Source: Psychroflexus sediminis
GTDB lineage: Bacteria > Bacteroidota > Bacteroidia > Flavobacteriales > Flavobacteriaceae
NCBI RefSeq assembly: GCF_900099815.1
Contig: NZ_FNCW01000007.1
Coordinates: 62,001 to 126,000, forward strand
DNA: 64,000 bases
Direction of reading: 5' to 3'
The stretch's first letter is position 1. Every line of letters starts with the position of its first letter. Below the pieces are notes generated by a model that was not told the origin of the DNA, did no database searches, and saw only the letters and a list, made by a program, of their open reading frames with translations. This document shows, piece by piece, positions 1 through 64,000 of this stretch. The position numbers and the translations under genes were made by a program.

Positions 1-1
1 G

Positions 2-1366
2 GATGTCATGAATACCATTCGTGAGCTCGGTCAGCTAGGTTTTTTCAATGCTGAAAACCTGGAGCCAAAGTTTGAAAACGTAGATCCACAGTCTGGTACT
101 CTGGATTTGCATTACGTGGTAGAAGAGCAAGGCAGTAGCCAGATAGAACTACAGGGTGGTTATGGTGGTGGCGGCTTTATTGGAACCCTGGGCTTGAGGT
201 TTAACAACTTTGCCATTAAAGACATTTTCAACAAAGAAGCCTATAAGCCCGTTCCTATGGGCGATGGCCAATCGCTTTCCTTAAGAGCCCAAGCGAGTTT
301 GGCTTTTCAAAATTATAGCTTGTCTTTTGTAGAGCCATGGCTTGGAGGTAAAAAACCTGTACAGCTTTCTGTCTCTCTATCTCAAACCATTCAGTTTTTG
401 TTTAACCCCTTAACCAGGCGAGCGGACAATGACCGTAGTTTTACAATTTCCGGTATCAATGTTGGGTTTGCCAAACGACTGAGAGAGCCGGATCAAAACT
501 TTACACTATCTACTGCGGTTGGGTACCAAAATTTCCAACTGAACAATTACAACATCGGTTTATTTAATTTTCCTAATGGCTATTCCAATAACTTGTCATT
601 CACTATTGGACTAAATAGAAATAACACCTTCACCAATCCTATCTTCCCTACGGGTGGTTCTGAATTTGACTTTTCCGTGAAGTTCACCTTGCCTTATTCT
701 GCGTTCAATGATGTAGATTACGCTCAGCTTAGAGAGGAGCGAGATGAAGCCTTAGCGACAAATAATCAGGAAGCCTTAGCCGAAATTGATCAACAAAGAT
801 TCAACTGGTTAGAATTTTACAAAGTAAAATTTAGTGGAGACTGGTATAATAATTTGTTTGATAAATTAGTTTTAAGAACGAGGTTTGAGTACGGATTTTT
901 AGGAGCTTACAATAATGACAGAGGCATTCCTCCATTTGAACGTTTCTTCCTGGGTGGTGATGGCCTGGCTGGATTTGCTCTAGACGGACGTGAGATCGTA
1001 GCCTTAAGAGGTTACCCCAACCAATCTATTCTTCCAAGGTCTAGAACCGTAGGAGGCGAAGAAAGCTTTAACGATGGTGCTTCTATATATCATAAATATA
1101 CCGCAGAATTGAGATACCCAATCACACTTAAACCAACGGCTTCGATTTATGGCCTTGCCTTTGTAGAGGGGGGAGCTACTTTTGACGAATTTAAAAACTT
1201 TACGCCTTTTGAAATGAGTCGCTCTGCAGGTGCAGGCTTGCGTATCTTTATGCCCGCATTTGGTCTGCTAGGTATAGATTTCGGATATGGATTCGATCCA
1301 ATTCCTGGCTCAAACACTGGAGCCAACGGTTGGGAAACTCACTTTATTATTGGTCAGCAATTTTAA
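2..1366 (+). CDS. bamA: BamA outer membrane assembly factor, 3' part only (partial)
   Basis: This is the C-terminal part of BamA, the beta-barrel protein that inserts other proteins into the outer membrane. The reading frame is open from base 2, and the first ATG (base 8) lies inside the typical end of the last POTRA domain (IRELGQLGFF), so the real start is left of the window. The last POTRA strand runs to about residue 45 of the visible part. The rest is a 16-strand-type barrel with alternating aromatic strands, and the protein ends in Phe, as expected of the beta-signal. Two OmpH/Skp chaperone genes follow 30 and 24 bp apart, the usual flavobacterial order. The assignment is safe, but the length cannot be judged. 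Confidence 0.95.
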   Translation, partial: DVMNTIRELGQLGFFNAENLEPKFENVDPQSGTLDLHYVVEEQGSSQIELQGGYGGGGFIGTLGLRFNNFAIKDIFNKEAYKPVPMGDGQSLSLRAQASLAFQNYSLSFVEPWLGGKKPVQLSVSLSQTIQFLFNPLTRRADNDRSFTISGINVGFAKRLREPDQNFTLSTAVGYQNFQLNNYNIGLFNFPNGYSNNLSFTIGLNRNNTFTNPIFPTGGSEFDFSVKFTLPYSAFNDVDYAQLREERDEALATNNQEALAEIDQQRFNWLEFYKVKFSGDWYNNLFDKLVLRTRFEYGFLGAYNNDRGIPPFERFFLGGDGLAGFALDGREIVALRGYPNQSILPRSRTVGGEESFNDGASIYHKYTAELRYPITLKPTASIYGLAFVEGGATFDEFKNFTPFEMSRSAGAGLRIFMPAFGLLGIDFGYGFDPIPGSNTGANGWETHFIIGQQF

Positions 1367-1396
1367 AAGTGGCACGGTTTTTAAGCATTATACAGT

Positions 1397-2200
1397 ATGA
1401 AGTTATTTAAATACATTTTCATCTTTACCCTTTTCACCTTTTCCGTTTCTGGACAAGGCGGCTTGAAGATTGCTTATGTAGATATGGATTATATCCTGGA
1501 ACAAATTCCGGAATATAAACAGGCTTCAAACCAATTGAACTTAAAAGCTCAGGAGTGGAGAACTGAAATTGAAAGCAGGCAGCAAAAAATTGAGAACTTA
1601 AAAGCAGAACTGGAAAACGAGAGACCTCTTCTTACCACAGATCTTATTCAAGATATGGAAGATGAAATCAGCTTTCTGGAAAATCAATTACTGGACTATC
1701 GCAATAAAAGATTTGGGGTTTCAGGTGATTTTATCGTTCAGAAACGGCAATTGATTCAGCCAATTCAAGATCAGGTTTTCAACGCTATTCAGGAAATAGG
1801 GGAAAGTAGAGATTACGATTTTATTTTTGAAAATTCTGCAGATGCTTTACTTTTGTTTTCTGCAAGAAGGCATGATCTAAGTGAAGTTATTTTAAAATTG
1901 ATCAACAGAAACTCCAGGGGAGCTGGAACTGAAACAGCGGATATCATTGAAGACATAGAGGATTACAAATCTGTAGAAAAAGCTGAAGAGGACGAACTAA
2001 AGCAAGAAGAGAAAGCCCTTAAAGAAGAAGAGCGAAAAAGCGAAAGAGAAGCGCTTATAGACGAGCGCCAAAGAAAGAGAGATTCGCTTAGAGACGCAAG
2101 ACAACGAGAATTTGAAGAGCGGAGAGCGAGAATACTAAAACAAAGAGAAGAACGACAAAGAGAAAGAGACTCTATAAAAAACGCAAGAGAAAATAATTAA
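1397..2200 (+). CDS. OmpH/Skp-family periplasmic chaperone with charged C-terminal extension
   Basis: This is an OmpH (Skp-like) periplasmic chaperone expected to hold unfolded outer-membrane proteins on their way to BamA. A signal peptide occupies residues 1-19 (hydrophobic core, then SGQ). The OmpH core follows (IAYVDMDYILEQIPEY, then a coiled coil at about residues 50-110). Residues from about 185 to 267 form an unusual tail made almost only of Glu, Arg and Lys, probably one long charged helix. The family is normally about 170 residues, so the tail is extra. It lies between bamA and a second, standard-length OmpH gene and is presumably co-transcribed with both. Confidence 0.93.
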   Translation: MKLFKYIFIFTLFTFSVSGQGGLKIAYVDMDYILEQIPEYKQASNQLNLKAQEWRTEIESRQQKIENLKAELENERPLLTTDLIQDMEDEISFLENQLLDYRNKRFGVSGDFIVQKRQLIQPIQDQVFNAIQEIGESRDYDFIFENSADALLLFSARRHDLSEVILKLINRNSRGAGTETADIIEDIEDYKSVEKAEEDELKQEEKALKEEERKSEREALIDERQRKRDSLRDARQREFEERRARILKQREERQRERDSIKNARENN

Positions 2201-2224
2201 ATTAAACACTAAATTAAATTGAGA

Positions 2225-2734
2225 ATGAGAACTTTAAAAACAATTGTAGTAGCACTGGTATTGTCTTTCGGATTGATGTCCGCTACAAACGCCCAATCCA
2301 ATATTGCACACATCAACTCTCAGGAGTTTGTAAGAAGCTTACCGAGTTATCAGGCTGCAATGACAGAGGTAGACCAGCGTGAAAAAACCTACCGTAAAGA
2401 AATTGACGATTTATTGAAAGAGGCTCAAAAAACAAATGAGCGTTATCAAAGAGAAGCCCCAACTAAAACTGAGGAAGAAAATCAGAAAAGAGCTATGGAA
2501 CTTCAGGAGATGCAGCAATCCATTATGGAGTATAGACAAACAGCTTCTGAGGACCTTCAAAAAAAGCAGGAGGAATTGATGAGACCTGTTTTGGAAAAGG
2601 CAAGAGCTGTGATTCAAGAAGTCGCGAGAGGAAAAGGCTTTGACTATGTACTTGACTCTTCCCTTGGCGCTGGAGTATTGATGGCTGACGGTTACAATTT
2701 GATGGCTGATGCTAAAGCTGCTATCGGAGAGTAA
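2225..2734 (+). CDS. OmpH/Skp-family periplasmic chaperone
   Basis: This is the second OmpH/Skp-like chaperone, of normal length (about 169 residues). The signal peptide ends at NAQS, followed by IAHINSQEFVRSLPSYQ and a Lys/Glu-rich coiled coil. The last third (GKGFDYVLDSS) is the small beta part that trimerises in Skp. I prefer the ATG at 2225 over an upstream in-frame TTG at 2219, because MRTLKTIVVALVL is a normal signal peptide start. The gene ends 27 bp before a strong terminator, so it closes the bamA-ompH-ompH transcript. The tandem duplication is common in Bacteroidota, and the two copies probably differ in client or partner. Confidence 0.94.
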   Translation: MRTLKTIVVALVLSFGLMSATNAQSNIAHINSQEFVRSLPSYQAAMTEVDQREKTYRKEIDDLLKEAQKTNERYQREAPTKTEEENQKRAMELQEMQQSIMEYRQTASEDLQKKQEELMRPVLEKARAVIQEVARGKGFDYVLDSSLGAGVLMADGYNLMADAKAAIGE

Positions 2735-2761
2735 TACGGTTTACCGTATTTTAATTCATAC

Positions 2762-2791
2762 AAAAAGACCATCTTTGTGATGGTCTTTTTT
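2762..2791 (+). terminator. Rho-independent terminator after ompH
   Basis: A perfect 12-bp inverted repeat (AAAAAGACCATC / GATGGTCTTTTT) with a 5-base loop is followed by a T run. The arms are A-rich and T-rich, so it could also work in reverse. It separates the bamA-ompH operon from murI, whose ATG lies only 8 bp further on, so the murI promoter must overlap or precede the hairpin, or murI depends on read-through. Confidence 0.88.
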
Positions 2792-2798
2792 ATGTTAT

Positions 2799-3587
2799 AT
2801 GTCTCAACAACCTATTGTTTTATTCGATTCAGGCGTGGGAGGAACTTCTATTTTAAAAGAAATAGCCCAGCTGTTACCTCATGAAGATTTTATCTACCTG
2901 GCCGACAGTAGAAACGCTCCCTACGGAGAAAAGACTCCACAGGAAATTATCGAACTGAGTATCAAAAATACAGACCTGGCTTTACGTATGAATGCCAAGC
3001 TTATTGTCGTGGCCTGTAATACGGCAACGACTAATGCCATTTCACATTTGAGGGCTGAATATCAAGTCCCCTTTATAGGTATAGAACCCGCTATAAAGCC
3101 AGCAGCCTTAAATTCAGAAATAAAAAAAATTGGAATCCTGGCTACCAAAGGAACTTTGAGTAGCGCCTTATTCAAACAAACCTCAGAAGCATTTACAAAA
3201 GGAATAGATGTCATAGAAATTGTGGGAAAAGGAATTGTGGAAGCTGTTGAGGGTGGCTGGACGTCCGACAAAACTTTTGTAGACCGGCTCAAACATCAAA
3301 TTCAGCCATTTATCAAGGAAGACATAGATTATTTGGTCTTGGGCTGTACGCATTTTCCTTACATCATACCTCAGCTTAAACACCTATTACCTGCTCATGT
3401 TAAAATTATAGATTCCGGAAGAGCAGTTGCAAAACAAACCCAGGCGGTTTTAGAAAAAAACAACTTGAAGACGTTAACTACAGCCAGGGGCAGAATTAGC
3501 CTCTATTCCAATGCCGATAATATATTTCATTTAAAAAAACTCGTTGAAGAAATCCCAACTTCAGAAGTAAACCGCATGGATTTTTAA
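2799..3587 (+). CDS. murI: Glutamate racemase
   Basis: MurI converts L-glutamate to D-glutamate for peptidoglycan precursors in the cytoplasm. The diagnostic motifs are present: FDSGVGG at residues 9-15, the first catalytic cysteine in VVACNTAT (Cys73), and the second in VLGCTHFPYI near residue 183. The length of 262 residues is normal. The ATG at 2799 sits directly behind the terminator of the preceding operon. The stop codon overlaps the end of the convergent PorP-like gene by four bases, so there is no room for a separate terminator between them. Confidence 0.97.
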   Translation: MSQQPIVLFDSGVGGTSILKEIAQLLPHEDFIYLADSRNAPYGEKTPQEIIELSIKNTDLALRMNAKLIVVACNTATTNAISHLRAEYQVPFIGIEPAIKPAALNSEIKKIGILATKGTLSSALFKQTSEAFTKGIDVIEIVGKGIVEAVEGGWTSDKTFVDRLKHQIQPFIKEDIDYLVLGCTHFPYIIPQLKHLLPAHVKIIDSGRAVAKQTQAVLEKNNLKTLTTARGRISLYSNADNIFHLKKLVEEIPTSEVNRMDF

Positions 3588-4627
3588 TAATTCACTGCAG
3601 GACAAATACATTTTTGTCGTTTTCGGTTTTCTCCAAAATCGTAGCCTAGTGTGATTTGATGAAAACCACTAGTGGAAAGCACTTCAGAAAAAGCCTGATG
3701 AGAATAGGTATAGGCGACCATAAAGCGCTTGTAATTAAACCCGATAAAAGGTGAAATATACTGCAGCTTTTCAGATTGAGCTATGGAATTTTGTGCTGTA
3801 AAATCTATTCCATCGAGGGCTCTCCTGTAGGAAATACCACCCCAGATTTGACCTTGATCAAGCTGATAATAGGCTTTGATATTGAAATCAATATTGGTCT
3901 GACTCAAAGCCTCTCTATGCTGAAAAAACAACGAAGGCTCGAAAATCCAGCGGGATTGCAAAGAAGCTATGGTATAACCCACAGAAGCTAAATATTGCCT
4001 TTGATTACTGATTTCAAAAACTTCAGAAAACACCTGACGCTGTTGCGGGAGTAAGTTTTTGAAAGTCACATGAGCAAAAAAATCCAGAAAAAAATAAGAC
4101 ACTCCGACATCGACATTGAAAAAAGTTTCAGAACGCTGGGAACCATCTATGGCAGGATCCGGATTTCCAATTGTATTGAGTCCGGTTTGATCCAGGCGAT
4201 CCTGAAGTACCCCTGCACTTAATCCAAAAGATAGCTGATTGATGTCGGCGGTGGACCTTGAAAACATAAGATGGTAGGCAAAAGTGGCTTGTGCCCCTTG
4301 CTGGGTGAACCTTCCGTTGGAGTCATTATATAAAATTGCGCCTAATCCCACCTTATCATTTACTCTTCCGTTTATACTCAAAGTTTGTAAACTTGGAGCA
4401 TTTGCTACATCAAACCACTGCTGCCTTGCTGTCAGTCTCACCTTGTTGAAATTGGAAGCACCAGCCATAGAGGGATGAACCAGGTAGTAATTATCTGTCA
4501 GGTAATCCAAATAAATAGGCAAACTGAGCCTCTGAGAATAGGTGTTTTCTGAAGTAAACATCATAAAGATCAGCCCCGCTAGAAGGAGTCCTTTATGTAG
4601 ATTGCAGTAAGAACTGAGAGGATTCAA
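3584..4627 (-). CDS. PorP/SprF family type IX secretion membrane protein
   Basis: This is an outer-membrane beta-barrel protein of the PorP/SprF family, which anchors type IX secretion or gliding partners in Bacteroidota. The supporting pattern is a signal peptide ending near residue 31 (TYSQ), the family's early segment (YLVHPSMAGASNFNKVRLTARQQW), and repeated barrel strands to the C-terminus. No gldKLMN or PorE-like gene lies nearby, so it is an isolated paralogue and its partner is unknown. The start is uncertain. The frame opens with a TTG at 4627 that itself forms the end of a TATCTTTG promoter-like box, and the next in-frame ATG (4564) leaves almost no signal peptide. It converges on murI with a 4-bp overlap. 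Confidence 0.82.
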   Translation of the reverse strand: MNPLSSYCNLHKGLLLAGLIFMMFTSENTYSQRLSLPIYLDYLTDNYYLVHPSMAGASNFNKVRLTARQQWFDVANAPSLQTLSINGRVNDKVGLGAILYNDSNGRFTQQGAQATFAYHLMFSRSTADINQLSFGLSAGVLQDRLDQTGLNTIGNPDPAIDGSQRSETFFNVDVGVSYFFLDFFAHVTFKNLLPQQRQVFSEVFEISNQRQYLASVGYTIASLQSRWIFEPSLFFQHREALSQTNIDFNIKAYYQLDQGQIWGGISYRRALDGIDFTAQNSIAQSEKLQYISPFIGFNYKRFMVAYTYSHQAFSEVLSTSGFHQITLGYDFGENRKRQKCICPAVNY

Positions 4628-4655
4628 AGATAATTGAACTAAAAGTTTAAAGCAA
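4625..4655 (-). promoter_or_regulatory. Candidate Bacteroidota promoter before the PorP-like gene
   Basis: On the minus strand, TTG (4655-4653), a 20-base spacer and TATCTTTG (4632-4625) match the Bacteroidota pattern TTG-N17-23-TAnnTTTG. The predicted transcription start (about 4618-4620) lies inside the longest reading frame, which casts doubt on the TTG start codon at 4627. Confidence 0.5.
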
Positions 4656-4788
4656 TTTCAAATATACGTTTTATTGCTCTTTATTAATCTTATTTGACTT
4701 AAATCTTACAAACTTTAAGACTTATAAAGCTATGAGAATACAATTGCTAATAGAAACTCAAATTTAAACTTACTAGGCTTTTGTTTTG

Positions 4789-4796
4789 TAGTTTTG
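4789..4796 (+). promoter_or_regulatory. Candidate -7 box (TAGTTTTG) before the Nfu gene
   Basis: TAGTTTTG matches TAnnTTTG and ends 16 bases before the ATG. No convincing -33 TTG lies at the right spacing, so the support is only the -7 box and its position. Confidence 0.35.
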
Positions 4797-4812
4797 CAAA
4801 AAAAAGCGGGTT

Positions 4813-5724
4813 ATGTCGAAGTATACTTTAGAGATCAAATCAACCAATAAGCCTTCAATCCTGAAGTTTGAATTCAATGAATTTCTCACTAAACAGAAGG
4901 GTTATGAATATCATAATATTGAAGAAGCAGCCAATTCTCCAATTGCTTCGCAGCTGTTTTATCTGCCTTTTGTAAAAACGGTTTACATCTCTCAAAACTT
5001 TATTGCCATTGAAAAATTCAATATCGTAGAATGGAATGAGGTTCAGGATGAAGTGGCTGAGCAGTTGCTCAAACACCTTAATGAAGGCGGTCAAATCGTA
5101 AACGAAGAGGAAACACAATCAACTAAAAAAGTGCCGGTCACTGTTTATGCCGAAAGCACGCCGAATCCTTCCGTCATGAAATTTGTGGCCAATAAAAAGC
5201 TGGTGCTGGAATCTGCAGAATTCAAAACTATAGATGATGCCGACCGGTCTCCCTTAGCCCAGAAATTATTTCATTTCCCTTTCGTAAAGGAAGTTTTTAT
5301 GGATGAAAATTATATCTCCATCAACAAATACGACATGGCTGAGTGGGATATGATCACCAATGAACTAAGAGGATTTATCAAGGATTATATCGAAGAAGGT
5401 GGTAGTATTTTAAAAACGGGAAGCGTTTCAAAAGGTAAATCAGAAGAAGCTGCAACGCCAAGTATTGACACCTCCAATTTGGATGATGTATCCAAAGAAA
5501 TCATCCAGATTTTAGAAGAATATGTAAAACCTGCTGTTGCCAGTGACGGGGGAAATATTGTTTTTAAATCCTATAATACAGACTCCAGAGACGTGGAGGT
5601 GATCCTGCAGGGTGCTTGCAGTGGCTGTCCTTCCTCGACTATCACCTTAAAAAATGGGATCGAAACCATGCTTAAGGAGATGCTTCAAGGCAAAATCAAT
5701 AATGTAGTGGCTTACAATGGCTAA
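4813..5724 (+). CDS. Nfu-type iron-sulfur cluster scaffold with two Nfu_N domains
   Basis: This is a NifU-family Fe-S scaffold or carrier that passes clusters to apo-proteins in the cytosol. Two Nfu N-terminal domains lie in tandem (about residues 1-95 and 108-200). Both carry the pattern ST-NPS-K/FEFN or KFVANK and later F-FV-V-ISxN(F/Y). A linker leads to a NifU C-terminal domain (about 220-303) with the cluster-binding CSGC motif in GACSGCPSSTITLKNG. Most Nfu proteins have a single N-domain; the doubled form is known in Bacteroidota. It has nothing to do with nitrogen fixation here. It is monocistronic, divergent from the PorP-like gene and convergent with lpxB. Confidence 0.94.
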   Translation: MSKYTLEIKSTNKPSILKFEFNEFLTKQKGYEYHNIEEAANSPIASQLFYLPFVKTVYISQNFIAIEKFNIVEWNEVQDEVAEQLLKHLNEGGQIVNEEETQSTKKVPVTVYAESTPNPSVMKFVANKKLVLESAEFKTIDDADRSPLAQKLFHFPFVKEVFMDENYISINKYDMAEWDMITNELRGFIKDYIEEGGSILKTGSVSKGKSEEAATPSIDTSNLDDVSKEIIQILEEYVKPAVASDGGNIVFKSYNTDSRDVEVILQGACSGCPSSTITLKNGIETMLKEMLQGKINNVVAYNG

Positions 5725-5728
5725 ATTT

Positions 5729-5790
5729 ATCCTCTCCCAGATTTATTCCATAAATCTGACCTCTCCAAAGGAGAGGTAAAGGGGAACTCC
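5729..5790. repeat. Short intergenic palindromic repeat (CCTCTCC-AAA-GGAGAGG)
   Basis: The gap between the convergent Nfu and lpxB genes holds a perfect 7-bp inverted repeat with a three-base loop (5760-5776). It is framed by a further CCTCTCC at about 5731 and a GGGG further right. The layout resembles small extragenic palindromes scattered through Bacteroidota genomes. There is no T tract after it on the plus strand, so it is not a textbook terminator. Only one copy is in this window. Confidence 0.45.
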
Positions 5791-5798
5791 GTACGAGT

Positions 5799-6953
5799 TT
5801 ACTGGGTATTGTGTTGATGAAACGTATTCACTATCAATTCAGCGGTGCGGCGACTTGCACCTACTCCGCCGAGTTTGGTTTTTAAGTCTTTATAATCCGA
5901 CATTAGTTTTTCTCTTCGATCTGAATTCAGAATTTTATCCAGCTCAAGTTTAAGCTGTTTGGCCGTAAACTCATTTTGAATCAATTCCCTGACTACTTCA
6001 CGTTCCATAATCAGATTCACCAGAGAGATATAATCCAGCTTCACAATTTGTTTAGCGATCAGATAAGAGATTACATTTCCTTTATAACAAACTACTTCTG
6101 GCACCTCAAACAAAGCGGTTTCCAGAGTAGCAGTCCCTGAAGTCACCAGCGCCGCATGCGATTTGCTCAGCAGATTATAGGTGTCATTTTGAATTAATTT
6201 TACTGTTTCACCTGACTCACCTGAAGACACAGACGGGTCTGGTATAATTGAGTTGTAAAATTCTTCATCTTGGCTGGGTGCTCCGGCTATCACAAACTGA
6301 TAGGCCGGATAATCGCTAACGATGGAAAGCATCACGGAAAGCATTTTGGATATCTCTTGTTTTCGACTTCCTGGCAACAAAGCAATAATAGGCTTATCTT
6401 CCAGTTGATGCTTCTTTTTAAAGTCTTCAAAACTGATTTCTTTTCGCTTTTCGATCTGATCTAAAAGTGGATGCCCAACGAAATGCACATTAAAATCATG
6501 TTTCTCTTCGTAAAAGTCCTTTTCAAAAGGCAGGATCACATACATATGATCTACATCCCTTTTGATCTCTTTAATTCTATTCTCTTTCCAGGCCCAAATT
6601 TGCGGTGAAACATAATAATGTGTTGCGATGCCCTGCTGTTTTGCCCATTTGGCAATCCTCATATTGAAACCAGGATAATCCACAAAAATAACAGCATCCG
6701 GCTGAAACTGAGAGATGTCTTCTTTACAAAGCTTGATGTTACTAAGAATCGTCTTCAGGTTGGTAATCACCTCCCAAAAGCCCATAAAAGCGAGTTCTCT
6801 GTAGTGTTTCACAAGTGTCCCGCCAACGGATTCCATAAGATCACCGCCCCAAAATCTGAACTCTGCAGAAGCATCTTTTTCCATTAAAGCCTGCATCAAA
6901 TTGGAGGCATGAAGATCTCCAGAAGCTTCACCAGCTATGATATAATATTTCAT
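5799..6953 (-). CDS. lpxB: Lipid-A-disaccharide synthase
   Basis: LpxB joins UDP-2,3-diacylglucosamine and lipid X to give lipid A disaccharide at the inner membrane. The family start ([20 protein letters not shown]), the QIWAWKENR segment, [10 protein letters not shown] near residue 190 and [21 protein letters not shown] near 275 are all present. At about residues 240-250 there is an acidic and serine-rich stretch ([12 protein letters not shown]) between two conserved parts. It looks like extra sequence compared with what I know of flavobacterial LpxB. The gene stands alone, divergent from yicC with 123 bp between them. Confidence 0.96.
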
Positions 6954-7042
6954 CTAGTTTGTTTACTGATATCTAAAAACGAAATTACGATAAAATAAGG
7001 ATTAGACCTTAGCCCAAATTATTCAGTTCCTCTCGGATTCGC

Positions 7043-7050
7043 TACATTTG
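7043..7050 (+). promoter_or_regulatory. Candidate -7 box (TACATTTG) before yicC
   Basis: TACATTTG fits TAnnTTTG and lies 26 bases before the yicC ATG. A -33 TTG is not evident at 17-23 bases upstream. It would drive the yicC-gmk-nadD unit. Confidence 0.4.
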
Positions 7051-7076
7051 CCAAATCTTTTTAAGACCACGTATTT

Positions 7077-7943
7077 ATGATTCAATCCATGACCGGTTAC
7101 GGTAAAAGCAAGTTGGAAGTCGGCGGTAAAGTCTTTACTGTAGAGTTAAAATCTCTCAATAGTAAAAGCTTAGATGCCAATGTAAGAATTCCTTCAGAAT
7201 TTAGAGAGTTGGAACTTCCCATCAGAAACAAACTCTCGCAAAGTCTGAGTCGGGGGAAAGTAGATTTTTCACTTCAGGTTGAAAAGCATGAAGAAGAAAG
7301 CTCTGCTAAAATCAACACTAAAGTTGTTGAAAGTTACCTAAAGCAACTTAAGCAGCTTCCAGTTTCCACCTCTAAAGACGATAGCCGACTACTTCAGATT
7401 GCGATGTCGCTGCCCAATGCCCTGAGTTCAGAAAAAAACGAACTGGAAAAGAAAGATTCTGAAGCTGTGTATCGCGTTTTGGATTTAGCTCTAGAGCAGA
7501 TCAATGCCTTCAGAACTGATGAGGGTCAGGTCTTGAAAGCAGATTTTGAACTCCGCATTCAAAACCTTAACGAGTTACTTTCAGAAGTAAAATCCATAGA
7601 TCCCGAACGTATTGAACATGTAAAAACGAGACTGAGAAAAGGCATTGAAGAACTGAAAGAAAAAATAGATGAAAATCGATTTGAACAGGAATTGATTTAT
7701 TACATCGAGAAATACGATATCACCGAAGAAAAGACAAGATTGGACAATCACTTGTCGTATTTCATCAAAGCGCTGAATTCTCCGGATTCCAACGGCAAAA
7801 AACTCAATTTCATTTGTCAGGAAATCGGCAGGGAGATCAATACCATAGGAAGTAAATCCAACTTTGCCGCTATGCAAAAAACAGTGGTTCAGATGAAGGA
7901 TGAGCTGGAGAAAATAAAAGAACAAATGCTTAATGTACTCTAG
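7077..7943 (+). CDS. YicC family endoribonuclease-like protein
   Basis: This is a YicC/YloC family protein. The N-terminal YicC domain (MIQSMTGYGKS, ELKSLNSKSLDANVRIP) and the C-terminal DUF1732 domain (EKYDITEEKTRLDNHLSYF, EIGREINTIGSKSN) are both complete, and 288 residues is the usual length. In other bacteria the family is linked to stationary-phase survival and RNA cleavage. The gene is followed after 2 bp by gmk, an order found widely across bacteria, and the three genes yicC-gmk-nadD form a tight operon. Confidence 0.95.
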   Translation: MIQSMTGYGKSKLEVGGKVFTVELKSLNSKSLDANVRIPSEFRELELPIRNKLSQSLSRGKVDFSLQVEKHEEESSAKINTKVVESYLKQLKQLPVSTSKDDSRLLQIAMSLPNALSSEKNELEKKDSEAVYRVLDLALEQINAFRTDEGQVLKADFELRIQNLNELLSEVKSIDPERIEHVKTRLRKGIEELKEKIDENRFEQELIYYIEKYDITEEKTRLDNHLSYFIKALNSPDSNGKKLNFICQEIGREINTIGSKSNFAAMQKTVVQMKDELEKIKEQMLNVL

Positions 7944-7945
7944 GT

Positions 7946-8524
7946 ATGAACGATAAAAAACAAGGCAAACTCATTGTCTTTTCTGCACCTTCAGGATCCG
8001 GGAAAACAACCATTGTAAGGCATCTTCTAGCGCAAAAAGACTTGGACCTGGAGTTTTCTATTTCCGCGACTTCCAGAGCGCCAAGAGGAAATGAAGTGGA
8101 CGGTAAGGACTATTATTTCATGGATTTGAAGGAATTCAAATCTCATATTAAAAATGATGATTTTTTAGAATGGGAAGAGGTTTACAGAGATAATTTCTAC
8201 GGTACTTTAAACTCCGAAGTCGAACGCATCTGGGCCATGGGAAAACATGTGGTTTTCGACATTGATGTCGTAGGCGGCTTAGACATCAAGAGGATTTATC
8301 CAGAGCAAACCTTAGCGGTATTTGTAGAACCGCCGAGTATTGAAGAGCTGAAAATAAGGCTCAAAAAACGCAAAACCGAATCTGAAGACCGCATTGCGAT
8401 GAGAGTTGCCAAAGCCTCAATTGAGATGGCTACCGCTCCTCAGTTTGATCATATCATTGTGAATGAAGATTTAGACACCGCCCTGGACGAAGCTTATCAA
8501 TTGGTCAAAGCCTTTATCAAATGA
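7946..8524 (+). CDS. gmk: Guanylate kinase
   Basis: Gmk phosphorylates GMP to GDP with ATP in the cytosol. The P-loop is SAPSGSGKTT at residues 13-22. SATSRAPRGNEVDGKDYYF is the GMP-binding segment, and the RIAMRVAKASIEM lid region is also present. At 192 residues it is slightly shorter than many homologues but complete. It starts 2 bp after yicC and overlaps the next gene by the four bases ATGA, so the pair is translationally coupled. Confidence 0.97.
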   Translation: MNDKKQGKLIVFSAPSGSGKTTIVRHLLAQKDLDLEFSISATSRAPRGNEVDGKDYYFMDLKEFKSHIKNDDFLEWEEVYRDNFYGTLNSEVERIWAMGKHVVFDIDVVGGLDIKRIYPEQTLAVFVEPPSIEELKIRLKKRKTESEDRIAMRVAKASIEMATAPQFDHIIVNEDLDTALDEAYQLVKAFIK

Positions 8525-9102
8525 AAAAAATAGGACTTTATTTTGGGACCTTCAATCCGTTTCATATAGGGCATTTAATCATTGCTAATCATTTGGCAGA
8601 GCATACCGAATTGGATGAGATCTGGCTGGTGATTACACCGCAAAGTCCTTTCAAAAAGAAAAATAATCTTTTGGAAAACCACCACAGATTTGAGTTGGTA
8701 TATCGAGCGACAGAACCTTACGAAAAGCTAAAGCCCTGCGATGTTGAATTCAAATTACCTCAGCCCAATTATACCTCCAAAACTTTAGCAGAACTGAAAG
8801 ACACCCATCCCGACCTGGATTTTGCGCTGATTATGGGAGAAGATAATCTGGTGAATTTTCACAAGTGGAAAAATTACGAAAGCATCCTGGAACATCATGA
8901 CATTTATGTGTGCCCCAGGCAAACGACTATCGAAATTCCCGAGCAGTTCCAAAACAATCCTAAAATTCATATAACCGACACCCCTGTCATGGAAATTTCA
9001 TCTACCTTAATAAGGAAAATGATTAAATCGGGTAAAAATGTTAACCCCCTACTCCAGCACAGGGTATGGGAATATATTGACGAAATGAATTTTTATCGAT
9101 AA
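8521..9102 (+). CDS. nadD: Nicotinate-nucleotide adenylyltransferase
   Basis: NadD adenylates nicotinate mononucleotide in NAD synthesis. It is a HIGH-type nucleotidyltransferase: GTFNPFHIGHL near residues 9-19 carries the nucleotide-binding histidines, GEDNLVNFHKWKNYE lies in the middle, and the C-terminal ISSTLIRKMIKSGK carries the ISSTxxR motif. The length of 193 residues is normal. It overlaps gmk by ATGA and is the last gene of the operon. Confidence 0.96.
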   Translation: MKKIGLYFGTFNPFHIGHLIIANHLAEHTELDEIWLVITPQSPFKKKNNLLENHHRFELVYRATEPYEKLKPCDVEFKLPQPNYTSKTLAELKDTHPDLDFALIMGEDNLVNFHKWKNYESILEHHDIYVCPRQTTIEIPEQFQNNPKIHITDTPVMEISSTLIRKMIKSGKNVNPLLQHRVWEYIDEMNFYR

Positions 9103-9228
9103 GTAAACCCGGACCTTCTGTTTAAATCTTTTTTAATCTGATCTAAAAAACACTCATATTTATCAAGTTTTGAATCCAAGGTCTGTTTCAAAAAAACTGA
9201 CAAAACCCATTTTTAAAAGCTAAGACAA

Positions 9229-10236
9229 ATGACAAATACCCATCCAAATTTTGGAGTTATCGGCAGCGGAAGCTGGGCAACAGCTATTGTGAAAATGCTT
9301 TGTGAAAATGTTCCGGATGTGAATTGGTACATCCGAAAACAGGAAGTCATAGACTATATTGAGAAAGAACACCACAATCCCAATTACCTGAGTGCTGTTG
9401 AATTTGACCCTAAACAAATTAAATTATCCAGCAATATCAATAAGGTTATTCAGGAATCCGATATTTTGATCTTTGTGGTGCCTTCTGCTTTTTTAAAGAA
9501 AGAACTCGATAAGATCACAACTGATCTTTCAGATAAACTCATTTTCAGTGCAATTAAAGGCATAGTCCCCGAATCTCAACTTTTGGTAGGCGAGCATTTC
9601 AATAAGGAATACAACATTCCTTTTGAGAAAATTGGTGTGATTACCGGTCCCTGTCATGCAGAAGAAGTCGCCCTGGAACGCTTGTCGTATCTGACCATTG
9701 CCTGCGCCGATGAGGGCCACGCCAACACGCTGGCGCAGTATCTGAGTAGCGAATACATCAAATGCAATGTTTCTGAAGATATCATCGGTACCGAATATGC
9801 CGCAGTACTAAAAAACATATATGCCATTGCCGCAGGAATAGCTCATGGCCTGGGTTATGGAGATAACTTTCAGAGTGTCCTGATGAGCAATGCCATTCGG
9901 GAGATGAAGCGCTTTATCAAGAAATGCTATGCGATGAAGCGCAACATCAATGATTCTGCCTATTTGGGTGATTTATTAGTAACGGGATACTCCGTTTTTA
10001 GTCGAAATCGCTATTTTGGAAATATGATTGGCAAGGGCTATACAGTGAAAAGTGCACAAATGGAAATGAGCATGGTGGCAGAAGGTTACTACGCCACTAA
10101 TTCCGCATACGAAATAAGCAAAACCTTCGGAAATAAAAAGGCAAAAACGCCTATTATAAATGCCGTTTACAAAGTCTTATACGAAAAAAAAGATCCGAAA
10201 AAAGTCTTCGAAAAATTAGCTGATAAGCTTAATTAA
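9229..10236 (+). CDS. gpsA: Glycerol-3-phosphate dehydrogenase, NAD(P)-dependent
   Basis: GpsA makes sn-glycerol-3-phosphate from dihydroxyacetone phosphate for phospholipid synthesis. The dinucleotide-binding motif is GVIGSGSWATA at residues 8-18. GPCHAEEV and the active-site segment AAVLKNIYAIAAGIAHGLGYGDN (catalytic Lys) are present. The length of 335 residues is normal. It is preceded by a 126-bp gap without a recognisable consensus promoter and followed after 13 bp by an EamA transporter, so the two are probably co-transcribed. Confidence 0.96.
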   Translation: MTNTHPNFGVIGSGSWATAIVKMLCENVPDVNWYIRKQEVIDYIEKEHHNPNYLSAVEFDPKQIKLSSNINKVIQESDILIFVVPSAFLKKELDKITTDLSDKLIFSAIKGIVPESQLLVGEHFNKEYNIPFEKIGVITGPCHAEEVALERLSYLTIACADEGHANTLAQYLSSEYIKCNVSEDIIGTEYAAVLKNIYAIAAGIAHGLGYGDNFQSVLMSNAIREMKRFIKKCYAMKRNINDSAYLGDLLVTGYSVFSRNRYFGNMIGKGYTVKSAQMEMSMVAEGYYATNSAYEISKTFGNKKAKTPIINAVYKVLYEKKDPKKVFEKLADKLN

Positions 10237-10249
10237 TACACGATTTTAA

Positions 10250-11149
10250 ATGAATTCAGTTTTAAAAGGCGGCATTCTGGTTGCCCTGGGTGCTTCATGT
10301 TATGGCTTGCTCACCACTTTTGTGAAACTAGCCTACGAAGAGGATTATACGGCCTATGAGGTTACTTTTTCACAGATTTTAATCGGTTTTATCGCCTTGA
10401 TGATTTTGAATCTTTTTCTGAAAAAGAAAAAATCTCCCATCACAGATCCAAAACTGAGACGTAAAACCATTTTCTATCTCATTCTGGCAGGAACTTCTTT
10501 GGGCTTCACCAGTATATTTTATTATTTGGCTGTACAATATGTCACCGTATCTGTAGGTATCGTTTTACTCATGCAAAGCGTATGGATAGGCGTGGTTTTG
10601 GATGGCATCATCAATAAGATTAAACCCACTCCAATAAAAATCATTTCGGTGGTTCTCATTTTGATAGGAACCGTTCTCGCCGCAGATCTATTGATAGAAG
10701 AACAGGATGTAAGCCTGTCAGGTATTGGATTTGGCATCCTGGCGGCCTTGTCTTACACCGTCACCATAATGACTTCAAATAGCGTTGGAACGCAATACCA
10801 CCCCATTACCAGAAGCAAATGGATGATGCTTGGGGGACTCATCGTCGTTTCCATAATCACTTTACCAGAACTTATAAAAGCCATGGATTTTGGAATTTTC
10901 TTAGTCTGGGGACCAATTTTAGCTTTGTTTGGAACTATTTTACCCCCCTTATTTTTTACAGCAGGCATGCCCAAAATAAACGTTGGCCTTGGCGCCATCA
11001 TTTCTTCCATAGAACTTCCTGTAGCTGTTTTGATGGGGTATTTTGTTTTACAGGAAAATCAAAACATCTATAAATGGATAGGAATTCTTTTGATTTTATC
11101 ATCGATAGTCCTTATGAACCTGAAAAAAGTTCAGAAAGAGCCGTTGTAA
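10250..11149 (+). CDS. EamA/DMT family transporter
   Basis: This is an inner-membrane transporter of the drug/metabolite superfamily with ten predicted hydrophobic segments in two EamA repeats (about residues 5-137 and 150-290). Typical features are the first-repeat start LVALGASCYGLLTTFVKLAY, the conserved SVGIVLLMQSVWIGV stretch and a basic C-terminus (LMNLKKVQKEPL). The substrate cannot be told from sequence; family members export amino acids, nucleotides or drugs. It lies directly behind gpsA. Confidence 0.9.
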   Translation: MNSVLKGGILVALGASCYGLLTTFVKLAYEEDYTAYEVTFSQILIGFIALMILNLFLKKKKSPITDPKLRRKTIFYLILAGTSLGFTSIFYYLAVQYVTVSVGIVLLMQSVWIGVVLDGIINKIKPTPIKIISVVLILIGTVLAADLLIEEQDVSLSGIGFGILAALSYTVTIMTSNSVGTQYHPITRSKWMMLGGLIVVSIITLPELIKAMDFGIFLVWGPILALFGTILPPLFFTAGMPKINVGLGAIISSIELPVAVLMGYFVLQENQNIYKWIGILLILSSIVLMNLKKVQKEPL

Positions 11150-11157
11150 AGCAAAAG

Positions 11158-11559
11158 CTACTCCGCTATAATTCCTTCTGAAGAAAGAAGCGGTAAGGGT
11201 TTAATGTCACTGGATATTAAGCTGTGTTTTGGAAATTTGAAATCCTTGTGCATCAATTTACCATCCAGAAAAAAGGTGACTTGAAATATATTATCAACCT
11301 CCAACACGTCTTCATGCAGAAATTCTAATTTGGCATAAGATTTCGCCGGTAAGACTTCCAGTTTCTTTCTAAGCACAGAAGTTGTTTTTGTTTTGCTTTC
11401 GCCTTTAGAGACCACCAAAACAGTCTCTATGGCTTCAGAATGATCATTGACGAGATAAATGGTCCACTCTTCAGTCTTGAAGGCAGAATTATATTCAAAT
11501 GCAGCAACGACGTAAACATGTTTAACTTCAGGAATATGTTTATCGATATCCTTTTTCAT
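11158..11559 (-). CDS. Conserved hypothetical protein downstream of pheS
   Basis: This 133-residue soluble protein has no signal peptide, membrane segment or motif I recognise. The composition suggests an all-beta fold (alternating hydrophobic residues such as KHVYVVAAFEYNSAF and WTIYLVNDHSEAIETVLVVSKG). It starts 4 bp after pheS on the same strand, so it is almost certainly co-transcribed and perhaps translationally coupled. Automatic annotation may carry a pheS-derived name for such proteins, but nothing in it resembles a synthetase. Confidence 0.8.
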   Translation of the reverse strand: MKKDIDKHIPEVKHVYVVAAFEYNSAFKTEEWTIYLVNDHSEAIETVLVVSKGESKTKTTSVLRKKLEVLPAKSYAKLEFLHEDVLEVDNIFQVTFFLDGKLMHKDFKFPKHSLISSDIKPLPLLSSEGIIAE

Positions 11560-11563
11560 AAGC

Positions 11564-12586
11564 TTATAAAGACGATTTGAACTGCTCTAAAAAGCGGACA
11601 TCATTTTCGTAAAACATACGAATATCTCCTATTTGATACAACAGCATAGCAATGCGTTCAATCCCCATTCCAAAGGCAAACCCGCTGTATTGTTTAGGAT
11701 CTATATTACAATTTTTCAAGACATTGGGATCTACCATACCACAGCCCATAATTTCCAGCCAGCCTGTACCTTTGGTAATTCTGTAATCGGTTTCCGTTTC
11801 CAGACCCCAGTAGATATCGACCTCAGCACTTGGCTCTGTAAAAGGAAAATAAGAGGGTCTTAGTCTGATTTTTGACTTTCCAAACAACTCTTTGGTGAAG
11901 TAAATCAGGGTCTGCTTCAGGTCTTTAAAAGACACATTTTTATCGATATACAAACCTTCTACCTGATGAAAAATACAATGTGATCTCGCCGAAATGTCTT
12001 CATTTCTAAACACTCTTCCGGGAGAAATCGTGCGAATAGGAGGTTGGTTGTTTTCCATATAACGCACCTGAACGCTGGATGTATGCGTTCTCAACAAGAT
12101 GTCTTTAGGATCGGTCTGTATAAAAAAGGTGTCCTGCATATCTCTTGCCGGATGGTATTCCGGTAAGTTTAAAGCCGTGAAGTTGTGCCAGTCGTCTTCG
12201 ATTTCCGGACCCTCAGATACATTAAATCCAATATTGGAAAAGATTTCTGTAATCCTGTTTTTAACCAGAGAAATCGGATGTCTGGCTCCAATTTGAAGAG
12301 GCTCTCCAGGTCTGGTAAGATCCCCGTAAACTCCGGTATCTTGAATATTGGAAGCGATTTCCAGTTTCAGTTGATCTACTTTTTCCTGAGCCGCAATCTT
12401 TAGCTGATTGATGGTTTTACCAAACTCCTTCTTTTGTTCGTTAGGTACATTTTTGAATTCAGCAAAAAACGCATTCAAAATTCCTTTTTTTCCTAAATAT
12501 TGTATTCTAAACTGCTCAACATCTTCAGCCTTATCCGCTGTAAAACGCTCAACCTCATCAATATATCCCTTAATCTTATCTATCAT
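11564..12586 (-). CDS. pheS: Phenylalanine--tRNA ligase alpha subunit
   Basis: PheS is the catalytic subunit of the alpha2-beta2 synthetase that charges tRNA-Phe. It has an N-terminal coiled-coil (residues 1-85), class II motif 2 around [12 protein letters not shown] and [13 protein letters not shown], and motif 3 in [16 protein letters not shown] near the C-terminus. The length of 340 residues is normal. pheT is not in this window, which is usual for Flavobacteria, where the two genes are separated. A TAAATTTG box lies 22 bases before the ATG. Confidence 0.97.
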
Positions 12587-12608
12587 GGCATTTGGTAAAG
12601 TGAATTAG

Positions 12609-12616
12609 CAAATTTA
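12609..12616 (-). promoter_or_regulatory. Candidate -7 box (TAAATTTG) before pheS
   Basis: On the minus strand TAAATTTG matches TAnnTTTG and lies 22 bases upstream of the pheS ATG, in the 82-bp gap after the preceding gene. No clear -33 TTG is seen. Confidence 0.42.
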
Positions 12617-12668
12617 GAAAAAATAGGCTGTTTCCTACTTAGAAAATCCATTATTTAAATTTAACTGT

Positions 12669-13022
12669 TTACACGATATACTCGCGCTTTAAAAAATAAC
12701 TGACCAGGGCTTCTTTCATCAGGACGGTCTGCTCTCCGGCTTTGAGTGCTGGCAGCTTGGACGTATTGGTAAAATGCGGCCAGCCCTCTTCATCAATAAA
12801 ATCGAATTCATAAAATCCGTAGGGCTCCAAAAGCGTGCAAATCGCGATGTGCATCAAATTTATTTTGTCATCTTTTTTAAATTTAGCCTGCGGCTTCCCG
12901 AGTTCCTGAACGCCTACCATATAAATGATGGCATCCAGGTCCATTTGTTCACCATCTGCAAACTGGTCGGATAACTTCTTTTGAAGGCTTTCCCAGCGTG
13001 TTTTTAATAACTCATCTCTCAT
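12669..13022 (-). CDS. Conserved hypothetical protein, 117 aa
   Basis: This small soluble protein has no recognised domain. It is helical and acidic, with segments such as DAIIYMVGVQELGKPQAKFKKDD and YGFYEFDFIDEEGWPHF, and it ends SYFLKREYIV. It has no signal peptide. It lies upstream of pheS on the same strand and divergent from cvpA, with only 45 bp between the two start codons. A TACCTTTG box ends 4 bases before its ATG, which would give an almost leaderless message. I know homologues only as uncharacterised flavobacterial proteins. Confidence 0.75.
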   Translation of the reverse strand: MRDELLKTRWESLQKKLSDQFADGEQMDLDAIIYMVGVQELGKPQAKFKKDDKINLMHIAICTLLEPYGFYEFDFIDEEGWPHFTNTSKLPALKAGEQTVLMKEALVSYFLKREYIV

Positions 13023-13026
13023 AGTA

Positions 13027-13034
13027 CAAAGGTA
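13027..13034 (-). promoter_or_regulatory. Candidate -7 box (TACCTTTG), 4 bases before the hypothetical gene
   Basis: The minus-strand TACCTTTG fits TAnnTTTG. The four bases TACT separate it from the ATG at 13022. If this box is used, transcription starts at or next to the start codon. Confidence 0.42.
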
Positions 13035-13054
13035 ATCGCTTTAACCGAAATGAT

Positions 13055-13062
13055 TATATTTG
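13055..13062 (+). promoter_or_regulatory. Candidate -7 box (TATATTTG) before cvpA
   Basis: TATATTTG fits TAnnTTTG and is followed after five bases by the ATG at 13068. This argues that the upstream in-frame ATG at 13050 is not used, because it would precede the transcription start. Confidence 0.45.
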
Positions 13063-13067
13063 ACCAC

Positions 13068-13589
13068 ATGAATGTAATAGATATTATTCTTGGAGTTTTA
13101 CTCCTGCTTGGCTTTATAAGGGGATACCAAAAAGGGTTCATTATAGAACTTGCGGGAATTGTGGCTTTACTCGCAGGTATTTTTGGCGGCTTAGAATATG
13201 GCTATATCGCTGAAAGTTATCTGGAAAACTGGACCAGCTGGTCGCCCTCAAGTATTGAAATCACAAGCTTTTTTATCGTATTTATAGGCATTATAATCCT
13301 GGTTTCAATCCTGGCAAAAATCCTCACGACCATCATTCATAGCATTGCCTTGGGATTGATCAACAGGATTTTTGGCGCTGTATTTGGCGTCATCAAAACG
13401 GGGCTTTTCATTTTTATTTTGCTTCTTATTTTTGATTATATTAATGATGATGGCCGATTTGTTTCAGAAACAAAACTGGATGATTCTGTCGTAGTCTCTA
13501 CTATTCGAGAATTGAGCTCTACACTCTTACCATCTTTAGAAGAGCTTCTGGATGAGAGTGATCTCCTGAATGGAAAGGAAGACGCATAA
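13068..13589 (+). CDS. cvpA: CvpA family membrane protein
   Basis: This inner-membrane protein of the CvpA family (colicin V production accessory protein) has four hydrophobic segments. It starts MNVIDIILGVLLLLGFIRGYQKGFI, which is the family's usual beginning. An ATG six codons upstream (13050) is in frame, but it adds an atypical MIIFDH and lies upstream of the promoter-like box, so I chose 13068. In other bacteria the family matters for envelope homeostasis and in purF regulons; no purF is here. The C-terminal third is acidic and cytoplasmic. It ends just before a hairpin shared with the convergent carbonic anhydrase gene. Confidence 0.88.
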   Translation: MNVIDIILGVLLLLGFIRGYQKGFIIELAGIVALLAGIFGGLEYGYIAESYLENWTSWSPSSIEITSFFIVFIGIIILVSILAKILTTIIHSIALGLINRIFGAVFGVIKTGLFIFILLLIFDYINDDGRFVSETKLDDSVVVSTIRELSSTLLPSLEELLDESDLLNGKEDA

Positions 13590-13616
13590 AAAACCCTCAA
13601 ACAAAATTTGAGGGTT
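13589..13616 (-). terminator. Terminator of the SulP-carbonic anhydrase operon
   Basis: A perfect 10-bp inverted repeat (AACCCTCAAA / TTTGAGGGTT, 13592-13601 and 13607-13616) has a 5-base loop. On the minus strand it is followed by a run of T (complement of the A run at 13587-13594), so its better direction is minus. It can also form in the cvpA message, without a good U tract. Confidence 0.8.
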
Positions 13617-13640
13617 GAAATTTCAATTTGAAATCGGTTT

Positions 13641-14267
13641 TTAAGACAGTAATACGACTTCACCTGTTTGCAGGGAATAGACCCCTCCAACTATCTTAAT
13701 TTCTCCTTGTTCTTCCATACTTCTTAAGATGGGGCTTTTTTCTCTAACTCTGTCCATAGTCAATTCAACATTTTTTTCAACTACTTTATGCACAAAATCT
13801 TTGTTGGAAGAATCTCTTTTACCTTCAGTCTCCACGGCTTTTACCGCAGGTTTGATATTGCCCAGCAAATGCGTAATATTACCCAATTCCACGCCGTCAC
13901 AGGCTGCGCTTACCGCTCCACAGCTCTCGTGACCAAGCACAAAAACGAGTTTACTCCCGGCCACTTTACAGGCATATTCCATGCTTCCAAGTATGTCTGT
14001 ATTTTCAAAATTACCAGCAACTCTGGCTACAAAAATATCTCCTATACCCTGGTCGAGAACTGTTTCTACCGGCACTCTGCTATCCACACAGGATAAAACA
14101 ATGGCTTTGGGATACTGTCCGCCAGTGGCACTCACTTTCATCGCATTATCATCTCTTGAATGACACTCATCTGAGGTAAATCGTTTGTTTCCTTGCATTA
14201 GGTCTTTTAAGACCTCATCCGGGGTTAAGGCTTCCTGTTCTTGTTTTGTTATTATGTTCTTAAACAT
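13641..14267 (-). CDS. Beta-class carbonic anhydrase
   Basis: This enzyme interconverts CO2 and bicarbonate. The zinc ligands of the beta class are visible: Cys in VLSCVDSRVP (with the Asp-Arg dyad) and His/Cys in VLGHESCGAV. The length of 208 residues is normal, and there is no signal peptide, so it is cytoplasmic. It starts 2 bp after a SulP transporter gene, which strongly suggests that the transporter brings in bicarbonate and the enzyme balances it with CO2. The gene ends before a clear terminator. Confidence 0.95.
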   Translation of the reverse strand: MFKNIITKQEQEALTPDEVLKDLMQGNKRFTSDECHSRDDNAMKVSATGGQYPKAIVLSCVDSRVPVETVLDQGIGDIFVARVAGNFENTDILGSMEYACKVAGSKLVFVLGHESCGAVSAACDGVELGNITHLLGNIKPAVKAVETEGKRDSSNKDFVHKVVEKNVELTMDRVREKSPILRSMEEQGEIKIVGGVYSLQTGEVVLLS

Positions 14268-14269
14268 GA

Positions 14270-15844
14270 TTAATCGTTTTTTGAATTGATATTGAAAAAT
14301 TTATCATAGGTTTCTGGATTTTCAAACTCTCCAAGTTCCGAAATGATGGTAATATTGATATTTCTATTTTTTGACTTGATAGAAAAATCATCCAGAATTT
14401 CCAACACATCGTAATCCAGATATTTAGACTTTCGGATATCTATGACTAAGTTGGTGTTTTCTGAAATCTCATTTAAAGTTTTTAAAATGGCTCCTTTATT
14501 AAAGAAAGTAACTTCTTCTGCCAGGGTCATATGAATAATATCGTTTTTATCTTCTCCTTCAGTTCTTTTGATGTGTAAGAAGTGTGAATTCCGGAAAGAA
14601 TTGTAAAGAACGGTAAGCAAACCCGAAGCAAGCCCAAGACCAATACCGATAAGTAAGTCCCCAAACACAATTCCAACAACTGTGATCATAAAGGGAACGA
14701 ATTGAGCTTTACCTAACTTATAAGATTTTATAAAAAGGGAGGGTTTTGCCAGTTTGTATCCAACGATTAACAGAACCCCTGCCAGAACAGCTAGAGGAAT
14801 AAGATTGAGTAAATTTGGAATAAAAACCACTGCAAGCAGTAACCACAAGGCATGTAATATAGCTGACATTTTTGTTCGTCCGCCCGATTGAATATTTGCA
14901 GAACTCCTCACAATGACCTGAGTTACCGGCAAACCCCCGATGAACCCAGAAACCATATTCCCGGTTCCCTGAGCAAGCAACTCTCGGTTGGTGGGTGTTA
15001 CCCTTTTCCTTGGGTCGAGCTTATCTGTCGCTTCCACACTCAATAAAGTTTCCAGACTGGCTACAATGGCTATAGTGATTCCTACCACCCAAACCTGACT
15101 CGAGGTAATAATTGAAAAATCCGGGAAGGTAAACTGGCCAATAAAATCGGAGAAATTATCCGGTACCGGTACGCTTACCAAATTTGAATCGGATATTCCA
15201 AGCAAACTCGAATCATCGATAAACAGCTTATACAGCACCCCTACAACTACTGCAACTAAGGGTCCTGGAATAATTTTGAAAATGTTATGCTTTTTCTCAA
15301 GAATATTGGACCAAAGCACCATGATGGCAATACTGAGAATGGTAATGGTTAAGGTCCCCAGAGAAAGCTGATCCCAGCCTAGAATTATATTATCAAATAA
15401 GACTTCTAAATTATAATCAAAAAACCGGTAATCATCCGGCAGTCCGAAGGCCACCGAAAACTGTTTGAGAAAAATAATGATTCCTATACCAGCCAGCATT
15501 CCTTTGATGACTGAAGTAGGGAAATAATAGCCTATAACTCCAGCTTTGAGAAACCCTAAAAGAATTTGAAAAACGCCACCGATGACGACTGCGACAAGAA
15601 AGTATTCGTATTTACCAAGGCTTGCAATAGCCCCGAGTACAATCACTGCAAGTCCTGCCGCCGGACCACTGACACCCACAGAAGAACCACTAAGCGATCC
15701 CACCACGATTCCTCCTACGATTCCTGCAATAAGTCCTGAAAAAAGTGGCGCTCCACTGGCCAGAGCAATACCTAAACATAAAGGTAAAGCCACGAAAAAA
15801 ACAACCACACTAGATGGAATGTCTTTGTTTAAATGTTTAAACAT
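14270..15844 (-). CDS. SulP family anion transporter (probable bicarbonate transporter)
   Basis: This 524-residue SulP/SLC26 transporter has a transmembrane part at about residues 1-410 (LPLCLGIALASGAPLFSGLIAGIVGGIVVG at the start, GLPVTQVIVRSSANIQSGGRT in the middle). A shortened STAS-like domain follows at about 430-524 (LVIDIRKSKYLDYDVLEILDDF). SulP proteins carry sulfate, bicarbonate or dicarboxylates. Coupling to a carbonic anhydrase 2 bp downstream makes bicarbonate the likely substrate, but that is inference. The message begins next to a perfect 23-bp palindrome at 15859-15881, a candidate operator. Confidence 0.92.
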   Translation of the reverse strand: MFKHLNKDIPSSVVVFFVALPLCLGIALASGAPLFSGLIAGIVGGIVVGSLSGSSVGVSGPAAGLAVIVLGAIASLGKYEYFLVAVVIGGVFQILLGFLKAGVIGYYFPTSVIKGMLAGIGIIIFLKQFSVAFGLPDDYRFFDYNLEVLFDNIILGWDQLSLGTLTITILSIAIMVLWSNILEKKHNIFKIIPGPLVAVVVGVLYKLFIDDSSLLGISDSNLVSVPVPDNFSDFIGQFTFPDFSIITSSQVWVVGITIAIVASLETLLSVEATDKLDPRKRVTPTNRELLAQGTGNMVSGFIGGLPVTQVIVRSSANIQSGGRTKMSAILHALWLLLAVVFIPNLLNLIPLAVLAGVLLIVGYKLAKPSLFIKSYKLGKAQFVPFMITVVGIVFGDLLIGIGLGLASGLLTVLYNSFRNSHFLHIKRTEGEDKNDIIHMTLAEEVTFFNKGAILKTLNEISENTNLVIDIRKSKYLDYDVLEILDDFSIKSKNRNINITIISELGEFENPETYDKFFNINSKND

Positions 15845-15858
15845 AAAATAGTTGTAAT

Positions 15859-15881
15859 AATACTTTTCTTAGAAAAGTATT
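15859..15881. promoter_or_regulatory. Perfect 23-bp palindrome upstream of the SulP operon
   Basis: AATACTTTTCT, one base, then AGAAAAGTATT forms an 11-1-11 perfect inverted repeat whose edge lies 14 bp before the SulP ATG. On the minus strand it is not followed by a T run, so it does not look like a terminator of the upstream small gene. The position suits an operator for a dimeric regulator or a structure in the 5' leader. Confidence 0.6.
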
Positions 15882-15916
15882 TAGTTTTAAAATTGAAAAT
15901 GAAATGATTAACTTAA

Positions 15917-16210
15917 TTAAGATTCAATTTTAAAATCGGGAGGGGGGGAGACTATTTTTTGAGTTACACTTTTATAATTGGATACGTAGTGTGCAAAAGA
16001 TTGGGAATAATACGCGTCTAAAGAATGGATTGTTTTGCCAGATTCATCGAAAATATATTCGCCGAAGGAGACATTATTTTTTTCTGAATTTTCCTCTTCA
16101 TTAAGACTTATAAAAAAAGAAATATCTCCACTCCCCTGTAAAGTGAGCAGGGTTGGTGTTACCAAAAGATTGGCAAAGGAAAAAACAAGTATAAATAATT
16201 TTAATCGCAT
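15917..16210 (-). CDS. Small secreted or membrane-anchored protein, 97 aa, unknown
   Basis: I do not recognise a family with confidence. The protein begins with a hydrophobic segment (residues 3-25, MRLKLFILVFSFANLLVTPT) typical of a signal peptide or anchor. A polar, acidic part follows (SLNEEENSEKNN), and it ends VSPPPDFKIES. The shape recalls short uncharacterised flavobacterial proteins found beside ion-transport genes. It lies upstream of the SulP/carbonic anhydrase pair on the same strand and has its own TATATTTG box 8 bases before the ATG. The 72-bp gap to SulP holds the palindrome, so regulation may be shared. Confidence 0.72.
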   Translation of the reverse strand: MRLKLFILVFSFANLLVTPTLLTLQGSGDISFFISLNEEENSEKNNVSFGEYIFDESGKTIHSLDAYYSQSFAHYVSNYKSVTQKIVSPPPDFKIES

Positions 16211-16218
16211 ATATTAAA

Positions 16219-16226
16219 CAAATATA
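16219..16226 (-). promoter_or_regulatory. Candidate -7 box (TATATTTG) before the small secreted protein
   Basis: The minus-strand TATATTTG is followed after eight bases by the ATG of the 97-residue protein. No firm -33 TTG is visible. It could drive the small gene and, by read-through, the SulP operon. Confidence 0.42.
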
Positions 16227-16259
16227 TGGATTTATCAGAAATCAGGCTTTGGATTCCTC

Positions 16260-17009
16260 CTATAATTTCTTGAAAGCTGTTCTTTTTACCCAGCCCTTAG
16301 AGCCATCGGAAAGTTCGATTTCTGTATATTCTCTAAAGCTTGAGCCCAGGCTTACTTTTGTACCCGCGTTGAGTTCGAAATTCACATCACTTCTTGGGTT
16401 TGGTTCCCCATAAACAGGCAACTGATTTTCAAAAATAATCGCATAGGAGCGCTCGTTCTGAAGTTGATTCTGAAAGCGTCCCAAGAGTAAACTTCCAATG
16501 GCAAGCACCAAAAAAATAAGAGCAATAGAAAAATTTTTTCGCTTGCCTTTCGCAGTTGATGACCTAAAGTAGAAGACCATCCAAACGCCGAATAAGACTG
16601 AAAAAACAAGGCTAACCCAGGCCCAAGTATTTAGTTTGAAAATGTGAGTGACATCGTAAATGAAAGCATTGAGCTGCGACTCCGGGGCGTCTGCTATCTT
16701 GTCTATGGTTTGTGTTTTGGCAATCTCAAGATTTTCTTTTATTTCCGGATCGGCAGGGTCATACTGCAGGGCCTTTTCATAATGGTAAATCGCATTGGCC
16801 AGCGCATTCTGTTTGAAATATGCGTTCCCCAGATTGAAATAAACTTCGGAAGACACCAAACCTTCTTCCAGAATACTGTTGTAAAACTGAATCGCTTCTG
16901 CAAACTGATCATCTGCATATGCAGAATTAGCCTGTTCAAAAGTTTCTTCAGCCTGAGAAAACCCAAACGAGGTGAATAAAAAGAACAGTAAATACGTATA
17001 GAATTTCAT
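16260..17009 (-). CDS. batE: BatE: TPR and SH3-domain protein of the bat operon
   Basis: This is the last gene of the moxR-bat operon. A signal peptide (to about residue 20, FGFSQ) is followed by TPR repeats at about residues 24-90 (AIQFYNSILEEG, YFNLGNAYFKQNALANAIYHYEKAL). Two membrane segments lie near 130-150 and 160-178, and the C-terminal bacterial SH3-like domain (VSLGSSFREYTEIELSDGSKGWVKRTAF) ends the protein. The layout matches BatE of Bacteroides. The Bat proteins are implicated in oxidative-stress tolerance, but their biochemical task is not settled. A 94-bp gap separates it from batD, the largest gap in the operon. Confidence 0.9.
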   Translation of the reverse strand: MKFYTYLLFFLFTSFGFSQAEETFEQANSAYADDQFAEAIQFYNSILEEGLVSSEVYFNLGNAYFKQNALANAIYHYEKALQYDPADPEIKENLEIAKTQTIDKIADAPESQLNAFIYDVTHIFKLNTWAWVSLVFSVLFGVWMVFYFRSSTAKGKRKNFSIALIFLVLAIGSLLLGRFQNQLQNERSYAIIFENQLPVYGEPNPRSDVNFELNAGTKVSLGSSFREYTEIELSDGSKGWVKRTAFKKL

Positions 17010-17103
17010 GTGTTTATTTTTTTTAAGGCCACTCCCGCCTGAATAAGACAGAAGGGAGGGTCTAAGCTTTGACGATTAAAATAAGCATACGGGTTGCTGC
17101 ATA

Positions 17104-18858
17104 TTAAACTTCTCTATCAATTTCAGAAATAACCCTGGCTGCTTGCTTAAAATTCTTTTGCATATCTTCTGTGACTGTTGGCGTATACCTGGCCAGCTCA
17201 CAGCTTTCCAAAATCTTGATGAAATTCTCAGTGGTTTCCTGAGAAACTCCTTTTTGGGCAAATAAAGCCTGTATTTTTTCTTTCTGCATGTCCAGGGTTT
17301 GTATCTTCAATCTGGCTTTCATATAATTATGCAAAGCTCTCTCTAAAGACTCATAAAAGGCTTTAGAATCCCCTATGTTTTTTTTGGCTTCAGATAAATA
17401 GCGCTTAGCTAATTTACTGGCTCTTTTTTGCTGCAACTGATTTTCATCGGTAGCTCTGTTTTTTACCTTACCGAAAATCAGCATCAGGGGAATACTCAAA
17501 AAGGGGATAAAAAACAAAGTCCAGTAAAGAGGAGATTGAAAAAACTGAGTTTTACCTTTTGCTTTCAAGCTGGTATCCAGCTTGATATAATTGAAAGTGT
17601 TTTTGGAAGCTATCATGTTTTGAGGCTTTGCAGTATCGTTTGCTGAAGCCACAGTTTCTTCCGGACGCTGCGGATTGGGTTCCACCTTTATTTTTATAGG
17701 TTCAGATTGCAGTCTCTCGTAAGCTTCGGTCCTCGGATTAAAATACGAAAAAGTCGTTGGCTGGATAACGTAATCGCCTTTAAATTCGGGGATCACCGTA
17801 TATTTTTCGGTAATGCTTCCACGCATTCCAAGGCTGGAAGTCCTCACATTTTCACTGCGTTCAGGCTCATAGACTTCAAAAGCTGAGGGTGTCTGAATTT
17901 TTGGCAGATTAAAAAGTTTCAAATTCCCTTTTCCGCTGACTTCTGAACTTAATTCGAACGAGGTTTGAGCTACTACCGTCTTTTCACTGGCTTTGAGTTG
18001 AAAGTCGAATTCACCGACTGCGCCAGAAAATCCTTCGGGCTTCCCTTCCTCCGGCAAAGGTTTTACATCGATGGTTTTGGTATTGGCAGAAAAGTTTTTT
18101 TCCACCACATCGTACATACGTCTGCCAAAAAAATCCCTCCTGTCGGTAGGCACTTCCACAGAAACGGCAAGGGATAAAGGCTCAATTTTGAGTTCCCCTG
18201 TTTTTTGGGGGTATAATACGGTTTTGCGAAGCTCGACATAGCGGTAAGGCTGTCCGCCAAACTCGCCTTCTTTCAACTCGAGTTGATCGATATCGATGTT
18301 TTGACTCCAGAATCCTTCAAACTTAGGATTATCCAGAGGTCTCCAGTTCCTGATGTTTACGGTAGAACTGAAAAACAGCTTATACACCACATAAATCCCT
18401 TCGTTGAGGTAGGGTTTAGAATCGCTGACTTCGGCGATGAGATGTATGCCGTCTTCGGCTTCTGCCACAGCTCTGGACTGGTTAGGCGTATCCACAGCAG
18501 CGGTTACTTCCACTTGGATAGGCGAAGTTTTATATACCTGCCCGTCTACTGTAATTTCGGCCTGGCCAATGGTGAATGTTCCCCGTTTTGCAGGTTGGAA
18601 AAAATAGGTATAGGTTTTTTGAAAGGTACTCTTCCCATTCACCCAGGATTGAGAAATAGATTGGTTAGGACCCCCTATTTTCGTAAATCCATTAAAACTC
18701 GGTGGAATAAAATTGTCGCCGTTGGCATCTACCTTAAACTCAACCTTTAAGCGTTCGTTGATGCCGAGCTGGGGTCTGCTGGCTTCTGCTGTAAAAGTGA
18801 CTTGTGCAATTGAAGACCAGCCGAGTAATAAAAACAATAAAAATGCAATTTGTTTCAT
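17104..18858 (-). CDS. batD: BatD: membrane protein of the bat operon
   Basis: BatD is a periplasmic beta-sandwich protein anchored by a C-terminal membrane segment (FFQSPLYWTLFFIPFLSIPLMLIFG) with a cytoplasmic helical tail. I place the start at 18858, where MKQIAFLLFLLLGWSSIAQV is a normal signal peptide; the frame is open 29 codons further but overlaps batC. The first domain (VTFTAEASRPQLGINERLKVEFKVDANGDNFIPPSF) is the BatD signature. It starts 1 bp after the batC stop, so translation is coupled. It probably acts with the VWA proteins BatA and BatB at the inner membrane. Confidence 0.92.
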   Translation of the reverse strand: MKQIAFLLFLLLGWSSIAQVTFTAEASRPQLGINERLKVEFKVDANGDNFIPPSFNGFTKIGGPNQSISQSWVNGKSTFQKTYTYFFQPAKRGTFTIGQAEITVDGQVYKTSPIQVEVTAAVDTPNQSRAVAEAEDGIHLIAEVSDSKPYLNEGIYVVYKLFFSSTVNIRNWRPLDNPKFEGFWSQNIDIDQLELKEGEFGGQPYRYVELRKTVLYPQKTGELKIEPLSLAVSVEVPTDRRDFFGRRMYDVVEKNFSANTKTIDVKPLPEEGKPEGFSGAVGEFDFQLKASEKTVVAQTSFELSSEVSGKGNLKLFNLPKIQTPSAFEVYEPERSENVRTSSLGMRGSITEKYTVIPEFKGDYVIQPTTFSYFNPRTEAYERLQSEPIKIKVEPNPQRPEETVASANDTAKPQNMIASKNTFNYIKLDTSLKAKGKTQFFQSPLYWTLFFIPFLSIPLMLIFGKVKNRATDENQLQQKRASKLAKRYLSEAKKNIGDSKAFYESLERALHNYMKARLKIQTLDMQKEKIQALFAQKGVSQETTENFIKILESCELARYTPTVTEDMQKNFKQAARVISEIDREV

Positions 18859-18859
18859 G

Positions 18860-19735
18860 TTACCAGTCTTTTCCTGTTTGAGATTTTTGCCCTTTTGCTT
18901 TTTGAGCATTGAGCTTTTCCTGAATGTCTTTTTCCTGGTTCTCAATAGCTTCCAGCAAGCGCTGAATTTGCTGTGGAGAAATCTGTCCTTTTGTATTTTG
19001 CGGCTGCTGTGGCTGCTTTTTATCTTTATCGCCTCCCTCGCCTTCTTTTTCTTTTTCCTGCTTATCCTTATTGCCCTTATCGTCTTTTTGATCCTGTTCG
19101 CTTTCGTCCTGATCTCCTTTTTCTTTGCCCTGCTCCTTGTCCTGATCGCCTTCTTTCTTGTCTTCGTCTTCTCCTTTATCCTTTTTATCTTTATCCTTGT
19201 TGTCGTCTTCTTTTTTATCCTGATTTTTATCCTTATTGTCGTCTCCGTCCTTGCTGTCGTCGTTTTTTTCGTCTTTTAACTTGGACTTCGCATAAGCCAG
19301 ATTATAGCGGGTTTCTTCGTCGGTAGGATCGTTTCTTAAAGCGTTTTTATAAGCCTCTACAGCCATTTGATACTGTTTTTCCTCCATCAAAACATTGCCT
19401 AAATTATGGTAACTTTTATGCTTTAAAGATTTATCCTCTGTGCTTTCTATAGATTCGATGAGGCGAAGTCTGGCCGACTCCAGTTCGTTGTTTTTAATAT
19501 AGAGATTACCGAAGTTATAGCTGATGTCTGAGTTGTCTTGATCTATGGCTTTGGCTTTCCTGATTTTAGCTTCAGACAGAGGAAAGCTAAGGTCTTCAGA
19601 TTGCGATTCTGCCAAAAGGGCTTTTGCCTTTTTGGGTGCATTGGTGAAATTTTGTGCCTGAGTCACAAAGGCCGTATTTACACTTAGCATCAGCGTTAAA
19701 AAAAATAGCTTAAGTCTCATCGTTCTTGCGTTCAT
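18860..19735 (-). CDS. batC: BatC: TPR protein with Lys/Asp-rich low-complexity tail
   Basis: This secreted TPR protein has a signal peptide ending near AQN (residue 29). TPR repeats follow (about 68-150; YNFGNLYIKNNELESARLRLIES, YHNLGNVLMEEKQYQMAVEAYKNAL). About 85 residues are then made almost wholly of Asp, Lys, Glu, Gln and Gly, and a Gln-rich end (ISPQQIQRLLEAIENQEKDIQEKLN) closes it. That charged tract is typical of BatC. The frame opens with ATG 19735; an ATG five codons later (19720) would shorten the overlap with batB and cannot be excluded. The opposite strand of the tract gives long hydrophobic shadow frames that are not genes. Confidence 0.9.
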   Translation of the reverse strand: MNARTMRLKLFFLTLMLSVNTAFVTQAQNFTNAPKKAKALLAESQSEDLSFPLSEAKIRKAKAIDQDNSDISYNFGNLYIKNNELESARLRLIESIESTEDKSLKHKSYHNLGNVLMEEKQYQMAVEAYKNALRNDPTDEETRYNLAYAKSKLKDEKNDDSKDGDDNKDKNQDKKEDDNKDKDKKDKGEDEDKKEGDQDKEQGKEKGDQDESEQDQKDDKGNKDKQEKEKEGEGGDKDKKQPQQPQNTKGQISPQQIQRLLEAIENQEKDIQEKLNAQKAKGQKSQTGKDW

Positions 19736-20756
19736 TAAATAAATTTAATTGTCTTACCCAGGATGTTTTTCTCTCGAGTAAGAGGATATCAATCAGTACC
19801 AAAAATATACCAAACCCCAAAAACCACTGATATTTACTCTTAAAATCTGCAAATTGTTTCGCTTCAAACTCTGTTTTTTCAATTTTTTGTAATTCTTTTA
19901 AGATTTCGTCAACAGCCTCAGAAGTACTTGAGCCATCGATATAAGCCCCATTTCCAATTTCTGCAATTTTTCTCAGGGTTTCCGTGTCTTTTTTGGTAAT
20001 GACAGTTTCCCCGGCATCATTTTTAAGATAAGATTGAATTCTTCCATTTTCTTTTATGGGAATAGGTCCGCCGCGTTCGGTTCCAACGCCAACTGTATAT
20101 ATTCTTATGCCTTCTTCTGCAGCCTGTTCTGCCATGCTTATAGCATTATCGCTGTGGTCTTCTCCTTCAGAAAGAATAATTAAAACTTTGTTGGTCTGGT
20201 CATCGTCGTTATAATAAGACGTGGCCAGATCGATAGCCTGAGAAATCGCCGTCCCCTGGCTTGAGACCATTTCAGTATTCATGCTTTGCAAAAAGGTCTT
20301 GGTCGTGGAGTAATCGGTTGTAATCGGCACCTGTGGAAAGGCACTTCCTGCATAACCTACCAGGCCCACCCGGTCTGCCGCAAGGTTGTTGATAATTTCC
20401 GTAATGATTCGCTTAGACTTTTCGAGTCTGTTGGGAGCAATATCTTCTGCAAGCATACTTTTGGAAACATCCAAAGCAAAAACAATATCTACACCTTCTC
20501 GTTTAACCGTTTCCAGTTTGGTTCCCAGTTTTGGATTTACAAGTGCCATCACAAAACAGGCAAAAGCTAAACTTAAAACTAGAAATTTTAAGTTGGACTT
20601 AAACCTGGATTGGTCTGGAGCCAGTTTTTTGAACAGCCTGTTCTCTGCAAATTTCTTTTGCGTCTTTTTTTTCCAGTAGGCGTAAGTTAGAAACAAAAGC
20701 AGTAATACCGGCAACACCAGAAAACCCCAAAAATATATCTGTTCTTCTAAAATCAT
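19710..20756 (-). CDS. batB: BatB: von Willebrand factor A domain membrane protein
   Basis: This inner-membrane protein has a VWA domain. N-terminal hydrophobic segments lie at about residues 8-27 and 55-75. The metal-binding MIDAS motif is DVSKSM near residue 95, with the later Thr and Asp positions in QGTAISQAIDLA and IILSEGEDHSD. A C-terminal membrane helix (WFLGFGIFLVLIDILLL) closes it. It abuts batA with no gap and overlaps batC by 26 bp. MoxR-type ATPases and VWA proteins work as pairs in cofactor insertion or complex assembly, and this is the likely role here. Confidence 0.94.
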   Translation of the reverse strand: MILEEQIYFWGFLVLPVLLLLFLTYAYWKKKTQKKFAENRLFKKLAPDQSRFKSNLKFLVLSLAFACFVMALVNPKLGTKLETVKREGVDIVFALDVSKSMLAEDIAPNRLEKSKRIITEIINNLAADRVGLVGYAGSAFPQVPITTDYSTTKTFLQSMNTEMVSSQGTAISQAIDLATSYYNDDDQTNKVLIILSEGEDHSDNAISMAEQAAEEGIRIYTVGVGTERGGPIPIKENGRIQSYLKNDAGETVITKKDTETLRKIAEIGNGAYIDGSSTSEAVDEILKELQKIEKTEFEAKQFADFKSKYQWFLGFGIFLVLIDILLLERKTSWVRQLNLFNERKNDET

Positions 20757-21758
20757 TTATACAAAGCTTCTAAAAAGTGTGTGTTTTAGTAAAAATTCTA
20801 AAAACAATAAGGCCCCTGCCAGGATAAGAAAAATTCTATATTTCTCATCATAATTATAAAATTTAAATTCCTCTATTTCCGTTTTTTCCAGGGCATCGAT
20901 TTCCTCATAAATGGATTGAAATTTTTCATTGTTTGTCGCTCTAAAGTACTCTCCCCCTGTCTTTTCTGCTATGGTTTTCAATAAAGTTTCGTCTATTTTC
21001 ACTTCTATCCTTCTATATTCAAATTGCCCGTTAGGCTTAATCCCTACGGGGGATAATGCAGTGCCATTACTTCCTACGCCAATTGTATATACCTTAATCC
21101 CGTATTCTGTCGCCAGCTGTGTTGATGTAATGGGATCTATAAAGCCCGCATTATTTTCACCATCGGTTAGTAGGATGATGACTTTGCTTTTGGCTTTACT
21201 GTCTTTCAATTTGTTTACGGAAGTAGCCAGACCCATGCCTATGGCCGTACCTCCTTCTATAGTTTGAGTGTATTCTAAATCACCTATAGCATTTAAGATG
21301 ATGGATTTATCACTGGTCAGCGGTGTTTTGGTATAACTTTCTCCAGCGTAAACCACCAGACCTATTCTGTCATTAGGTCTCCCATTTACAAAATTACTCG
21401 CCACATTTTTAAGCGCTTCCAGTCGGTTAGGCTCCAGATCTCTGGCCAGCATACTGGCGGAAACATCTACAGCCATGATGATGTCGATACCTTCTGTCTT
21501 TTTTACTTTGGTCGTGACATCTACTGTTCTGGGCCTGGCCATGGCAATAATTAAAAGCGCTAGAGCAAGCATTCTTAAGAAAAACAGCAGGGGACGAAGT
21601 CGGGCCAATGTGCTTTTAGTAAATCCTTGCGTACTCGATATTTTTAAGGTGGCATTTTGTTTATGCCGTTTCTTCCAATACCAGAATACCGCCAGCGGAA
21701 TAGCCAATAATAGCCAGAACCAGGCTGGATTTTCAAAGGTGAAGTTTTCAAAAATCAT
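20757..21758 (-). CDS. batA: BatA: von Willebrand factor A domain membrane protein
   Basis: This is the paralogue of BatB, with the same plan: two N-terminal membrane segments (FWLLLAIPLAVFWYW, FFLRMLALALLIIAMARPR), a VWA domain with MIDAS DVSASM near residue 95 and ILLTDGENNAGF, and a C-terminal helix (IFLILAGALLFLEFLLK). The start overlaps the preceding gene by ATGA, and batB follows without a gap. Both VWA proteins face the periplasm by this topology. Confidence 0.95.
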   Translation of the reverse strand: MIFENFTFENPAWFWLLLAIPLAVFWYWKKRHKQNATLKISSTQGFTKSTLARLRPLLFFLRMLALALLIIAMARPRTVDVTTKVKKTEGIDIIMAVDVSASMLARDLEPNRLEALKNVASNFVNGRPNDRIGLVVYAGESYTKTPLTSDKSIILNAIGDLEYTQTIEGGTAIGMGLATSVNKLKDSKAKSKVIILLTDGENNAGFIDPITSTQLATEYGIKVYTIGVGSNGTALSPVGIKPNGQFEYRRIEVKIDETLLKTIAEKTGGEYFRATNNEKFQSIYEEIDALEKTEIEEFKFYNYDEKYRIFLILAGALLFLEFLLKHTLFRSFV

Positions 21759-23395
21759 TCTTCCATCGTTTTAAATTCCACGGCATTCACTATTCTATTA
21801 GCAATTTTCTCACCATATTCATCATCGCGATCATGGAAAATAATGATCTGTTGCAGTCCCCCTTTTCCAAAATTCAGAATCTGATATTCTTTCTTAATGT
21901 CTTCCTTTGTAATCGGATTTTCTATGGAGAAACTACCAAACACCTTTTTACCGGGAACCCCACCGAGGGTTTCGAAATCTTCAGATTTGGTGATGATGTT
22001 GTAAGCGCCGCGTTCTTCCAAATTTTTATAAACCCTGTCTACAACTGCATTCAAATCTATGTCCTGATTCTCCTTAAACCGAACCTGATTTAACGTGACG
22101 TATAAATTCTGATAGAGGCTTCCAAAACTATAGGTCTCTTTATCGGTTACATTTTCCGATATACTTTCGGGAAGTTCAATCTCTCCTCTTACCAGAACTT
22201 CCGGCGTCGTTAAACTTACCGGCGGCACGCCGTAATCACTTGTAATCCAGTCTCCTTCGAGCAATTCTTTGGAGGGATTACCTATAAGGCTGTCTCTCAG
22301 GTACTCATAGCCTTTGGTGGCTACAACAGCCGTAGCCGTTACAAAAATCAATATAATACCAAGTAGGATTCCAACCACCCATTTTTGTTTTCTTCTCTTT
22401 TTGGCTAAAGCCTTCTGGAAAGCTTCATCTTTCTGTTTCTCGATTTCGGTGATTTGTGGAATGGCATTTTGAACGTGTTTCAGGAACTTTCCAATCTGTT
22501 TCCTGTCCGACTTTAAAGTGAGCAAATCCGGTTTTCTGTTGGCGAACTTGGCGAGATCTGCACGTTTTAAGATCTTTTCATAGTCAGAAATCATCTCTTC
22601 TTTAAGCGAAAGTTCCTTTTTCTCCTTTCTAGATTTTAACTCAGAAATAAGTTCGCTGGTCGTATATTCCAAAGCTCTTATCTCTAGTTTTTCCTCCAGA
22701 TATCGTCTGGTGATATACGTCAGTTCTGAGATGTAAGCTTTAAAGTCTCTGTTTTCCAGGACTGAAGATTTATCCAGGGTTTTTAAAGACAACATCGCCT
22801 GCTCAAAAGGAGGGATTCTTCGCTTGGCTTCATCTCGTTTTTTCTTCAGTTTGAAAATGAAATAGGCGATGACTGCCAAAAGGGCAATGATTCCCAGAGT
22901 CCACCAAAACCAGGACGGAATCGCAAAAGGTTTATCGGCTTCCAAAGAAGGTTTGATAGGATATAACTTTTGGTTTAGCGTATCCAGGACCACATCCTTT
23001 ACGCTTACTTTGAGCGTATCTGTATAAAAGGCCTTATCGTTTATTTTCACCAGTTGCGGCGGAACCGCATAAGCACCTGAGTCGAAGGCAGTGAGTTTAT
23101 AAAGTTTGGTAAGCTGAAAGGTTTTGGCCTGTGGATTTAAGGTGTCGATTTTGTAGGCTTCCACCATTTCCAGAGGAACAAAGGTTTGATCTTTTGGAAA
23201 GACAACCACATCTTCAAGACTCACCTCATCGACCTTTATTTCATATTCCAGCTGTTCACCAATTTGAATGGTATCTCTATCGGTGCTGAATCTTACCTCT
23301 TGAGAATATCCAATACCACAGACCAAAAACAGCATCAAAAACAAAGGTAGTTTGAAGGCTAAATAATAGTTATAAGTAAGTTGTTTTCTCTTCAT
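21755..23395 (-). CDS. Bat-operon membrane protein, BatD-like N-terminus, uncharacterised
   Basis: This 546-residue protein has a signal peptide (to about residue 32, GYSQ). A beta-rich periplasmic domain with BatD-like features follows (VRFSTDRDTIQIGEQLEYEIKVDE), then a membrane helix (WFWWTLGIIALLAVIAYFIF, about 163-182) and a basic helical cytoplasmic region. A second membrane helix (WVVGILLGIILIFVTATAVVAT, about 340-361) leads to a C-terminal domain. It sits between the DUF58 gene and batA in a fixed place seen in other Flavobacteria. Its role is unknown; the context says it belongs to the same membrane complex. Confidence 0.85.
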   Translation of the reverse strand: MKRKQLTYNYYLAFKLPLFLMLFLVCGIGYSQEVRFSTDRDTIQIGEQLEYEIKVDEVSLEDVVVFPKDQTFVPLEMVEAYKIDTLNPQAKTFQLTKLYKLTAFDSGAYAVPPQLVKINDKAFYTDTLKVSVKDVVLDTLNQKLYPIKPSLEADKPFAIPSWFWWTLGIIALLAVIAYFIFKLKKKRDEAKRRIPPFEQAMLSLKTLDKSSVLENRDFKAYISELTYITRRYLEEKLEIRALEYTTSELISELKSRKEKKELSLKEEMISDYEKILKRADLAKFANRKPDLLTLKSDRKQIGKFLKHVQNAIPQITEIEKQKDEAFQKALAKKRRKQKWVVGILLGIILIFVTATAVVATKGYEYLRDSLIGNPSKELLEGDWITSDYGVPPVSLTTPEVLVRGEIELPESISENVTDKETYSFGSLYQNLYVTLNQVRFKENQDIDLNAVVDRVYKNLEERGAYNIITKSEDFETLGGVPGKKVFGSFSIENPITKEDIKKEYQILNFGKGGLQQIIIFHDRDDEYGEKIANRIVNAVEFKTMEE

Positions 23396-23401
23396 ATATT
23401 T

Positions 23402-24265
23402 TTATCTGGATTTGAAATATCCCAGTAGTTTAATGACGTAATTCTCATCGACACGGGTACTCATAAACCCCGATCCACTTAGCTTAAACGCTCTTTGAAA
23501 ATAATCGACTCTGTCTCTGTAGTGTTTGGTATAAGCTTTCCTCGTGGATCCGCTGGAGGTGTTGACCCACACGGCTTTCCCCGTTTCCGCATCTTTCATT
23601 TGCACCATGCCCAGATTTGGTAATTCTTCCTCGCGTTCATCGTAAATTCGGATTCCTGTCACATCGTGCTTTTTTCCAAGGATCTTCAGCGTATGCTCAT
23701 AATCGTCTGCCAGAAAATCTGACATCACAAATACAATGGCCTTTTTCTTCATCATATCAATGAGATTTCTAAAGGCTTTGCTCAGGTTTGTGGTTTTGTG
23801 TGAAGGCTCAAACTCTATCAGTTCTCTTATGATTCTCAACACATGTGTTCTGCCTTTCTTAGGGGGAATGTAGAGTTCTATCTGATCTGAGAACAACATC
23901 AGTCCTATCTTGTCATTGTTCTGAGTAGCAGAAAAGGCAAGTGTAGCGGCTATTTCCGTAATGATATCTTTTTTAAAGGTTTCCCGGGTTCCAAAGGCTG
24001 TAGATTCTGAAATATCCACAAGCAGCATCATCGTAAGTTCCCGCTCTTCTTCAAAGACTTTGACAAAGGGTTCGTTATATCTTGCCGTCACATTCCAGTC
24101 TATAGACCTGACATCGTCTCCAAATTGATAAGCACGCACTTCGCTAAAAGTCATTCCCCGACCTTTGAACGTAGAATGGTATTCTCCACCAAACACATGA
24201 TCGCTTAATCGCCGTGTTTTGATTTCAATTTTTCTTACCTTTTTTAAAAGTGATTTGGTATCCAT
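23402..24265 (-). CDS. DUF58 domain protein
   Basis: This cytoplasmic protein starts at 24265 (MDTKSLLKKVRKIEIKTRRL); the frame is open 16 codons further but without typical sequence. The DUF58 core (GRGMTFSEVRAYQFGDDVRSIDWNVTAR near residue 40) precedes a VWA-like fold with a DxSxS metal motif (LLVDISEST). DUF58 proteins almost always accompany a MoxR ATPase, as here, and are thought to recruit substrates for it. It is 6 bp from the next gene and about 95 bp after moxR. Confidence 0.94.
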   Translation of the reverse strand: MDTKSLLKKVRKIEIKTRRLSDHVFGGEYHSTFKGRGMTFSEVRAYQFGDDVRSIDWNVTARYNEPFVKVFEEERELTMMLLVDISESTAFGTRETFKKDIITEIAATLAFSATQNNDKIGLMLFSDQIELYIPPKKGRTHVLRIIRELIEFEPSHKTTNLSKAFRNLIDMMKKKAIVFVMSDFLADDYEHTLKILGKKHDVTGIRIYDEREEELPNLGMVQMKDAETGKAVWVNTSSGSTRKAYTKHYRDRVDYFQRAFKLSGSGFMSTRVDENYVIKLLGYFKSR

Positions 24266-24359
24266 AGGGTATAAAAACGTGTCATTCGATTTAGAACTAA
24301 ATCGCAAAAACATTATCTAGAAACTTTTAAGCTTATTCTGATTGTATTCTAAAGAAATT

Positions 24360-25370
24360 TTAAGGGACCTCTACTTCGTTTATAATTTTACTGATCAGAT
24401 CTTCAGATTTGATATTTTCTGCTTCAGCTTCATAGGTAATACCGACCCTGTGTCTTAGGACATCATAAACCACAGCACGAACATCTTCAGGAATCACGTA
24501 ACCTCTTCGTTTGATAAACGCATAACATTTGGCAGCGATGGCCAGGTTGATACTTCCCCTTGGAGAAGCTCCAAAACTGATAAGAGGTTTGATTTCAGCA
24601 AGTTTGTATTTTTCAGGATAACGGGTGGCAAATATAATATCCAGGATATACTTCTCGATTTTCTCGTCCATATATACCTCTCTTACGGCTGCCTGTGCCC
24701 GTAGGATTTGTTCTGTCGTCACTACCGGATTTACTTTTCCAAAACTATTGTTCAGGTTGGCTCTCATCACCAGTTGTTCGTCCATCAGGTTGGGGTAATC
24801 GATGACTGTTTTAAGCATAAACCTATCGACCTGCGCTTCCGGCAAGGGGTAGGTTCCCTCTTGTTCTACGGGGTTTTGGGTGGCCATAACCAGAAAGGGT
24901 CTGTCGAGAATAAAGGTTTCATCCCCGATGGTCACCTGCTTTTCCTGCATGGCCTCCAGCAAGGCAGACTGAACTTTGGCAGGCGCACGATTGATCTCAT
25001 CGGTCAGCACAAAATTGGCGAAAATCGGCCCTTTCTTGATGTTGAAACTATTTTCCTTCATGTTGTAGATCATCGTCCCCACGACATCGGCGGGAAGTAA
25101 ATCTGGGGTAAACTGAATTCTGCTAAAACTGCCTTGTACGGCTTTGGCCAATGTATTAATGGCCAGTGTCTTTGCCAAACCTGGAACACCTTCCAGCAGA
25201 ATATGACCCTGACCTAAAAGTCCTATCAATAATCGCTCAACCATATGCTTTTGCCCAACAATAACTTTATTCATTTCGTTGGTGAGTACATCTACAAAGG
25301 CACTTTCTCGTTCTATCTTTTCGTTGATGGAGGCAATGTCTACATTAGCTTGATCCTGTTCCATATTCAT
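24360..25370 (-). CDS. MoxR family AAA+ ATPase
   Basis: This is the first gene of the moxR-bat operon. The P-loop is GVPGLAKT at residues 61-68, Walker B is FVLTDEINRAP, and the sensor region with ATQNPVEQEGTYPLPEAQVDRFM is the MoxR signature. The C-terminal lid ends RVGITYEAEAENIKSEDLISKII. MoxR ATPases act as chaperones that assemble or metal-load complexes with VWA-domain partners, four of which (DUF58, BatA, BatB and, less surely, the extra membrane protein) follow here. A second ATG two codons downstream could be the true start. Confidence 0.96.
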   Translation of the reverse strand: MNMEQDQANVDIASINEKIERESAFVDVLTNEMNKVIVGQKHMVERLLIGLLGQGHILLEGVPGLAKTLAINTLAKAVQGSFSRIQFTPDLLPADVVGTMIYNMKENSFNIKKGPIFANFVLTDEINRAPAKVQSALLEAMQEKQVTIGDETFILDRPFLVMATQNPVEQEGTYPLPEAQVDRFMLKTVIDYPNLMDEQLVMRANLNNSFGKVNPVVTTEQILRAQAAVREVYMDEKIEKYILDIIFATRYPEKYKLAEIKPLISFGASPRGSINLAIAAKCYAFIKRRGYVIPEDVRAVVYDVLRHRVGITYEAEAENIKSEDLISKIINEVEVP

Positions 25371-25515
25371 TTTCTTATAGTGTTATAATCTATTCTTATA
25401 AATCGATGCAAAATGAAAATTTAATCCATTTCTTGTTGTTAAGGCTTGGTTAAAAATCAGGGATTTACGATAAGCTTATGATTAAGTTCGGTTTTGATTT
25501 AAACTCAACTTATAC

Positions 25516-26727
25516 CTACAATTTATAAATCCATTGCTCTGGATTGAGCTTGGTGGTGTTTTTGAAAAGTTGAAAAAAAAGTGTGGTTTTTCCAGAAGAA
25601 GAATTGATTCCCACTTCGCCGAGTTCTTCTCCTCTGGCTACTTGATCACCTGATTTCACAAAAACTTTTTGCAGGTTATTATAGATAGACAAATAGTCCC
25701 CATGCCTAACCATAACCAATATATTAGCCCCGGGGATTTTGCTCACCTGACTGACTTCGCCTTCAAAAATAGCTCTTGCTTTCCCATTTTTCTCGGTGTC
25801 TATCCTTACCCCGTTACTCATGATTTTAATAGTTTTTACAATGGGGTGTGGCCGTTCTCCAAAACGCATTGAAACCTGCCCGGACCTTACAGGCCAGGGC
25901 AATTTACCTTTGTTTTGTGCGAAATCTTTAGCAAGCGCTTTTGCTTCGGGAGTCAGATTGAAGGTCGCTTTCGCATCCGAACCGCTTTTTTTGTTTTCCC
26001 TGGCAATGGCTTCGCGTATCAATCGGTTTATCTCTCGATCTATTCGGCTGATTTCCTTCTGCTTTTGTTTGAGTTCTTTTGAATATTTCTGTTTCTGTTT
26101 ATTGATGCTGGCAAGCAACTGATTTAAATTGTTTTTATCACCTACCAGTTTGGATTTGGTTTTCCGGTTTTCAGCAATGATTTTTTCCTGATCCCTGCGT
26201 TGTTCAAACAAAGTGGAATTGAGCTCCTGAAGCTCCTCGGTTTGCTTCATGACTTCCTCCCCCTGCTTTTTTCTATACTGAGCAAATTGCTTCATGTATT
26301 GAATCCGTTTGTATGCCTGTAAAAAAGACTCTGAAGAAAACAAAAACATAATTCGGTTTTTGTCGGATTTACTCCTATAGGACTTTTGGATCATCTGCTC
26401 ATAATCGGTCTTCAGCTGTTTTAGCTCGTTTCTCAATCTATCTATTTTATTGGCATTGGCGTTGATTTCTCTGGTGAGTAAATTGGCTTCCTGGTTGTTG
26501 ACCTGTATTAACTTTTCTGTAGCGTTTATCCTTTTCTGAAGGTCTTCATACTCATTCAAGGCAGAACGGCCTTTGGTTTCGGCAGTTCTGATAATGTTGT
26601 TGATTTGTTCTATTTCCTGCTGAATCGCCTGACGTTTGGCTTCAAGCTCTTCCCTGGTTTGAGCCAGTAAGGTAGTGCTTCCGAAGAGCATGATAAATAA
26701 AAGTATGTACTGAAAATATTTTATCAA
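25516..26727 (-). CDS. EnvC-like murein hydrolase activator (degenerate LytM domain)
   Basis: This secreted protein has a signal peptide (to TLLAQ, residue 23), a long coiled coil (about 25-255) and a C-terminal LytM/M23 fold (about 275-403). The M23 zinc residues are missing. The HxxxD site reads NGVRID (about 305-310, Asn for His), and the HxH site reads LFFQL (about 383-387). Coiled coil plus dead LytM is the EnvC/NlpD plan, in which the protein activates a cell-division amidase instead of cutting murein. The start is TTG at 26727, which overlaps the upstream stop as TTGA; the next ATG would destroy the signal peptide. Confidence 0.88.
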   Translation of the reverse strand: MIKYFQYILLFIMLFGSTTLLAQTREELEAKRQAIQQEIEQINNIIRTAETKGRSALNEYEDLQKRINATEKLIQVNNQEANLLTREINANANKIDRLRNELKQLKTDYEQMIQKSYRSKSDKNRIMFLFSSESFLQAYKRIQYMKQFAQYRKKQGEEVMKQTEELQELNSTLFEQRRDQEKIIAENRKTKSKLVGDKNNLNQLLASINKQKQKYSKELKQKQKEISRIDREINRLIREAIARENKKSGSDAKATFNLTPEAKALAKDFAQNKGKLPWPVRSGQVSMRFGERPHPIVKTIKIMSNGVRIDTEKNGKARAIFEGEVSQVSKIPGANILVMVRHGDYLSIYNNLQKVFVKSGDQVARGEELGEVGINSSSGKTTLFFQLFKNTTKLNPEQWIYKL

Positions 26728-27488
26728 AATTCTATACGTTCGTAATTGTTAGGGATTGAAAACGGAAAACTCAAGTCTTCATCAAAAATGACAGAGCGGT
26801 ATTCCAAATCGATAACGACAACTTCCTCATCTTTTTTGGCGGTCATAATCAATTTACTCGGGAAGTTTTTCTGGCCGACAGATTGAAACCTGGAGTAATT
26901 AATATCGAGACTTTCATTTTTTACATTTCGTAAAGACTGGGATTTCAGTTCAAATTGGCGACTGTCAATAATAGCCGAGTAGGCTAAGATAGATTTTATA
27001 TTCTGAAGAAAAACATAGGCATTATCATCAAAGAGCATTTGATTCCTTTTAAGTTCATACATAGGTCTGCCGATGAGTAAATTTTGAAGGTTTTCAAAGT
27101 TAACTTCTACGCCCAGAAACTCTTCTGCCAAAGCAAAATCTCCATCGAAATACGTTCTGTTTATCTTCTCATAATACTGTAACCGATCTGGTGTGATATA
27201 AACCTTAGCCACGGGCAACAAGCCCATCACCTTAGCACTCATCCAAATGGCTTTATCCTTTTCTATCCTATACGTGATGCTGATAGATTGCGAATTGTCT
27301 TCCGAAATATAACCCGCTTTTATTCTGCCGTTGACCGTTTTAAAACCGGCTAAATTATCTTCAAACGTATTCAAAACAACTCTGGCGGATTTTGCTTTAG
27401 TAGAACCCTCGACTTTAGAGGATTTGCAACTTGAAAAAGCAATCAATAGTACTAAAACACTACTTATTTTAAAAAATCTTTTATACAT
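26724..27488 (-). CDS. DUF4292 lipoprotein
   Basis: This lipoprotein has lipobox AFSSC near residue 21. The DUF4292 body follows (TVNGRIKAGYISEDNSQSISITYRIEKDKAIWMSAKVMGLLPVAKVYITPDR). The fold resembles LolA/LolB-like lipid carriers by its half-barrel pattern, but a function has not been shown to my knowledge. I place the start at ATG 27488, which overlaps the TPR gene stop as TGATG; the frame's first codon, a TTG at 27491, is not needed. It lies between the TPR protein and the EnvC-like gene, an order conserved in Flavobacteria, so an envelope role is likely. Confidence 0.88.
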   Translation of the reverse strand: MYKRFFKISSVLVLLIAFSSCKSSKVEGSTKAKSARVVLNTFEDNLAGFKTVNGRIKAGYISEDNSQSISITYRIEKDKAIWMSAKVMGLLPVAKVYITPDRLQYYEKINRTYFDGDFALAEEFLGVEVNFENLQNLLIGRPMYELKRNQMLFDDNAYVFLQNIKSILAYSAIIDSRQFELKSQSLRNVKNESLDINYSRFQSVGQKNFPSKLIMTAKKDEEVVVIDLEYRSVIFDEDLSFPFSIPNNYERIEF

Positions 27489-28852
27489 CAATTAGATATT
27501 ATGATTAATTTCTGCTCATAAGCCTTAGCTTTATCCTGCTCTCCTAAAGCAAGATAGGATTCTTTCAAGGCCAGATACACTCTCTGCTTCAGTTCATTAT
27601 CCTCGAAAATATAATCCAAAGCATTTTCTAAAACTTCAATCGCCTCCTGATCTTTATTCAATTGCCCTAAGGCCAGGCCTTTTGCAAAGTACAAATAAGC
27701 CTGAGACGGAAAACTTTCCAAAGCCTTTTCACTTGTTGCCAGAGCGTCTTCGTATTTCTGTAATTCTATTTCCAAATCAAGTATGTTCCTAATCAACATA
27801 AAATCGTTGGGCTTATTGCGCAAAGCAGACTTGAAATTTTCCAGAGCTTTGTCTTTATCTCTGGATTTGTAAAATTGTCCCAACTCAGCTTTGCTGGACG
27901 AATTTTTTTCTGAAGACAGAGCAGTATCCAAAACGCTTACAAAGGCATCTTGGGCAGCCGGATCCTGTAAAGCTAAAGCTTTAAAGGTATTGATGACTTT
28001 CACTTTGTCTTTTTCGTCTAAAGTCAGACTTTCCACAACTTTTCTGCTGTATCTCTGTGCTTCAGGTATATTTTTACTGGCCAAAAAAGACATTGCCATT
28101 TCTACATAAAGCTCGGGATTAAGGACTGAATTCTCTTGCAAGGCTCTACCGACTTCAATGGCTTGTTGTGGTGAATTATTGAGCCTGTAAAGCTGCATGA
28201 GTAAGGTGGCAGCTCTGATATCCTCTTCTGAATTCTGAAATCTATTTTTGAAAAACTCAATGCCTTGATCTAGTAGCGAGCCTTCTTTATAAATGAGCAT
28301 TCTGTAATCATCTCGAAATTTATTAGACCCTTCAATCGCATCAAATTCATCTATAGCCATCAATGCAAGTTGATACTTATTCTGCAACAAATATATATTG
28401 GCCAGTTCCTGAAAATAAACAGGATCGAATTCAGAAATAAATTCGGCTTCATTTATCGCCTGATCATACTTTTTTTGCATGGAATAGACATAAAATAATT
28501 GCTTGTGGATGTAGATGTCATCTTGATAAGCTGAATCTGCCAGTGTCTTTTTGAGAAATTCTTCAGCCTTTTCGTAAGCTTCTAAATCGAGATGATTTTT
28601 GGCCAGTTCATAAAAAACCGCTGTATGGTCAGGTTTGAGTATAAGACACTTTTCCAGTGCTTCTATGGCTTTATCCGGATTTTCTACTGCTCGCTGAGCA
28701 ATGGCTCTAAAAAATACCTCCTGAAATTCGTCTGTGTTATTCCCAAGCTCATCCACATTGAGGTCCTTAGATAAATTGTCTTTATCCTGGGCATTACTGC
28801 TTAACACCACCGCAAGGCAGAAGAAAAAAAGAAGACGAATCGCGTGAGACAT
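27488..28852 (-). CDS. Secreted tetratricopeptide repeat protein
   Basis: This 454-residue protein has a signal peptide (to SSNAQ, about residue 22) and about ten TPR-like helical pairs across the whole length, for example AVFYELAKNHLDLEAYEKAEEFLKK and AYLYFAKGLALGQLNKDQEAIEVLENAL. No catalytic domain is present. TPR proteins of this kind act as periplasmic scaffolds. It is in a tight run with the nucleotidyltransferase upstream (5 bp) and the DUF4292 lipoprotein downstream (overlap). Confidence 0.9.
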   Translation of the reverse strand: MSHAIRLLFFFCLAVVLSSNAQDKDNLSKDLNVDELGNNTDEFQEVFFRAIAQRAVENPDKAIEALEKCLILKPDHTAVFYELAKNHLDLEAYEKAEEFLKKTLADSAYQDDIYIHKQLFYVYSMQKKYDQAINEAEFISEFDPVYFQELANIYLLQNKYQLALMAIDEFDAIEGSNKFRDDYRMLIYKEGSLLDQGIEFFKNRFQNSEEDIRAATLLMQLYRLNNSPQQAIEVGRALQENSVLNPELYVEMAMSFLASKNIPEAQRYSRKVVESLTLDEKDKVKVINTFKALALQDPAAQDAFVSVLDTALSSEKNSSSKAELGQFYKSRDKDKALENFKSALRNKPNDFMLIRNILDLEIELQKYEDALATSEKALESFPSQAYLYFAKGLALGQLNKDQEAIEVLENALDYIFEDNELKQRVYLALKESYLALGEQDKAKAYEQKLIIISN

Positions 28853-28857
28853 AGGTT

Positions 28858-29871
28858 TTATTCTAAAGTGGAATAATCTCCAAGACTTACCGAGGTGAAC
28901 TCCCCGTTAAATTTAGCAAAATTGCCTATCATGGCTTTATCTAACTTCGCATTGGTAATTTCGGAGTGCTCTTGAATCAGGGAGTTTTTGATAGTACAGT
29001 TATCGACAACCGTGCCATTTCCTATAGAAACATTTGGACCGATTTTAGCATTTTTTAAAAATACATTTTCACCGATGAAACAAGGCTCAATAATTTCAGC
29101 ATCATGAATTTTGAGTGAAGACGAGATCAGTTTTTCTTTCTGCTCTTCGTGAATAAATTTCAACATACGTGAATTGGTCTCGACAGTCACGTGTTTATTC
29201 CCGCAGTCCATCCACTCGTCCACCTGGCCAGGCTTAAAGACAGCTCCCTGTTCCCGCATCTTTTTGATACCATCGTTGATCTGGTATTCCCCGCCATGCA
29301 TGATGTTTTCTTCGATGACTTTCTCCAGCTGGGTTTTCAGCTGAGCAACGTCTTTAAAGTAATAAATCCCAATCACTGCCAGGTCAGAAACAAAGTCTTG
29401 AGGCTTTTCTACAAGCTCGGTGATGTGACCGTCTTCATTTAAATTCACCACTCCAAAAGCTTCAGGATTATCCACCTTCTTCACCCACATCACCGCATCG
29501 GCCTCTTTATCAAGTTTAAAATCAGCTTTAAACAAAGTATCGGCATAGGCAATCACTGCCGGTCCTTCCAAAGATTCCTTGGCGCACATGATCGCATGTC
29601 CCGTCCCCAAGGGTTTATCCTGGTAATAAATCGTCGATTTGGCCTTAAGTCCTTTGGCGATTTCTTTCAGTTTTTCTTCAATCTCGACTCCAAAATCTTC
29701 AGAAATAATAAAAGCGATTTCATCAATTTCTTCCTCCAGAACCTCAGCAATGCCTTCTACAAGGCGCTGAACGATAGGCTTTCCAGCAATAGGAATAAGG
29801 GGTTTGGGTATGGTAAGTGTATGGGGTCTTAGTCTTGAGCCTCTTCCGGCCATGGGAACTATAATTTTCAT
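28858..29871 (-). CDS. Sugar-phosphate nucleotidyltransferase with hexapeptide tail
   Basis: This NDP-sugar pyrophosphorylase-type enzyme has the nucleotide-binding signature PMAGRGSRLRPHT near the start and PKPLIPIAGKP at about 23-33. Catalytic-region motifs QDKPLGTGHAI and YADTLF follow. The C-terminal 100 residues carry left-handed beta-helix hexapeptides (IGENVFLKNAKIGPNVSIGNGTVV). The best general match is glucose-1-phosphate nucleotidyltransferase; the exact base and sugar cannot be fixed by reading. It is in an operon with a polysaccharide flippase, so surface glycan synthesis is likely. Confidence 0.93.
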   Translation of the reverse strand: MKIIVPMAGRGSRLRPHTLTIPKPLIPIAGKPIVQRLVEGIAEVLEEEIDEIAFIISEDFGVEIEEKLKEIAKGLKAKSTIYYQDKPLGTGHAIMCAKESLEGPAVIAYADTLFKADFKLDKEADAVMWVKKVDNPEAFGVVNLNEDGHITELVEKPQDFVSDLAVIGIYYFKDVAQLKTQLEKVIEENIMHGGEYQINDGIKKMREQGAVFKPGQVDEWMDCGNKHVTVETNSRMLKFIHEEQKEKLISSSLKIHDAEIIEPCFIGENVFLKNAKIGPNVSIGNGTVVDNCTIKNSLIQEHSEITNAKLDKAMIGNFAKFNGEFTSVSLGDYSTLE

Positions 29872-29901
29872 ATTCTGTAATTTACAAATCGTTTATTTTC
29901 T

Positions 29902-30531
29902 TTATCTTAAATATCCTTGTTTTCTTAAATCTTTGTAATGACTTTCGATATCCTCTGGTATATCACCCGTTATCATCCAGTTCACGTCAAATCCATTAAA
30001 AATCGCAGTTTTCATCAGGTAATGATTTTGACCTATCAAACGCCCTAATTTTCGCATCGGGTCTTCCAATTCAATATGGTAATCTTTATGTAGCTTATGA
30101 GCAAGCAAAATAATCTTAAAGGCTCTTGCTATAATGGCCACAAGAAGTTTTCTCCCTTTTTGCATGCTGAAACTTTGAATTCTATAATTGTTTCTATTCA
30201 AAACTTCTGTAAGCAATAAAACATTTAAACTTACCTCCCCAAATTTATCTTTAGTCACTTTCACATACTCGGTGATGTCTCCACTCAAAAACCGAATGTC
30301 CATATTGAGATAGCCCAAAGAATAAAACCCTTCACTAAATTCCTTTACGCGTTCTTTGATTTGCTCTTCCATCTCTGTCCGTTTTTCATCGACACTTTGG
30401 GCACTTACCAATTCAAACTCCAGGCGTTTTGCTAAAATGAGGTCTTTTTTGAGCAAACGGATCAACAATTTATCCTTTTCCTTATCCGGTAAATGACTGA
30501 TAGCTTCTTTGAGTTCTTTGCTAAATTTCAT
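29902..30531 (-). CDS. Conserved flavobacterial hypothetical protein, 209 aa
   Basis: I recognise no named domain. The protein is soluble, mostly helical and basic at the N-terminus (MKFSKELKEAISHLPDKEKDKLLIRLLKKD). A central part, YSLGYLNMDIRFLSGDITEYVKVTKDKFGEVSLNVLLLTEVLN, leads to a helix-rich end. It lies between dut and the nucleotidyltransferase in a co-directional run and is probably part of the same transcript. No signal peptide or membrane segment is seen. Confidence 0.8.
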   Translation of the reverse strand: MKFSKELKEAISHLPDKEKDKLLIRLLKKDLILAKRLEFELVSAQSVDEKRTEMEEQIKERVKEFSEGFYSLGYLNMDIRFLSGDITEYVKVTKDKFGEVSLNVLLLTEVLNRNNYRIQSFSMQKGRKLLVAIIARAFKIILLAHKLHKDYHIELEDPMRKLGRLIGQNHYLMKTAIFNGFDVNWMITGDIPEDIESHYKDLRKQGYLR

Positions 30532-30564
30532 ATCTCAATTTTGACTAAAGTAATTTCGAATCCA

Positions 30565-30999
30565 TTAGTTTTTCCCTGTACTTCCAAATCCGCCTCCGCC
30601 TCTATCGGTTTCGGACAGGATTTCGACTTCATTAAAATCGGCTTGTTCGTGTTTTGCAAATATCAACTGAGCAATACGATCACCTGGATTTATAGTGAAG
30701 GTGTCTTTGGATAAATTGATAAGAATCACGCCCACTTCGCCCCTGTAATCGGCATCGATGGTTCCAGGCGAGTTAAGTACTGTAATTCCTTTTTTGAGGG
30801 CCAGACCACTTCGTGGCCTTACCTGAGCTTCTACACCGACAGGAAGTTCCAAAAACAAACCTGTTTTGACCAGGCAACGCTCCAGACTTTCCAGATGTAT
30901 AGGTTCATCGATATGTGCTTTGAGGTCTACGCCAGCAGACAGTGAGGTTTCATACTGAGGCAAATCGAATCCCGAACGGTTAATGATATTTACTTTCAT
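30565..30999 (-). CDS. dut: dUTP diphosphatase
   Basis: Dut hydrolyses dUTP to dUMP, keeping uracil out of DNA and feeding thymidylate synthesis. All five trimeric dUTPase motifs are visible: [39 protein letters not shown] and [10 protein letters not shown]. The length of 144 residues is normal. It sits in an envelope-biogenesis operon between the flippase and the hypothetical gene, an arrangement known from other Flavobacteria. Confidence 0.97.
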
Positions 31000-31012
31000 G
31001 GGTTTATTTCGT

Positions 31013-32467
31013 TTATGATTTCAGCAGGCTTTTGATTTCTTTATGTTCGTTGGCATACATCCAACTTGTCAACATCAAAATACTTAGAATGCCGAATATA
31101 TAGTTTTCTGCAAAATAATAAAATGTTATGCTACCCAATACCGTTGATACTAATAGATATAACATAAGTTTATTGGCCTGAAACGGAATAGGATAATACT
31201 TTTTACTTAGAATATAAGACAAAGTCATCATCGTGAAATATGCCAAAAGGGTTGCTATGGCAGAACCATAATAGCCTATAATTGGAATTAAAATAAAGTT
31301 CACCGCTAAAGTAATAATGGCACCCACAACAGAAATATAGGCTCCAAACCTTGTTCTATCTGTTATTTTATACCATACTGACAGGTTATGATATATCCCT
31401 AAGCACAAGTTGGCTAAAAGAATAATAGGAACAATATCTAAAGCCTCATAATATGCATCGTCCCTTACAAGTAATAATTTTAAAGGTTCTATAAAGGTGA
31501 TGACTCCTAAAAAGATCAAGCTTCCTGTAATTACAAAATATTTAGTAATCAAAGCATAAGCCTTTTGCGGGTTTTTGGTTTTGGCGTGACTAAAAAAGAA
31601 AGGTTCTATCCCCAATCGAAAAGCAGTGGCAAATAAGGTCATAAAAACAGCCAGCTTATAACAAGCCGAATACACACCAATTTGAGCTTCGGCGATATCT
31701 GACGGCAAAAGGTATTTCAGCAAAATTCTATCAAAAACCTCGTTGATAGAAAAAGCCACACCCGCAATAAGTACGGGAATTCCATATCTCATCATTTTTT
31801 TCCAAAGCGGGACATTGAACGTAAATTTCAACTTAAAATAAAACGGTAATAACAACACCAGAGTTGCTGCACTAGCCACAATGTTGGCAATAAATACATA
31901 GTTGATTTGGAAGTTTGGAACATAAATTTCTTTTAAAACACCGGAACCAGACTGCCATTCTACAAGCCAGGCCAGGAAAAAGAAATTCAGTAAAACATTG
32001 ATGAAAACATTGATGAATTTAATAATAGCATATTTTTTAGGCTTACCAAGCGCACGCAGGTATGCGAATGGTATAATCACAAAAGCATCCAGAGCTAAAA
32101 TCCAAATCATCAGTTTGATGTATTCTACAGGAATCTGAACCCATACTGAAATTTGATTTTGAAATCCAATTCCAAGACCGAGAAAAACCAATGTAGAAAT
32201 GACTATTGACCATGCCGAAGTGGACATGACCTGGTTTTTTGATTCTTTAATGTTGAAGAATCTGAAAAACGCAGTCTCCATACCATAGGACAACACCACA
32301 TTGAACAGCACGAAATAGGCAAAAATCACAGAGATTTCGCCATAAATGGATTCATCAGAAAGATATTCAGTATGAATAGGCACCAGTAAGAAACTCATCA
32401 TTCTAGGTAAAACCGTCGCTAATCCATAAATGAAGGTTTGTTGAAAAAGCTTTTTGTAGATATTCAC
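31013..32467 (-). CDS. Polysaccharide flippase (Wzx-like, MOP superfamily)
   Basis: This 484-residue inner-membrane protein has about 12-14 hydrophobic segments over its whole length. The N-terminus ([33 protein letters not shown]) is the polysaccharide-synthesis flippase signature. It probably moves a lipid-linked glycan across the membrane. The start codon is GTG at 32467. It heads a co-directional run (dut, hypothetical, nucleotidyltransferase, TPR, DUF4292, EnvC-like), with 14 bp to dut. No glycosyltransferase genes are beside it. Confidence 0.92.
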
Positions 32468-32618
32468 TGGCTAAAATTGATTTTTCAAATGTAGCAAAAT
32501 ATGAAGTATAAACGCGAGATCGTCTTGCTTCCAACTTAGGGAATAACATGGAGATCCTGCTTAAATAATTAAGATCACAACTCTAAGCTAAGAAAGATGC
32601 ATGTTATCAAAGTGAATT

Positions 32619-32804
32619 CTAGCGACTCCCATTCCCGTTATACTGTATATCGGTCACTTCCAATTTCAACCAGGTCCAGTCCCCCTGCTCGAGTTTCCAG
32701 GTGGAGGTCATTTTGGAGGGGACTTTCAGACCATCGAAGGTCTTATAGTCAAAAATCTTGATCCCCCATCTGTGCCTTTTTGCTTCTGTCTTATTGAATT
32801 CAGG
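32619..32804 (-). pseudogene. 3' remnant of a DUF6544 (formerly DUF6920)-like gene
   Basis: The minus strand holds 61 open codons ending in TAG, with no start codon in a sensible place and an in-frame TAA just upstream. The translation contains WGIKIFDYKTFDGLKVPSKM, then TSTWKLEQGDWTWLKLEVTDIQYN. This matches my memory of the conserved C-terminal end of DUF6544 proteins (DYR-FDG-RVPT, TW-L--GD, VTD-(I/V)-YN). The rest of the gene is gone. It lies in the 476-bp gap between the flippase and the DUF5689 lipoprotein. Outside the remnant I see nothing coding in this gap. Confidence 0.6.
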
Positions 32805-32943
32805 TTAGCTCTCATTTCAATTGGAGTTGATATCAACCAGGCCAGCTAGATCCGAACATCCGCATCAAGTTAAGAAAGAGCGTGAAGAAATGTATCTATG
32901 AGCACACAAGCTAACGGAGGCAAATTCAGAATAAAAAAAAATT

Positions 32944-34380
32944 TTACTCCACATGAATTGCGATATCATCTAATTCATAAACCCCGTTAAACTCGCCGTC
33001 TTCGGTTTCTTTGCCCGTGTATCTGAAAGCGATGTGACCATTCCCGTCAAAACAGGACATATCCACAAGGCCGGAGCTTACCCAGTCTCCAAAAAACTGC
33101 TCGTCTGAAACGATAAATGCATCCTGAACATTACCCCACTCTGCACTGGAGATGCCTTCTTCGGTTCCATCCCAATTCACAGAATAGAGGACCTCCATAA
33201 AACTGGCATCCGCAAAACTGTTGGAGGTTTTGAATTCCAAGGTGATTTTGGAGTTGGTTTCGACAGGAATTTCAGGAGTGATTAACCAGGAAATCGTATG
33301 GGCATCCCCGGAATTTTCAGACCTTACTCTTGCAGAAATGCCCAGTGAAGGGTTACTGCTGTCACTTCGTGAAGAATAAGCTTCCCAGGCTTCAGTTCCG
33401 GCCTCGATATAATTGGTCCAGCCAGGAATAGCGATGGGTCTGTTGGTTCTTTGATCTTCAAAGTCCACAGCGATGAACGGGCTGGACGCCGGAGAGGCCG
33501 CTAAGCCACAGGAAAACACGAGCGGATCGCATCTTTCCCCGGTCATATCCACAGCTTCCGGCGAGTTGATATAAAACGTAAAAAAATCTCCACGGAAATC
33601 CCGTGTTAAAACCCCCTGCACAGAACCAGAGCCCGAGGGCAGACTCAGGGTCTTAAAATCGGCAAAGGTACTGGTGCTAAAAATCAGTTTATAAGCACTT
33701 GCGCAGCTTTCTAAAATGCGCTCCCCGTCAAAACTATCTTCGGTTCCAGCCGCATAAGTAGCTGATGAATTTTCTGAAAAATAAATTTTTGAAAATTGGA
33801 CATCCATAAGTTCTACATAGGTATTCACCTCTGAAAAGGATAAGTCTGAAAGCTGTCTTTGCAGGGGGATGATTTCTGCCACGATTGTATCTCTTAGGAT
33901 CACCTCTTCGACCAGGGCTTCCGGAATTCTTCCAATATCGATGCCATTCACAATGCCCAGTCTTGGTTCGCTGCCCTCCCGTTTACCTACCGAAAGCCCT
34001 TCCAGCCTGATATACACCTTTCTTCCAAAATCATATTTGGTAAAAAGCGGATTCTTATCCACCTGAACCCCTATGCCGTAGGTTGGATTTTCCGGTTTAT
34101 CCTGGACGATGAGTTCCCTGAAGAAATTGCCGGATTCATCGCTTGAAATCACATAGGCTTCCACATAATCCTGAGTATCTTCAAAAGTGTAAGGCCCGTT
34201 ATCATTCTGTGCCAAAATGCCTTTTAACACAGAAAGACTCACTTTATTTCCTTCTATTTCAGGTGGCGTCTGCTCAAACTCGGGGGCGCTAAAATCATCA
34301 TCTTCCACACACGAGCTGAAGGCTAAAAGCATCCCTAAACCGAGGAAGAAGAAGGCCGGGTGTTGATTTAAAATGTACAT
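32944..34380 (-). CDS. DUF5689 surface lipoprotein
   Basis: This is a lipoprotein with lipobox AFSSC near residue 24 after the start MYILNQHPAFFFLGLGMLL. I place the start at 34380, 19 bp after the receptor gene; the frame is open into that gene but lacks a start of its own quality. The DUF5689 domain covers about residues 40-260 (VSLSVLKGILAQN, YVISSDESGNFF, YGIGVQVDKNPLF). A C-terminal jelly-roll or choice-of-anchor-like domain follows (about 300-478; WTNYIEAGTEAWEAYSSRS, ELDDIAIHVE). It lies downstream of a TonB receptor and very probably forms its surface partner. Confidence 0.88.
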   Translation of the reverse strand: MYILNQHPAFFFLGLGMLLAFSSCVEDDDFSAPEFEQTPPEIEGNKVSLSVLKGILAQNDNGPYTFEDTQDYVEAYVISSDESGNFFRELIVQDKPENPTYGIGVQVDKNPLFTKYDFGRKVYIRLEGLSVGKREGSEPRLGIVNGIDIGRIPEALVEEVILRDTIVAEIIPLQRQLSDLSFSEVNTYVELMDVQFSKIYFSENSSATYAAGTEDSFDGERILESCASAYKLIFSTSTFADFKTLSLPSGSGSVQGVLTRDFRGDFFTFYINSPEAVDMTGERCDPLVFSCGLAASPASSPFIAVDFEDQRTNRPIAIPGWTNYIEAGTEAWEAYSSRSDSSNPSLGISARVRSENSGDAHTISWLITPEIPVETNSKITLEFKTSNSFADASFMEVLYSVNWDGTEEGISSAEWGNVQDAFIVSDEQFFGDWVSSGLVDMSCFDGNGHIAFRYTGKETEDGEFNGVYELDDIAIHVE

Positions 34381-34399
34381 CGCTTTAGTTTTAAGTTTT

Positions 34400-37273
34400 T
34401 TAAAATCGTATATAAGCACTCAAATAATAGGTCGTTCCAAAGCCGAAGAAATAGCGGTTACCGAATAATGCTCCGTTTTCCCTGCTGAGGTCTTCGCCTC
34501 GACTTCTAAAATTGCTGGTTCTGGATTGCTCAAAGCCTCCGGTTTTATACGCCTGATCGAGTATATTATTGATGACTCCGAAAAATCCAATATAATACTG
34601 GTCGACTCTCCAGGACTTCCCGGCAATGACGTTGACAAGCCTATACGCCTCAAACCGTTCTTGTTTTAAAATTTCGCCTGCCAGCTCTTCATCGTAGTCG
34701 TTATAGATAATCCCGTCGGTATCCAGGGCAAAATTATCTGATCTTAACAAGGCCCCTGGACTTATAAAAGCGTGAGAAAAGTGATTGAGGGTCACGCCAA
34801 GATTCCAGTAGCTGGGATCTCTGTATTCAAATCCTACTTGAAACACACGCTCTGGTCCTCCCGGAACTCTCAGGCCTTTCATGTCTGTTTTTCCGTCCCC
34901 AAACCTCAGCTGCATATCCGGAAAGTTTTGACTGGTCAAATAAAGCTCTGGATTGGAAGTATAGACATACTGCCCGAATGAACCCGCCGTTTTGAGTTTT
35001 AAAGTTGGTAAAACCTGGGCTTCCACACCAAACTCAAGCCCGTAATGCAACCTGTCCATCCCCGTCATCACTTCCTGTACAAAGGCATTGTTTTGATTAT
35101 TGGCCGAGGGCAGGCCTGTCAGCTCCTCCGTATAATAAAAGCCTACACTGGTTTCATCCTGAAAGCTGGCGTAAAAGCCCGTAAGACGGGCGCTTAAAAC
35201 GGGGGACTTATAGATATAACTAAGATCTGCTGACTGGATTTTCACTTCTGAAATACCGTCCACCGTATCCCCGTTTTGCCTGGCATTGCTATAAGAATTT
35301 CGGAGGTTTGGTGCGTTCTGGAAATAGGCTGCATTTAAGGTGAATATATGACGCCCGGACCATCTGTATGTCGATCCTGCCTTAAGCGCATAGGTGGTAA
35401 AATCCAGTTTTTCTCCAGGCCCAAAAGACCTGTCCCCCGGGAAAAATCCATTCTCATAAAGTCCTGTGCGCTGGTAGCTTGTTTTCCCAAAACTCAGACC
35501 CGTATAAACGTCAAGTCTTCTAAATTGAAACTGTACCTGAGCAAAGGCATCCATGACTTCAGCATGGATTTTGTAATTGTATTTATAGCGGTCTCCCACC
35601 TGCACCTTCCGGTTGGGAGTTCTTAAGTTGGATTGGGCCAAATCTGACCCCAAACCTGAGAGTAAATCTGTTTCCTCCGCAAAGAAGTCGACATCAAGAA
35701 AGCGTTCTCCACCAAGAAGATCTTCCATCTGGGCAAAGTTTTCGCTTTCCAGACTTCTGTAGTTGAGTCGGGTATTGATGGTGATATTGTCTTTTACTTT
35801 ATAATCTAAAATCGAGTTAGCCAAAAACATTTTATCCTCTACCCTATCAGACTGAAGCGCATAGGTAGAATTCCCACCTCTGGACTGATTTAAGTAGTTG
35901 GCAAAATAAAGTTCCGTCCAGGGGAACTGCCCGTCCGCCTGAAATTCTCTTTGAGCCAGATAGGCACTTTGATAATCGAAGGGTGAAGGATTTGGGTTTC
36001 TCAAATAATAACTCGGCAAGTTTTGATAATAAATGGGTGACGGATTTCGGGCGCCTCCCAGGAAAACCTGTTCCCCGGTAGCCGGGTCTTCAAAAAGCCG
36101 TGTTCCTCCATTATCGATTCTGGTTGTGGAAGAGAAGCCAAACTGGTAACCGATATTGGTATTGAGCGTAAGCCTGTCGCTTATATCCCAGTAATGGTTC
36201 AGCATCAAAACAGGTTCCTCGGTTTTTCGGATTCTGGAATTCCTTTGAACGCCGTTCAACAGCCCCCAGTTCGGGTTGTATTCAATGCCTTTTAAATCCA
36301 CGACCTCCTGAGTGACCGGGGTACCCATCCCTCGTCGGTTGGGCGCATAAAACCCGGTAAAGTTTAAACTGTGTTTATCGGTGATGCGTTTTTCTACGGA
36401 AAGTGCTATGGAATTGGCATCGTACAGGGTTCCTTCTCTAAAGCCTTCTTCGCCAAACCGCCTGGATAACAGCAACGAATACGACCACCCGCCATTCATC
36501 AGGCCAGTATTATAACTTGCCATGACCCTGCCCTGGTAGCTCCTGTTGGAACTCGCATAGGACACACGGCCGCCTTTTCGCATTTTGGAAGCTCTCATGA
36601 TAATGTTGGACACCCCGGCTACATCTCCTATGGTATAATCGCTTGCGGATGTACTCATCGAAAACACCCGATTCCTCTGCACGTCGTTAAGTCCTCCCCA
36701 GTTGGCCCAGTTGGGTCTTCCGGTGAATTGTTTGTTCATTTCAATACCATTGATCAGGAGTTTCCCGCTGGCATTATCCAGACCTCGCGGGTTAAAAAAG
36801 GCGGCGCTGAAATCGAAAGCGGCCGCCCGTAAATACGTATCCTGAGATGCCGCCAGAAGACCTGAAATATTGAAAGAAGAGGCATCTTCTCCGTCGAGTT
36901 CATCTTCAGACAAAGAAATGGTTCCTATTTGCCGGTTGACTTCACTGATATCGACTTCCAGAAACAACTCGCCAAGATTGAGTATTTGTCCCTGTTCAAT
37001 AATCACCGGATACCGCTTTGACTCGTAATTGTTTCGCTGGACTCCTAAAATTTGTTCTCCCAAGGGCAATTCCTGGTTGACAAAGGAAAATTTACCCTGC
37101 GCATCGGTAAGGACTTCAATCCCGGTTCCTCCTATAGAAATCCGGGTTCCCGGAAGTGGCTCTTCGGTATCTATATCTAAGATGATCCCAACAATATCTG
37201 TGGTTTGAGCATAAAACTCAAAGCTAATTAGCATCGACACTAATATCACAAATATTTGCCCAAACCTTATCAT
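34400..37273 (-). CDS. TonB-dependent receptor with CarboxypepD_reg domain (partner of DUF5689)
   Basis: This 957-residue outer-membrane receptor has a signal peptide (to FYAQ, about residue 23), a carboxypeptidase regulatory-like beta-sandwich (24-110; VGIILDIDTEEPLPGTRISIGG) and a plug domain (about 135-230; FNPRGLDNASGKLLINGIEMNK). A long beta-barrel follows, ending in a C-terminal aromatic residue (YYLSAYIRF). It is co-transcribed with the DUF5689 lipoprotein 19 bp downstream and divergent from a lipoprotein nuclease. The group suggests uptake of products from nucleic acids or other phosphodiesters, which is inference. Confidence 0.93.
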   Translation of the reverse strand: MIRFGQIFVILVSMLISFEFYAQTTDIVGIILDIDTEEPLPGTRISIGGTGIEVLTDAQGKFSFVNQELPLGEQILGVQRNNYESKRYPVIIEQGQILNLGELFLEVDISEVNRQIGTISLSEDELDGEDASSFNISGLLAASQDTYLRAAAFDFSAAFFNPRGLDNASGKLLINGIEMNKQFTGRPNWANWGGLNDVQRNRVFSMSTSASDYTIGDVAGVSNIIMRASKMRKGGRVSYASSNRSYQGRVMASYNTGLMNGGWSYSLLLSRRFGEEGFREGTLYDANSIALSVEKRITDKHSLNFTGFYAPNRRGMGTPVTQEVVDLKGIEYNPNWGLLNGVQRNSRIRKTEEPVLMLNHYWDISDRLTLNTNIGYQFGFSSTTRIDNGGTRLFEDPATGEQVFLGGARNPSPIYYQNLPSYYLRNPNPSPFDYQSAYLAQREFQADGQFPWTELYFANYLNQSRGGNSTYALQSDRVEDKMFLANSILDYKVKDNITINTRLNYRSLESENFAQMEDLLGGERFLDVDFFAEETDLLSGLGSDLAQSNLRTPNRKVQVGDRYKYNYKIHAEVMDAFAQVQFQFRRLDVYTGLSFGKTSYQRTGLYENGFFPGDRSFGPGEKLDFTTYALKAGSTYRWSGRHIFTLNAAYFQNAPNLRNSYSNARQNGDTVDGISEVKIQSADLSYIYKSPVLSARLTGFYASFQDETSVGFYYTEELTGLPSANNQNNAFVQEVMTGMDRLHYGLEFGVEAQVLPTLKLKTAGSFGQYVYTSNPELYLTSQNFPDMQLRFGDGKTDMKGLRVPGGPERVFQVGFEYRDPSYWNLGVTLNHFSHAFISPGALLRSDNFALDTDGIIYNDYDEELAGEILKQERFEAYRLVNVIAGKSWRVDQYYIGFFGVINNILDQAYKTGGFEQSRTSNFRSRGEDLSRENGALFGNRYFFGFGTTYYLSAYIRF

Positions 37274-37304
37274 ATCACCCTGATTATCAAATGCTTGAAT
37301 ACTA

Positions 37305-37340
37305 CTAAGATATTTAAATAATAGATAAGTTGTATCTTAG
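37305..37340. promoter_or_regulatory. 8-bp inverted repeat between the divergent receptor and nuclease genes
   Basis: CTAAGATA (37305-37312) and TATCTTAG (37333-37340) are perfect inverted copies 20 bp apart. They sit in the roughly 100-bp region that must hold both divergent promoters. The spacing suits two half-sites or a shared operator for the receptor and the nuclease. No TAnnTTTG box is evident there. Confidence 0.35.
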
Positions 37341-37374
37341 GCATTCAAAAAAAATTCTCACAAACAGGATTGGG

Positions 37375-38478
37375 ATGAGATCAGGTTTAAAGCCACTGGT
37401 ATTTTTGATAAGTTTTCTGCTGGTATTGACGGGTTGTCATTCTGCCCGGAAAACAAGCTCTGCCTCACAGAAAGCCGACGAATTCCTCATCACGACTGTT
37501 GCGTTTTATAATTTAGAAAATCTGTTTGACACCGAAGACGATCCAAATAAATTTGATGAATCCTCACCCATTATGGAGATTTCTGAGGGAGAACGCGAGG
37601 CTATTTATCAAAAGAAAGTTGCCAATATGGCTAAAGTGATTGCCGATATAGGCACTGAGGTTACAGGCATGCCACCGGCGGTAATCGGGGTTTGTGAAAT
37701 TGAAAATTTCAAGGTCTTACAAGACCTGGTAAACGACAAGCATTTATCTGCTTACGATTATGGGATCATTCATTATAACTCACCAGATGCCAGAAGCATA
37801 GACGTAGCTTTACTTTATCAAAAAAACCTCTTTCGCCCTTCCTATTCCAAAGCCCACGAACTCATTTTATTCAGTGAGACCGACAGCGGTAAACGTAAAT
37901 ATACCCGAGATCAGCTTCACGTCAAAGGCAAACTGGACGGCGAAGACATGCATTTTATCGTGAATCACTGGCCATCCAGAAGCGGGGGTGAAAAGAGAAG
38001 CAGGCCTTTTAGAGTAGAAGCAGCCAGACTTACCAAAACCCTAAAAGATTCTATTCAAATACAAAATCCCTATGCTAAACTCATGATCATGGGTGATTTT
38101 AATGACGGGCCTTACAATGAAAGCATAAAAGAAGTGCTGGAAGGTAAAGCGCATGCCGACGATGTCAATCTCACCGACCTTTACAATCCTTTCGAAAAGC
38201 TTTACAAAAAAGGCGTAGGAAGCATTGCCTGGATGGATACCTGGGACCTTTTCGATATGATGCTAGTCACCAAACCTTTAATTAATACTGAAAACTACAG
38301 CACGTACAGGCTTTACCAGGCTCATATTTTCAATCCCTTTTATTTACAAAACCCAAAAGGCCGCTTCAAAGGTTATCCTTACCGGGCCTTTGCCGATGGC
38401 GGATTCACTGGAGGCTATAGCGATCACTTTCCGGTCTATTTGTATCTTATCAAAAAAAAACCGATTCTGGCGAAGTGA
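37375..38478 (+). CDS. Endonuclease/exonuclease/phosphatase family lipoprotein
   Basis: This is a DNase I-like fold enzyme carried on a lipoprotein. I place the start at ATG 37375 (MRSGLKPLVFLISFLLVLTGC), with lipobox LLTGC-type Cys at residue 21; the frame opens with a TTG 45 bp upstream. Catalytic motifs are complete: FYNLENLFDT, VCEIENF, FIVNHWPSRSGGEK, MIMGDFND and the final YSDHFPVYL. The family cuts nucleic acids or phosphodiesters. Together with the divergent receptor and DUF5689 lipoprotein it looks like a surface scavenging set. The preferred substrate cannot be told. Confidence 0.92.
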   Translation: MRSGLKPLVFLISFLLVLTGCHSARKTSSASQKADEFLITTVAFYNLENLFDTEDDPNKFDESSPIMEISEGEREAIYQKKVANMAKVIADIGTEVTGMPPAVIGVCEIENFKVLQDLVNDKHLSAYDYGIIHYNSPDARSIDVALLYQKNLFRPSYSKAHELILFSETDSGKRKYTRDQLHVKGKLDGEDMHFIVNHWPSRSGGEKRSRPFRVEAARLTKTLKDSIQIQNPYAKLMIMGDFNDGPYNESIKEVLEGKAHADDVNLTDLYNPFEKLYKKGVGSIAWMDTWDLFDMMLVTKPLINTENYSTYRLYQAHIFNPFYLQNPKGRFKGYPYRAFADGGFTGGYSDHFPVYLYLIKKKPILAK

Positions 38479-38558
38479 CTCTTACTGAATAAATAAGATT
38501 ATTTTAATACCTCTTTATCAGGAGCATAGGTGTATTTTATTTAAGTTTAAAATAAAAA

Positions 38559-38783
38559 ATGAAAAATCCCGGCATACCTTTATTGATTCTCACCACCTTA
38601 ATTCTGATTCTTGTCACTATCTTTGCAGCACTTGACATGGCATTTTCCTGGGTGTTTTACCTTACTGTTTTAGGACAGGCTACGCTTGTGTTTGCCGTGT
38701 ATAAGGTGCTCACCGACGATTACCAGACCGATAAGACCTTTAGGGACTGGTATGAAGATCGTCCTAAGGACAAGGATGAATAA
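38559..38783 (+). CDS. Small two-helix membrane protein, 74 aa
   Basis: This small protein has two hydrophobic segments (residues 6-27, IPLLILTTLILILVTIFAAL, and 31-52, WVFYLTVLGQATLVFAVYKVL). The polar, acidic C-terminal tail ends DWYEDRPKDKDE. No family is recognised. It is alone between the nuclease and the tRNA gene and on the same strand as both. Homologues in Flavobacteria, as far as I know, are uncharacterised. Confidence 0.75.
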   Translation: MKNPGIPLLILTTLILILVTIFAALDMAFSWVFYLTVLGQATLVFAVYKVLTDDYQTDKTFRDWYEDRPKDKDE

Positions 38784-38793
38784 TATGATAATA

Positions 38794-38865
38794 GGCTCCG
38801 TAGTTCAATGGATAGAACAAAAGTTTCCTAAACTTTAGATCTAAGTTCGATTCTTAGCGGAGCTA
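38794..38865 (+). tRNA. tRNA-Arg (anticodon CCT)
   Basis: All arms can be folded by eye. The acceptor stem is GGCTCCG with CGGAGCT (one G-T pair), the anticodon stem is AAAGT/ACTTT around loop TTCCTAA with anticodon CCT at 38827-38829, and the T arm is CTAAG-TTCGATT-CTTAG. The CCA end is not encoded (A, then CTA). It reads AGG arginine codons. It stands at the left edge of a more A+T-rich accessory stretch. Confidence 0.94.
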
Positions 38866-38886
38866 CTATTGATTTAGGTGCTGAAC

Positions 38887-41520
38887 TTAAAACCTAAACT
38901 TCACATACCCTACAAAAAAACGGGGGACAGCTCTATACACCAAATCTCCTCTTTGAAAGTTCGTGATGGAACTAAAGGTATAATTCTTTGTATTGAATAT
39001 ATTCTGAGCATCGATTCCAAATACATAAGATTTTTGCTTCGGTCGATATTCTAAATTAAAGCTACTGGTTTGATAAACTTCAGAATTCACATCATAAATT
39101 TCATTCTTGAAATTCCCGAAAAGCCTATCGTAGAGTTTCAGGACAGTCTCTAGTTTAGCATTATAAATGTCATTAGCATTTGAAGAGTTTCCAATACCTC
39201 CAGAATTAGAATTTAAACTTCCAGAAAACTTAAAATTTAAGATTCCATCCCAATACGTTGTCCCTCGGAAATAGTAATTATCACTCTCATTGGTCACTTT
39301 AAATAATTCATCATTCAAAACAAACGGATTTTCAAATCTGGTTTTGGTATACCCCAGCTTCAATGTGGCATCTATAAACTTTAAAAACGTGGTAAAACCA
39401 AGTCTTCCAGTCAATAAACTTCCTCCAGGTATAAATTGGCGTTGTGATAAACTGAGTCTTTCACTTAGCAGTTTATCGGCAGATAACTGTTGTTCATAAT
39501 CTGAATAAGATATACCAGCCTCAATAAGAATTCGTTTTTTAGGTTTTGAAAAGATATAATTGAATGAATATTGGTTTCTAGTCAATTGCTCAAGCCTATT
39601 GACACCCAGAACTAAGCTTCTATAATCTTGCACAATAAAATTCTGGTTAAGGTCGGTTAAACTTGGAAGCTCATTAATTCGTTTGTAACGCAAAGAAAAA
39701 CTGCCAACTTTTGTTTTTCTAAGACGAAGAGTAACATTAGGATTAAGAAAAAGAAAACTTCTGGAATCCACATTTGTTCGCATGTTCAAGTTAGACAATT
39801 CTACATCCGCTTCAGCAATCAATCGATCGGGAATAAAATGGTATTGTGTTTTAAAATTTACAAAAGATTTGAATCTTGCTTCTGAATTTGATCCTGCTAG
39901 ACTATCGATTTCAGAAGAACCTAAGCCATTTTCTAGGTCTAAAGCGCTGTAATTAAACTCTCGTTCTTGATTTAAAACCCCTAGCTTTACAGCAAAACTG
40001 AGTTCGTTAAACTGAAAAATGGAACTGCCTTCCAAACCTTGATAAACCCTATTGTCTTTTATTTTGGTTTGAAGTTGGTTGGAATTCTCTTCTTCAGCAA
40101 TGGTGTTTGGTGAGATATTGAATTTTTGCCGATCTTGATTAAAACCCATAAACCCGTAAAAGCTTAGCGCTCCGTTCTTGATTTTCTTGGTGAGATGAAT
40201 ATTGGTTGATAAACTTAAGTTGCGCTCATCCAAAACCTGAGCAATGCTTTCATTAGAATTAAAAAGCAACTCATGACTCACATCAGAATTGGTCGCTGAC
40301 ACATCGGTTTGAAACGTGATGAAATGGTCTTCATCTATAGAATGTTTAATTTCAAAATCATTCTTTAGATTTAAGTTTTGGGTGTCAAAGGCATTATCTT
40401 CCTGAAAATCAATATCACCATCTGGCAGAAAATAAGAAACCCTATTCCTATAATCACTGTTCAGCTGATCTGTGGTGACAAACAAAGAATTCCTTAGCTT
40501 GCTCTCGCCCCAAATGGTTTTATTAGCTAATAAATTGTTGGATAGACTTTGGTTCTCGACATAAAACTTATCGTCGATTAATATAGAGCTTGTCCTCAAG
40601 TTCAGATATGAGTTTTGATCCAGGCTGAAGTTTTCATCAAAATCATTGAACCCCATTTGCTGATATACATAATTATCTAACTGTTCTCCAGCAGGCTTAC
40701 CTATGGAGTTGAGGTTTCCTAAATCCAGAAACTTGATTTCTGGCCTAATTAATCCAAGGTTAAGATCCGCTTCATAGCGGCTTTCATTTCCTAATCCAGC
40801 TTTAGCAGCTCCAAACCAAATAGATTTGGCTTTGTCTTTTAGCTTTAAGTTGAGCACCACGGTTTCGCTATCCAGAAATTGTTTCAAGACTGGATTTTCA
40901 CTATAGTTGTTGATGACTTCCACTTTGCTTAGCACGTCGGCATCCAGATTTTTGGAAATCACTTTGTAATTTCTATCGGCAAGATCATCTCCCTCTATCA
41001 GTATTTTTTGAATATTCTTGCCTTGGGCTTTGATGTTCCCATCCTCATCAATTTCAATACCCGGCAAATTTTGTAAAACATCTTCCACGGTTTGCTCCGT
41101 CTGATCTGTGAAAGCAGATACCCGATACGCTACAGTATCTCTATTGACTTTTATTTTTTCTTCAGTTTCCAGAACGACTGTATTGAGTTGCTCTACTTTA
41201 GGTATGAGTTCAAAATCTTGATTGATAGTAGACTTAGTATTAGGAATAATGATTTCCTGCGACTCATAACCAAAACTACTCACTTTGACGTAAAGTGAAT
41301 CAGCCTTTGAGTCTACTGCTAATTCATACAGTCCTTCTTCTTTAGAATAAGTGTAATCTAAAATAGTTTTGGTGGGTGAACTTATAACGATACTAGATCC
41401 TTCTAGCGGTATCTTAGTTTCCTTTTCTAGGATTTGACCTTTTATTTTAAACTCTTGGGCATAACTTATAGCAGATACAATAAAGCAAACAAGAAGAAGG
41501 ACAAAACGAAAGATTTTCAA
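38887..41520 (-). CDS. TonB-dependent receptor-like beta-barrel protein of the GLPGLI locus
   Basis: This 877-residue outer-membrane protein has a signal peptide (to ISYAQ, residue 22) and a carboxypeptidase regulatory-like domain (24-110; KIKGQILEKETKIPLEGSSIVI). A plug-like domain follows (about 125-225; TVEDVLQNLPGIEIDEDGNIKAQGKNIQKILIEGDD), then a large beta-barrel ending in aromatic FRF. The start codon is TTG at 41520, because no ATG would keep the signal peptide. It is the last gene of a four-gene co-directional set (peptide, two GLPGLI proteins, receptor), with 37 bp to the preceding gene. It may export or import a product made with those proteins. Confidence 0.9.
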   Translation of the reverse strand: MKIFRFVLLLVCFIVSAISYAQEFKIKGQILEKETKIPLEGSSIVISSPTKTILDYTYSKEEGLYELAVDSKADSLYVKVSSFGYESQEIIIPNTKSTINQDFELIPKVEQLNTVVLETEEKIKVNRDTVAYRVSAFTDQTEQTVEDVLQNLPGIEIDEDGNIKAQGKNIQKILIEGDDLADRNYKVISKNLDADVLSKVEVINNYSENPVLKQFLDSETVVLNLKLKDKAKSIWFGAAKAGLGNESRYEADLNLGLIRPEIKFLDLGNLNSIGKPAGEQLDNYVYQQMGFNDFDENFSLDQNSYLNLRTSSILIDDKFYVENQSLSNNLLANKTIWGESKLRNSLFVTTDQLNSDYRNRVSYFLPDGDIDFQEDNAFDTQNLNLKNDFEIKHSIDEDHFITFQTDVSATNSDVSHELLFNSNESIAQVLDERNLSLSTNIHLTKKIKNGALSFYGFMGFNQDRQKFNISPNTIAEEENSNQLQTKIKDNRVYQGLEGSSIFQFNELSFAVKLGVLNQEREFNYSALDLENGLGSSEIDSLAGSNSEARFKSFVNFKTQYHFIPDRLIAEADVELSNLNMRTNVDSRSFLFLNPNVTLRLRKTKVGSFSLRYKRINELPSLTDLNQNFIVQDYRSLVLGVNRLEQLTRNQYSFNYIFSKPKKRILIEAGISYSDYEQQLSADKLLSERLSLSQRQFIPGGSLLTGRLGFTTFLKFIDATLKLGYTKTRFENPFVLNDELFKVTNESDNYYFRGTTYWDGILNFKFSGSLNSNSGGIGNSSNANDIYNAKLETVLKLYDRLFGNFKNEIYDVNSEVYQTSSFNLEYRPKQKSYVFGIDAQNIFNTKNYTFSSITNFQRGDLVYRAVPRFFVGYVKFRF

Positions 41521-41557
41521 GTAATTGGATTTTGATTATTAAGTTAGTTAGCTAATA

Positions 41558-42346
41558 TTATTCCTTAATTTCATAGACTTCTATATAACTATCTGTTTTC
41601 AAAACCTTTGATTCTGAACCAGATACTCCCATATTTTCTGCAATCACCCTACCACCATATCTTGCATCAATAAAAGATTTGATTTGCCTTTCTTTAAGTT
41701 CTTCAAATGAAATCCAGGAAGAGTTCGGATTGTCTATAGGTTTCAGGAGGTAAGAATTCTCAGTTGGGTACTCTATGTTTTTAAAATACCAGTAGATTTC
41801 TTTATCAGTATCATAAGCTTCCAAGATTAAACCTGGTAAGCCTACTAACTTCCATGGGCCGTAGGGCAGAGGAATTTCTGATGTAAACCAAGCGGTATAA
41901 TCTCGCCCTCTAAAATGAGCCGTTGCTTTTTGGACTTCATAGGTTCCAATTTTTTTTGTTTCATCTGTGATGTCCCATGATATATCTATGGTCTTATCCT
42001 TGACATATCGAAATCCTAAGTCTCGAGAATATAAAACCTTTTCTTTAAGATTGTAATAGTATTGAAAGCCTTCAGGATTAGTCACAACAGTAATAGAAAA
42101 GCCTTGTTCAGGAGAAGCTTGATATGATTTTTGCTCGCGGATATGCCCTCCCTCTAAGGAATCTTTTCTTGTCACATAAAGAGAATTAATTTTATCAAAC
42201 ACTAGCATGGCCTTATAATCTGGTCCAATAGGAGCTCCCATTTCCATACTTTGAACTTCACCGTAGTTTACGATGCCTGTTTGGGCGTTAATGTTATGAC
42301 AGAACAACACTGCACTTGAAACTATAAGTAGAATTAAAGCTTTCAT
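41558..42346 (-). CDS. GLPGLI family secreted protein (copy 2)
   Basis: This 262-residue secreted protein has a signal peptide ending at NINAQ (residue 22) and the family motif GLPGLI in YGPWKLVGLPGLILEAYDT at about residues 160-178. It is a close tandem paralogue of the next gene upstream; long stretches are identical (for example SLYVTRKDSLEGGHIREQKSY). GLPGLI proteins have no established function to my knowledge, and they commonly sit beside TonB-type receptors in Bacteroidota. The divergence is highest near residues 95-110 and at the C-terminus. Confidence 0.92.
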   Translation of the reverse strand: MKALILLIVSSAVLFCHNINAQTGIVNYGEVQSMEMGAPIGPDYKAMLVFDKINSLYVTRKDSLEGGHIREQKSYQASPEQGFSITVVTNPEGFQYYYNLKEKVLYSRDLGFRYVKDKTIDISWDITDETKKIGTYEVQKATAHFRGRDYTAWFTSEIPLPYGPWKLVGLPGLILEAYDTDKEIYWYFKNIEYPTENSYLLKPIDNPNSSWISFEELKERQIKSFIDARYGGRVIAENMGVSGSESKVLKTDSYIEVYEIKE

Positions 42347-42428
42347 AAAATAGATTTTACATAAAGCTAATAATAAACTAAATACATAGTTTAATTGTTT
42401 TAGGCTTTAACATATTAAACTTTATTGA

Positions 42429-43208
42429 CTACTTTTTTTTGATTTCAAAAACTTCTATAAAATAATTTGTTTTTAAAATTTTCGATTCTCCGCTCGATAT
42501 ACCTATATTTTCTGCAACCATTCTTCCTCCCATTCTAGCATCAAGAAAGGATTTAATTTGGTTTTCTTTAAAGCTTTCAAATGATATCCAAGATGAATTT
42601 GGGTTGTCTATTGGTTGAAGCAAATGAGAGTGTTTAGTAGGATATTCTATATTTTTGAAATACCAGTAGATTTCTTTATTGGTATCATAAGCTTCCAAAA
42701 TTAAACCTGGTAAACCTACTAATTTCCAAGGACCATAAGGTAAGGGAATTTGTGATGTAAACCAAGCTGTGTAATCTCGCCCTCTAAAGTGAGCGGTTGC
42801 TTTTTGAACTTTATAAATCCCTATCATTTTGGTTTCTTTTTGTATATCCCAAGGAATATTTATTGTCGTATCCTTAACGTATTGAAACCCTAAATCTCGA
42901 GAATATAAAATCTTCTTTTTTGGCTTATAATAATATTGAAAGCCATCAGGATTGGTAACAACTGTCATATAATGACCATTACCAGAACTATTAAAATATG
43001 ATTTTTGTTCACGAATATGTCCTCCTTCTAAAGAGTCTTTTCTTGTCACATATAGAGAGTTATCTTTATTAAACACCAACATGGCTTTATAATCTGGTCC
43101 AATAGATTCTCCCATTCTCATACTTTGGATTTCGCCATAATTGACTATACCAGTTTGGGATAAAACATTTAGACTAGTTAAACAGATAAAAATTAAAAAA
43201 TATTTCAT
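42429..43208 (-). CDS. GLPGLI family secreted protein (copy 1)
   Basis: This is the first of two tandem GLPGLI proteins, 259 residues, with a signal peptide (to NVLSQ, residue 18) and the motif YGPWKLVGLPGLILEAYDT. It starts 50 bp after the small cysteine-rich peptide gene, and the gap contains a perfect 9-bp hairpin. It is separated by 82 bp from copy 2. The base composition of this pair is visibly more A+T-rich than dxs or the ATP synthase genes. Duplication within the locus could serve two related substrates. Confidence 0.92.
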   Translation of the reverse strand: MKYFLIFICLTSLNVLSQTGIVNYGEIQSMRMGESIGPDYKAMLVFNKDNSLYVTRKDSLEGGHIREQKSYFNSSGNGHYMTVVTNPDGFQYYYKPKKKILYSRDLGFQYVKDTTINIPWDIQKETKMIGIYKVQKATAHFRGRDYTAWFTSQIPLPYGPWKLVGLPGLILEAYDTNKEIYWYFKNIEYPTKHSHLLQPIDNPNSSWISFESFKENQIKSFLDARMGGRMVAENIGISSGESKILKTNYFIEVFEIKKK

Positions 43209-43222
43209 ATTACTAAGATTAA

Positions 43223-43245
43223 GGCTGGAGTCTCAAACTCCAGCC
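43223..43245 (-). promoter_or_regulatory. Intercistronic hairpin between the peptide gene and GLPGLI copy 1
   Basis: A perfect 9-bp stem (GGCTGGAGT / ACTCCAGCC) with a five-base loop lies 14 bp after the peptide gene stop and 15 bp before the GLPGLI start codon. On the minus strand it is followed by TTAATCTTAG, not a full T run. It could be a weak terminator or a 3' stabiliser giving more peptide message than message for the larger genes, a layout common behind peptide precursor genes. Confidence 0.55.
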
Positions 43246-43258
43246 ATAGTACTAAAAT

Positions 43259-43468
43259 TTACTGACATGAATCTTCAAATTGATCTCGAAGCTCAGCTGC
43301 AAACTCACAGTCTACAGGCATATCATATTCAGGATTACCATCTCCGTCACAATCTACATAAGCCGAGCATTGGTTACCACCTAAAGCTTCAATAGAAGTT
43401 TCTTCAGATGAAATAGAGTTCAGAGTCAATAAGGGTAACATCAAAAATGAAATTAATAAAGTTTTCAT
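43259..43468 (-). CDS. Small secreted cysteine-rich acidic peptide, NVEALA-like
   Basis: This 69-residue peptide has a signal peptide or leader (residues 1-20, MKTLLISFLMLPLLTLNSIS). A short motif SIEALGG (25-31) resembles the NVEALA motif of small Bacteroidota peptides and has a double Gly at its end. The acidic C-terminal part has four cysteines (34, 40, 54, 68). Residues 39-44 (DCDGDG) have the DxDxDG spacing of calcium-binding loops. It is the first gene of the set with two GLPGLI proteins and a TonB-type receptor. I infer a secreted structural or signalling peptide, or a precursor; the family assignment rests on the motif alone. Confidence 0.68.
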   Translation of the reverse strand: MKTLLISFLMLPLLTLNSISSEETSIEALGGNQCSAYVDCDGDGNPEYDMPVDCEFAAELRDQFEDSCQ

Positions 43469-43526
43469 GATATTTAAATTTAAGAATTATATGTTGCAAG
43501 TTTAAATCTTGCCAGATTATTGAACA

Positions 43527-43646
43527 TAGGTCAAAACCTAAGTAAAGATCTCATGAAAAATGAATATACTTGTAGCGTGAGCGAGTATGGATCTTTTCAT
43601 GCTTGGTTTGTGAAATGCTTTTCTTCGGAGAAGCATTTCCTTTTTT
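43527..43646 (+). ncRNA. Candidate structured RNA with UUCG-loop terminator
   Basis: In the 380-bp gap before tadA the plus strand can fold into three parts. First is a small hairpin (TAGGT-CAAA-ACCTA, 43527-43540). Second is a long helix (CATGAAAA 43552-43559 with TTTTCATG 43594-43601) enclosing ATACTTG/CGAGTAT (43566-43572, 43582-43588). Third is a terminator. AAAGATC (43544-43550) can pair instead with GATCTTT (43590-43596), which excludes the long helix. No gene on the plus strand leads into this terminator, which suggests an independent small RNA. The start and promoter are not identified. Confidence 0.4.
43612..43646 (+). terminator. Strong terminator with C(UUCG)G tetraloop, orphan
   Basis: A 12-bp stem (GAAATGCTTTTC / GAGAAGCATTTC, one G-T pair) is closed by the very stable C-TTCG-G loop and followed by C and six T. 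It is clearly directed to the plus strand; the minus strand has no T run. There is no plus-strand gene upstream within several kilobases. Confidence 0.85.
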
Positions 43647-43709
43647 AAAAATTAGAAGAACATTGACATGATTTTTATATTGTTACTCTAAACTAGAAAA
43701 AAAAATTAA

Positions 43710-43792
43710 CTATCATATCTTAAACTGTTATATTTTTAATGATAGGGTAAAATGTACGGTTAAACCGTAATTCAATTACGGATGAACCGTAA
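43710..43792. promoter_or_regulatory. Cluster of palindromes (CTATCAT/ATGATAG and ACGGTT/AACCGT units)
   Basis: Three inverted repeats lie together: CTATCAT (43710-43716) with ATGATAG (43739-43745); TACGGTT-A-AACCGTA (43755-43769, perfect); and TTACGG-N5-CCGTAA (43776-43792). AACCGTAA recurs with a 22-base period, about two helical turns. This looks like a set of regulator sites. The nearest promoters are those of the peptide operon (about 250 bp away) and of the candidate RNA. Confidence 0.4.
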
Positions 43793-43848
43793 CGATTCGC
43801 AACAATAATGAAGTATTTTTTGATAATTTTAAATTTAAAAATGGGGTT

Positions 43849-44298
43849 TCAATTCAAATTCCGCTTCTGTATAAAAAAGGCCTTGAGCAGTTTGGAGGCT
43901 TCTTCTTTAAGCGTCCCAAAATCTACTTTGGTTTTGGGATGAAGCTTTGTCTGCATGGCTCTATAGCCACGGACTTCATCTTCGGCAGCAAAGACCAGTC
44001 GAGACAACTGACTCCAGTACAAAGCCCCGGCACACATCTGGCAGGGCTCCAAAGTGACGTACATGGTGCAATCTCTGAGGTATTTACCACCTATAAAATT
44101 AGCTGCCGAAGTGATCGCCTGCATTTCGGCATGAGCAGTGACGTCCACTAAAAGCTCGGTAAGGTTATGGCTTCTGGCGATGATTTGGTTCTTATGCGTA
44201 ATGACAGCCCCCACAGGAACTTCGCCTTTTTCCAAAGCCAAATGGGCTTCTTCCAGGGCTTTTTTCATAAAATAGGTATCGTCAAAAGGGTTTAGCAT
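43849..44298 (-). CDS. Nucleoside deaminase, TadA-like
   Basis: This cytidine/deoxycytidylate-type deaminase has the zinc site HAEMQ at about residues 55-59 and PCQMCAGAL at about 85-93. The wider pattern (KKALEEAHLALEKGEVPVGAVI) fits the tRNA adenosine-34 deaminase or guanine deaminase group; TadA is the most likely. The start is ATG 44298. The frame extends two codons to a TTG, but that TTG is the end of a TATTTTTG promoter-like box. The gene is free-standing on the minus strand. Confidence 0.9.
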   Translation of the reverse strand: MLNPFDDTYFMKKALEEAHLALEKGEVPVGAVITHKNQIIARSHNLTELLVDVTAHAEMQAITSAANFIGGKYLRDCTMYVTLEPCQMCAGALYWSQLSRLVFAAEDEVRGYRAMQTKLHPKTKVDFGTLKEEASKLLKAFFIQKRNLN

Positions 44299-44301
44299 AG
44301 T

Positions 44302-44309
44302 CAAAAATA
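44302..44309 (-). promoter_or_regulatory. Candidate -7 box (TATTTTTG), 3 bases before tadA
   Basis: The minus-strand TATTTTTG matches TAnnTTTG and is separated from the tadA ATG by ACT only. A TTG lies 14 bases further upstream, slightly closer than usual. If used, the message would be leaderless. Confidence 0.42.
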
Positions 44310-44361
44310 GTATTTCTTAGTCACAACCTTTCTGTTCTTCACCTCTTAGTTACTAAAATTA

Positions 44362-44431
44362 ACCGCAAAGGCGCTGAGAACGCAAAGAAGTCTCGCATTA
44401 AAAAACACTGCGAACTCTGCGACTTTGTGGT
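44362..44431. repeat. Palindromic repeat element 0 (short copy)
   Basis: Two imperfect inverted 26-bp arms (44362-44387 and 44406-44431) enclose 18 bases. The right arm ends ACTTTGTGGT, as in the three larger elements to the right; the left arm begins ACCGCAAAGGCGCTGAGAAC. It borders the GxxExxY gene on its 3' side. Confidence 0.75.
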
Positions 44432-44454
44432 GAAAAAACCAAATAAGCTAAAAA

Positions 44455-44835
44455 CTACAAATATCCATTCAACACTCTTTTTAATCCATTTTTTAATAAC
44501 ACTTCATTAAAATTGATCAATAAGCCTAATTTTAAATCTTTCAATTTTAAATAAGTCAAAAGTTGAGCAGTATGGATATCTGCCAAAGCTTCAACACTTT
44601 TTATTTCTATAATCACCTTATTTTCGACCAATAAATCTATTCTATAACCTGCATTAAGCTTTACATCCTTATAAATCACAGGTAGTGCAATTTGTTGATT
44701 CACATCCAGTCCTATCTGTCTAAGCTCAAATGCTAGACAGGTTTCGTAAGTGCTTTCTAAAAGACCTGGACCAAGTTGCTTATGAACCTCTATGGCAGCT
44801 CCAATTATTTTGGTAGCAAGTTCGTTCTCTTTCAT
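44455..44835 (-). CDS. GxxExxY protein (PD-(D/E)xK nuclease-like)
   Basis: This 126-residue protein carries the name-giving motif G-LL-E-ST-Y at residues 24-30. A core fits the PD-(D/E)xK fold: Asp67 in YRIDLLV, then Glu77 and Lys79 in VIIEIKS. The whole family (PDDEXK_3 in Pfam) is of unknown role. Here the gene stands between a short palindromic element (44362-44431) and a long one (44897-45129), as if gene and repeats belong together. No transposase, integrase or methylase is near. Nuclease activity is an inference from the fold. Confidence 0.9.
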   Translation of the reverse strand: MKENELATKIIGAAIEVHKQLGPGLLESTYETCLAFELRQIGLDVNQQIALPVIYKDVKLNAGYRIDLLVENKVIIEIKSVEALADIHTAQLLTYLKLKDLKLGLLINFNEVLLKNGLKRVLNGYL

Positions 44836-44851
44836 AATTTAAACTATAATT

Positions 44852-45129
44852 TCTTGAAGTCAACCCTGTGTTAACTGTATCTCTACAGAGAAAAAAACCA
44901 CGGAGTCACCAAGTTCACAGAGAAAAGGATTAAATTAAATAATTTTTAGTTACAAATAAAATTTTGTGTCCTACGGATCACAGCCTGCCCTGATTATAAC
45001 CGAATGGCGGAGAAAAAATCTTAAAACCTGCCTGCGTAGTATTTTATTAAGCAGAGGCGCTAAAAAATCGAATGGATTATAAAAGAATCCAAAAAAAACA
45101 ACTCTCTGTGTTCTCCGTGACTTTGTGGT
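44852..45129. repeat. Palindromic repeat element 1
   Basis: The core is 44897-45129, bounded by imperfect 26-bp inverted arms (ACCACGGAGTCACCAAGTTC at the left, ending ACTTTGTGGT at the right). It shares its interior with elements 2 and 3 (GTAGTATTTTATTAA, AGAGGCGCTAAAAA, TCGAATGGATTATAAAA). The similarity to element 3 extends left to about 44852 (AAGTCAACCCTGTGTTAACT). It holds no gene of its own. Confidence 0.82.
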
Positions 45130-45136
45130 GAAAATA

Positions 45137-45315
45137 ACCACGGCGTCACAAAGTTAAACTCCTTGTCTCAGCCTGCTCTGAGTATAATCAAAGGCTGGTA
45201 AAAAAAATCATAAAACCTGCCTGCGTAGTATTTTATTAAAAAGAGGCGCTAAAAACTCGAATGGATTATAAAAAAACCAAAAAACAACTCTCTGTGTTCT
45301 CCGTGACTTTGTGGT
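45137..45315. repeat. Palindromic repeat element 2 (shortened)
   Basis: This lies head to tail with element 1, only 7 bp away. It begins ACCACGGCGTCACAAAGTT but lacks about 50 bp of the left interior, including the rest of the left arm. The right part and right arm (45290-45315) are almost identical to element 1. It ends 31 bp before the stop of the TonB gene and so may also supply its 3' end. Confidence 0.82.
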
Positions 45316-45346
45316 GAAAAAGCCAAATAGTTAACATGAAAAGAAT

Positions 45347-46105
45347 TTATTCTATTATTTTGATAATGATAGATAGTGAAAATAATACTCCCACAGGTCG
45401 ACCGCGCTGTTCACCAGGCTTCATGTCTGGCAGCATTTCAACAACTCTTATACCTTCAGCCTCTAATTTTGGGTGAGGAGCCCTGGCAGCAATATCAACG
45501 ATAGATCCTGTATGATCAATCTTAAAGCCTATAAATACGCGATGTGTTCCACTGAGTTTTAAATCGTTCGCGATATCCATATCAAATTTTTCATGCATAA
45601 ATTCATTTACTTTCCGGTTCATGCATTCTTTTCGCTCTTCATTGCTATTCAGGCCCTCACATCCAGGAAACACCGGTACGGTTTCAATCACCGAAAAGGG
45701 CACGTCTTCTATCTCCTCTTCTACATCTTCCACTTCTCCCACGCCCACAATTTCTCCTGTGTTTGAAGCTGCTTTCACTTCTACACTCTCATTTTGGTTG
45801 GTTTCGCTAGATTGTATGTTCACCTCCTGTATGTCTAAATCATTATCAACAATTCTAATAGCCTCCGGAACAGGTGCCGGCGGGGCTGGAGGCGGTGGTG
45901 GTGGAGTATTTTTTATTTCTGTTATAGGTGCAGATTCTTTTTCTATTAAATTAAGATATAAGACTTCTGTTTCGGTGTGTTCATTTCTGTAAGTTTTACG
46001 TTCTATCATTATAAGTGAGAACGAAAGGGATATGATAAGTCCTATTTGAAAAAAGATAAGACTATACCTGGAGAGGTCTTTTTTTGGATTCTTTTTAATT
46101 TTCAT
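45347..46105 (-). CDS. TonB-type energy transducer
   Basis: This 252-residue protein couples the proton-motive force to outer-membrane receptors. A membrane anchor lies at about residues 15-36 (LIFFQIGLIISLSFSLIMIE), followed by a proline-rich periplasmic stretch (PPPPPPAPPAPVPEA, about 68-82) and a TonB C-terminal domain (about 140-252; VIETVPVFPGCEGLNSNEERKECMNRKVNEFM). The cysteine-containing FPGCE form is common in Bacteroidota. No exbBD is adjacent. The gene is enclosed by repeat elements 2 and 3. Confidence 0.9.
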   Translation of the reverse strand: MKIKKNPKKDLSRYSLIFFQIGLIISLSFSLIMIERKTYRNEHTETEVLYLNLIEKESAPITEIKNTPPPPPPAPPAPVPEAIRIVDNDLDIQEVNIQSSETNQNESVEVKAASNTGEIVGVGEVEDVEEEIEDVPFSVIETVPVFPGCEGLNSNEERKECMNRKVNEFMHEKFDMDIANDLKLSGTHRVFIGFKIDHTGSIVDIAARAPHPKLEAEGIRVVEMLPDMKPGEQRGRPVGVLFSLSIIIKIIE

Positions 46106-46204
46106 AATCCTATCTTTAGAAGTATCACTAATTTAAGGAAAACTAAAGTTTAAGTTTATGATAGAAATCAGGTCTGCTTAAAATAATTTTCATATCTTAA
46201 ATTA

Positions 46205-46477
46205 CCTTCTTCAAGTCAACCCTGTGTTAACTTCAGCTCTACAGAGAAAAAACTACGGAGTCACAAAGTTCACAGAGAAAAGGATTAAATTAAATAATTT
46301 TTAGTTATAAAATTTTGTGTTCTACGGGTCTCAGCCTGCCCTGAGTATAACCGAATGGCGGAGAAAAAACCAAAAAACCTTCCTGTGTAGTATTTTATTA
46401 AGCAGAGGCGCTAAAAACTCGAATGGATTATAAAAAAAACCAAAAACAACTCTCAGTGTTCTCCGTGACTTAGTGGT
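46205..46477. repeat. Palindromic repeat element 3
   Basis: The core is 46252-46477, with left arm ACTACGGAGTCACAAAGTTC and right arm ending CTCCGTGACTTAGTGGT. Its interior matches elements 1 and 2, and the left flank (from about 46205) matches the left flank of element 1. It lies in the 508-bp gap between the TonB gene and dxs. A 74-codon frame on the minus strand of this copy is not a gene. Between 46478 and 46601 I see nothing else. Confidence 0.82.
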
Positions 46478-46601
46478 GAAAAAACCATCATCCTGCCCGC
46501 GTTTCACTTTGGAAGACAGGTTCAGCATGAAACCTAGATCAGGTTTTAAATTCACTGAGTTTTACTCACCTCTCATCGCTTAAAAACTCACAGACTATTG
46601 G

Positions 46602-46609
46602 TAACTTTG
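46602..46609 (+). promoter_or_regulatory. Candidate -7 box (TAACTTTG) before dxs
   Basis: TAACTTTG matches TAnnTTTG and ends four bases before the dxs ATG (46614). No -33 TTG is at the expected distance. If used, the message would start at about the start codon. Confidence 0.42.
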
Positions 46610-46613
46610 TCTC

Positions 46614-48395
46614 ATGACTTTAGATTTGCTTTCTCACATACATTCACCTGAAGACTTACGTCAGCTTAAGGCTAAGCAGCTGGAGCAATTAGCCAAAGAG
46701 CTGAGAGAATTTATCATCGACGTAGTCTCCACCAAAGAAGGTCATCTCGGGGCCAGCCTTGGTGTGGTGGAACTCACCATTGCCCTGCACTACTGCTTTG
46801 AAACCCCAAAGGATTTATTGGTCTGGGATGTAGGCCACCAGGCCTACGGGCATAAAATCCTGACCGGGCGTCGTGACCGTTTTGAGACCAATAGAAAACT
46901 CAATGGGATTTCTGGATTTCCTAAACGGGAAGAAAGCATTTACGACACCTTTGGCACCGGCCATAGTTCCACCTCGATATCTGCTGCTCTGGGCATGGCG
47001 ATTTCATCTCAGCTGAAAGGGGATTTCCAAAAACAGCACATCGCTGTGATTGGAGATGCTTCCATAGCCTCTGGGATGGCATTTGAAGGCCTGAATCACG
47101 CCGGAGTGACTAAAGCTAACCTTTTGATTGTACTCAACGATAACGCCATCGGTATTGATCCCAGCGTGGGCGCTCTTAAAACCTACCTCACCAAAGCTAA
47201 AATCGGTAAAAAACCAAGTCAGGATAATATCATTGAAGCGCTCAACTTTCACTACGAAGGGCCTATCGACGGACATGATTTACCCGAGCTTTTAAAAGCA
47301 TTCGAAACCCTGAAAACCAAATCGGGCCCTAAACTCCTCCACGTCATTACCAAAAAAGGCAAGGGTTTAAAACAAGCCGAAGAAGACCAGGTGAAATACC
47401 ATGCTCCCGGCAAATTTGATAAACTTACCGGCGAAGTCCTGCCCAAAAACAACCAGGACTTAGCCCCCAAGTTTCAGGATGTCTTTGGACTGACGTTGCT
47501 GGAACTGGCCCAACAAGATGAGGCCATTGTTGGCATTACGCCGGCGATGCCTACGGGAAGTTCGCTGAAGTATATGATGGATGCGTTTCCGGACCGTGCC
47601 TTTGATGTGGGTATTGCCGAGCAGCACGCGGTTACTCTTGCTGCGGGCATGGCTACTCAGGGGCATAAAGTCTTTTGTGCCATCTATTCCACCTTTTTGC
47701 AGCGTGCCTACGATCAGGTGATTCATGATGTGGCCCTGCAAAATCTGCCGGTTGTGTTTTGCATTGACCGGGCCGGACTGGTCGGTAATGACGGTGCCAC
47801 GCATCATGGGGTGTTTGACCTGGCTTTTTTAAGATGTATCCCTAATTTGATTATTGCTGCACCAGCAGATGCTATTGAATTGAGGCAGCTTCTTTATACC
47901 GCTACTCAAAATCTTCAACAACCCATGGCCATCAGGTATCCAAGAGGACGCGGACAGATTAAAGACTGGAAAACGCCTTTCGAAAAGCTGGACATTGGCA
48001 AAGGAAGATGCCTTCAGGAAGGTTCGGATGTGGCAGTTTTAAGCTTAGGAAGTATTTCGAGGCACGTGTCTGAAAGCATCAGGTCTGTCGGTGACAGGTT
48101 CAGCATAGCTCACTACGACTTGCGGTATTTGAAACCTCTTGATGAAAATTTACTAGAATCTGTTTTTGATAAGTTTCAGCAGATCATCACCATTGAAGAC
48201 GGAACCGTAAAAGGCGGATTTGGAGATGCGGTTCTGGAATTTGCCCAAACCCAGAACTACACGGGCCATATCCATAAGCTGGGCATTCCTGACCGGTTTA
48301 TTGAACACGGGGATACCGACGAACTCTATGCCTTGGCGGGAATTTCTTCAGAAAAAATAAAAGAAATAATCCTTTGCATTTTGAATCAATCCTGA
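46614..48395 (+). CDS. dxs: 1-deoxy-D-xylulose-5-phosphate synthase
   Basis: Dxs joins pyruvate and glyceraldehyde-3-phosphate in the first step of the MEP isoprenoid pathway, using thiamine diphosphate. Motifs are complete: HLGASLGVVELTIALHYCF near residue 45, the TPP-binding stretch VIGDASIASGMAFEGLNHAG, the transketolase middle domain (FDVGIAEQHAVTLAAGMA) and the C-terminal domain. The GDAS replaces the usual GDGA and appears to be normal for Flavobacteria. The length is 593 residues. The gene is G+C-richer than the accessory genes just left of it. It ends overlapping the convergent phosphoesterase gene by 10 bp. Confidence 0.97.
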   Translation: MTLDLLSHIHSPEDLRQLKAKQLEQLAKELREFIIDVVSTKEGHLGASLGVVELTIALHYCFETPKDLLVWDVGHQAYGHKILTGRRDRFETNRKLNGISGFPKREESIYDTFGTGHSSTSISAALGMAISSQLKGDFQKQHIAVIGDASIASGMAFEGLNHAGVTKANLLIVLNDNAIGIDPSVGALKTYLTKAKIGKKPSQDNIIEALNFHYEGPIDGHDLPELLKAFETLKTKSGPKLLHVITKKGKGLKQAEEDQVKYHAPGKFDKLTGEVLPKNNQDLAPKFQDVFGLTLLELAQQDEAIVGITPAMPTGSSLKYMMDAFPDRAFDVGIAEQHAVTLAAGMATQGHKVFCAIYSTFLQRAYDQVIHDVALQNLPVVFCIDRAGLVGNDGATHHGVFDLAFLRCIPNLIIAAPADAIELRQLLYTATQNLQQPMAIRYPRGRGQIKDWKTPFEKLDIGKGRCLQEGSDVAVLSLGSISRHVSESIRSVGDRFSIAHYDLRYLKPLDENLLESVFDKFQQIITIEDGTVKGGFGDAVLEFAQTQNYTGHIHKLGIPDRFIEHGDTDELYALAGISSEKIKEIILCILNQS

Positions 48396-49120
48396 TTTCT
48401 GCCCGGCTCCTCCGGATATAACTCGTACACAGCATCGCTCTGCCAGACTTCTTTAGTATCAACATCAATAAGGCTTACAGGGCCTTTAAAGGCCGCACCG
48501 GTATCTATATTCCAGACATTGGCCAGATTCACCGGCTTGGTCTTCCCCATGCGCGTGGTAGGCGTGTGACCGATGTATATTTCCTTGAACAATTTTAAGC
48601 GATCCGGATAAAAATCGTCCTGAGGAGACAGTGTCTTATCCATAGCTTTCACCATTTCCCAAAGCGATCTGTCCCAATACACCGTATTGGGATAAAACTC
48701 TGCTGTAGGGCCATGCAGATTGGCAAAACCAGCATGTAAGAACAGGCGATTCTGCTCGTCGATGTGATAATTGGTCAGGTTTTCTAAAAACCGATGGTGC
48801 AGGTCTTTTATCGTAGAGCTCACGTCACGGTAGGCTTCTAAGGTACTTCCGCCGCCATGTTCAAGCCATTTGGCATTGGTTTCTCCGGTGCGAAACCAGT
48901 CCAGAACCAAATCGTCGTGATTGCCCCTTATAAAAATACACTCCTGCTCTTCTTTAAGCTGGATGAGGTAGGATAACAACTCGGGGGTTTCGCTCCAGCC
49001 GTCTACATAATCTCCAAGAAAAATCAATTGGTCACCTTTGCTTACCTCCGCCCGTTTCAAAACCTGTTCTAAAGCTCGAAATCCTCCGTGTATATCTCCA
49101 ATTGCTAATATTCTGCTCAT
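48386..49120 (-). CDS. Metallophosphoesterase (serine/threonine phosphatase-like)
   Basis: This calcineurin-like phosphoesterase has all metal-binding motifs: ILAIGDIHGG (GDxHG) at residues 4-13, LIFLGDYVDGW (GDxxDxG), FIRGNHDD (GNHD), and later LHAGF and YIGHTPT. The family includes protein phosphatases and diadenosine tetraphosphatases; the substrate is open. The length is 244 residues. It follows the AlbA_2 gene by 1 bp, so the two are co-translated. Confidence 0.93.
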   Translation of the reverse strand: MSRILAIGDIHGGFRALEQVLKRAEVSKGDQLIFLGDYVDGWSETPELLSYLIQLKEEQECIFIRGNHDDLVLDWFRTGETNAKWLEHGGGSTLEAYRDVSSTIKDLHHRFLENLTNYHIDEQNRLFLHAGFANLHGPTAEFYPNTVYWDRSLWEMVKAMDKTLSPQDDFYPDRLKLFKEIYIGHTPTTRMGKTKPVNLANVWNIDTGAAFKGPVSLIDVDTKEVWQSDAVYELYPEEPGRNQD

Positions 49121-49121
49121 C

Positions 49122-50261
49122 TTAATTGTATTTAATTTTTCGTAAAATTCTCATGTTGTCTTTAAGCCGCTCGTAGGCTTTCTTTTGAATCTGTTTCAGC
49201 AAAGGCTTGGCTTCTTCCAGTTTTTCCAAAGAGTTCTCAAAACCATTGAGGTAGGCGATAAGATAGATCGTAGACATATTGATCAGTTCTTTTTTTTCTG
49301 CTGAATTCAGGGGCAACTTTTTGGTTAGTTTTTTCAACAAACTATCGTTATGATTAAGATAGTGTCTCAGGGTTTTTTGATCGTATTGCGGCGGCTGAAA
49401 GACCAGTTGCGATTCGATGTCGTAATGCATATTGTCTTTAAACTGAATAGACACTTTTTCTAAAGGATAGTACTTAAACTTATTTTGAAGTCCCAGCTGA
49501 ACGTATTCTAAAATCTCGAACTTGTCATCATCGTATTGAATTTCAACTTCATCAAGATCGGAATAAAAGAGCTTGACCTGTTCGTTGATCAATTGTATAT
49601 TGACTCTGGAATAAAAGGTTTTATCGCCAACAAGTTTAGGCTTGGCTGCCCAACATAAGACGAAATATTCTTTAAAGACTTTGTATTTAGGGTTAAAATC
49701 ACGACTCTTCAGAATAAAATCATGAAAGCCATCCAGGGTTAATTCAATATTATTCTGAGAGTTTTGTTCTATGGCAGCGACAATTTCAGAATTGATATCC
49801 TTTATTTCGATGTCAAACACTTTGGGCTTACTGATGCTGCCTTCCCGCATAAAAACAGTTCCGCCCCAGTATTTCCAGATGTTCTTTCTCAGGGCACAAA
49901 TGCTGTTATCGTTTTTGGGACGTATGGAGACCAATCCCACGACTTTATCTTCTGGCAAATGCGGAAATTGTACATTCTCGTAAGAAACAATGGGTGGATG
50001 TTCCAGATAGGCATTCACCAGATTCTGAATCTTGCTGTCATCAAAAAAATCGACGCCAACAATTCGGTTGTTCTCATCCTCAACCCCTATGACGATATAA
50101 CTATTGCTTACAGGGTTGGTATTGGACAGGGAACAAACGTGTTTCAGGAATTTAGCCTTGCCCTCTTTGGAGCCAATATCGACCAGTAGTTTCTTGTCAT
50201 AGAAACTATTCTCCCCATTATGGGCAAGAAGATTTTTGATAAGGAGGCGCTTGTTAATCAT
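49122..50261 (-). CDS. AlbA_2 (Schlafen-like) domain protein
   Basis: This 379-residue soluble protein has an N-terminal AlbA_2/Schlafen-type domain (about residues 15-150; GSKEGKAKFLKHVCSLSNTN, SYIVIGVEDENNRIVGVDFF, VSIRPKNDNSI, VFMREGSISKP). Such domains bind nucleic acid or nucleotides and are often annotated as putative transcriptional regulators or ATP-binding proteins. The C-terminal half, rich in Lys and Leu, matches nothing I know and lacks a helix-turn-helix I can see. It is co-directional with the phosphoesterase. Confidence 0.85.
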   Translation of the reverse strand: MINKRLLIKNLLAHNGENSFYDKKLLVDIGSKEGKAKFLKHVCSLSNTNPVSNSYIVIGVEDENNRIVGVDFFDDSKIQNLVNAYLEHPPIVSYENVQFPHLPEDKVVGLVSIRPKNDNSICALRKNIWKYWGGTVFMREGSISKPKVFDIEIKDINSEIVAAIEQNSQNNIELTLDGFHDFILKSRDFNPKYKVFKEYFVLCWAAKPKLVGDKTFYSRVNIQLINEQVKLFYSDLDEVEIQYDDDKFEILEYVQLGLQNKFKYYPLEKVSIQFKDNMHYDIESQLVFQPPQYDQKTLRHYLNHNDSLLKKLTKKLPLNSAEKKELINMSTIYLIAYLNGFENSLEKLEEAKPLLKQIQKKAYERLKDNMRILRKIKYN

Positions 50262-50329
50262 AGACTTGGCTAAAATTACAAGAAAAAACGCAACTTAACT
50301 TACGACAGGTTTGAATTAATTGTAAAAAA

Positions 50330-50356
50330 AAACGAGACCCATAAAGGATCTCGTTT
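50330..50356 (-). terminator. Terminator of the receptor-lipoprotein operon
   Basis: An 11-bp stem with one mismatch (AAACGAGACCC / GGATCTCGTTT) and a 5-base loop is followed on the minus strand by a T run (complement of the A run at 50324-50332). It lies 22 bp after the lipoprotein stop. It is similar in sequence to the terminator at 54338-54366. Confidence 0.82.
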
Positions 50357-50378
50357 AAAAATAAAATAAGTTATTTTT

Positions 50379-51509
50379 TTAGGCATCCGGATTGTAGATC
50401 CAGCTTCCCTCTTCCTTGATTAAATAAACGGTTTCTGTACCTGAAGTACCCGTATATACGGCATAGGTTACAACAAACTTCTGTCCATTTTCAGCATCAG
50501 GAACTTTACTCTCTAATAAGATGTTCATCGCTTCCAGGATCATGTCTTCACTCCAGTAAGCAGATCTTCCCTCTCTGCGGTCAAAGTTGGCATAGTTGCC
50601 TGCACTGCCTGCTGGTTCAGGATATTTACCTGCTAAAGCATCAGCAATGATACTGAAATCACCAGCGGTTAATTCGTATTTAATCGTATTATCCGGAACC
50701 CAGGTTTCACCGTTATTACCAAACTGAAGCGTTTCAGGAACCACGTTGGTCAATAAGGTCCACATGTTATCCTTAAATATATAATTGGCAAATTGATAGT
50801 TTACCGAGCCATCATAATACTTGTATAAGACATGTTTTACAGTACCATCCACAATTTCCTCATCATAAAAAACGGTATTGTTTAGTAAAATTTGAAGTTT
50901 AGTTTCCGCCTGATCCTGGCTGTTGAAATTATTGAATCTACCGTGTCCCATTTCCTCATACTGAGCATCTGTCACTCTCATGGTTTCGTTCCACTTTGAA
51001 CCGTCAAATATGAATCCTTCAGTCCAAGTATTCACCGATCCGTCATAAAACTTAAACGTCAATAAAACCAGCTCGTCTTCTTCGGCATTTGGATATTTAT
51101 TGCTTAAGAAGTCTTTGATGTCTGCGTAGTTATCGAAGTTACCATATCTTGAATAGGGTTCATAGTCTTCACTTGTCAACCTATATCTAGTGGTATTGTC
51201 TCTAACTCTTAATACAGGTGAATATAAATCATATGTGATTAGTGCCTGAGAACCCTTTCCCCAAAACGGGAACATGTCACTTAGCAGCACAGGTACGAGT
51301 TCTTTGGCCTGGTCTGTATTGCTGAAGTTAGGAAATCTGAGGTCTAGAACATCCGTATAGTCTTCTTCAACCAAGGTGTATTCCACAGCGCCTACCACAG
51401 GCTCACTGTCAAGTTGCGCATTGATTTCGTTTTCAATGTCTTCTACCGGCTCACAGCTTAAGATGAATAAGCTAAAAAACAAGCCTGCTAAGAGAGATAT
51501 ATTTTTCAT
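50379..51509 (-). CDS. Four-repeat surface lipoprotein, partner of a TonB receptor
   Basis: This 376-residue lipoprotein has lipobox FILSC at residues 15-19. After the Cys the protein consists of four diverged repeats of about 80-95 residues. Each begins with Y-L-(x3)-D-Y or V-T-D-x-Q-Y, has an N-F or N-F-D motif about 15-20 residues on, and has a Y-K-F-Y-D-G-S or Y-x-x-Y-x-G segment near the middle or end. It starts 11 bp after a TonB receptor gene and so probably binds that receptor's substrate at the cell surface, in place of a SusD protein. I know no name for it. Confidence 0.8.
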   Translation of the reverse strand: MKNISLLAGLFFSLFILSCEPVEDIENEINAQLDSEPVVGAVEYTLVEEDYTDVLDLRFPNFSNTDQAKELVPVLLSDMFPFWGKGSQALITYDLYSPVLRVRDNTTRYRLTSEDYEPYSRYGNFDNYADIKDFLSNKYPNAEEDELVLLTFKFYDGSVNTWTEGFIFDGSKWNETMRVTDAQYEEMGHGRFNNFNSQDQAETKLQILLNNTVFYDEEIVDGTVKHVLYKYYDGSVNYQFANYIFKDNMWTLLTNVVPETLQFGNNGETWVPDNTIKYELTAGDFSIIADALAGKYPEPAGSAGNYANFDRREGRSAYWSEDMILEAMNILLESKVPDAENGQKFVVTYAVYTGTSGTETVYLIKEEGSWIYNPDA

Positions 51510-51520
51510 TTTAATGTGTT

Positions 51521-54055
51521 TTAAAAGTTAATTTTAGTTCCTACTGTATACGTTCTTCCAAAACCGTACCATACGAGTGCATCTGAAGCCGTTGCACTAG
51601 AACCGTTTCTTGCATCAGCAATATAGTCGGTATCAAATAAGTTGTTGACGTTTACAATGATAGTACCGTTTAAGGCCCCTATTTTATAGTTATGCGTTAA
51701 GCCAAAATCAAAAAGACCATATTCAGGAACTTTCCAGGATTGTGGTGCGCCTTCTGTAGTTCTTGAATTTGGGTCAAAATCTGCATAGAAGTCCCCTGCA
51801 AAGTTGTAATCTAAACGAAGGTTGGTTCCTGGAAATACTTCGTATTGAGAACCTAAGGCAAAAGTTGTTTGAGCAGCGTCACCCACTTTTAAATCTTCGA
51901 TATACAAATCTATGGTTCTTACAAGATTTTGTTCATCATCGAAAATCTGAACATCAGTCACATTATTCTCCCAGGTCCAGTCTCCCAAAGACACCATACC
52001 TGTGATTGTTAAACGGTTAGTTGGCTTGTATCTGAAGTCCAGTTCAATACCCTGGTGAATCGCATTTACCCCTGAAATGTTTGCAGAACCAAACGTACCA
52101 TCTTGGTTTTGGAATCCTTGTATTAATGTTCTATCATTCCAGCGCGTATGGTAAATATTCAGGTTTCCAGAGAATTTGCTCGATCTAAAACCATAGCCAA
52201 CTTCCGCACTAAATATTTTTTGGTTTACTGCGTCTGCATTGATATCATTATCAAAATTTAGGAATGCCGCTCTAAAGAATGGTGCTCTTTCAAAATAACC
52301 AATGTTAGCAAAGACGTTTTGATTATCATCTAGGTTATAGTTTGCGCCACCTTTTGCAGAGTAACCAAAAAAGTTTTGGAAATCTGTTTCTTGTTCAGGA
52401 TCAGAATCTAAGTAATTGAAATAATCAATACGCTTGTAGGAGGTATTGGAAGCCGCAAAAGATACAAATGCTGACAGGTCGTTAGTGGCATACTCCGCCT
52501 GAACAAAACCACCTTCCCAAAGCACAATACCGTCATTCCAGTAGCTGATTTTATCTCCAACTTCAGCAGTGTTATTTGGATTATTTACGTTTCTGTCATC
52601 AAAATAAAACTGACCTCCCAATAAATCTTTTACTTCCTGAAAGTGTTTTCCCTCGTAATATCTTAGATCAAGACCGGCTAATAATTTAATATCCTCAGTT
52701 AAATCTGTCGTTAACGTAGACAAACCTCCGTACCAGACGTGATCGTTTCTGGAATCTCTTAGGATCGTTTCAGAACCCAGGGCTCCACGTTGCACATTCT
52801 CATCCACAATTTTATCAAAGTTTACAGGTTGAGCAAAGCCATCTCTGTAATCAGAATCCAAACCAAATTTATTAACACCGGAGAAACCTCCACCACCACC
52901 AGTACCAAACGAGGCGTAAAGCGCAGTAGATAACTGTGTTTTTTCACTGATGTCCCAGTAGTGGTTTAAGGACATTTGAGGCTTGTGGTAAAAGTTGTCT
53001 TCCACACTCGTGACCTGGCCATTCTTATAACCCCAGTCCCGGTTTAATTTGATCCCTCTTTCGCTTCTTTGGAAGGTACTGATCAGTTCTCTGTTTTGAC
53101 GCTGACCGTGTTTTTGTGGTGCACCAAAAGCTGTAAACGAAAGCTGATGATTTTCTCCTAAATCTTTGGCTACGTTTATAAAGTAGGAATAGCCTTCAAA
53201 CCAGGTTCCATCAATAAAACCGTTACCAGTTGTTTTAGACGCTGAAATTGTAGCCGCCCAGCCATTCTCCATACGTCCAGTAGAAACTGTACCACCAAAT
53301 TTCTGGTAGCCATCATTACCGGTAGTAGCGAAAAAGTTTCCTCCTTCTTCAGCATCCGTTGTTTTTGTAACAATGTTGATGGTTCCACCAATAGAAGGTA
53401 CGGCAACTTTAGAAGCCCCAAGACCTCTTTGGACCTGCATAAAACGGGTTACATCCGATAAACCGGCCCAGTTAGACCAGTATACACGGCCATTCTCCAT
53501 ATCATTGACAGGAACACCGTTTATCATCACCGCAATATTTTCAGAATTAAACCCTCTCAATCTCAGGTTAGCATCTCCGTAACCTCCACCTTGCTTGGTC
53601 ACATAGATCCCTGGAGTCGATTTTAAAATTTCTGGAAATTCCTGACTACCCAACTGAGTCTCAATTTCTTTAGACTTTAACGTAGATACTGCGACAGGCG
53701 TTTGACGATCAATGGCTAAGGAATACGTGGTAATGACAATTTCCTCAAGGGCGTTATCGTCTTCTGCCAGTGTTATTTCACCAACATTTACCTGGTTGCC
53801 AGCTACTGTAAAATCAACAGTAGTTGGTTTAAAACCAACATAGGAAATTTTAAGTGTTCCTGAATTTACTTTGACGTTTAAAGTAAACTCACCGTCAAAG
53901 TTTGTGGTTGTACCAGTACCTGAGCCTTCAAGTATGACATTGGCTCCTGGTAATGGGGCATTCATTGATCCATCTAAAACTGTTCCGGTTACAGTGTTTT
54001 GTGCATAAGTCCCTATTCCTATAAGTAAGAATAAGCCAAAAAGCATTTTTTTCAT
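51521..54055 (-). CDS. TonB-dependent receptor with CarboxypepD_reg domain
   Basis: This outer-membrane receptor has a start at 54055 (MKKMLFGLFLLIGIGTYAQ, signal peptide); the frame is open 14 codons further, but that segment is part of the leader shared with the next receptor. A CarboxypepD_reg-like domain (VTGTVLDGSMNAPLPGANVILEGSGTG) is followed by a plug (about 125-235; GSQEFPEILKSTPGIYVTKQGGGYG, VPVNDMENGRVYWSNWAG) and the beta-barrel ending in KINF. It is followed after 11 bp by a four-repeat lipoprotein. The ligand is unknown. Confidence 0.93.
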   Translation of the reverse strand: MKKMLFGLFLLIGIGTYAQNTVTGTVLDGSMNAPLPGANVILEGSGTGTTTNFDGEFTLNVKVNSGTLKISYVGFKPTTVDFTVAGNQVNVGEITLAEDDNALEEIVITTYSLAIDRQTPVAVSTLKSKEIETQLGSQEFPEILKSTPGIYVTKQGGGYGDANLRLRGFNSENIAVMINGVPVNDMENGRVYWSNWAGLSDVTRFMQVQRGLGASKVAVPSIGGTINIVTKTTDAEEGGNFFATTGNDGYQKFGGTVSTGRMENGWAATISASKTTGNGFIDGTWFEGYSYFINVAKDLGENHQLSFTAFGAPQKHGQRQNRELISTFQRSERGIKLNRDWGYKNGQVTSVEDNFYHKPQMSLNHYWDISEKTQLSTALYASFGTGGGGGFSGVNKFGLDSDYRDGFAQPVNFDKIVDENVQRGALGSETILRDSRNDHVWYGGLSTLTTDLTEDIKLLAGLDLRYYEGKHFQEVKDLLGGQFYFDDRNVNNPNNTAEVGDKISYWNDGIVLWEGGFVQAEYATNDLSAFVSFAASNTSYKRIDYFNYLDSDPEQETDFQNFFGYSAKGGANYNLDDNQNVFANIGYFERAPFFRAAFLNFDNDINADAVNQKIFSAEVGYGFRSSKFSGNLNIYHTRWNDRTLIQGFQNQDGTFGSANISGVNAIHQGIELDFRYKPTNRLTITGMVSLGDWTWENNVTDVQIFDDEQNLVRTIDLYIEDLKVGDAAQTTFALGSQYEVFPGTNLRLDYNFAGDFYADFDPNSRTTEGAPQSWKVPEYGLFDFGLTHNYKIGALNGTIIVNVNNLFDTDYIADARNGSSATASDALVWYGFGRTYTVGTKINF

Positions 54056-54102
54056 TTGAAAGTGTTTTTGTTTGTATGAGGGCGCAAAGAAAAGCAAATA
54101 AG

Positions 54103-54117
54103 AAGTTCTAATATTAA
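54103..54117 (-). promoter_or_regulatory. Conserved upstream element of receptor A
   Basis: The plus-strand reading AAGTTCTAATATTAA is identical to 57673-57687. Both lie 47-49 bp upstream of the respective receptor start codon, followed by a further partial match (AAG-TTAAGAAA). The position suggests a promoter region or activator site shared by the two receptor operons. Confidence 0.55.
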
Positions 54118-54337
54118 CTTAAGATTAAGAAAGGATAAATAATGAAAAAGATCTGATTTAAATTTTGTTGTGAAAGAAAACTAGAGCCGTATTTTCAATT
54201 GAAATCTTGATAACTTGCGGGAAAAGTCACTATTTACTGGACCTGGCGAAGTTAAATCTGATGTAGCTCTTGATGACTAATCTCATTTTTGGAGGACGGG
54301 TTAAATTTGCAAAAAAAAAATTGAATGAATTTCCATA

Positions 54338-54366
54338 AAAAAACGAGACCCCTAATGGGGTCTCGC
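54338..54366 (-). terminator. Terminator of the large receptor gene
   Basis: The perfect stem CGAGACCCC (54344-54352), loop TAAT and GGGGTCTCG (54357-54365) are followed on the minus strand by a T run (complement of the A run 54337-54343). It lies 30 bp after the stop of the 54396-57623 gene. Confidence 0.88.
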
Positions 54367-54395
54367 TTAAAATATAAGTTTTAAAAACGCTTTTG

Positions 54396-57300
54396 TTAGT
54401 TAAAGAGATATCTTACACCAACTTGCATTTGCCATCTTGAAGATAAGATACCTGAATCATCGAAGACTTCAAGATCTTCAACTGACTGGAAATCATCCAC
54501 ATTATAGCTAAATACTGGATTTGGACCCCCTTCTTCAACTGATAAAATACCAATGTTTCCAGGAATGAATGGTCGTCTTCCCCAGTCTTCATTAATTAGA
54601 TTCGTAAAGTTGAAAATATCAAAAGATAACTGGAAAGTGTGCTTTTTATTATTAAAATCCAAGCTAAAGTCCTGTAAGAATTTTAGATCAACAATATGGC
54701 TCCACGGTCCAAACTCTGCATTACGCTCTGCGTATTGACCTCTTCTCTCGCTTAAATAACTGCTGCTTTCAATATAGCCGTTAAATGCTTCCCACTGTTC
54801 CTGCTGCTCTGCCGGAGTTCCAGCAAACGTAATTTCAGAGGCGTCTCTAGGAATATAGATTAAAGCATTATCCCTTGAGTCATCATTTAGGATGTTATCG
54901 TTTCTACTATTGTAAACATAGCTGAATGGGTTACCCTGCTGACCAGAATAAAAGAGAGACACCGTACTTTTCACGTTATCATTCCACTCATATTCGTAAC
55001 TCACGTTAGATTGAATTCTGGATCCTGATGCAAAAGCTGAACGCTGAACACCTGGATTTGCGTTCTTACCATTTACGGTTTCTATACCTCTCCATTGAGA
55101 TGAATTCTGAGAAGAAGTTCCTTCAAAGATATTATAAGAATCTCCGTAGGTATAGGCGATCTGTCCCGCAAAACCATTTTGGAATGGTTTAGTCAACTTA
55201 AATGTTGCATTATAAGAATAGCCTTCGCTGGTATTTGAACCTAAAATAACCCTGTCATAATTATCATCAATTACAGCTCTTCTATCATAAAATGGTCTGT
55301 TATCAGCTCCATTTAATCTTCCAACAGGACCTTGTAAGTTTAAATTTTCATAAAACACAGCATTGATCACATCGTTGTATAAAAATTCTCCTGAAGCGAT
55401 TAATCCCCAGACTGGTAATTTTTGATCTACAGCAATATTGTATTTAGCCACCTGTGGTAATTTGAAATCCGGTGTAAATAAGTCGATTTGTCCACCTGTT
55501 GCACCTGTTCCAGGTTCTGCTCCTGGTTGTACTGGCTGGTCGAAAGGATCACCACTAAAAAACACATCACCTGGCAGTTGAAAATCTCTAACTGTTCCTG
55601 CAGTAACACCATTGTTATTATAAGTACCACCTGGCCATACCAATGGTATTCTTGAAGTAAACACACCAACACCACCGCGTACTTGCGTAGTATTATCTCC
55701 ACTTACATCCCAGTTAAATCCAAGTCTTGGAGAAAAATGAATCTGACTTTCAATTGGCTTACCAACTCTGGCACCTTGTAAATCTTTTCCGTAAGCTTCT
55801 AAAAGCTGAACAGTTCTTGTATTAAAATCTTCGTTTGCCAGCCCGTCTTCAAAATAAGGAATGTCAATACGAACGCCTAAACTTACTTTGAAATCATCTG
55901 AAATATCAACATCATCCTGAGCATAAAAGCCTATTTGGGAATACGTAAATTCAGCTGCACCCTCAGAGTTATCTCCGATTCCTCCTAGTAAAGAATATCC
56001 TCTGGAAAAGAATCTGGCAGGAACTTCATTTCCTTGTGTTCCGTCAAGATACGTATTGAAATCGTCTAGTGAGCTAAATGTGTAATCCCCGAAGTTTTGT
56101 CTAAAGAATACGTTTTTAACATCAAAATGTTCAAAGTTAACACCAAAAGTTAACTTATGACGTCCTCTGTAAAGCTCAAAATTATTGGTGATGTTCAGTA
56201 ATTTTTGCTCAAGTAAATTCGCTGTTGAAAACGGCTCTGAACCAAACCAAATACTACCTGATCTACCATCAAAAATTCTAACAGAAGGAAAAGGTTCTCC
56301 TAAAGGGTCTCTGTCATCTAATACATCTGTGTATCCAATGATTAAGTTGTTAGACATATCCGAACCATTAGTCGTTTTCCATTCTAAAGTTGAGGAATTT
56401 GTTCTGGAAGGAAAAAACACACCTCTATTAATAAAGTTGATATTTCTATCATTACTTTGTCTTGGGCTAGTGTTTTCAGCATCTACATAACTATTTCTGA
56501 ATGTAAGTGTGTTTTGATCATTGATGTTCCAGTCCAGACGTGTCGTCAGTTTATGGCTTTCCAATTTTTCCGGGTTATTGTCGAAAATTCCTGGATCATA
56601 ACCATAAGTATCTATTAAACCTTGTCTTAAGTTAGCTAAATCTTGAAGCGAAGATTCCCCTTGATAATTATCAAAAATAAAAGGCTGCGGAGTTAACTGC
56701 TCTTCTCTTTCGTAGTTTACAAAATAGAACAATTTATCCTTTATAAGTGCTCCACCAACTCTGGCACCATATATTTCAGCTGTAAATTCAGAAAGTTTTT
56801 CTCTATTATCTTCACTTATAGCCGTTGGAGTTTTACCGGCCAAGTCTTCGTTTCTCAAGTAATAATAAGCAGAACCTTCTGTATTATTTGTACCAGAACG
56901 GGTTATCGCGTTAATAGATCCACCTGCGAAACCAGACTGTCTGACATCAAAAGGAGATAAGTTAACCTGGAAAGATTCTATCGCATCGACAGAGATAGGA
57001 TTTACGCCTGTTTGTCCACCATTTGTTCCTGATGCAGCTAAGCCAAAAACATCATTATTTACCGCACCATCAATATAAATAGTGTTGTATCTGTTATTTT
57101 GTCCGCCTAATGAAATACTTCCATTTTCACCAACCTGAGCTTCTGGAGTTTTTCTTATAAAATCTCCTAACGAACGCGTCGCAGATGGCAGGTTTAAAAT
57201 TTCTCTATTAGAGATATTTGTATTAGAACCTTGTTGTCCTGAGTCGAAAATGTTATTTCTTGAAGCTGAGATAATGACTTCATCCAAAGCATTGGCAGCC

Positions 57301-57623
57301 TCATCCATTTGTCTGCTAATTCTTTCGGTATCCCCTAAATTAAGATAAATCCCTTCTAGAATGATGTCTTCAAAACCAATATAGGTAATGTTCAAAGTAT
57401 ATGGACCACCAACTCTCATGTTTGCAATACGGTAGTATCCATCAAAATCTGTTACAACACCATACTGCGTACCAGTTGGTGTATGTACAGCAATTACATT
57501 TGCACCAGGTAAAGGTTCACCCGCACTGTCTGTAATCTTACCGCTCATAGAAGAGGTCGTCACCCCTTGCGCGTAAATACCTACTCCCATAATTAAGAAT
57601 AAGCCAAGTAGCAATTTTTTCAT
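54396..57623 (-). CDS. Large TonB-dependent receptor (CarboxypepD_reg, OMP barrel)
   Basis: This receptor of about 1075 residues starts at 57623 (MKKLLLGLFLIMGVGIYAQ). An N-terminal carboxypeptidase regulatory-like domain (GKITDSAGEPLPGANVIAVHTPTG) leads to a plug domain (about 110-235; TNISNREILNLPSATRSLGDFIRKTPEAQ, RYNTIYIDGAVNNDVFG) and a long barrel ending VRYLFN. The plan fits the OmpA-related or Oar-like receptors seen in Bacteroidota and Myxococcus, which lack a SusD partner. It is monocistronic, between its own terminator and a leader very like that of the next receptor. Confidence 0.92.
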   Translation of the reverse strand: MKKLLLGLFLIMGVGIYAQGVTTSSMSGKITDSAGEPLPGANVIAVHTPTGTQYGVVTDFDGYYRIANMRVGGPYTLNITYIGFEDIILEGIYLNLGDTERISRQMDEAANALDEVIISASRNNIFDSGQQGSNTNISNREILNLPSATRSLGDFIRKTPEAQVGENGSISLGGQNNRYNTIYIDGAVNNDVFGLAASGTNGGQTGVNPISVDAIESFQVNLSPFDVRQSGFAGGSINAITRSGTNNTEGSAYYYLRNEDLAGKTPTAISEDNREKLSEFTAEIYGARVGGALIKDKLFYFVNYEREEQLTPQPFIFDNYQGESSLQDLANLRQGLIDTYGYDPGIFDNNPEKLESHKLTTRLDWNINDQNTLTFRNSYVDAENTSPRQSNDRNINFINRGVFFPSRTNSSTLEWKTTNGSDMSNNLIIGYTDVLDDRDPLGEPFPSVRIFDGRSGSIWFGSEPFSTANLLEQKLLNITNNFELYRGRHKLTFGVNFEHFDVKNVFFRQNFGDYTFSSLDDFNTYLDGTQGNEVPARFFSRGYSLLGGIGDNSEGAAEFTYSQIGFYAQDDVDISDDFKVSLGVRIDIPYFEDGLANEDFNTRTVQLLEAYGKDLQGARVGKPIESQIHFSPRLGFNWDVSGDNTTQVRGGVGVFTSRIPLVWPGGTYNNNGVTAGTVRDFQLPGDVFFSGDPFDQPVQPGAEPGTGATGGQIDLFTPDFKLPQVAKYNIAVDQKLPVWGLIASGEFLYNDVINAVFYENLNLQGPVGRLNGADNRPFYDRRAVIDDNYDRVILGSNTSEGYSYNATFKLTKPFQNGFAGQIAYTYGDSYNIFEGTSSQNSSQWRGIETVNGKNANPGVQRSAFASGSRIQSNVSYEYEWNDNVKSTVSLFYSGQQGNPFSYVYNSRNDNILNDDSRDNALIYIPRDASEITFAGTPAEQQEQWEAFNGYIESSSYLSERRGQYAERNAEFGPWSHIVDLKFLQDFSLDFNNKKHTFQLSFDIFNFTNLINEDWGRRPFIPGNIGILSVEEGGPNPVFSYNVDDFQSVEDLEVFDDSGILSSRWQMQVGVRYLFN

Positions 57624-57672
57624 TTGAAAATGTTTTTGTTTATATTTTTTATGCAAAGTAACCTCAGTTTAA

Positions 57673-57687
57673 AAGTTCTAATATTAA
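57673..57687 (-). promoter_or_regulatory. Conserved upstream element of receptor B
   Basis: AAGTTCTAATATTAA on the plus strand is identical to the copy before receptor A, at nearly the same distance (49 bp) from the start codon. The flanks align further and the leader reads CATTTGAAAATGTTTTTG in this copy and CATTTGAAAGTGTTTTTG in the other. Confidence 0.55.
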
Positions 57688-57835
57688 GCTAAAGTTAAGA
57701 AAACCTGTTAATCAATAAAATTTAAAAATAAGGAAAGTGGCTTAGATACCAGCCATGCGGTTCTAATTCGTTAATTTTTTAAGACGTAGTGCTAATTGTT
57801 TTTAATAATTGCTGAAAAATAGAACTCCAGAAAAA

Positions 57836-59089
57836 TTACATAATCTCCATGTACTCCACCTGATCAATTTTAGCTTTCAAAGGAGCGATAAATTTGAAAT
57901 AAGCAGGTTTGAGTTCTTCTTGCATGGGTTCAGCTTCGGGTAAATCTTCTTTATACGGATCTACCTGACGTCCGTTCACCCAGAAGCGATAACACACATG
58001 AGGACCCGTTGCCAGACCTGTTTGCCCTACGTAACCAATAATTTCTCCCTGCTTGACATACTGCCCAACCTTTACGGCACGTCTGGACATGTGTAAATAT
58101 TGCGTAGAGTATTTACCGGTATGCTTCACTTTTACATAATTTCCATTTCCTCTGCTGTAGCTGGCTTTGGTCACGACCCCATCGGCCGTGGACCAGATAG
58201 GTGTATTCGTGGCTGCTGCATAATCTGTTCCTTTGTGGGCTTTCCAGCGTCTTTGCACTGGATGAAAACGTCTTCTGGTGTAGCGTGAAGATATCCTGCT
58301 GAATTGTAAAGGTGCTTTTAAGAAAAACTTCCTTAAGGTTTTTGCATCCTCATCAAAGTAATCTGTACGACCTGTTACAGAATCGACCTCAAATTCGAAA
58401 GCATAAAACTCACGTCCTCTGTGTTTCAGAAGGGCTGCATCTATACTTTCCAGACCAGCATAAATGGTGTCATCGATATATTTTTCTTTGTAAATCAGCT
58501 TAAACTGATCACCTTCCTGAAGCTTAAAGAAATCCACACTCCATTGATAGATATCTGCGAACCTGTTGGCCAGCAAATAATCCAGGCCTGCTTCATCTAT
58601 AGCATCAGAAAGATTTGAGGATATAACTCCAGAAGTGGATTTTTGCTTTATGGTAATAGGCTTTGACCTGGCAACACCTGTTAAACTGTCGAGACTGATT
58701 ACCGCATAATCGATAACCGACTTTTGATACACAAAATGCTCAACACGTTGAGTAGAATCTTTACTTTTAAGAATCACATAAGGTTTCCCGGTGTTTATTC
58801 TTCTGAAATTCATCACAGAATCCGGAATACGCTGGGTAATCTGATACACTTTGCCTGGTAAAACGCCATGACTATCCATGATAGTCCCAAAGGTGTCCCC
58901 GCGTTTCACAGTATCAAAAACGACTTCGTAATCACTTAACTTAAAACCAAATCTTTTAGGTTCTGGAATTTTTTCAACCTCAATAGTCGCGATTTCTTTT
59001 TCTGGACTATTTTCGACATCAGCATTACAGGATAAAAAGAGTATCCCTATAAATAATGGCAGGAAACGAAAGTTGAAAAATGTGAGCAT
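57836..59089 (-). CDS. M23 family peptidase lipoprotein with HxC active-site variant
   Basis: This lipoprotein (lipobox LFLSC, Cys near residue 21) of 417 residues has an N-terminal domain related to LysM or OapA (VKRGDTFGTIMDSHGVLPG, about 60-140). A C-terminal M23 domain follows (about 260-380). The first zinc motif is intact (HKGTD at 285-289). The second, normally HxH, reads His-Val-Cys (364-366) in GPHVCYRFW, so the usual last ligand is Cys. Family members cleave peptidoglycan cross-links. It is downstream of atpG on the same strand, separated by a terminator, and stands alone. Confidence 0.9.
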   Translation of the reverse strand: MLTFFNFRFLPLFIGILFLSCNADVENSPEKEIATIEVEKIPEPKRFGFKLSDYEVVFDTVKRGDTFGTIMDSHGVLPGKVYQITQRIPDSVMNFRRINTGKPYVILKSKDSTQRVEHFVYQKSVIDYAVISLDSLTGVARSKPITIKQKSTSGVISSNLSDAIDEAGLDYLLANRFADIYQWSVDFFKLQEGDQFKLIYKEKYIDDTIYAGLESIDAALLKHRGREFYAFEFEVDSVTGRTDYFDEDAKTLRKFFLKAPLQFSRISSRYTRRRFHPVQRRWKAHKGTDYAAATNTPIWSTADGVVTKASYSRGNGNYVKVKHTGKYSTQYLHMSRRAVKVGQYVKQGEIIGYVGQTGLATGPHVCYRFWVNGRQVDPYKEDLPEAEPMQEELKPAYFKFIAPLKAKIDQVEYMEIM

Positions 59090-59168
59090 AAATCTTTTAA
59101 TTTAAAACGCCAAAAATAAATTTTATTATACTGAAGGCAAGTCTATATATGGTTGATAGCCCTAATTC

Positions 59169-59198
59169 AAAAAAAGTCTCCATAGAGAGACTTTTTTT
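59169..59198 (-). terminator. Terminator after atpG
   Basis: The perfect stem AAAAAAAGTCTC / GAGACTTTTTTT with a 6-base loop lies 30 bp after the atpG stop. On the minus strand it ends in a T run, so it closes the atpBEFHAG transcript before the M23 peptidase gene. Confidence 0.9.
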
Positions 59199-59227
59199 GA
59201 ATTTTTTATTTAGAATATTCTCTTTGA

Positions 59228-60097
59228 CTAACTATCTGCCAAAGCTTCAGCACCGGCAACGATTTCCAGGATCTCATTGGTAATGGAAGCTTGTCTGGCT
59301 TTGTTATAGGATAATTTAAGATCATCCCTAAGTTCGGTAGCGTTATCTGTAGCTTTATGCATCGCAGTCATCCTGGCTCCATGTTCTGAGGCCACAGAAT
59401 CTCTAATCGCTTTAAACAACTGGATTTTTAAGGCCTTCGGAATTAAATCTTTAACAATACCAGCCTTGTTAGGTTCAAAAATATAATCTGAAGATATAGC
59501 CTCTCCTTCGATTTTTTCTGGAGATTTGATTGGTAAAAACTGCTCTGTTGTTACGATTTGCGTTGCCGCATTTTTAAAGCTGTTATAGACCAATTCAATC
59601 TTATTGTACTTTCCAGATTTGAATAAGTCCATGAGATGCTCTGCTATTTCAGCAACATCATCATAAGTTAAATCATCATATATTTTATTATAAGATTCTT
59701 TAATATCATTGGACTTTCTCAGTACATCCCCAGCTTTCTTACCGATACATATAATATCCACGGTTTTATTTGAGTGAGTTTCCTGCATCAAACTTCTAAC
59801 GCGCTTCACAATATTCGTATTAAATGCTCCAGCCAGACCCCTATTGGAAGAGATTGCAATAACTAAAACTTTGTCAACGTCGTTTTGTTCAGAATAAGGG
59901 CTGTTGGTGTTGTCATCTAGAGACGCACTTAAGCTTTGTAAAAGTTCAGTCAGTTTCTCAGCATATGGTCGCATATCTTCAATCGCATTTTGAGCGCGAT
60001 TGAGTTTTGCAGCAGAAACCATTTTCATGGCACTGGTGATCTGCATGGTAGAGGAGACCGATGAAATTCTACTTCTTAATTCCTTTAAATTAGCCAT
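59228..60097 (-). CDS. atpG: ATP synthase gamma subunit
   Basis: This is the central rotor shaft of the F1 part. The N-terminal helix (MANLKELRSRISSVSSTMQITSAMKMVSAAKL) and C-terminal helix (HGARMTAMHKATDNATELRDDLKLSYNKARQASITNEILEIVAGAEAL) are the conserved coiled coil. The length is 289 residues. It is the last gene of the cluster here. atpD (beta) and atpC (epsilon) do not follow, in keeping with the split ATP synthase gene order of Bacteroidota. It is 10 bp after atpA. Confidence 0.97.
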   Translation of the reverse strand: MANLKELRSRISSVSSTMQITSAMKMVSAAKLNRAQNAIEDMRPYAEKLTELLQSLSASLDDNTNSPYSEQNDVDKVLVIAISSNRGLAGAFNTNIVKRVRSLMQETHSNKTVDIICIGKKAGDVLRKSNDIKESYNKIYDDLTYDDVAEIAEHLMDLFKSGKYNKIELVYNSFKNAATQIVTTEQFLPIKSPEKIEGEAISSDYIFEPNKAGIVKDLIPKALKIQLFKAIRDSVASEHGARMTAMHKATDNATELRDDLKLSYNKARQASITNEILEIVAGAEALADS

Positions 60098-60107
60098 AAA
60101 TTAAACC

Positions 60108-61688
60108 TTATGCTTCGTATTTTGCGGATATTTCTTTCGCTGCACTTTCAAGCGCATCTGTAAGTTCGTCGTTATACTTGCCTGCCTTTAATTGATCTAA
60201 CACATCGCGATGCTTAGAGTTCAGGTAGGAGAGATAATCTTTTTCAAATTCCTTGACTTTCTCTACAGGAACATTTTTCAACAGGTTTTTTGTACCTGCA
60301 TACACGATAGCGATTTGATCTTCAACGGCAAAAGGATTAGCTTCTGCTTGTTTTAGAATTTCAACATTACGCTTACCTTTTTCAATCGTACTTCTTGTGG
60401 AAGCATCCAAATCAGAACCAAATTTAGCGAAAGCTTCAAGCTCTCTATATTGTGCCTGGTCAAGTTTTAATGTCCCTGCTACTTTCTTCATTGATTTTAT
60501 CTGAGCAGAACCCCCAACACGAGATACGGAAATACCTACGTCAATAGCCGGTCTTACACCAGAGTTAAATAAATCTGAGGTTAGGAAAATCTGTCCATCA
60601 GTAATCGAAATCACGTTGGTTGGAATATAAGCGGAAACGTCACCAGCCTGAGTTTCGATAATAGGCAGAGCGGTTAAGGATCCGCCCCCTTTTACTTTTC
60701 CCTGCAATGCTTCAGGCAAATCGTTCATTTGTTGTGCAATACCATCATCGTTGATAATTTTTGCTGAACGCTCAAGTAATCTGGAGTGAAGATAAAATAC
60801 ATCCCCCGGATAAGCTTCCCGACCTGGAGGTCTTCTTAATAACAAGGAAATCTCACGGTAAGCCACTGCCTGCTTGGATAAATCATCGTATATTATAAGT
60901 GCCGGTCTTCCCGTATCCCTGAAGTACTCACCAATTGCAGCACCTGCCATTGGGGCATATACCTGCATTGCTGCCGGATCTGAGGCGTTTGCTGCTACAA
61001 TAGTAGTATAGGCCAGAGCCCCTCGCTCTTCCAAAAGATTGGCAATTCCTGCAACTGTAGAAGCTTTTTGTCCTATGGCAACGTAGATACAGTAAACTGG
61101 CTCTCCATTATCATAGAATTCTTTCTGATTAAGAATTGTATCAATACAAACAGAAGTCTTACCTGTCTGCCTGTCACCAATCACCAATTCTCTTTGACCT
61201 CTTCCTACAGGAACCATCGCATCAATAGATTTGATTCCTGTTTGCATTGGTTCTGTAACCGGTTGTCTATAAATAACACCAGGCGCTTTTCTCTCGATAG
61301 GCATCAAAAAAGTCTCCCCTTCTATGTCACCTTTTCCATCGATAGTTTCTCCCAGAGTATTGACAACACGACCAACTATTCCTTCTCCAACCTGGATAGA
61401 AGAGATTTTCTTGGTTCTTTTTACAGAATCGCCTTCGTTAATATCATTGGATTTACCTAAAAGCACAACACCTACAGTGTCTTCTTCCAAGTTAAGTACC
61501 ATTCCGTTAAGTCCTCCTTCAAATTCTACAAGTTCTCCAAGTTCTGCATTGGTTAAGCCATATACATTGGCAATACCATCACCAACTCTAAGAACCGTTC
61601 CTACTTCATCCAAAGTGGTTTCGGATTCGAAACCGGAGATTTGCTTTTTTAAGATTGCTGAAACTTCAGCAGAGTTTACTTCAGCCAT
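60108..61688 (-). CDS. atpA: ATP synthase alpha subunit
   Basis: This non-catalytic nucleotide-binding F1 subunit has P-loop GDRQTGKTS near residue 170. The conserved [30 protein letters not shown] and [19 protein letters not shown] segments are present. The length of 526 residues includes a slightly long C-terminal helical part. The N-terminus has the usual Asp/Glu-rich segment ([16 protein letters not shown]). Confidence 0.98.
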
Positions 61689-61729
61689 AATTTATTTTGC
61701 ATTAAATGGTAAATACATACCGTTTAGTA

Positions 61730-62257
61730 TTATGATAATTGTCTTTTGAATCGATTAAGACTGTTGGATACACTTGCATCGAATTGAAGGTCTTTCAATC
61801 TGAGTATAAATCCGCCAAGTATAGATTCATCTACTTGGTTTGTCAGATTTGCTTTGTATCCAGTAATTTCTTTAATTTTTGTTTGAACTTTTTCCTCCAA
61901 GTCTTTTGTCATTTTCACTGCAGTAACTACAGTAGCGGATTGGATATGATGCTTTGTGTTATAGAGTTCAATATACTGTTCTGAGACATGCATCAACAGT
62001 TCAACGCGGTTGTTTGCAGCAAGTGTTTTGATCAGTTTTTTGACCAGAGTCTCAACCTCATCAAAAACCTCTAAAAGCACAGTCTCTTTTTTGCTTACTT
62101 CTATCAATGGGCTAGTAAGCATCAGTTTAAGATCTTTATTATTGGAAATGGTAGAAAGAATAGAATTAAAGTTTTCCAAAACCTTATCTTCCAACTTCTC
62201 ATCTTGAGCCAACTCTATAATGGCTTTCGCGTACCTTTTTCCTGCTCTACTTCCCAT
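61730..62257 (-). CDS. atpH: ATP synthase delta subunit
   Basis: This OSCP/delta stator subunit caps the F1 head. The N-terminus (MGSRAGKRYAKAIIELAQDE) carries the family pattern of basic residues and helices. The end (YKANLTNQVDESILGGFILRLKDLQFDASVSNSLNRFKRQL) is the delta signature. The length is 175 residues. It lies 8 bp after atpF and 41 bp before atpA. Confidence 0.96.
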   Translation of the reverse strand: MGSRAGKRYAKAIIELAQDEKLEDKVLENFNSILSTISNNKDLKLMLTSPLIEVSKKETVLLEVFDEVETLVKKLIKTLAANNRVELLMHVSEQYIELYNTKHHIQSATVVTAVKMTKDLEEKVQTKIKEITGYKANLTNQVDESILGGFILRLKDLQFDASVSNSLNRFKRQLS

Positions 62258-62265
62258 GTATCTTG

Positions 62266-62760
62266 TTAGTTAAGTTTAACGTCATCAAGCATTTTGTTGA
62301 CCAAAGTCATTTGCTCATCTTTATCATCCAGCTGTTTCTTGACTACAGTTTCGGCGATTTGAACAGATAATTCGGCAACCTGAGATTTGATTTCCGCTAA
62401 AGCGGTTTTCTTTTCATTTTGAATAGCAGCTTGTGCCTTTTCGAGAATCTGTTCAGCTTTTTCATTGGCTTCTTCAGTCGCTTCAGCCATGATTTTTTTC
62501 TTCATCTGTTGAGCTTCTTTGAGCATTTCATCTCTTTCGGCTCTGGCCTGTTGAAGCATTTTTTCATTATCCGCTTTCAAGTTGGCCATTTCTTCTTTGG
62601 CTTTTTCAGCAGAAGCTAAAGCCTCATTAATCGAAGCTTCTCTTTCACCAACAGCTTTCATGACAGGTTTCCAGGCAAACTTTGTCAACAAGAATATAAG
62701 AATAATCATGACAACAACTTGCCATACAAATAATCCGTATTCAGGAGTAATTAAATCCAT
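62266..62760 (-). CDS. atpF: ATP synthase B subunit
   Basis: This is the peripheral stalk. One N-terminal membrane helix (YGLFVWQVVVMIILIFLLTKFAWKPVM, residues 8-33) is followed by a long Glu/Lys/Ala-rich helix to residue 164. The length is normal. It is 79 bp downstream of atpE, and the gap holds a hairpin with a terminator-like form. Confidence 0.97.
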   Translation of the reverse strand: MDLITPEYGLFVWQVVVMIILIFLLTKFAWKPVMKAVGEREASINEALASAEKAKEEMANLKADNEKMLQQARAERDEMLKEAQQMKKKIMAEATEEANEKAEQILEKAQAAIQNEKKTALAEIKSQVAELSVQIAETVVKKQLDDKDEQMTLVNKMLDDVKLN

Positions 62761-62793
62761 ATATGATAACTATTTAATTTGATTCTAAAAAAT

Positions 62794-62832
62794 AAAACCC
62801 TCACCCAACCAACCGTTGATCGTGAGGGTTTT
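62794..62832 (-). terminator. Internal terminator-like hairpin between atpE and atpF
   Basis: AAAACCCTCAC (62794-62804) and GTGAGGGTTTT (62822-62832) form a perfect 11-bp stem with a 17-base loop. On the minus strand it is followed by ATTTTTT. It sits between atpE and atpF, where transcription must partly go on. It could end part of the transcripts or stabilise the atpE 3' end, raising c-subunit output. Confidence 0.72.
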
Positions 62833-62839
62833 CATCATT

Positions 62840-63076
<237 letters not shown>

Positions 63077-63089
63077 TTAAAAATTAAAG

Positions 63090-64000
63090 TTAATGATGTT
63101 CATGTTCTTGTACCGCCATCCCAATAAACAAGGCTGACAGCATGGTAAATATAAAGGCCTGCAAAAATGCAACTAATAATTCTAAAACTGTAATAAATAA
63201 AGCAAAAGGAACCGATATAGCGGCTACACCTGCAGTCTCTAATATAAAAATCAGTCCGATTAAACTCAAAATAATAATGTGACCCGCTGTTATGTTCGCA
63301 AACAAACGAATCATAAGTGCAATAGGCTTTATGAATACCCCCAGTATCTCTACTATTGCCAGAATTGGTTTTACAAATGTCGGAATGCCTGGCATCCAGA
63401 ATACGTGTTGCCAGTAATCCTTATTAGCGTTAACCAGAATAAGAGCTAAGGTAAATAATCCCAAAGCTACCGTAATTGAAATATTACCGGTCACATTCGC
63501 TGCTCCTGGCAGTAAACCCATCAGGTTGGCAATCCAGATAAAGAAAAAGACCGTTAGCAAAAACGGCATGAATTTCATATATTTCTTTTCCCCTATTTGC
63601 GGTTTTGCAATTTCGTCTCTTACAAAAACAACCAGGGTTTCCAATATGTTTGTAAATCCTTTAGGCGCTTTCTTTGATTTCCTGTAATGTTTCGCCAGAC
63701 CCATAAAAAGAATAATCATCAAAATTGAGGTCAGCAGCATTGACGCTACATTCTTGGTAATGGAAATATCAAAAGGGCTATTGGCATTTAAAGCAACATG
63801 CTCTTCTTCATTATATTCCAACTCCGTTTCGCCTTCATTTAAGACAAAAATCTTTTCATGATAATTTACAAATTTCTGCCCCCCGGCTTCTACGACATGC
63901 TCACCTTCCACATCGTGATGAAATGCACTTGACATAAATGATACTACACCTTCATCTGTCCATAAAATAACGGGTAATGGAATTGTGAAAGAATCCTCTC
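63090..64000 (-). CDS. atpB: ATP synthase a subunit (partial, 5' end beyond the window)
   Basis: This is the F0 stator channel protein with about five to six membrane helices. The essential Arg is in ALMIRLFANITAGH near residue 225 of the visible frame. The first ATG here (63935) is not the start. The frame is open to the window edge, and the upstream codons read DSFTIPLPVILWTDEGVVSFM, the usual extracytoplasmic N-terminal region of Bacteroidota a subunits. The true start lies right of position 64000. It is the first visible gene of the atpBEFHAG run. Confidence 0.95.
   Translation of the reverse strand, partial: EDSFTIPLPVILWTDEGVVSFMSSAFHHDVEGEHVVEAGGQKFVNYHEKIFVLNEGETELEYNEEEHVALNANSPFDISITKNVASMLLTSILMIILFMGLAKHYRKSKKAPKGFTNILETLVVFVRDEIAKPQIGEKKYMKFMPFLLTVFFFIWIANLMGLLPGAANVTGNISITVALGLFTLALILVNANKDYWQHVFWMPGIPTFVKPILAIVEILGVFIKPIALMIRLFANITAGHIIILSLIGLIFILETAGVAAISVPFALFITVLELLVAFLQAFIFTMLSALFIGMAVQEHEHH

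Follow-up and report, generated by a model that had tools for sequence, protein, structure and literature searches.

Within the window analysed here, that is, the whole 64,000-nucleotide stretch of Psychroflexus sediminis DNA, the minus strand carries four co-directional genes, which in order of transcription encode a small secreted peptide (69 aa, 43259..43468), two tandem GLPGLI proteins with signal peptides (259 aa, 42429..43208, and 262 aa, 41558..42346) and a TonB-dependent barrel protein (38887..41520, listed start TTG). The list of open reading frames bears out this right-to-left arrangement at the positions given in an initial annotation of the sequence. A conserved 5' leader lies upstream of the peptide gene (43469..43600, minus strand); across the four loci aligned, each of the six pairs is 89-97% identical over the 125-130 alignment columns adjoining the peptide ATG. 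The gap between the peptide stop and the first GLPGLI start contains an RNA hairpin (GGCTGGAG...CTCCAGCC, 43223..43245, minus strand; z -3.22 against dinucleotide shuffles), and a tRNA-Arg (cct) is encoded on the plus strand at 38794..38866. The same genome holds a second locus of this type, the peptide of which is unrelated to that of the window, and PADLOC returned no defence system match at E up to 0.1.

Both GLPGLI proteins, which are 75% identical to each other, score well above the cut-offs of TIGR01200 (140.7 and 148.9 bits vs 50; E 6e-41 and 1.9e-43 for proteins 1 and 2, respectively) and of Porph_ging, PF09697 (44.9 and 47.6 bits vs 25), in agreement with their original assignment. 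An AlphaFold2 model of GLPGLI protein 2 (pLDDT 87.7) predicts a LolA-like fold, with Foldseek matches to the LolA structures 9c89 (E 3.7e-4) and 2w7q_B (E 6.4e-4). The match is moderate: the TM-score for 2w7q_B is 0.56 when taken over the target length and 0.40 over the query length, and the LolA entries among the first 20 matches score 0.28-0.41 over the query length. A profile search of solved structures gave no sequence match to LolA; the same search linked GLPGLI to PNGase F-II (4r4z, E 2.8e-5; by fold E 1.1e-7). Of 198 Bacteroidota genomes sampled, 59 encode GLPGLI proteins. The open-access literature offered no function for them, a weak negative, with none named in the gene tables and discussion sections available.

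The fourth gene was described earlier as a TonB-type barrel. By sequence, CarbopepD_reg_2 fell just under its cut-off, the Pfam Plug model gave E 0.58 only, and a sequence search found no solved relative. The AlphaFold2 model (pLDDT 88.2, pTM 0.77) is predicted to have a TonB-dependent receptor fold, with an N-terminal carboxypeptidase-regulatory-like domain followed by plug and beta barrel; it gave 197 matches in the PDB at E up to 0.001, and the 50 listed are TonB-dependent receptors. A TonB-box-like stretch was seen by eye between the N-terminal domain and the plug.

The peptide combines a Sec-type signal peptide (approximately residues 1-20) with an acidic mature part (residues 21-69, net charge -13) and has Cys at positions 34, 40, 54 and 68, just as initially described. 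Against the concern, raised at that stage, that it might not be conserved in close relatives, the orthologous loci L045, L046 and L047 keep all four Cys as well as a D/N-rich loop, although the congener L044 has one GLPGLI gene and the barrel without a peptide. With dN/dS of 0.18-0.52 in six pairs, thus below 1 in every one, diversifying selection is unsupported, and at the sequence level the peptide is a conserved gene. By direct search, Pfam and NCBIfam returned nothing for it, and a single-sequence search of 298 other genomes of the family sample gave no convincing match (six weak ones, best E 0.02). NVEALA peptides (PF14055) are small Bacteroidota peptides with a signal-like N-terminus and Cys, and the string SIEALGG had been taken as a likeness to them. 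We rejected membership: a genome-wide search with PF14055 (E up to 10) produced three matches, all of them sub-threshold and all located elsewhere than at the window peptide, and the string is replaced in orthologs by SIEVTAR, SIEVVKQ and SSEEMLG. A double-glycine leader (EALGG) was likewise rejected because the GG is not kept. The D/N-rich loop pattern, which could allow calcium binding, is matched by the window peptide and two orthologs, the only three of 73 surveyed peptides to do so.

The survey of GLPGLI neighbourhoods that the initial annotation proposed found short secreted Cys frames recurring far above controls. In a first set of 88 GLPGLI clusters, most of them selected because they resemble the window, 40 have a short secreted frame with at least two Cys 5' of GLPGLI; the same holds for 7 of 600 control genes, and for 4 of 88 clusters when the antisense strand is scored. 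This set was reduced from 105 by leaving out clusters without room on both sides, and its counts exclude L064, L090 and L101, which are copies of L046, L048 and L053. A second set comprised 60 places hand-picked from a table of GLPGLI genomes without regard to peptides, mostly one or two per genome, of which 58 gave clusters (L224 and L229 gave none). Fetched later and scored with the rule already settled on set 1, on which it had been tuned, it showed such a frame in 9 of 60 (controls 6/348, antisense 0/60), one or two of the nine being doubtful (L227 looks spurious, L230 is doubtful). Judged by shared exact 60-mers, no set 1 locus came back in set 2, and the only near-copies were the exchange pairs themselves, three in number and all in set 1. 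In these counts genes are longest open reading frames, frames above 140 aa are uncounted and signal peptides follow a home-made hydrophobicity rule, which misses peptides with odd starts (L098 and L118, found by eye) and lets a few false ones pass.

A barrel of at least 700 aa lay directly downstream in 76 of 88 clusters of set 1 and 36 of 60 of set 2. The surveyed peptides reach 134 aa, occur in tandem in L102, L111 and L129, have an even number of Cys in 63 of 73 cases and are mostly acidic in their mature part (61/73 net negative, median -5). In L048 and L052 the peptide frame has no in-frame ATG while GLPGLI and barrel are kept. In a large genus (249 genomes), searched twice for close pairs in which swapping might be seen, each search added one GLPGLI relative to the query genome (L233 and L234), both without a visible peptide. 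An alternative is that unrelated envelope genes have come to stand together in a loose operon, the peptide having a job of its own, as might be expected from the 51 of 60 GLPGLI loci of set 2 in which no peptide was detected. GLPGLI does appear to have uses without such a peptide, since 27 of those clusters have a barrel without a detected peptide and 24 have neither. We nevertheless regard a loose operon as very improbable, given the strong same-strand enrichment over antisense, the junction hairpin that accompanies the peptide, and recurrence on many branches of the GLPGLI tree, which has 24 changes of peptide state, at least 11 of them forced by well-supported branches. Recurrence of the arrangement while the peptide is exchanged points to an undescribed peptide-handling system.

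Evidence of exchange comes from sliding identity, run on two of the ten pairs of five orthologous loci and, elsewhere, on the two of five pairs with the highest identity. Between G313 and G319, which come from two species, GLPGLI and barrel are ~99% identical (sliding segments mostly 98-100%) against 75% in the flanks, while the peptide core segment within the block is 52% identical (61/117). By codon number, the equivalent of this 120-bp segment in the window covers approximately codons 14-53, or 43310..43429 on the minus strand, and thus runs from the last residues of the signal peptide through the greater part of the mature peptide; the site equivalent to the tRNA-Arg gene forms the downstream edge of the exchanged block. 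At the sequence level, then, the peptide can differ while GLPGLI and barrel stay ~99% identical, and replacement by recombination would suffice for its divergence. For the pair L061/L056 the exchanged block does not include the divergent peptide, whose divergence is therefore background only; L049/L050, L048/L050 and L062/L058 show ~69-75% identity over long matches and no exchanged block.

A variable short Cys peptide, accompanied by several GLPGLI copies and sometimes lost with GLPGLI kept, could be a bacteriocin-like toxin with GLPGLI as its immunity protein. Consistent with this, GLPGLI diverges along with the peptide between the window and G302, and in two Bacteroidales loci, L106 and L122, the neighbours of GLPGLI include a barrel, a radical-SAM protein and a bacteriocin-type ABC exporter with C39 peptidase, L106 also having a 69-aa double-glycine-leader-like frame with Cys. 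Peptide-specific immunity is, however, hard to reconcile with a GLPGLI 1 body that is 98-100% identical across the G313/G319 peptide change, and the acidity of most mature peptides also argues against a toxin, which we consider quite improbable. Among 159 surveyed loci, C39-type N-termini turned up in a motif scan at L106 and L122 alone, so the Sec-type peptides seem to be without a nearby C39 exporter; the two loci themselves support an independent link of GLPGLI to peptides and slightly strengthen the cargo reading put forward below.

The hairpin between the peptide and GLPGLI genes is a further, frequent companion of the peptide. Scored against mononucleotide shuffles, a hairpin with z < -2 lies before the GLPGLI start in 40 of 51 cases with a peptide gene upstream, in 17 of 55 where GLPGLI comes first and no peptide is present, and in 2 of 33 internal genes. 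Stems of at least 9 bp occur in 28 of 47 peptide-GLPGLI gaps, in 0 of 19 GLPGLI-GLPGLI gaps and in 1 of 21 GLPGLI-barrel gaps; in set 2, stem length makes the hairpin look weaker, with 9 bp or more in 3 of 10 gaps, and z < -2 is seen in 7 of 10. It ends 10-18 nt before the GLPGLI start in 23 of 32 scored cases, 14 nt in the window, and in the ortholog L047 one of its pairs is changed on both sides. No known RNA family scored above the gathering score at the hairpin, the only match being the tRNA. In the window, the hairpin satisfies a loosely defined terminator pattern and may act as a leaky terminator. A canonical intrinsic terminator is disfavoured because the bases after the hairpins of other loci, inspected by eye, are often A-rich and not T-runs, and for the same reason we prefer a role in translation or stability: the hairpin probably sets different levels of peptide and transport genes through mRNA stability or translation. 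In leaders of the CruR/CutF kind, discussed next, the stem-loop is expected to hide the downstream ribosome-binding site; a Shine-Dalgarno site is rarely used at Bacteroidota starts.

The peptide frame could instead be a regulatory leader (uORF). In the available portions of the reports on CruR-BfrG of Bordetella and CutF-CutO of Rhodobacter (PMC9426467, PMC9973294), a short exported Cys protein comes first in the operon, followed by a TonB-dependent transporter gene in the case of CruR and by an intergenic stem-loop in that of CutF, an outline shared by the locus described here. The hairpin also goes with the peptide gene, its spacing to the GLPGLI start varies rather little, and 6 of 73 peptides end in Pro, as do leader families of Bacteroidota that lie upstream of secDF according to the accessible part of another report (PMC10987492). 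The window peptide nevertheless differs from CruR and CutF in having neither CXXC/CXXXC nor RAPP or a proline-rich C-terminus, and across the survey CXXC occurs in 2, CXXXC in 4, RAPP in none and PP within the last 15 residues in 1 of 73 peptides; DUF2946 matched neither the window peptide nor ten others tested. Moreover, in 28 of 32 scored cases the hairpin keeps 8 nt or more away from the start, and the peptides can be long, tandem in some loci, and very different beside near-identical downstream genes. A leader is therefore quite unlikely in our judgement.

Our best reading, held tentatively, is that the peptide is an exchangeable cargo, which GLPGLI conveys to a TonB-powered barrel, with a direction and role that we infer. 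Judging from its sequence, the peptide would be exported by Sec and fold in the periplasm with two disulfides; on its predicted fold, the LolA-like half-barrel of GLPGLI may bind the peptide or a partner in the periplasm and deliver it to the outer membrane; and gene order and fold suggest that the TonB-dependent barrel would move the peptide across, or hold it at, that membrane. If GLPGLI and barrel do bind a peptide that changes while they stay near-identical, their recognition of it should depend on what the peptides have in common (fold, Cys pattern, C-terminus) rather than on the variable segment. Display, maturation or transport, as originally suggested, remains plausible: the joint occurrence recurs and the predicted LolA-like fold fits transport, even though the NVEALA kinship fell away.

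TonB-dependent barrels are importers as a rule, and export would be unusual. The peptide might thus be a secreted scavenger of a metal or nutrient, a public good, with the barrel importing either the peptide in its loaded state or the ligand, for GLPGLI to receive in the periplasm. The nearest folds among the Foldseek matches listed include metal and siderophore receptors, the possible calcium-binding loop would suit such a task, and L044, L048 and L052 look like receivers no longer producing. The metal-receptor matches, however, reflect the common barrel fold and not a ligand, the loop pattern is rare among the peptides surveyed, and a barrel ~99% identical across a peptide change is unlike specific ligand-receptor pairs; we find scavenging unlikely. 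Returning to the cargo reading, outside the cell the peptide would most probably serve to recognise relatives or to compete with them, though this is a guess. The fullest version, a Bacteroidota pathway in which LolA-fold GLPGLI carriers pass exchangeable disulfide peptides to a TonB-powered barrel for export or display, from a hairpin-controlled operon whose peptide is swapped cassette-like between species, the system working outward in recognition or competition, is doubtful as a whole. Even so, GLPGLI is now linked to a peptide, to a transport partner and, by prediction, to a carrier-like fold, which makes its role testable in one operon, and peptides that leave the cell would mean that a major phylum has a new way of secreting or displaying them.

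We found no description of this peptide-GLPGLI-barrel system in the open-access literature, a weak negative, and several known systems resemble parts of it. Bacteroidetocins are, in the sections available, likewise short Bacteroidetes peptides with four (at least two) Cys, but have double-glycine leaders of 15-16 aa and an ABC transporter/peptidase (PMC6671954), in contrast to the Sec-type signals, GLPGLI and barrel found here. Radical-SAM peptide (RiPP) clusters with C39 ABC exporters are combined with GLPGLI and barrel in L106 and L122, whereas the window peptide has a Sec-type signal and no radical-SAM gene, C39 exporter or ABC match occurs among the 14 window proteins run. The N-terminal bowl-like domain of PNGase F-II, matched by GLPGLI in both profile and model, is, as far as the accessible text describes it, part of an N-glycanase and dispensable for its activity (PMC9522356), while GLPGLI stands alone. 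LolA/LppX-like carriers have the predicted fold in common with GLPGLI, which differs from them in its own motif, the adjoining receptor gene and the lack of a sequence match in the solved-structure search.

The four genes of the window's GLPGLI locus lie on the minus strand in the arrangement proposed by the initial annotation: a 69-aa peptide (43259-43468) comes first in transcription order, followed by GLPGLI 1 (42429-43208), GLPGLI 2 (41558-42346) and an 877-aa TonB-type barrel protein (38887-41520), after which comes a plus-strand tRNA-Arg (38794-38866). The family identity of both GLPGLI proteins is secure. Pfam recognised the barrel protein weakly, and the PDB matches listed for its AlphaFold2 model (pLDDT 88.2) were TonB-dependent receptors in 50 of 50 cases. 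The genome comprises 2.97 Mb in 36 contigs, and the nearest named locus is that of Psychroflexus gondwanensis (83% within the GLPGLI match). Upstream of the peptide leader, the plus strand carries a 12-bp inverted repeat with a T-run behind it (43612-43639). The product of the third gene upstream of the peptide (45347-46105) has a Pro-rich stretch and, by eye, a TonB-like C-terminus, with no match to Pfam TonB, and a 957-aa protein encoded at 34400-37273, with a carboxypeptidase-regulatory-like domain and a weak plug match, has no adjoining GLPGLI gene.

As judged from sequence, the window peptide is a real gene. Among the close relatives in which its conservation was examined, three congeners (G302, G313 and G319) have orthologs 64, 63 and 52% identical to it, all retaining the four cysteines, and the synonymous rate exceeds the non-synonymous rate in all six peptide pairs; a fourth congener (G299, locus L044) retains one GLPGLI gene and the barrel and lacks the peptide. 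Across a sample of 299 genomes of the family, its own included, the matches in others were all weak (six genomes, E 0.02-0.08). The peptide has no match in Pfam, NCBIfam or PADLOC. Kinship with NVEALA peptides, suggested earlier from the string SIEALGG, is not borne out: the NVEALA model does not find the peptide, and SIEALGG is unconserved in the orthologs of the three congeners.

The arrangement recurs. On contig 33 of the same genome, a 73-aa secreted frame with two cysteines is found together with three genes of GLPGLI type and a barrel of 893 aa. The neighbourhood survey for short Cys-containing frames that the initial annotation had called for was made in two sets, the first holding 105 clusters at 99 loci from this genome, congeners, near relatives and the named loci closest to the window GLPGLI. 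Where there was room on both sides (88 clusters), a short secreted frame with at least two cysteines stood just upstream of a GLPGLI gene in 40, with a barrel as well in 36 of the 40; control counts were 7 for 600 other genes and, with the antisense strand searched, 4 for 88. Sixty loci from a phylum-wide search, picked blind to peptides (set 2; 60 clusters), gave 9 peptides, one or two of them doubtful, and a barrel beside all 9 (controls, 6/348 and 0/60). Both counts exceed their controls and make the peptide a feature of a subset of GLPGLI loci. When 148 first GLPGLI genes are placed on a tree, the peptide-plus-barrel state takes 24 changes, of which well-supported branches force at least 11, and its clustering exceeds that seen in 500 shuffles; that these genes merely share a loose operon is a very improbable reading. 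Most peptides are acidic (net negative in 61 of 73) and have an even number of cysteines (63 of 73), and of ten searched with Pfam and NCBIfam, none reached the curated cut-off of any family.

Several loci depart from this pattern. Two order-level relatives (G327 and G340) have 12 and 13 GLPGLI matches, and at four of their loci (L174-L177) neither peptide nor barrel was detected. In the variants at L096, L135 and L055, GLPGLI and barrel are preceded by two lipoproteins, one a TolB_like propeller protein (PF15869) and the other small; the small lipoprotein of L135 alone is thioredoxin-like by Pfam, near the cut-off, and L096 and L135 have a frame of 68-74 aa with four cysteines further upstream. 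These three loci may form a link with other peptide loci of Bacteroidota. The peptide frames of L048 and L052 and the first frame of L059 have the usual signal and Cys pattern and no in-frame ATG, and may be non-producer alleles or use rare start codons.

Comparison of closely related loci points to exchange. G313 and G319 are different species whose flanks are ~75% identical. The stretch between the flanks, which begins shortly before the peptide and ends at the position of the tRNA-Arg, averages 95% identity (BLAST), nearly all 120-bp windows of GLPGLI and barrel reaching 97-100%; on this sequence evidence the block is a recent exchange between species. Their leaders and first 13 peptide codons are 94% identical, divergence begins within the signal peptide, the following 120 bp match at 61/117 (52%), and the last codons are alike again. 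The dS values are 0.01 (GLPGLI 1), 0.02 (barrel) and 1.56 (peptide). Between the window and G302, flanks and barrel are ~91-93% identical, the peptide 68% and GLPGLI, of which one copy is absent, ~79%. A second locus (L061 versus L056) shows 100% identity for GLPGLI and the barrel start over ~1.5 kb, against 64-69% for most of the peptide, the exchange here starting downstream of the peptide. A third (L051 versus L052) has a GLPGLI gene with 96-100% identity outside its first 100 bp, and the frames at the peptide place are at the level of unrelated sequences (45-48%); L052, whose peptide frame is one of those without an in-frame ATG, has two more GLPGLI genes. Differing peptides beside near-identical genes imply either that GLPGLI and barrel serve various peptides or that the peptide needs no match.

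A stable hairpin (43223-43245; z -3.22, dinucleotide shuffles) separates the peptide stop from the GLPGLI start in the window, and survey z-scores, for gaps and GLPGLI starts alike, were obtained with mononucleotide shuffles. Peptide-GLPGLI gaps in set 1 had a stem of 9 bp or more in 28/47 and z < -2 in 34/47; the corresponding counts were 0/19 and 3/19 for GLPGLI-GLPGLI, 1/21 and 1/21 for GLPGLI-barrel, 17/126 and 35/126 for other codirectional, and 12/84 and 25/84 for convergent gaps. Set 2 gave 3/10 and 7/10 at peptide-GLPGLI gaps, and 0 and 0/5, 3 and 4/26, and 8 and 19/79 at comparison gaps. Upstream of GLPGLI starts, z < -2 was found in 40/51 cases with a peptide, 17/55 first genes without one and 2/33 internal genes (set 2: 7/9, 4/51 and 3/10). 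Hairpin sequence varies from locus to locus, and one pair among orthologs is altered on both sides. Of 32 hairpins whose position was scored, 28 end 8 nt or more ahead of the start (23 of them by 10-18 nt), and in the remaining four the start is an uncertain TTG. With such regular spacing, the hairpin seems positioned relative to the GLPGLI start, and the data point to a role in translation or mRNA stability.

The GLPGLI model (pLDDT 87.7) matches the PNGase F-II N-terminal domain, with weaker matches to LolA carriers, VioE and MucB; LolA carries lipoproteins through the periplasm. Taken with the gene order, in which a Sec-type peptide precedes GLPGLI and a TonB-type barrel follows it, these matches suggest, as the simplest reading, though one with somewhat less than even odds, that a GLPGLI carrier would handle the peptide between the two membranes of the envelope. 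A motif scan of 159 loci placed a C39-peptidase ABC exporter near GLPGLI in two, both from Bacteroidales and both with GLPGLI lying within a radical-SAM peptide cluster. L122 (Muribaculaceae) has a radical-SAM/SPASM protein, barrel, C39 exporter and GLPGLI; at L106 (Culturomica) there are a 69-aa frame (2482-2691; GG-leader-like, with a GG motif and three cysteines), a radical-SAM protein, a barrel, GLPGLI, another frame of barrel size and the exporter. Pfam cut-offs were passed for Radical_SAM, Peptidase_C39 and ABC_tran, and among the NCBIfam matches listed the general SPASM domain model alone, and no equivalog, reached its cut-off. GLPGLI and barrel thus accompany two dissimilar kinds of exported peptide, which favours peptide handling over a leader peptide of the CruR/CutF kind. 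The latter shares its outline with our loci, but the motifs described for CruR/CutF (PMC9426467, PMC9973294) are largely missing from the peptides, and the leader reading is now quite unlikely. The same two loci shifted the odds slightly towards peptide handling, slightly away from a secreted scavenger imported by the barrel, which is unlikely, and slightly towards a bacteriocin with GLPGLI as its immunity protein, which is still distinctly improbable.

In the open-access literature searched, no description of a peptide-GLPGLI-barrel system was found, and the function of the whole system is put forward here as an unproven proposal from sequence and models. Each component comes from a known family, but the way they are combined, the hairpin at the junction and the swapping of peptides match none of the described kinds of system compared here.
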